From an uncultured Rickettsiales bacterium (GTDB taxonomy: Bacteria > Pseudomonadota > Alphaproteobacteria > UBA8366), in assembly GCA_913046825.1 (NCBI GenBank), contig CAJWTF010000073.1, positions 1 to 18,661 on the forward strand: a stretch of 18,661 nucleotides of DNA, read 5' to 3'. The notes below the pieces were generated by a model that had not been told where the DNA came from, did not search any database, and worked only from the letters and a program-made list of their open reading frames with translations. The translations under genes were made by a program, and so were the position numbers. Below, piece after piece: positions 1 to 18,661 of the stretch (positions are counted from its first letter, which is position 1; each line of letters opens with the position of its first letter).

Positions 1-385
1 TGTCCCAAGCGCGTTGCACGCCGCCGGTGATTGGAGAATCGAGTACCGGAATTCCCTTTTCCGCCAAGGTAGCCTCCATCTCGGCCAAGGCTTCGGTGCC
101 CATCGTCCCGAGATTGATGAAGGTTTTCATCTGCGTGCCGTGGATGATGCCTTCATCGCCGGCGACGACCGTGCGAAAGCTCTCGATGCTCGGCATACAG
201 GCAAAGACAATATCGGATCTGTTCGCGACTTCGACTGGCGAATTAACGATTCGCCCCTGTTTATCGGCAAGCGATGCCGTTGCTTCCGGATTGATATCAT
301 AGGCGACGAGTGATTTTTCCTGATCCAAAATATTTGATGCGAGGGGCAGTCCCATACTGCCCGTGCCTATAAAGCCAGCTTTCAT
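1..385 (-). CDS. 3-hydroxyisobutyrate dehydrogenase-like NAD(P)-dependent oxidoreductase, partial
   Basis: This gene starts at an ATG at 385 and runs off the left edge, leaving about 128 N-terminal residues. The protein opens with a beta strand and dinucleotide-binding loop GFIGTGSMG (residues 4-12), followed by the signatures VFACMPS and FINLGTMG and the substrate-binding stretch DSPITGG. This is the layout of the 3-hydroxyisobutyrate / 2-hydroxy-3-oxopropionate (tartronate semialdehyde) dehydrogenase family, which oxidises beta-hydroxyacids with NAD(P). The catalytic lysine and the helical C-terminal domain lie outside the window, so the substrate cannot be named. A GGGAGG ribosome-binding site sits upstream of the ATG. 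The gene is the third of three co-directional dehydrogenase genes, separated from its upstream neighbour by about 113 bases with no obvious feature. Confidence 0.88.
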   Translation of the reverse strand, partial: MKAGFIGTGSMGLPLASNILDQEKSLVAYDINPEATASLADKQGRIVNSPVEVANRSDIVFACMPSIESFRTVVAGDEGIIHGTQMKTFINLGTMGTEALAEMEATLAEKGIPVLDSPITGGVQRAWD

Positions 386-498
386 CTCTAAGCCTCCCTT
401 TCTCCTAAATTCAATGCGGTTAATAAGATATCTAGCGCCGCGCGGTCCATCTTGCGAACCGTACGAAATTACTAACTACCGAAGGTGAATTGCACGAC

Positions 499-1491
499 CT
501 AGGCCCTGCCATGAAAGGCGATATTGTCGAGCTCTTCGCCGCGCGACAGGTGGTCAAGATTTCGGGGAATGGTCATCCACCGCCGTTCCCGGGATTCGAC
601 GCTTCGGGAGCTGCAATGTGGTGTCATGATGACATTGTCGAGTTGCCTGATAGGGAAGCGGGATGGCTCGCGGTTCGGATCTTCTGTGGTCGGATAACCA
701 TACCAAACATCGAGGAAGGCGCCACCGATACGTTTTTCTGCCAGCGCGTTGTACAAGGCTTCCTCGACGATAACCGGCGCACGCCCGACATTGATCAGTA
801 CCGCGTCCGACTTCATCCGTCCGAACTGTTCGGTATCAATCATGCCGCGCGTCTGCGGTGCGGTCGGCAGGGTCATCAATACGAAATCGCTTTCCTCTAA
901 CAATCGATCAAGCTGGTCGAGACCGTCTAAGCGTTCCAGCGGCGGCGGTACCGCCTGCGCCGTGCGGTTGGTGGCGATGACGCGCATGCCAAAGGCTGCG
1001 GCGCGCTCGGCCGCCGCCTTGCCGATATGGCCGTACCCGATGATACCCAATGTCTTGCCGGAAAGCTCTCCGTGGCTCGGCCCAATGCCGGGGACGCGTC
1101 CCTGCCAGCCCTGCTCTCTGAAGTCGCGGTCGTATTTAGAGAGGCCGATTGACCATTCCAGCATTCCGGCCATGATGAATTCAGCGATGGCGACTTCGTG
1201 GCCATACGCGTTGCAGAGCGTGCAGCTGATCGGAAGGTCGGCGGGTGTCAGGAATTCATAACCGGTAAATGGCACTTGGTAGAGCCGCAAGTTTGGAATG
1301 GCCGGCCACTCGCCCTTGATGCGACCGCCGACCATGGCGTCCGACTGGACGATCAATTCTGCGAAACGTTCGAACGGCTCGTCCTCGCCCCAGATCTCAA
1401 TCTTCCAATCTGTGGTCAATTGCTCCGCCAGCCATTCGGCACGCGGTGTCGACATGCGACCGGCGAGAAGTACAGTAGGGGTATCGCTCAT
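499..1491 (-). CDS. D-isomer-specific 2-hydroxyacid dehydrogenase
   Basis: The predicted 330-residue protein is an NAD-dependent D-2-hydroxyacid dehydrogenase (2-hydroxyacid to 2-ketoacid). Visible motifs are the Rossmann loop GYGHIG (152-157), NVGRAPV with the substrate-binding Arg237, DVWYGYP (261-267) and TPHCS with the catalytic His292. The DVWY variant replaces the more usual DVFExEP, so the canonical catalytic Glu is not at its standard place; E270 might substitute. The reading frame stays open upstream to 1719, but I chose the ATG at 1491. It follows the SDR stop by one base (TGATATG, translational coupling), has a GAGGT-like site before it, and gives a normal N-terminus (MSDTPTVLLAG). 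The longer form would add about 76 residues overlapping the SDR gene. The specific substrate is unknown. Confidence 0.88.
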   Translation of the reverse strand: MSDTPTVLLAGRMSTPRAEWLAEQLTTDWKIEIWGEDEPFERFAELIVQSDAMVGGRIKGEWPAIPNLRLYQVPFTGYEFLTPADLPISCTLCNAYGHEVAIAEFIMAGMLEWSIGLSKYDRDFREQGWQGRVPGIGPSHGELSGKTLGIIGYGHIGKAAAERAAAFGMRVIATNRTAQAVPPPLERLDGLDQLDRLLEESDFVLMTLPTAPQTRGMIDTEQFGRMKSDAVLINVGRAPVIVEEALYNALAEKRIGGAFLDVWYGYPTTEDPNREPSRFPIRQLDNVIMTPHCSSRSVESRERRWMTIPRNLDHLSRGEELDNIAFHGRA

Positions 1492-1492
1492 A

Positions 1493-2325
1493 TCAGGAGA
1501 CCTCGAAGGATTGGAAGGCATCGTCGTGATCGGGATGCCAGCGCGAGAGCGGGGGCGTATTATGGGCGATATCACCGGCGGCCCATAGGACCCGGCGTTT
1601 GTCCTCAGCGGTGTCGGTTTCGTCGTCGGGGCATAGAATATAGAAGTCACTTTGCCCCAGCGCAGTAAGCATATAATCGACAACTTGGTCCGGTAGCCAG
1701 GCACCGAGTTGGTGTTCACGGGTGCCGGTCGTCGTCCAGCCCGGGATCAAAAGATGGGCACTTGTAAGGCAGCCGTCCGTATTACGGAGCTCATGCTGGA
1801 GGCTTTCGGTGTAGTTGATCACTGCCGCCTTCGCCATGTTGTAGGCTGGTTTGCTGCCCGGTGGATTGGTGATGCCTTGCTTGGAGCCGGCATTGACGAT
1901 TACTGAAGGTTCGCTCTGCTGGATCATCGCGGGTGCGAAGGCTAGAACTCCGTTGACGACGCCTATGATATTGACTGCGACTGTGCGGTTCCACGCATCG
2001 GCATTTTCCCACGTTCGGGCATCGATTCGGGTGACTGCATTATTCATCAAAAAACCACATCACCGAACTCCTGCCGCACGGTCTCGGCGAGGGTGATCAT
2101 GGTGTCGGAGTCGCTAACGTCGGCGGTGATCGATAACACTGAACTGTTCGGTGACGCTGCTTCGTTCACTTCGTGCGCCGCAGCTTGCAGCGCCAGATCG
2201 GTGATGTCCGTGATACAGACATTCATCCCCATCGCCGCAAATTTTTTGGCGGTCGCGAGGCCGATACCGCTCGCGGCGCCCGTAATAACGGCAGTGCGGC
2301 CGGCAACGAGTGCTGAATGCATCAT
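1493..2325 (-). pseudogene. Short-chain dehydrogenase/reductase interrupted by a single-base frameshift
   Basis: Two adjacent frames together make one SDR of about 277 residues. The first part (2325 to 2047) carries the NAD(P)-binding TGAASGIG motif and ends after FGDVVF at a TGA. The second (from about 2050) continues as MNNAV and contains the active-site YNMAK (Tyr-x-x-x-Lys). The break is at a run of six A on the plus strand (2049-2054; six T in the coding sense). One more T would restore FGDVVFLMNNAV, which matches the usual SDR order. This could be a genuine inactivating mutation, a slippery site or a homopolymer sequencing error. Start codons at 2325 or 2322 follow an AAGAGGAA ribosome-binding site. 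The gene leads the minus-strand dehydrogenase operon and its stop is one base from the next start. Confidence 0.87.
2049..2054 (-). other. Homopolymer frameshift site in the SDR gene
   Basis: Six consecutive T in the coding sense sit exactly where the SDR reading frame breaks. Adding one base joins both halves into a full-length family member. Confidence 0.8.
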
Positions 2326-2357
2326 GATGGTTCCTCTTGCCGCTTAAAAGATTATCT

Positions 2358-2376
2358 CCGTAATGGCTAGTTACGG
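2358..2376. promoter_or_regulatory. 19-bp palindrome between divergent SDR and phosphodiesterase genes
   Basis: CCGTAATGGCTAGTTACGG has perfect 6-bp arms (CCGTAA/TTACGG) and a 7-bp spacer. It lies in the 133-bp divergent spacer, 33 bp from the SDR start and 82 bp from the phosphodiesterase start. The size and position fit a dimeric regulator's operator. No regulator gene is nearby, so the role is inferred. Confidence 0.4.
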
Positions 2377-2458
2377 CGTTTGATTGATCCCGACAAGGGC
2401 GATGGTTCGATGCTAGAATAACGCGCAGGGAGTTGCGTTTAATACGAAAGGAAGTCCG

Positions 2459-3304
2459 ATGATATTGGTGCAGATCACCGATACCCATATCGAAGAGCCA
2501 GGCGACTTAGCGTATGGCCGGTTCGACACGGCGGCGAATCTCCGCAATGCAGTTGCGGCGATTAATCGAATGGACCCGGGACCGGATATGGTACTTCACA
2601 CTGGTGATATGGCACATCACGGCTCCCCCGAACGGTACGCGTATTTCCGCGAGTTGATCGCTGACTTGAAAGCTCCGTTCTACGCCATTCCTGGTAATCA
2701 TGATGGACGCGCTCCGTTTCGATCGGCTTTTTCGGATACGGCCTGGATGCCGTCTGATGGTGCGTTCCTGCATTACGTCGTCGATGATTTCGGTGTGCGG
2801 GTGGTTTGTTGCGACTCCGTCCTGGAGGGGCAAACGCCCGGTGGTTTTTGTGCGGAGCGGCTGGCGTGGCTGGACCGGCAATTAAGTGGTGTACCGGACA
2901 AGCCGACAATTGTCGGCTTGCATCATCCACCTTTTGGATCCGCGATGACCGGTACAACCAGCAATGGTTTGATCGAAGGTGGGAGCGAGTTGGCGGCACT
3001 CATACGGCGGCATCCACAGGTCGTCCGCGTGATCGCGGGACATGCCCATCGCCCCTTCACCTGCACCTTCGGCGGCACGATTGGATTTGCGGCCCCTACC
3101 ACATGCTATCCTTTCGCGCTTGAGACAGGTCCAGACTGCGTTCTATCGATCACTGGTGAGCCGCCCGCATTCTCCGTGCACATCTGGATGGAAGACGCGG
3201 GTGTCGGAGAGCCGGGATTGGTATCTCATACGGTGCCCGTGGGTGATTGGGGAGAGCGGATAACTTTGCTGCGCGATGGGAAGCGGGTCCTGGACGTTGC
3301 CTAA
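2459..3304 (+). CDS. Calcineurin-like metallophosphodiesterase (GpdQ/CpdA family)
   Basis: This 281-residue cytoplasmic enzyme should hydrolyse phosphodiesters with a binuclear metal centre. The full ligand set is visible: D8 and H10 (TDTH), D50 (TGD), N80-H81 (GNHD), H156 (GLHHPP), H195 and H197 (GHAH). As I recall them, these positions match those of Enterobacter glycerophosphodiesterase GpdQ residue for residue. Y19, a second-shell residue in GpdQ, is also at the same number, but position 217 is Tyr where I recall His in GpdQ. Class III cyclic-nucleotide phosphodiesterases (CpdA, Rv0805) share the same architecture, so glycerophosphodiester, cAMP and other substrates all remain possible. 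The ATG at 2459 follows an AAAGGAAG ribosome-binding site. The stop overlaps the stop of the convergent kinase relic by two bases. Confidence 0.9.
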   Translation: MILVQITDTHIEEPGDLAYGRFDTAANLRNAVAAINRMDPGPDMVLHTGDMAHHGSPERYAYFRELIADLKAPFYAIPGNHDGRAPFRSAFSDTAWMPSDGAFLHYVVDDFGVRVVCCDSVLEGQTPGGFCAERLAWLDRQLSGVPDKPTIVGLHHPPFGSAMTGTTSNGLIEGGSELAALIRRHPQVVRVIAGHAHRPFTCTFGGTIGFAAPTTCYPFALETGPDCVLSITGEPPAFSVHIWMEDAGVGEPGLVSHTVPVGDWGERITLLRDGKRVLDVA

Positions 3305-3813
3305 GAGTCGAGAGGTTCCCCCAGTGGGGGCTGCGTTGGGTCCGGGTCGAGGGCAGCGGTGAACCAGTCCGCGAGATCGCTGGGCCGCACGTTATCAGGG
3401 ATGTTTTCGCCGTCGTGCGGCAACCGTCCCACCAACATCAAATGAGCGATCATTCCAATGGCGTAAGTATCTGCCGACCTGTCCAGCTTCGCCGAGCCGT
3501 CTCTTTGTTTCGGAGCGGCACACGGGAAGGTGCCGGGCCGCGTGATGTCATGGTCACTGATATCCATCGTCCGGATTGCCTGACCGAAATCACAAATGAC
3601 CGGTATATACTTGGCAACCGTCGCTTCCCGGCATTATCAGGTCGAGGAGGATCAGATTGGGCACGCGCGACTTTGTGACGGAGATACCTTTTTCGCCGGA
3701 GGCGGCCTCGATGGTTTCTGCGTGGTCTTGGGTTAGCGCGGACAAATAGGCACGAATCGCCTCATTGTCATCAATCACCAACACCAATGGCTTGTTTAAG
3801 TATCTTCGGACAT
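3301..3813 (-). pseudogene. Decayed response-regulator receiver domain fused out of frame to a Ser/Thr kinase C-lobe
   Basis: Two signalling fragments lie head to tail. Fragment 1 (about 3787 to 3590) is the first half of a CheY-like receiver: LVIDDNEAIR (acidic pair) and LILLDLIMPGSDG (phosphoacceptor Asp), ending at a TGA after GCQVYTGHL. Fragment 2, in another frame (about 3620 to 3301), reads VICDFGQA (the DFG metal-binding motif), then PGTFPCAAPKQ in place of GTxxYxAPEQ, then SADTYAIGMIAHLML and GRLPHDGE. This is a eukaryotic-type kinase activation segment and partial C-lobe. The kinase N-lobe, the catalytic HRD loop and the second half of the receiver are missing, and APE has become APK. 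An ATG at 3813 (MSEDT, then stop) would read into the receiver if one base were added near ACTTAAAC. Most likely a deletion-fused pseudogene. Confidence 0.75.
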
Positions 3814-3875
3814 ATTCGTAATACTAACTATATTTCCTGATCGGAAAGTGACGTGGTGCGCACTCGTTCGTGATG

Positions 3876-4907
3876 TTACTTTCGGTTTGCATTGACCATC
3901 GGCAGGACCTTCTCGCCAAGCAAACGCACAGTCCTCAGCACGATGTCCTGATCCATACCGAGCCATTGGACCCGAGCGACGAGACGTGTGAAATCTGTAG
4001 CTTCCTGGAGAGCGGATAACTGTTCCGCGCATTCCTCGGGCGAACCAATGATTACCCGACCCTCAATCAGCTCCTCAAGGTCGAGTTGTTCCTTGTCGCC
4101 GCCGACCGGGCCGGTAAACAGACCCCATTGGCCGAAGATGCGATAGCTCGCTTCCAGGAACGGTCCGGCGTCGCGTAATGCTGTCTCGCGGTCTTCGGCG
4201 ACTACGATGTTGCGCAGCAAAGGAAATTCCTTTGGGCGAGGTTTGCCGAGCGCTGCGAGGCGATCTTGGAATACTCCGGCCTGTTTCGTGATCACATCAC
4301 CCACCAGATGCGAAGACGCAACCCAACTATCGCCGAGCGAGGGGTCGGATAAATCCGCGGCGCGCGCGACCGCCTTTGCGACGCTGCCGCCATACCACAT
4401 CGGTGGGCGGGGCCGTTGCATGGGCTTTAAGGAGAGCGAGAGGCTGTCGGCGGTGAAGTGCTTGCCTTGGAAGTCGACTTTGTCTTCCATGAACAGGCGC
4501 TGGATGAGGGTCAGGCTTTCAACATACCGGCTGATGCGCGTTTTGTAGTTCAAGTCGAGGACCTTGAACTCGTCCTCGGTCCAGCCCGGTGCCACGCCGA
4601 GGATCAAGCGACCGCCCGATATGACATCGAGATATGCGGCTTGTTGCGCCACGTGAAGCGGATGGAACAGGGGTAGAATCAACATGCTAGTCGCCAGCGA
4701 CATGCCTTCCGCGAAGGGGGCTAGGCTGGTCAGTAATTCGAGCGGCGGGAACCACGCGGAGGAGCCATAAGAAAGATGCATCCCAACCGCGACACCGTCG
4801 TAGCCGATATCGCGCGCGACTTGGACTTGCTCCGTATGTTCGGCGAAACGCTTCGCTAGGTCGTCGCCGTCTGTGTGTTCCGCGTTGATGAAGAGAGTGA
4901 GATCCAT
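3876..4907 (-). CDS. LLM-class (luciferase-like) flavin-dependent oxidoreductase
   Basis: About 343 residues with the bacterial-luciferase TIM-barrel pattern. An N-terminal strand (MDLTLFINAEH) is followed by ARDIGYDGVAVGMHLSYG, ATSMLILPLFHPLHVAQQAAYLDVISGGRLILGVAPGW, PPMWYGGSVAKAVARAADL, and a C-terminal GSPEECAEQLSAL. Family members are FMN/FMNH2- or F420-dependent monooxygenases or reductases; the substrate is not predictable here. The frame stays open to an ATG at 4934, but that codon lies inside a CTTCGAC-type hairpin repeat. I therefore prefer the ATG at 4907, which starts directly on the first barrel strand. Neither start has a strong ribosome-binding site. The gene follows the cupin gene by about 75 bases, and the two may serve one oxidative step. 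Confidence 0.87.
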   Translation of the reverse strand: MDLTLFINAEHTDGDDLAKRFAEHTEQVQVARDIGYDGVAVGMHLSYGSSAWFPPLELLTSLAPFAEGMSLATSMLILPLFHPLHVAQQAAYLDVISGGRLILGVAPGWTEDEFKVLDLNYKTRISRYVESLTLIQRLFMEDKVDFQGKHFTADSLSLSLKPMQRPRPPMWYGGSVAKAVARAADLSDPSLGDSWVASSHLVGDVITKQAGVFQDRLAALGKPRPKEFPLLRNIVVAEDRETALRDAGPFLEASYRIFGQWGLFTGPVGGDKEQLDLEELIEGRVIIGSPEECAEQLSALQEATDFTRLVARVQWLGMDQDIVLRTVRLLGEKVLPMVNANRK

Positions 4908-4930
4908 GTGACGCCCGTTTGGTGGTGATT

Positions 4931-4955
4931 TCATCCTTCGACGGACTCAGGATGA
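4931..4955. repeat. Short intergenic palindrome of the CTTCGAC/GGATGA type
   Basis: TCATCCT (4931-4937) and AGGATGA (4949-4955) form a perfect 7-bp inverted repeat around TCGACGGACTC. This sequence type (CATCCTTCGACnnnCTCAGGATG) is a dispersed extragenic palindrome seen in many proteobacterial genomes. It lies between the cupin and monooxygenase genes and could act as an mRNA-stabilising or attenuating hairpin. A degenerate relative occurs near 18050-18120. Confidence 0.6.
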
Positions 4956-4982
4956 GCGCTCGAACTTATAAAAGCCTCTCGC

Positions 4983-5390
4983 CTATTCCGCCTCTTCGGC
5001 TGGAGCGTCGACAATTTCGGTTTTGAAATTCGCAGGCGCGACAATCTCCAAAATTTTTAGATCGTTTGAACAAGAGATCTCACGATGGCGAATGCCGGGT
5101 CGTTGATTGATGACGTCGCCTTTCTCCAGCCGCCGCTTCCCTTGGCCTTCGTATTCGAATTCCGCCCAGCCTTCGAGAATCATGACGAACTGAAAATCGC
5201 AGTGATGGACATGCCAATGCTGGACTTCGTCGGTTTCCGTGGCGCCGGTCGAACGGACGATGTGGGCGACGTAGTCACCATTGGTCGCGTCTTTCACGCC
5301 GACATCGCGATACTCGAATATCTCGCGGAGGCCTGGCGTCCATTCGGCTTCAGCCGCCGCGCTGTGGGAAAATTTCCAATCTTTCGTCAA
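4983..5390 (-). CDS. Cupin-domain protein
   Basis: A 135-residue single-domain cupin. Motif 1 is HWHVHHCDFQFVMILEGWAEF (about residues 58-78), with His residues and the ILEGWAEF strand. Motif 2 is GDVINQRPGIRHRE, with Pro-Gly-x-x-His. These histidines would bind a metal in a small beta barrel. Possible roles are dioxygenase, isomerase or ligand sensor, and the sequence does not decide. The start is a TTG at 5390 preceded by a GAGGAGAG ribosome-binding site; no in-frame ATG fits better. It lies 80 bases downstream of the methyltransferase-like gene and upstream of the flavin monooxygenase, all on the minus strand. Confidence 0.85.
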   Translation of the reverse strand: MTKDWKFSHSAAAEAEWTPGLREIFEYRDVGVKDATNGDYVAHIVRSTGATETDEVQHWHVHHCDFQFVMILEGWAEFEYEGQGKRRLEKGDVINQRPGIRHREISCSNDLKILEIVAPANFKTEIVDAPAEEAE

Positions 5391-5470
5391 ATTGCTCTCC
5401 TCTATCCTCCCCGGGCCGTGCCCGTCCTGACGACGGAATTAGCACGGAAATGTCCACGCGGTAGTTACAA

Positions 5471-5842
5471 CTATTTAGGGGCATTCTCCGCGATCCAGGA
5501 ACGCCGCATGTCGACACACTCCTGATGCCGAATGTCAGTAATGATATCAAGCCCCGCATCGGTCAGCTGATCCAAGGCTTCGACCGTATAGTTGGCGTAT
5601 TGTTTTGCCAGCGGATCAATATCCTTCATGTCCGCATGCCGCGCGCCAATGACCTTGCTTTCCGGATACCGGAGGGCGAACGGCAGGCTGACGAAACCAA
5701 CCCCGACGCCGATATCGACAAGTGTCGATCGCGGTGCGGTACTGAGAGTGTCCCAGATGCGTTCCGGATCGAAATATTCAAGGCGCTCTGGACTGCGTAA
5801 TCGCTCGATCCGGGCTGGGTCCATGCCGTATTGATCAGCCAT
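5471..5842 (-). CDS. Small chimeric protein: methyltransferase-like N-terminus with a different C-terminal half
   Basis: The 123-residue product starts like a class I SAM-dependent methyltransferase. A helix (about residues 8-30) precedes the glycine-rich motif I LVDIGVGVGFVSLPFALRYPESKVIG (about 41-66), here quoted only as the region around VDIGVGVGF. A real methyltransferase would continue for another 100 or so residues. Instead the second half (about 68-123) reads DPLAKQYANY, then LTDAGLDIITDIRHQE and ends. It resembles the N-terminal part of MetE/UroD-type methionine synthase-like proteins (AGLDIITDGE); this is inference from motif memory. It may be a deletion fusion kept in frame, or a small orphan family. 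The start codon overlaps the leuD stop by one base (TAATG), implying translational coupling. Confidence 0.6.
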   Translation of the reverse strand: MADQYGMDPARIERLRSPERLEYFDPERIWDTLSTAPRSTLVDIGVGVGFVSLPFALRYPESKVIGARHADMKDIDPLAKQYANYTVEALDQLTDAGLDIITDIRHQECVDMRRSWIAENAPK

Positions 5843-6450
5843 TAGGATGCCCAGGTGTGTTTTAATTTATAGCTTTCGGCGAAATCCGTGATCTTGTCGT
5901 CAAACTCTAGCGTGAGACCGATATCGTCCAGGCCGTTCATCAGGCGGTGTTTGTCGAAAGCATTAATTTCGAAAGAATAGGTCGTCTGATTTGGGCCGGT
6001 GACACTTTGCGAGTCGAGATCGATGGCGATTTCCGCCCCGGGGCTCTCTCGCAACTGACGTCGCAAATCCTCACACGCTTCCGAAGAGAGGCGGATCGGC
6101 AGCACACCATTCTTAATGCAATTGGAAAAGTGAATATCAGCGATGCTGGGGGCGATAACCGACCGTACGCCGTTTGCCACCAGTGCGGTGACCGCGTTCT
6201 CTCGTGATGAACCGCAGCCCCAATTCACGTCGGTGACAAATATATGCCCGTTGCGATATGGTTCCTTGTTGTAGACGAAATCCTTTTCAGATCCGTCTCC
6301 ATTAAAGCGCAGGTCATGAAATAGGAAGCTGGCGTATTCTGGATCATTACTGCCGCGGCGCAGGAATCGTGCCGGAATGATTTGGTCGGTGTCGCAATTC
6401 GCGATATCGATGGGCACGGCGATGGCGGCGAAGGTCTTGAAGGGTTCCAT
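5842..6450 (-). CDS. leuD: 3-isopropylmalate dehydratase small subunit (LeuD family)
   Basis: Small 'swivel' subunit of isopropylmalate isomerase, about 202 residues, the usual LeuD length. Clear signatures are NCDTDQIIPARFL near the N-terminus, GCGSSRENAV (substrate-binding loop) and SNCIKNGVLPIRL. With LeuC it would convert 2-isopropylmalate to 3-isopropylmalate in leucine synthesis. I chose the ATG at 6450, two bases after the leuC TGA and about ten bases after GGAGG; a GTG at 6456 is the alternative. The gene sits between leuC and a chimeric small gene, and no leuB is present in the window. LeuCD relatives also hydrate maleate, citraconate or dimethylmaleate, so a catabolic hydratase cannot be excluded given the neighbours. 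Confidence 0.92.
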   Translation of the reverse strand: MEPFKTFAAIAVPIDIANCDTDQIIPARFLRRGSNDPEYASFLFHDLRFNGDGSEKDFVYNKEPYRNGHIFVTDVNWGCGSSRENAVTALVANGVRSVIAPSIADIHFSNCIKNGVLPIRLSSEACEDLRRQLRESPGAEIAIDLDSQSVTGPNQTTYSFEINAFDKHRLMNGLDDIGLTLEFDDKITDFAESYKLKHTWAS

Positions 6451-6452
6451 GA

Positions 6453-7856
6453 TCACGAGTCCTCCATGAGTTTGCGAACATCGGTGAAATGTCCTGTGAC
6501 GGATGCCGCTGTGGCCATAGCCGGGCTGACAAGATGGGTGCGGCTGCCGAGGCCCTGGCGGCCTCGGAAATTACGATTGCTGGTCGAGGCCGAACGTTCG
6601 CCCGGCTCCAGCATGTCACCGTTCATCGCGACACACATGGAGCAACCGGGCTCACGCCATTCCATACCCGCTTCGATGAAAATCTTGTCGAGCCCTTCCG
6701 CTTCGGCTTGGTTTTTCACCAAACCCGAGCCCGGCACGATTAGGGTGCGGACCTGGGCCTGGCGGCCTTTCGCAACCGCAGCAGCGGCGCGCATATCTTC
6801 GATCCGGCTGTTGGTGCAGGCGCCGACGAAGACAGTGTTTACCTTGATGTCGGAAATTGCCTGGCCTGGTTTCAAATCCATGTAGTCGAGGGCAGCTTCG
6901 ATTTCGGCACGCAGCATAGGGTCACTTTCTTGCGCCGGGTCCGGGATCGCCTCTGTTACCGGCAATGCCCATTGCGGTGAGTTGCCCCAGGTTACCATGG
7001 GTGCGATGGCGTCGCCGTCGATGGTGACCTCCTTGTCGAACACGGCATCGTCGTCCGACGGCAGGGAGCGCCAATATTTGACCGCCTTGTCCCACTCCGC
7101 CCCTGTGGGCGAATAGGGCCGACCCTTGCAATACTCGATGGTCTTTTCATCTGGCGCGATGATGCCGGAACGGGCGCCGGCTTCAATGGCCATATTGCAA
7201 ACCGTCATGCGGCCTTCCATTGACATCGCCTCGATCACCGGGCCGGCGAATTCGATGGCGTAGCCGGTACCGCCAGCCGCGCTTATCTCGCGGATGACGG
7301 CGAGGATTACGTCCTTGCCGCTGACGCCAAAACCGAGCTCGCCGGTGATGTTGATCCGCATCATTTTCGGCTTGCGCTGCCAAACGGTCTGGGTCGCCAT
7401 AACGTGCTGTACCTCGGTCGAGCCGATGCCAAAGGAAATACAGCCAAGCGCCCCATGGGTCGAAGTGTGCGAATCACCGCACACCAAGGTCAGACCCGGC
7501 AAGGTAATCCCTTGTTCCGGGCCGACGACATGGACAATGCCGTGCCGGTCATCAGTCATCGAGTAATGGGTAAACCCCATTTCTTCCGCCGCCTCGGCCA
7601 GGACTTCGACAGCGGTCCGCATCTCGCCTTCCGGAATATCGTCGATGGTTTTGGCCGTGGTCGGCACGCTGTGGTCCGGGACGCCAAAGGTCTTGTCCGG
7701 CTCGCGTAGAGTCAGACCGTTCTTCTTGAGCGCCGCAAACGAGCGAAAATGGAGGTCGTGCGTCATATGACGGTCGATATAGAGCAGAACATCGCCGTCT
7801 TCGCGCTCGTAGATGACGTGTTCGTCCCAGATATTTTCGAAAAGAGTTTTTCCCAT
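6453..7856 (-). CDS. leuC: 3-isopropylmalate dehydratase large subunit (LeuC family)
   Basis: A full-length 467-residue aconitase-family protein, close to the usual LeuC length of about 466. The three cysteine ligands of the [4Fe-4S] cluster are visible: C347 (GACTNSRIEDM) and C405/C408 (PGCSMC). CGDSHTSTHGALG, GPEQGITLPG, SMEGRMTVCNMAIEAGA and SPAMATAASVTGHF are all canonical. The stretch HMTHDLHFRSFAALKKNG (about 30-47) differs from the HLVHEVTSPQAFxGLR I remember for standard LeuC, close to where substrate side-chain specificity is set. The ATG at 7856 lacks a strong ribosome-binding site. The gene heads the minus-strand cluster and is divergent from a GlcG-like gene across a 121-bp spacer with a palindrome. 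Confidence 0.93.
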   Translation of the reverse strand: MGKTLFENIWDEHVIYEREDGDVLLYIDRHMTHDLHFRSFAALKKNGLTLREPDKTFGVPDHSVPTTAKTIDDIPEGEMRTAVEVLAEAAEEMGFTHYSMTDDRHGIVHVVGPEQGITLPGLTLVCGDSHTSTHGALGCISFGIGSTEVQHVMATQTVWQRKPKMMRINITGELGFGVSGKDVILAVIREISAAGGTGYAIEFAGPVIEAMSMEGRMTVCNMAIEAGARSGIIAPDEKTIEYCKGRPYSPTGAEWDKAVKYWRSLPSDDDAVFDKEVTIDGDAIAPMVTWGNSPQWALPVTEAIPDPAQESDPMLRAEIEAALDYMDLKPGQAISDIKVNTVFVGACTNSRIEDMRAAAAVAKGRQAQVRTLIVPGSGLVKNQAEAEGLDKIFIEAGMEWREPGCSMCVAMNGDMLEPGERSASTSNRNFRGRQGLGSRTHLVSPAMATAASVTGHFTDVRKLMEDS

Positions 7857-7879
7857 GGTCTAATTTACTCGCTTGATTT

Positions 7880-7891
7880 GACCGCTCGGTC
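7880..7891. promoter_or_regulatory. GACCGctCGGTC palindrome, candidate TetR-type operator between leuC and glcG-like genes
   Basis: A perfect 5-bp inverted repeat with a 2-bp centre lies 24 bp upstream of the leuC start in the divergent spacer. GACCG-N2-CGGTC cores are typical of TetR/AcrR-family operators that control fatty-acid and catabolic genes in proteobacteria. No TetR gene lies in the window, so this assignment is inferred. Confidence 0.4.
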
Positions 7892-7977
7892 TAGAGTTCT
7901 TCCTTAAAAATGGTGCGCCGTAGGGGTATCGGCGAGGGCAACTGTAATAATAAGTCAGACTCTGGGGGAAAGATACG

Positions 7978-8373
7978 ATGGGGTTAAGTTTGGCGGATGC
8001 TAATCGGATCATCGCGGGGGCGGTGGCAAAGGCCGATAATATTGGCGTCAAAATGAATATCGCGGTGTGCGACGCGGGCGGACGCCTATTGGCCTTTCAA
8101 CGGATGGACGGTGCGATTTGGGCCGGCGCTTATGGCAGTCAGGGCAAGGCAGTCGCTTCGGCGGCATTCGGGCGGCCGAGTGGTGATCTGACGGAGCGGG
8201 CAAATCATCCGACCCTAGTCGGTATCGCTGCCGCGGAAGGCAATCACATGTATTTCGGTCAGGGCGCGGTGCCGATTCTTCGTGACGGCACCGTGGTCGG
8301 TGCGATTGGTGTCGGCGGTGGTTCCGCACAAGAAGATGAGGATTGCGCCCAAGCGGGCGCCGACTGCCTCTAA
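7978..8373 (+). CDS. GlcG/HbpS-family protein
   Basis: A 131-residue single-domain protein of the GlcG/HbpS (DUF336) family. The N-terminal helix (SLADANRIIAGAVAKA) leads to MNIAVCDAGGRLLAFQRMDGAIWAGAYGSQGKAVASAAFGRPS, here a set of motifs at about residues 25-68. The C-terminal sheet GAVPILRDGTVVGAIGVGGGSAQEDEDCA is also characteristic. Members bind haem or small ligands, or occur with glycolate, propanediol and other catabolic operons as accessory proteins of uncertain function. There is no signal peptide, so it is probably cytoplasmic. The ATG follows GGGGGAAAGATACG, a usable ribosome-binding site. It is the first plus-strand gene after the divergent spacer. Confidence 0.88.
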   Translation: MGLSLADANRIIAGAVAKADNIGVKMNIAVCDAGGRLLAFQRMDGAIWAGAYGSQGKAVASAAFGRPSGDLTERANHPTLVGIAAAEGNHMYFGQGAVPILRDGTVVGAIGVGGGSAQEDEDCAQAGADCL

Positions 8374-8443
8374 CCGCTCGCCTCCCTAACGGCGCTATTT
8401 ATCATAGATGAGTAAGTAGCGTCTTTGTAGGAGGTATGAGCAG

Positions 8444-9271
8444 ATGTGCGATCTCGATGGAAAAGTCATTGTCATTACGGGTGTGGGGCGACCGCGCGGT
8501 GTCGGCCGAGCGGCGGCGCTTCGCTTTGCCGAGCGTGGAGCCAGGCTGGTTTTGGCCGATCTTGGGCGCGGTGATAACGCCATCGGCGATATTGAGGGCA
8601 CGTCACCTGACTTGGACGCGGTCGCCCATGAAGTTACTGAAGTGGGCGGTGATGCGATTGCGGTTGCGACCGACGTTAGTCAGGAAGATGACGTTAAAAA
8701 GCTAATCGCGACCAGCGTGTCGAAGTTCGGACGTATCGACTCGATGGTAGCCAACGCCGCGATCTTGGCCGGTAAGGGCGATCCTCTCGATATTTCCCTA
8801 GAGACGTTCATGCGCATTCAAGAGGTCAACGTGGCGGGTGTGTTTCTGTGTTTGCGGGAATCCGTGCGCCAAATACTCTCGCAAGGCGGCGGCGGTAGTC
8901 TGGTCACCGTTGGGTCCCGCGCGTCGCGTCGCGGCGACGCCAACATCACTGCATATTCAGCGTCTAAGTTTGGCGTGATCGGCCTCACTCAAAGCTTTGC
9001 TATGGCCTATGCGAAGGACGGTATTCGCGTGAACTGCGTTTGTCCGGGCGCGGTAGACACCGATATGTATGTGCGCCAGATGAATGATTTCGCGGCGCGC
9101 GAAGGGGTCGACTTCGTAACGGCCCGCCAGAAAATGGGCGATGTCATTCCCCTTGGTCGATTGACCAGCGGCGACGATGTAGCTAAAGCCATTGTCTGGT
9201 TCGCCAGTGACGATACCAGCCATGTGACTGGCCAGGCCTTTAATGTGAACGGTGGCTCCTGGATGAATTGA
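8444..9271 (+). CDS. SDR-family oxidoreductase
   Basis: A classical-type SDR of 275 residues. It has a slightly extended glycine motif TGVGRPRGVG (12-21) instead of TGxxxGIG, then VANAA (102-106), Asn129, Ser158 (VTVGSRAS), Tyr171 and Lys175 (YSASK), and the cofactor-side PGAVDTDM. All members of the catalytic tetrad (N, S, Y, K) are present, so it should be an active NAD(P)-dependent alcohol dehydrogenase or ketoreductase. It ends in the usual VTGQAFNVNGG. AGGAGG lies nine bases upstream of the ATG at 8444. Its place immediately before a Baeyer-Villiger monooxygenase suggests it makes the ketone that enzyme uses (inference). Confidence 0.92.
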   Translation: MCDLDGKVIVITGVGRPRGVGRAAALRFAERGARLVLADLGRGDNAIGDIEGTSPDLDAVAHEVTEVGGDAIAVATDVSQEDDVKKLIATSVSKFGRIDSMVANAAILAGKGDPLDISLETFMRIQEVNVAGVFLCLRESVRQILSQGGGGSLVTVGSRASRRGDANITAYSASKFGVIGLTQSFAMAYAKDGIRVNCVCPGAVDTDMYVRQMNDFAAREGVDFVTARQKMGDVIPLGRLTSGDDVAKAIVWFASDDTSHVTGQAFNVNGGSWMN

Positions 9272-9281
9272 ACCGCTACCT

Positions 9282-9301
9282 GCGTCTTCCCTGGAAGACG
9301 C
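9282..9301. terminator. Strong hairpin after the SDR gene (terminator-like or processing hairpin)
   Basis: GCGTCTTCCCTGGAAGACGC is a perfect 9-bp stem with a 2-nt centre, 10 bases after the SDR stop. No T-run follows, so it may be a 3'-end stabiliser or a weak terminator separating the SDR and BVMO transcripts. Confidence 0.4.
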
Positions 9302-9335
9302 CTTGGAATGTCGGGGGGAAAACCCTAAAATTTTG

Positions 9336-9354
9336 TTACAAGTCTGTCTTGTAA
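9336..9354. promoter_or_regulatory. 19-bp operator-like palindrome in front of the BVMO gene
   Basis: TTACAAGTCTGTCTTGTAA has perfect 7-bp arms and a 5-bp centre, and lies immediately 5' of the AAGAGGAAG ribosome-binding site of the BVMO gene. It resembles the binding sites of dimeric TetR-type repressors. At this distance it could equally form an mRNA hairpin next to the ribosome-binding site. Confidence 0.45.
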
Positions 9355-9368
9355 GAGGAAGCAGAAGA

Positions 9369-10979
9369 ATGTCCGACGGGAAAATCGAAAGTTTTGACGT
9401 AGTGGTCGTAGGGGCGGGATTTGCCGGTCTTTATTCGCTGCATAAGCTTCGCGGCATGGGTATGAGCGTCAAGGTGTTCGAGGCCGGCGACGGTGTTGGC
9501 GGCACGTGGTTTTGGAATCGCTATCCTGGCGCGCGCTGCGACGTCGAGAGTATGGAGTATTCCTACTCCTTCGACCCCGAATTGGAGCAGGAATGGGTCT
9601 GGCCAGACAAATACAGCAAGCAGAATGATATCCTCGCTTATGCCAATCATGTGGCGGACCGTTTTGATTTGCGCCGGGACATCCAGTTTGAAACCCGCAT
9701 CAAGTCTGCACTTTTCGACCGTGAGACCAATCGTTGGACCATCGAGACAGAAAAGGGCGAGCAGGTATCAGCGCAATTCTGCATCATGGCGGTCGGCAAT
9801 CTCTCGACGCCCCGAGTGCCTGATTTCAAAGGCGTCGATAGCTTCAAGGGCGAGTGGTACCACAGCGGTCTCTGGCCAAAAGAGGGCGTCGATTTCACTG
9901 GCAAGCGCGTCGGCATTATCGGCACCGGGTCGACTGGCATCCAAATTATTCCGCAAGTCGCACCCCAGGCGAAGCATCTGCACATCTTCCAACGGACGGC
10001 GAATTATAGCCTGCCCGCACGCAACGGTCCGATGCCGGAAGAGGTGCGTGCGGCCCATAAGAAGAAATACCGTGAACTGCGTGAGCAAGCTTATTTTACG
10101 CCCTTCGGAATCGCCGGATATCCGCCGCCGGAGAAAGCTGCGATCGAAGCTGGGGCAGACGAGCGGACCGAAAGGTATGCCGATAAATGGGCTGAAGGCG
10201 GGACCATCAGCTATCTCTTCGCCTATAACGATCTGCTAACTAACGCGGAGTCGAACAAGACCGCGTCCGATTTCGTGCGCGAGCGCATTCGGGAAATCGT
10301 CAAGGATACGAAAACTGCGGAGATGTTGTGCCCGAATGATCACCCCATCGGCACAAAACGCATCTGCTTGGATAGTGGATATTATGAGACCTACAATCGC
10401 GATAACGTCACACTGGTTGACGTTCGCAGCGCACCGATCGAGGAGATAACCGAGACCGGATTGCGCACGAGCGAGAGTGAGTTCGAACTCGACGCGATCA
10501 TCTTCGCGACCGGTTTCGATGCCATGACGGGCGCGATCCTGGAGATGGATGTCCGCACGTCCGACGGCCTCGCCATGAAGGATAAATGGCAGGACGGGCC
10601 GCTGACATATCTCGGCATCATGGTCTCAGGGTTTCCTAACATGTTCGTCATTACCGGCCCCGGCAGCCCCGGCGTGAAGTCGCAAATGATCCTTTCCATT
10701 GAGCAGCACACTGACTGGATTACCGACTGTATAGCGAACATGCGAGAGAAAGGCCTCTCGATGGCTGAGGCGCAACCGGATGCCGAAGCGAAATGGGTGC
10801 AGCACGTTAATGAGGTTGCGGATACCACACTCTATCCGCAGGCGAACTCGTGGTACGTCGGAGCCAACATACCGGGCAAACCACGTGTCTTCATGCCTTA
10901 TGTCGGCGGTGTAGAGGCCTACAAGAAAATTTGTGACGGCGTCGTGGCGAAAGGCTACGAAGGCATCGATCTCACCTGA
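9369..10979 (+). CDS. Type I Baeyer-Villiger monooxygenase (flavoprotein)
   Basis: A 536-residue FAD- and NADPH-dependent monooxygenase that would insert oxygen next to a ketone to give an ester or lactone. It shows the FAD loop VVGAGFAGLYS (about 14-23), the BVMO motif GGTWFWNRYPGARCD (44-58), the fingerprint FKGEWYHSGLWP (159-170, matching FxGxxxHxxxWP), the NADPH loop GTGSTG (185-190) and the late ATGFD motif. This is the cyclohexanone-monooxygenase-like layout, at typical length. The frame is open upstream to 9303, but the ATG at 9369 follows AAGAGGAAGCAG and gives a normal N-terminus (MSDGKIESFDVVVVGAG). The substrate is unknown. Following genes supply CoA activation and beta-oxidation-type steps. 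Confidence 0.94.
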   Translation: MSDGKIESFDVVVVGAGFAGLYSLHKLRGMGMSVKVFEAGDGVGGTWFWNRYPGARCDVESMEYSYSFDPELEQEWVWPDKYSKQNDILAYANHVADRFDLRRDIQFETRIKSALFDRETNRWTIETEKGEQVSAQFCIMAVGNLSTPRVPDFKGVDSFKGEWYHSGLWPKEGVDFTGKRVGIIGTGSTGIQIIPQVAPQAKHLHIFQRTANYSLPARNGPMPEEVRAAHKKKYRELREQAYFTPFGIAGYPPPEKAAIEAGADERTERYADKWAEGGTISYLFAYNDLLTNAESNKTASDFVRERIREIVKDTKTAEMLCPNDHPIGTKRICLDSGYYETYNRDNVTLVDVRSAPIEEITETGLRTSESEFELDAIIFATGFDAMTGAILEMDVRTSDGLAMKDKWQDGPLTYLGIMVSGFPNMFVITGPGSPGVKSQMILSIEQHTDWITDCIANMREKGLSMAEAQPDAEAKWVQHVNEVADTTLYPQANSWYVGANIPGKPRVFMPYVGGVEAYKKICDGVVAKGYEGIDLT

Positions 10980-11086
10980 CGGAGGCAAAACGGCCTTGCC
11001 ATCTTCGATCTCGGCCATCGTCGATCCCAGTTGGTGCGCCATATTTATAAATGAATTAGGCAAAGCATCATCGCAGAGGAACCACG

Positions 11087-11851
11087 ATGGTTGAAAGAGT
11101 ACGCGTAGACGTGGCGGGACCGGTCAAGACGGTAACCCTGACGCGCCCCGAGAAGCGCAACGCGATGGATACCGCGATGCTGGATGCGTTGTACGAAGTG
11201 TTCAGCGAAGCACCCGCACTGACGGACCGATTGATTGTGCTGCGCGCGGAAGGCTCGACCTACTGTTCGGGCGTCGATTTGAAAGAACGTTTGGCGTTGG
11301 GTGTGACGTCGGGCGAAAGCCCAGTCGAGCGCGTTTTCCACGCCATGGAAACCCACCCCCTTCCCATCGTCACCGTGGTCGAAGGTCCGGCCATCGCCGG
11401 CGGATGCGAGCTTGCCCTACATTGTGAATTCATCGTTGCGTCGGAAGATGCACGGTTTGGCATGTCTTTGGCGCAGGTGGGATTGGCGCCGACCTGGTTC
11501 CTCGCGAAGAAACTCATGGAAGTGGCGGGCCCCGTCGGCACGCGGGAAATTCTGCTGCTTGGCGATACGATGCCTGCGCAATGGATGCATGATCGCGGCT
11601 TGATCGCGCGCGTGGCGCCGAAGGATCAATTGGAAGCCGAAGTGCAGAAAATTGTTGATCGATTGTCCAGCAATGCGCCGCTATCGCTGAAGGCCATGAA
11701 AGCTATGGTCGTGCGCCAACTCGCGTTCCGCGACGGTACCGCGCATGAAGACGTTGACGCCTTGGTGCAGGTGGCACGCAAGAGTGACGATTCAAAAGAA
11801 GGCATGTCCGCGCGCCTTGAGAAGCGGAAACCAAACTTCAGCGGAACCTGA
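11087..11851 (+). CDS. Enoyl-CoA hydratase/isomerase-family protein lacking the second catalytic Glu
   Basis: A 254-residue crotonase-fold protein. The CoA-binding and oxyanion-hole segments are present: PEKRNAMD (21-28), CSGVDL (60-65) and GPAIAGGCEL (100-109). E108 corresponds to Glu144 of rat mitochondrial hydratase. The position equivalent to Glu164, 20 residues later, is Leu128 in FGMSLAQVG (the usual form is FGQPEIxxG). A two-glutamate hydration mechanism is therefore unlikely as drawn, and isomerase, hydrolase, lyase or dehalogenase-type chemistry are options. GAGGAA precedes the ATG. The gene starts a tight plus-strand run with the GIY-YIG-like protein, acyl-CoA dehydrogenase and CoA-transferase. 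Confidence 0.9.
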   Translation: MVERVRVDVAGPVKTVTLTRPEKRNAMDTAMLDALYEVFSEAPALTDRLIVLRAEGSTYCSGVDLKERLALGVTSGESPVERVFHAMETHPLPIVTVVEGPAIAGGCELALHCEFIVASEDARFGMSLAQVGLAPTWFLAKKLMEVAGPVGTREILLLGDTMPAQWMHDRGLIARVAPKDQLEAEVQKIVDRLSSNAPLSLKAMKAMVVRQLAFRDGTAHEDVDALVQVARKSDDSKEGMSARLEKRKPNFSGT

Positions 11852-11865
11852 GAGCGGAGAGAGAT

Positions 11866-12207
11866 ATGCCGGTTCGTATGGATAAACCTTGGGCGCCGCT
11901 CAATGATGAGTCTCTGACGACGATCGCGTCGCATCTCGGCGTCTATCAGCTGGCGAACGATGCGGGCGAGATCCTCTATATTGGTGTCGCCGATGCGCGC
12001 ACGTTGTTTGGCCTGAAGGGGGAATTGCGGAAGGCCATTGCTGAGCCGCCCGCCGGGGCAACCCAGTTTAGGGTTGAGGTGAATATGGCCTACCGGACCC
12101 GTCACATGGAACTTTTGCAAGCCTACCAACATGACCACGGCGCCCTGCCGGTCGCCAATACGGATATCGATCCCCGGATGCTCGGGCGTTTGCGTCCCGC
12201 CGGATAA
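11866..12207 (+). CDS. Small GIY-YIG-like protein
   Basis: A 113-residue product that I cannot assign to a characterised protein, but which carries what looks like a complete GIY-YIG core. GVY (25-27) and YIG (38-40) lie 10 residues apart in the strand pair GVYQLANDAGEILYIG. They are followed by an Arg (R55), a Glu (E82 in HMELLQAYQ) and an Asn (N98). This resembles the nuclease core of UvrC and homing endonucleases, although here it is a stand-alone domain with no DNA-binding extension. It sits 14 bases after the ECH-family gene and 20 bases before the acyl-CoA dehydrogenase gene, with its own GGAGAGAG ribosome-binding site, so it is co-expressed with acyl-CoA enzymes. A non-nuclease role is possible. 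Confidence 0.72.
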   Translation: MPVRMDKPWAPLNDESLTTIASHLGVYQLANDAGEILYIGVADARTLFGLKGELRKAIAEPPAGATQFRVEVNMAYRTRHMELLQAYQHDHGALPVANTDIDPRMLGRLRPAG

Positions 12208-12227
12208 GTTAAGAAAAGGATAGACCC

Positions 12228-13391
12228 ATGGATATGGCTCTGAGTGACGAGCAACGAATGATCGTCGATATGGTGCGCCGCTTTGTGCGCGAGGAAATCG
12301 TGCCCCTCGAAGATGATCTCGACCCGGACGCGGACGAAGTATCGCCAGAAAAACTGGCGGAGCTGGTTGAGAAGACCAAGGAGATGGGTCTACATGGGCT
12401 CGATACACCGCCTGAATATGGCGGGCCGGATATCAATCTCGTTACCCGCTGCTTGATCGCCATCGAATGCAGCCAGCACCGCGCCGGGCTCTATGCGCCG
12501 TGCTATTACGCTTTCGGCGGTGCGCGCCAGGCGCAGTTGTTCGAAGCGAACGACGCGCAAAAGGATAAGTATCTCTATCCGATGCTGCGCGGCGAGAAGA
12601 AGGTTTTCTTTGGTCTGTCGGAGCCGTCCGGAGGCAGCGATCCCGGCCGTGCCATTCAAACCCGCGCGGTGCGCGACGGCGACGATTGGGTAATAAATGG
12701 CACCAAACTTTGGATCAGCGGTGCGGACCGCGCTGATTATGGATTGCTTTTTGCGCGCACGGGCGGGCCGGGCCGTGGCGGTGTCACAGCCTTCATCGTC
12801 GAGACCGAATGGGAAGGCTTCAACGTCCGCCGGATCGTCCACACGTTACGCTCCGCCAAATACGCAACGGAAATCCAACTCGAGGATTTGCGGGTGCCGC
12901 ATGAAAATATTCTTGGTGAGGAAGGTGGTGGGTTTGCCATTGCTAATGACCGCCTGTCGCTCCAGCGCGTGCCCTATTCGGCGGAATGTCTCGGCGTTGC
13001 TATCAAGGCGCATGAAATGGCGGTTGAATACGCCAAGATTCGTGAAACCTTCGGCGCGCCCTTGGCGCATCGCCAGGGTATCCAGTGGATGTTGGTGGAG
13101 AACGAGATCGATATCCGCGCCGCCAAACTGCTGGTTTTTGATGCGGCGGCAAAAGCCGACCGTGGAGAGCCATTCCGCACTGAATCCGCCATCGCCAAAC
13201 TGATCGCGAGTGAGAACAGCTTCAAAGTTGTCGACCGCTCGATGCAGATTCACGGTGGCCTCGGCGTCGCCAAGGATTTGCCGCTTGAGCGCTGGTTCCG
13301 CGAGATGCGCATTCGCCGCGTCGGTGAAGGACCGAGCGAAGTCCAGAAGCATGTTATCGCACGGGATATATTGAACGAGTCGCTAAGGTAG
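12228..13391 (+). CDS. Acyl-CoA dehydrogenase
   Basis: A 387-residue flavoprotein with the three-part acyl-CoA dehydrogenase layout. The N-terminal helical domain (residues about 1-115) runs through EIVPLED. The middle beta domain carries FFGLSEPSGGSDPG (FAD/substrate loop) and WVINGTKLWISGA. The C-terminal helical domain carries RETFGAPLAHRQGIQWML, QIHGGLGVAKDLPLERWFRE and the terminal GEGPSEVQ, whose first Glu (about E367) is the usual position of the catalytic base. It should oxidise an acyl-CoA to the trans-2-enoyl-CoA and pass electrons to ETF. The start is an ATG at 12228 after AAAAGGA. The chain length or branching preference cannot be told from sequence. Confidence 0.95.
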   Translation: MDMALSDEQRMIVDMVRRFVREEIVPLEDDLDPDADEVSPEKLAELVEKTKEMGLHGLDTPPEYGGPDINLVTRCLIAIECSQHRAGLYAPCYYAFGGARQAQLFEANDAQKDKYLYPMLRGEKKVFFGLSEPSGGSDPGRAIQTRAVRDGDDWVINGTKLWISGADRADYGLLFARTGGPGRGGVTAFIVETEWEGFNVRRIVHTLRSAKYATEIQLEDLRVPHENILGEEGGGFAIANDRLSLQRVPYSAECLGVAIKAHEMAVEYAKIRETFGAPLAHRQGIQWMLVENEIDIRAAKLLVFDAAAKADRGEPFRTESAIAKLIASENSFKVVDRSMQIHGGLGVAKDLPLERWFREMRIRRVGEGPSEVQKHVIARDILNESLR

Positions 13392-13396
13392 AAAGA

Positions 13397-13514
13397 GCCC
13401 TCACCCCAGCCCTCTCCCGCACGCGGGAGAGGGAGCGAAGGCAGACGCGCCTATCCCCTCTACCGTGTGCGGGAGATGGAGGGGCCCATTGCGAAGCGAT
13501 GGGAGGGTGAGGGC
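13397..13514. repeat. Palindromic intergenic repeat element with nested hairpins (about 118 bp)
   Basis: The element opens with GCCCTCACCC (13397-13406) and closes with its exact complement GGGTGAGGGC (13505-13514). Inside is a perfect 11-bp stem, CCCTCTCCCGC (13410-13420) with GCGGGAGAGGG (13423-13433), then a weaker CCCTCT/GGAGATGGAGGG pair. CCCATTGC and GCGATGGG (about 13483-13502) form a third hairpin. CCCTCACCCCnnCCCTCTCCCGC is a widespread proteobacterial repeat motif, here placed between the acyl-CoA dehydrogenase and CoA-transferase genes. It probably folds in the mRNA. The upstream ATG at 13467 lies inside the repeat and is unlikely to be a real start. Confidence 0.75.
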
Positions 13515-13517
13515 AAG

Positions 13518-14735
13518 ATGGAGACGAACATGACAGACCAACCGCGTTGGCCGCTTGAGGGGGTAAAGGTTCTCGACCTCGGGCAAATTTATAATGGACC
13601 CTATGCCGGTTTCCTGTTGGCGCATGCGGGCGCGGACGTGATTAAGGTGGAACCGCTAGACGGTGAAGTCTTGCGTAAACGTGGTGGCGGGCTCGGCGCG
13701 CCCTTCTCGCTCACCATGTTGAATACCAACAAGCGCGGTATTTCCATCAACCTGAAGCACCCGGACGGAAAGCAATTGCTGATCGATCTGGTGAAAGAAG
13801 CGGACATCCTGTTGGAGAATTTCGCGCCGGGCGCAATGGATCGCCTCGGCCTCGGTTCAGATGTTTTGCTGCGTGAGAACCCCCGGCTGATTTATGGCTC
13901 CAGCACTGGCTATGGGCTATCCGGGCCCGATCGGGACAACCTCGCGATGGACCTGACGGTGCAGGCCATCGGTGGCGTGATGAGCATCAACGGTCCTGAT
14001 GATGGGCCGCCGTTAAAGGCGGGACTCGCGGTCTGCGATTTTGCGGGGGGGGTGCATCTCTACGCCGCGATCATGACCGCGCTCTTCGAACGCTCGGTGA
14101 CGGGCAAGGGCCGGGTGGTCGAGGTGGCGATGCAGGAAGCGATTTATCCGATCCTCACCAGCAATATTACCAGCCTGCACGGTAACGGCTGGAAGCATCC
14201 GGCACGGCGCGGCAACAAACATCCAACGAATGGTTCCGCCCCATACAATGTCTATCAATGTGCTGACGGCCATGTGGCGATTATCTGCGTCCAGGAAGCA
14301 CATTGGCAAAATCTATTGGAATTGATGGGCCGGGATGATTTGAAGGATGACCCGCGGTTCGAGACCCAAGCCATCCGTGCGCAAAATGAGCATGCGGTCG
14401 ACGAAGCGGTCGGGGCTTGGACGCGCACGCTTCCGAAAGCGGAGGCGGCGCAATTAATGCGTGAGAACCGCGTCCCAGCGGCGATGGTTCGAAATCTAGA
14501 AGAGGTCACGGCCGATCCTCATATGCATGAGCGCGGCATGCTGCATGACGTCGATCATCCGACCATGGGCCAGGTGGTATTGCCGACCAGCCCGCTCCGC
14601 TTTCACGGTAGCCCCAACCCGTCGGTTGAGCTGGAGCCGGGGACCGGAGCGCATACCGATGAGGTGTTGGCCGAGTGGTTGGGGATGGACAAGGCAGTGG
14701 TCGAGACATTCCGCAAGGACGATGCGGTCGGCTAG
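13518..14735 (+). CDS. CaiB/BaiF (family III) CoA-transferase
   Basis: A 405-residue family III CoA-transferase, which moves CoA between carboxylic acids through an aspartyl-CoA adduct. Seen are GVKVLDLGQIYNGPYAGFLLAHAGADVIKVEPLDG at the N-terminus (motifs about 15-50), LNTNKRGISINLKHPDG, and DRDNLAMDLTVQAIGGVMSING, where D145 is the expected nucleophile. C-terminal signatures are REAHVPAAMVR-like RVPAAMV and HERGMLHDVDHPTMG. The ATG at 13518 follows the repeat and a GGGAGGGTGAGGGCAAG Shine-Dalgarno-like stretch; an ATG at 13530 is an alternative. It is last in the plus-strand cluster and ends five bases from the stop of a convergent gene. It probably activates the acid produced after Baeyer-Villiger ester cleavage (inference). 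Confidence 0.92.
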   Translation: METNMTDQPRWPLEGVKVLDLGQIYNGPYAGFLLAHAGADVIKVEPLDGEVLRKRGGGLGAPFSLTMLNTNKRGISINLKHPDGKQLLIDLVKEADILLENFAPGAMDRLGLGSDVLLRENPRLIYGSSTGYGLSGPDRDNLAMDLTVQAIGGVMSINGPDDGPPLKAGLAVCDFAGGVHLYAAIMTALFERSVTGKGRVVEVAMQEAIYPILTSNITSLHGNGWKHPARRGNKHPTNGSAPYNVYQCADGHVAIICVQEAHWQNLLELMGRDDLKDDPRFETQAIRAQNEHAVDEAVGAWTRTLPKAEAAQLMRENRVPAAMVRNLEEVTADPHMHERGMLHDVDHPTMGQVVLPTSPLRFHGSPNPSVELEPGTGAHTDEVLAEWLGMDKAVVETFRKDDAVG

Positions 14736-14739
14736 CTCA

Positions 14740-15390
14740 CTACCCGTCGAACCAGGCGCGCCATGCGTCCCACGCGGTGATGCGCGCGGCCATTATGACA
14801 TAGCCATCCGCATTCGGGTGCAATCCGTCCGATGCCCGCAGGCTCGCCTCCCAATCGGGGTTGTCCGCGAGGTTGGAGTACAGATCCAAATACGGCACGC
14901 CGAGCTCCGCCGCCTGCTTCGCATAGGCCTGGCTATAGGTCTTGATCATCGGATTTTGGAAATCATAACTGATGCCCGGCAGTCGGTTGATTGGCATCAT
15001 CTCGGCGATGACCGGTGTGGGGCCGACCCACAGTGCGGGCCCGACGCTCTTGGCGGCCATGATCATGCGCGAAATACGCTCCAGCGACTGATCTAGCGGG
15101 ACACGCTGCCCGTCCAAATTAGCGCTTTTTTCGTGCGCGCTGTCGTTGATGCCGATGGCCCAGACCGTGGCACAATTCATTTCTGCCTTGAGCCGAGAGT
15201 TTACCTCGATGTCCCAGCGGTCCTCGACCAGTGCCGAGGTGTCAGCGCGAATGCCCAGGTTATAGACTGTAACGTCGTGGCCCTTGGCGGCTTCCGCCTG
15301 GCCAACCCGGTAGGTCCAACCGAGCAGTGTCTCGTCTCCAGTGCCGTGCGTGATACTGTCGCCAACGAATCCGATGCGAATTTGAGTCAT
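14740..15390 (-). CDS. SGNH/GDSL-family hydrolase
   Basis: A 216-residue hydrolase with all four SGNH blocks: GDS with Ser12 (FVGDSITHG), block II Gly46 (YNLGIRAD), block III Asn82 (AIGIND) and the C-terminal Asp188-x-x-His191 (SDGLHP). It should be an esterase, lipase or thioesterase-type enzyme using a Ser/His/Asp triad. No signal peptide is evident, so it is probably cytoplasmic. It is the last of a four-gene minus-strand set, following the racemase-like gene by about 50 bases with a GGGGAGAAG ribosome-binding site. In this setting it might hydrolyse the ester or lactone that the nearby BVMO forms, or act on a substrate shared with the racemase-like enzymes. Confidence 0.9.
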   Translation of the reverse strand: MTQIRIGFVGDSITHGTGDETLLGWTYRVGQAEAAKGHDVTVYNLGIRADTSALVEDRWDIEVNSRLKAEMNCATVWAIGINDSAHEKSANLDGQRVPLDQSLERISRMIMAAKSVGPALWVGPTPVIAEMMPINRLPGISYDFQNPMIKTYSQAYAKQAAELGVPYLDLYSNLADNPDWEASLRASDGLHPNADGYVIMAARITAWDAWRAWFDG

Positions 15391-15442
15391 GGTGGTCTTC
15401 TTCTCCCCGAAATAACAATCTTGCAGATAATCTAGGCGGCGA

Positions 15443-16102
15443 CTACCGTGAGGCCACGGTGAGTTTGCCGACTGCGATACTCGCAGGGGCCTGAGTCGGA
15501 TCGATCACCGGGAGGCCGAGTGCCTCTTCCAGCGGGATACGGTGCCGCGCCATGCCAGCGCAGCCCATGATGATTGTGTTCGCGCCATCCGTGTCGTGCA
15601 GCTGGCGGCAGATGTCCGCCATGCGCTCGAACGTGTCCGCCCCACCCTTTACGTCTGTAACGGGGAAGCCGAGCGGGCGGTCTCCGGTGCAACGGGGGTG
15701 CAGCAGACGCTCCTGCATGTGTCGCATATGGCGGCCGACAGAGTTCGCGAGGATCGCGATGACGCCAAATTGCCCGCCCCGGGTCAAAGCGGTGGCGATG
15801 GCGCATTCGGCGATGCCGAAGACGGTCCGATCGGTGACCTCACGGCACAGGTGCAATCCCGGATCACTATAACAGCCAATGACGAAAGCATCCGCTTCGT
15901 TTTCAGCTTTCATGTATTCGGCGAGGAAGGGCGCGACACGGATCGAATCCGCTTCGCTTTCGATCCCAAAGGGTCCCTCCGCAAGGGTGACGCAATCGAG
16001 CGCTGATCCACCCTCGTTGCGCAATGGTTCCAGCGCCTCCGACATGCCGTCGGTGACGGCGGTATTGGAATTCGGATTGATGATGCGGATGGTTTTGGTC
16101 AT
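15443..16102 (-). CDS. Aspartate/glutamate/hydantoin racemase-family protein
   Basis: A 219-residue member of the two-cysteine Asp/Glu racemase superfamily. It opens with IRIINPNSNTAVTDGM, typical of the hydantoin racemase (HyuA/HyuE) group. Both catalytic cysteine positions are present, C77 in FVIGCYSDPG and C181 in IIMGCAGM, so a two-base proton abstraction mechanism is possible. Substrates could be 5-substituted hydantoins, an amino acid or an arylmalonate-like compound. The ATG at 16102 has no strong ribosome-binding site, but an inverted repeat TATGGCG/CGCCATA lies 11 bases upstream. The gene follows two related maleate-isomerase/arylmalonate-decarboxylase-like genes and precedes the SGNH hydrolase. 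Confidence 0.88.
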   Translation of the reverse strand: MTKTIRIINPNSNTAVTDGMSEALEPLRNEGGSALDCVTLAEGPFGIESEADSIRVAPFLAEYMKAENEADAFVIGCYSDPGLHLCREVTDRTVFGIAECAIATALTRGGQFGVIAILANSVGRHMRHMQERLLHPRCTGDRPLGFPVTDVKGGADTFERMADICRQLHDTDGANTIIMGCAGMARHRIPLEEALGLPVIDPTQAPASIAVGKLTVASR

Positions 16103-16112
16103 GGAAATGTTC

Positions 16113-16140
16113 TATGGCGGGTTTGTCCCCGTTCGCCATA
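16113..16140. repeat. Inverted repeat upstream of the racemase-like gene
   Basis: TATGGCG (16113-16119) and CGCCATA (16134-16140) are exact complements with a 14-bp spacer, ending 11 bases before the racemase-like ATG. It could fold in mRNA near the start codon or bind a regulator. The flanking GGAATGACGG is a common repeat word, so it may also be repeat debris. Confidence 0.35.
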
Positions 16141-16194
16141 CCGTGGCGCTAAGCGAACCCGGAATGACGGCATGTTTAATATCCGAGCTATCCC

Positions 16195-16956
16195 CTACAA
16201 CCGCGACAATCGTGGCGTCCATCCGCCGATCAACACTTCGCCCGGATGCTCCGGCGGGGCCAGATGCACCAAGCCGAGCTCGTCGAGCAGTGCCCAGGCG
16301 AGGCAAATGTTTGAGCAGAGGAATGGTTTGCCGGTACGCGCGAGCAGCGGCGCCACGGCGGGCAAGGTTGCCATGCCGGAGCCGGTGACGACAATGGCGT
16401 CGGCGTTTTCGGTCTCCAGCGCCTTTGACGCTTCGAGCATGCCTTCCGTCCGTAGCCCGTAAATTTTGACCGTATCGGACGTGTCTTCCGGCATGGTCGC
16501 GATAGAGACGACTTCGTAGCCCTTGGCCGTCCAATAGGCCGAACTCAACTCGGTCAGCCAGGCTGGATAGGGGCTGAACAGCGCCAAGCGTTTGGCGTCA
16601 AGCCGTTCCAGTGCCCGTTGGATGGCCTGTGCCGAAGAGATAATCGGATAGCCCACTTTCTCCGACATCGCCGCCAAACGTTCGTCTTGATTGACGTCTG
16701 TCATATAGGCGGTCGCGGTGAACGAAAACCCGAAGGCGTCGATCTGGGCTTTGCCATAGGCCTGCAAGCTGGCTTCCAAATTATCGATATATTCATAGAA
16801 ACGGTCACGGGCGTTATCTGCCGTGCCGATCAATCGCGTTACCAACATGCCGACACCATCCGGCAGCAGCGCGGACATCTCCGCTTCGACGACGGGATTG
16901 GTCTGCGGTGGCGCAATACCTAGCAGGGCGTGGCGGGCATATTCGCGTTCAGGCAT
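16195..16956 (-). CDS. Maleate isomerase/arylmalonate decarboxylase-family protein, paralogue B
   Basis: A 253-residue Asp/Glu racemase-superfamily protein of the maleate cis-trans isomerase/arylmalonate decarboxylase type. Motifs are LGIAPPQTNPVVEAE (12-26), FGFSFTATAY (75-84), LALFSPYPAWL, DTVKIYGLRT, VVTGSGMATLPA (189-200) and the end segment LIGGWTPRLSRL. It is about 63% identical to the next gene upstream over an ungapped 253 positions. The residue at the expected first catalytic Cys is Phe79, and the residue near the second Cys is Gly192/Gly194, so neither catalytic cysteine is obvious. It may have a different mechanism, a non-catalytic role, or use another residue. The start at 16956 gives the N-terminus shared with its paralogue; a longer reading to 17091 overlaps the upstream gene and is unlikely. 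Confidence 0.85.
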   Translation of the reverse strand: MPEREYARHALLGIAPPQTNPVVEAEMSALLPDGVGMLVTRLIGTADNARDRFYEYIDNLEASLQAYGKAQIDAFGFSFTATAYMTDVNQDERLAAMSEKVGYPIISSAQAIQRALERLDAKRLALFSPYPAWLTELSSAYWTAKGYEVVSIATMPEDTSDTVKIYGLRTEGMLEASKALETENADAIVVTGSGMATLPAVAPLLARTGKPFLCSNICLAWALLDELGLVHLAPPEHPGEVLIGGWTPRLSRL

Positions 16957-16967
16957 TTGTTTTCTTT

Positions 16968-17729
16968 CTATAACCGAGCAAGCCGCGGCGTCCAGCCGCC
17001 GATCAAAGTCTCCCAAGGGTTGGCGGGCGGGGCAAGACCCGCGATGCCAAGTTCGTCCAGCAACGCCCAGGCAAGACACAGGTTTGAGCACAGAACCGGC
17101 TTGCCGGTGCGCTGATACAGCGGCTCGATGGCGGGCAATACCGGCATGCCCGTCCCGGTCACCAGGATGACGTCAGCTTGTTCAGTCTCCAATGCCGCCG
17201 CTGCCGCTAGAAACCCGGTGGATGTCAGCCCGTAGATATTCACCGTATCGGTAGTGTCGTCGGGCATCGTGCTCCAGGAGACGATGTCATAGCCGACACT
17301 GTCCCAATAAACGCGGCTCGCCTCGGTCAGCCAATCGGGATAGGGACTGAAAAGAGCAATCCGGCGGGCACCCAATCGATCCAACGCGCTGCGGATTGCC
17401 ATCGCAGAAGACAGGACCGGAATGCCGCGCCGTGCTGAGGCCGCGCCCAGAATGTCCGGCTCATCGCTGCCGTAAAGATACGCCGTCGCCGTACAAGCAA
17501 ACCCCATTGCATCGGGTTGCGCCTTGCCATAGGCGGCGAGGCTCTGGTCGAAATTCTCTAGGAACTGACGAAACCGCGTCTTCGGGTCTTCCGCCGTCCC
17601 CGTCAGCCGCGTCGTGAGCAATCCAACGCCGTCCGGCATCAATGCGCCATACTCCGCCTCCACCACCGGGTTCGATTGCGGCGGCGCAATACCAATCAAA
17701 GCATGGTGGGCGTATTCGCGAGAGGGCAT
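16968..17729 (-). CDS. Maleate isomerase/arylmalonate decarboxylase-family protein, paralogue A
   Basis: The first gene of the minus-strand set encodes 253 residues of the same family as its neighbour. It has LIGIAPPQSNPVVEAEYGAL, MGFACTATAY (75-84) with C79 at the first catalytic cysteine position, ALFSPYPDWL, DTVNIYGLTS, LVTGTGMPVLPA (189-200) and TLIGGWTPRLARL. The second cysteine position (about 192-194; C194 in maleate isomerase as I recall) reads Gly-Thr-Gly. The two cysteines in LCSNLCLAW (214, 218) are at a different structural site. Arylmalonate decarboxylase is remembered as Gly74/Cys188, so this protein has the opposite arrangement. AGGAG precedes the ATG at 17729. The gap to paralogue B is 11 bases, consistent with tandem duplication. 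Confidence 0.87.
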   Translation of the reverse strand: MPSREYAHHALIGIAPPQSNPVVEAEYGALMPDGVGLLTTRLTGTAEDPKTRFRQFLENFDQSLAAYGKAQPDAMGFACTATAYLYGSDEPDILGAASARRGIPVLSSAMAIRSALDRLGARRIALFSPYPDWLTEASRVYWDSVGYDIVSWSTMPDDTTDTVNIYGLTSTGFLAAAAALETEQADVILVTGTGMPVLPAIEPLYQRTGKPVLCSNLCLAWALLDELGIAGLAPPANPWETLIGGWTPRLARL

Positions 17730-17769
17730 TATAACTCCTACTCCTTGTCTTCTGGGATAACGCTTACGT

Positions 17770-17782
17770 GTTTCTCAGAAAC
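17770..17782. promoter_or_regulatory. 13-bp palindrome upstream of the racemase/decarboxylase operon
   Basis: GTTTCTCAGAAAC is a perfect 6-bp inverted repeat around a central C, 41 bases before the start of paralogue A. A regulator site is plausible at this distance. A short palindrome of this kind can also occur by chance. Confidence 0.3.
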
Positions 17783-17940
17783 GATTCTAGATACGTCTCA
17801 ATTTCTCTCCTGGATACTTAATTAACATTTTGCGCGGGCGCTGCAGTCTCAGATGAACATCGTAGGAAGTCCAATACATCAACATTTTGTCGAGTTCATG
17901 TTATGACTAATTCCGTTCTTTGACCCGTGGAAATGCAGCT

Positions 17941-18013
17941 AACCCCGCTTCTACATATTGAAATACCGCATCGCGCCAAAATCAGTGGTATTTTAAAATG
18001 CAGAAGCGGGGTT
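17941..18013. repeat. Long nested hairpin (possible structured RNA or MITE-like palindrome)
   Basis: AACCCCGCTTCT (17941-17952) and AGAAGCGGGGTT (18002-18013) are perfect 12-bp complements. Inside, CAT/ATG (17954-17956/17998-18000) and AAATACC (17961-17967)/GGTATTT (17987-17993) continue the fold, leaving a loop of about 19 nt. On the plus strand a T-rich GATTTTTAT follows about 10 bases later, so a terminator is possible. A small RNA or a non-autonomous mobile palindrome is also possible. Confidence 0.55.
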
Positions 18014-18045
18014 GTTTCCCGATTTTTATAACAGCCCATCTTCTC

Positions 18046-18120
18046 CTGCCCTTCATGCTAAGTTTGTCGAAGCAGAAGCGCGCCGGTCCCCTCCTCGTCC
18101 TTCGACGGGTTAAGGACCAG
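18046..18120. repeat. Degenerate CTTCGAC-type extragenic repeats
   Basis: CTTCATGCTAAGTTTGTCGA followed by a second word, CGTCCTTCGACGGGTTAAGG, resembles the paired CATGCTGAGCTTGTCGAAG and CCTTCGACAGGCTCAGGA repeats common in proteobacterial spacers. Several mismatches suggest an old, decaying copy. It is related to the better-conserved palindrome at 4931-4955. Confidence 0.5.
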
Positions 18121-18140
18121 GTTTTGGTGTGTAGCGAGAG

Positions 18141-18387
18141 TTACCCCGCCGCCAACGCATGGGCCTGCTCCAGCGTCACCGTGCCTTGGCTCAGCACCAC
18201 CGCGACCGCCATTGGGTCTTTGTCGTTCGGGATGCCGAGCGGGTCTTGTGGGCGCAGGCGGTGGTCGATGACCATACGAGCCAGGATCAGGCGGCGCGCG
18301 TCTTCGCCCATCGCACCCAAATGCGCGCCCTCGCGGGTGAGGAGCGTTGCAGTCGTCACATGACAGAGTGCGTCGGAGGCCGCGCTT
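18141..18387 (-). pseudogene. C-terminal stump of an unassigned enzyme, possibly an acyl-CoA dehydrogenase
   Basis: The frame is open from a stop near 18388 down to the TAA at 18141, about 81 codons. It reads RSAASDALCH, then LLTREGAHLGAMGEDARRL, MVIDHRLRPQDPLGI and GTVTLEQAHALAAG. The helical, Arg- and Ala-rich composition and the DHRLRPQDPLG tail remind me of the C-termini of some acyl-CoA dehydrogenases, but this is recall and not proof. A GTG at 18359 is the only in-frame start candidate and has no convincing ribosome-binding site. The 5' part of the gene is missing, because LysR-type coding sequence on the other strand begins at the same place. Probably a rearrangement remnant. Confidence 0.45.
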
Positions 18388-18598
18388 CGATAGCCTCAAC
18401 CTGTCGATCCAGGCGGCCATTGGCGGCGTCGGTGTTGGCATCGTAATTCGGGCGTTGGTGGAGGAGCTCGCAAGTGGGCGATTGATCCAAACCTTTGGGC
18501 CCTCTCGCCTCTCTAGCCAATCCTTCTACCTCACATATTCATCCCATCGCGCGCGGGATAAACGCTTGGTGGCTTTCGCTGAATGGATAAATGCATGA
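18375..18598 (+). pseudogene. LysR-type transcriptional regulator, C-terminal stump
   Basis: About 74 residues ending at the TGA at 18596-18598 match the last part of a LysR effector-binding domain (GcvA-like). Features are LNLSIQAAIGGVGVGIVI, then ALVEELASGRLIQTFGP, SFYLTYSSHRARDKRLVAFAEWI. The winged-helix DNA-binding domain and most of the effector domain (about 220 residues) are absent upstream. The frame continues a little upstream to an ATG at 18347, but that part (SSHDRVRRRPR) does not look like LysR. It would be non-functional as a regulator. It may once have controlled a neighbouring catabolic operon. Confidence 0.7.
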
Positions 18599-18661
18599 CC
18601 GCTGATGGTGACATGACCAGCATGAAAGCAGACGAGGTCGCAGCTCTGCGGGATAGAAAGA
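18595..18661 (+). CDS. Possible start of a gene running off the right edge
   Basis: An ATG at 18595 overlaps the LysR stop (ATGA) and opens 22 codons (MTADGDMTSMKADEVAALRD and on) to the window edge. ATGs at 18613 and 18622 are alternatives. No clear ribosome-binding site and no recognisable domain are visible in such a short stretch. Confidence 0.3.
   Translation, partial: MTADGDMTSMKADEVAALRDRK

Follow-up and report, generated by a model that had tools for sequence, protein, structure and literature searches.

In arylmalonate decarboxylase (AMDase), Cys188 donates the proton, and with the thiol placed at position 74 instead, the (S)-product is formed; the G74C/C188S enzyme is 20,000-fold slower than the wild type, and four more substitutions raise it about 9,500-fold, according to the available part of PMC12576825. 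As far as the accessible text of the 2016 survey PMC4996985 goes, strict (R)-selectivity is common to every known wild-type AMDase, a conserved preference that is called puzzling there, and Cys74 occurs in none of 58 AMDase candidates; because Gly74 was itself among the search criteria (Table 4), this absence is partly built in. Two further members of the superfamily, L-DER and OpaE, are described as direction-biased in the accessible portion of PMC12661438. In maleate cis-trans isomerase, the title of the structure 2xed records a covalent succinyl-cysteine trapped in the C194S mutant, and the other catalytic cysteine is therefore taken as the nucleophile. Neither a natural Cys74-type member nor a gene pair of the kind described below is named in open-access titles or the beginnings of abstracts among the matches listed.

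The window, i.e., the whole stretch of DNA analyzed, comprises 18,661 nucleotides from an uncultured Rickettsiales bacterium. Read along its minus strand, it carries gene A (16968..17729), a gap of 11 bases, gene B (16195..16956), a gene of the Asp/Glu/hydantoin racemase family (PF01177; 15443..16102), and a GDSL hydrolase gene (14740-15390). A and B code for PF17645 proteins of 253 aa each, which align without gaps and are identical at 160 of 253 positions, just as the initial annotation had counted; its assignment of Cys79 and Gly-Thr-Gly to A, and of Phe79 and Gly-Ser-Gly to B, is likewise confirmed by alignment. The Cys79 codon of A (17493..17495) falls, as read from the sequence and alignment, in the column of AMDase Gly74 and of the first-site cysteine of maleate isomerase, the column to which the nucleophile of the latter is ascribed, and the Gly192 codon of A (17154..17156) in the column of AMDase Cys188. 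In B, the equivalent codons specify Phe79 (16720..16722) and Gly192 (16381..16383), all four codons being on the minus strand, and there is a cysteine at neither catalytic position. Outside these positions, both proteins possess Cys214 and Cys218 and no other cysteine, and the residue next to Gly192 is Thr193 in A and Ser193 in B. The product of the PF01177 gene, a third superfamily member, has a cysteine in both of its motifs (GC77YSD and GC181AGM). The short gap and common strand suggest that A and B are co-transcribed, and their products may physically associate. A scan for promoters and terminators gave a result no better than chance, Rfam gave no match at gathering scores, and a plasmid search returned 313 records with a match, every one below 60% identity.

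Both proteins belong to PF17645 (Amdase), with whole-protein scores of 50.1 (A) and 55.5 bits (B) against a curated cut-off of 25.9. They fall well below the equivalog cut-offs of the NCBIfam AMDase model NF052327 (41.1 and 55.6 bits against 225) and of EutA of ectoine utilization (TIGR02990; 56.3 and 49.9 bits against 318). Of the two catalytic cysteines of maleate cis-trans isomerase, Cys76 and Cys194 (we take the first to be number 76), A has the first only and B neither. Asn14 in the PSSN motif of that enzyme and its Tyr133 are represented by Asn20 and Tyr130, which align to the maleate isomerase residues and are invariant in 71 of 71 rows. Thr80 is invariant in the same rows, and these residues match the PSSN motif of maleate isomerase and Thr75 and Tyr126 of AMDase; B keeps all three despite its Phe79. 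The AMDase signature Gly74 and Cys188 (PMC4996985, Table 4) is replaced by Cys79/Gly192 in A and Phe79/Gly192 in B. Similarly, the AMDase dioxyanion hole of the same table (Thr75 Ser76, Tyr126, and Gly189) is not preserved as a whole: Thr80 and Tyr130 are kept, Ser76 is replaced by Ala81, and Gly189 by Thr193 in A and Ser193 in B. The stretches forming the hydrophobic pocket of AMDase (Leu40, Val43, Tyr48, Val156, and Met159) have no confident alignment to A and B at about 20% identity.

The distribution of residues at the two catalytic positions indicates that A is no isolated case. We aligned A, B, and the best 120 of 506 homologues of A (122 rows, of which six short ones were dropped); in the remaining 116 rows, Cys79 is present in 89 and Gly192 in all. 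Within this set of best-scoring homologues, Cys79 characterizes 17 of 17 rows of the A clade, Phe79 19 of 19 rows of the B clade, and Val, Ile, or Leu at position 79 all six rows of a third clade (V), with the 74 rows outside these clades having Cys79 in 72 and Asn79 in two. The latter two (P0057 and P0060) are further natural losses of the first cysteine. In the same 116 rows, position 193 is Ser in all 19 B rows and Thr in the other 97, and nine positions, including 78, 79, 87, and 193, are at least 90% conserved inside each clade yet differ between A and B. When 385 genomes of the same class were sampled, nine of them provided ten distant loci, which all have Gly-Thr-Gly, together with Cys79 in eight and Thr79 in two; five further loci all have Gly192, with Cys79 in L003, L066, L067, and L069 and Ile79 in L068. 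The Thr79 of L018 and L020 and the Ile79 of L068, each accompanied by Gly192, are natural losses of the first cysteine in distant relatives.

As a contrast, 200 Pseudomonadota genomes yielded 56 PF17645 matches in 34 genomes, from which 30 loci were fetched, each from a different genome and in most cases its top-scoring match (the A/B genes of genome G002 are among the 56 but not the 30). At the two positions, 22 of these loci have Cys/Cys, six the AMDase-like Gly/Cys, and two Ser/Asp, with the Cys/Gly type found in none of the 30. The two Ser/Asp loci (L048 and L053) represent another thiol-free type of PF17645 member. The Cys/Gly combination is hence the mark of a distinct, uncharacterized subfamily, with A as one of its ordinary members rather than a local oddity. 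The initial annotation had spoken of a relocated catalytic cysteine, which is not borne out: as most PF17645 relatives examined keep both cysteines (22 of 30 loci), A would most simply have kept the first, maleate-isomerase-side cysteine and lost the second.

The sequence trees point to an old duplication. In a tree of 76 rows, the A clade (support 98/93) and the B clade (100/99) are sisters (100/98 for A+B), and the loci L001 and L002 each contribute one copy to the A side and one to the B side. This placement of their copies on both sides of the split argues that the duplication is old and that both copies were retained; on the tree, the A/B split predates the genomes that carry the pair. 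The Val79 clade lies outside A+B in the same tree. In a 38-row tree, a grouping of B with the Val79 clade is not rejected by the AU test (p 0.127), and one Cys79 loss common to both would likewise stand unrejected. Both copies appear to be constrained, with dN of 0.05-0.12 among the B orthologues (n=3) and 0.09-0.16 among the A orthologues (n=3), while dS exceeds 1.2 throughout and is saturated, so that the ratios are only indicative.

L001 and L002 were recovered, together with L003, when a collection of species genomes was scanned for two short peptide patterns. In L001 and L002, A is followed by B on one strand, with gaps of 80 and 1,360 bases, whereas L003 has a single Cys79 relative; the A orthologues are 77% (L001) and 79% (L002) identical to A, and the B orthologues 83% and 87% to B, respectively. 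Further A/B copies in the genomes G001-G003 were sought, and none was better than E 2e-30. The initial annotation had looked to conserved A/B pairing; the two genes are adjacent and in the same order in two of two further genomes with A or B, both of which belong to one taxonomic order. Protein lists contain two further likely A/B pairs: the A-like P0016 with the B-like P0020, for both of which the longest contig measures 26,744, and the B-like P0017 with the A-like P0104, whose locus numbers are VX430_03655 and VX430_03660, respectively.

We further surveyed samples of 43 genomes of the order of G002, where the genes occur in two of the 43 (E 1e-60), and of 385, 399, and 398 genomes at E 1e-45; in the last three, the best six or seven candidates per genome were scored, so that extra copies could be missed. 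Subfamily genes are thus carried by 16 distinct genomes, as a tandem pair in two, as one gene in 13, and as two genes on separate short contigs in one (G336). The 13 single genes have Cys79 in 10 cases, Thr79 in two (L018 and L020), and Ile79 in one (L068). In three of 13 single-gene genomes, the member thus lacks Cys79, so that a partner is not obligatory for a Cys-free member; such lone members speak against a general need for one. Within the pair-bearing lineage, the recurrence of the pair in two related genomes suggests a common task. In L002, the gap separating the two genes (10763-12122) measures 1,360 bases, compared with 80 in L001 and 11 in the window, and contains a forward frame of 274 aa with no Pfam match; the rest matches G002 only in short stretches and one 68% stretch, with nothing in G001.

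The pair is embedded in a conserved cluster, carried by G002 at about 65-95% identity and in part by G001. In the window, it includes, on the minus strand, the large subunit of a 3-isopropylmalate dehydratase/aconitase of the LeuC type (6453..7856) and a LeuD-type small subunit (5842..6456), and, on the plus strand, a flavin monooxygenase (9366..10979), whose best NCBIfam match, below the cut-off, is the Baeyer-Villiger-type pentalenolactone D synthase, followed by an enoyl-CoA hydratase, a small unknown protein, an acyl-CoA dehydrogenase, and a CoA-transferase III (11087..14735). The genes in common are those for LeuC, LeuD, a cupin, an LLM protein, a phosphoesterase, a 2-hydroxyacid dehydrogenase, SDRs, the Baeyer-Villiger-type monooxygenase, the enoyl-CoA hydratase, the acyl-CoA dehydrogenase, the CoA-transferase III, the GDSL hydrolase, and the racemase-family gene. 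The core from the 2-hydroxyacid dehydrogenase to the CoA-transferase has an identical order in G002, where the racemase and GDSL genes are inverted and A and B lie at the opposite end, beyond the dehydrogenase. Correspondingly, the PF01177 gene, directly after B in the window, has a 75% identical copy in G002 (L024) that stands apart from A and B elsewhere in the cluster. Additional, more diverged LeuC-like genes (56-70% identical) number two in G001 and three in G002, and the presence of the latter three argues that the LeuC copy of the cluster is probably catabolic. By its gene content, the cluster appears to degrade a cyclic or branched compound via CoA esters and dicarboxylic acids, and names neither malonate nor maleate as the substrate.

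Membership of the distant relatives in the same cluster is unsupported: blastp of the open reading frames in the ten stretches around them (3.6-18.5 kb each, some ending at contig ends) gave no LeuC/LeuD match and, beyond the relatives themselves, only a 2-hydroxyacid dehydrogenase, an LLM protein, an SDR, and a methyltransferase fragment at 24-52% identity. The window also bears several gene remnants. Upstream of A (18144-18589), an acyl-CoA dehydrogenase of 594 aa is reduced to its C-terminal 78 residues (75% identical to L002), which run, near 18380, into residues 218-288 of a LysR regulator; in L002, both genes are whole and adjoin A. The methyltransferase-like gene at 5471-5842 has lost part of its length, since its ends match two frames of G002 (L024) that are about 700 bases apart; between the LLM and phosphoesterase genes (3325-3796), only fragments of two G002 cluster frames (282 and 335 aa) are left; and an SDR gene at 1499-2337 matches a 321-aa open frame of G002 in two frames and looks broken.

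We favor the interpretation that A and B work together, A as the catalyst and B either as its partner or as an enzyme without a thiol that acts in the same route. As the best overall explanation, we would give an even chance to an old duplicated pair serving one pathway, with A as a single-thiol catalyst and B as a partner or the agent of a thiol-free step. A lone thiol would suit decarboxylative protonation or nucleophilic isomerization, but not two-base racemization. More specifically, A would use its one thiol on a dicarboxylate intermediate of the cluster pathway, most likely protonating an enediolate in a decarboxylation from the face opposite to that of AMDase Cys188, with addition to a maleate-type double bond as the less likely option. 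B, with no thiol at the catalytic sites, would either be the partner of A or convert a related substrate in a step that needs no thiol. Weighing against this explanation are the loss of the AMDase residues Ser76 and Gly189, the 1,360-base gap within the pair in L002, the lone members lacking Cys79, the slowness of engineered G74C/C188S AMDase, the lack of a malonate or maleate substrate named by the cluster, and the confinement of both further pair-bearing genomes to one order. The narrower proposal that A and B form one hetero-oligomer, with the thiol of A opposite the face used by AMDase and inverting the stereochemistry, and B as a thiol-free regulatory or substrate-shaping subunit, seems doubtful to us, and the three lone members without Cys79 lower its odds; structure prediction was of single chains.

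A tentative possibility is that A and B are instead two separate enzymes of one pathway, with A as a cis-trans isomerase using Cys79 as a covalent nucleophile, as maleate isomerase does, on an alkyl-maleate or alkyl-fumarate that is then hydrated by the LeuCD-type hydratase, and B either converting a related acid without a thiol or binding it. However, the second cysteine of maleate isomerase is absent, as is its Asn163, in whose place Thr162 stands here. Further, the solved structure 4ix1, rather than a maleate isomerase, is the first Foldseek match by E-value and also the first match of sequence A alone (a 21-row alignment gave a mediocre model of A, with pLDDT 74.4, and the fold searches used a 71-row model of B); the lack of LeuC/LeuD matches in the flanks of the ten distant relatives also weighs against the isomerase.

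It is quite unlikely that B is an inactive leftover of the duplication or a purely structural protein, its pairing with A reflecting hitch-hiking of neighbors in one small clade. Its lack of both catalytic cysteines fits such a fate, the truncation of several window neighbors shows that decay happens at the locus, and both other pair-bearing genomes belong to one order and therefore provide few independent tests of co-inheritance. Yet the B frame is intact in all three genomes, its dN amounts to 0.05-0.12 where dS is saturated, and 19 of 19 B rows have Phe79 and Ser193, while some neighbors have decayed. We regard as very unlikely that neither protein truly lost its catalytic cysteine, with Cys214 or Cys218 having taken over catalysis, an outcome that the initial annotation had itself raised and for which the evidence is mixed. 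Cys218 is invariant in all 116 near rows (from the best 120 of 506 homologues) and opens the helix that follows strand 212-214. In contrast, Cys214 is variable: beyond the A, B, and V clades, all 74 rows have Ser or Thr there, and Ser also occurs in four of 17 A rows and one of 19 B rows. Moreover, Cys218 is Ser or Ala in seven of the ten distant loci, five of these with Cys79, and is therefore an unlikely substitute thiol.

The interest of the pair lies mainly in its being a natural test of the mirror-image question posed by AMDase and a conserved combination of a thiol-bearing and a thiol-free protein. The A subfamily is a natural set in which the thiol has the side opposite to that in AMDase and Gly faces it, making the question of a mirror-image enzyme directly testable. 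B and the Cys79-less relatives of the Val/Ile/Leu, Asn, and Thr types constitute a natural series on this fold without catalytic thiols, covering thiol-free members that occur alone or beside a thiol-bearing sister.

Compared with AMDase itself (EC 4.1.1.76; Bordetella bronchiseptica, 3dg9 and 2vlb), A has Cys and Gly at the opposite sites, and neither A nor B keeps its Ser76 and Gly189. The initial annotation had read A as mirroring AMDase in thiol position, with which the residues agree: among the solved AMDases, A scores best on the engineered chains G74C/C188S (3ixl; 23.4 bits) and G74C (3ixm; 22.2 bits), against 18.7-18.9 bits for the wild type. Its statement that AMDase with Cys at 74 is stereo-inverted is matched by the (S)-selectivity given in the available part of PMC12576825. 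The thiol of 3ixl is on the same side as that of A; in contrast to 3ixl, A is natural, has Gly rather than Ser at the 188 position, and has another pocket. With respect to maleate cis-trans isomerase (2xec, 2xed, and 4fq7), the second cysteine is absent from both A and B and the first from B too, but the pocket set of A is nearer to this enzyme than to AMDase. Rhodococcus opacus OPAG_01669 (4ix1) is a solved relative that, like B, has no Cys at either site, though it is 23% identical and has Gly at the first site. Finally, Escherichia coli L-DER (Thr83/Cys197) and OpaE (Cys90/Cys199) keep the second-site cysteine, which the A subfamily has lost.
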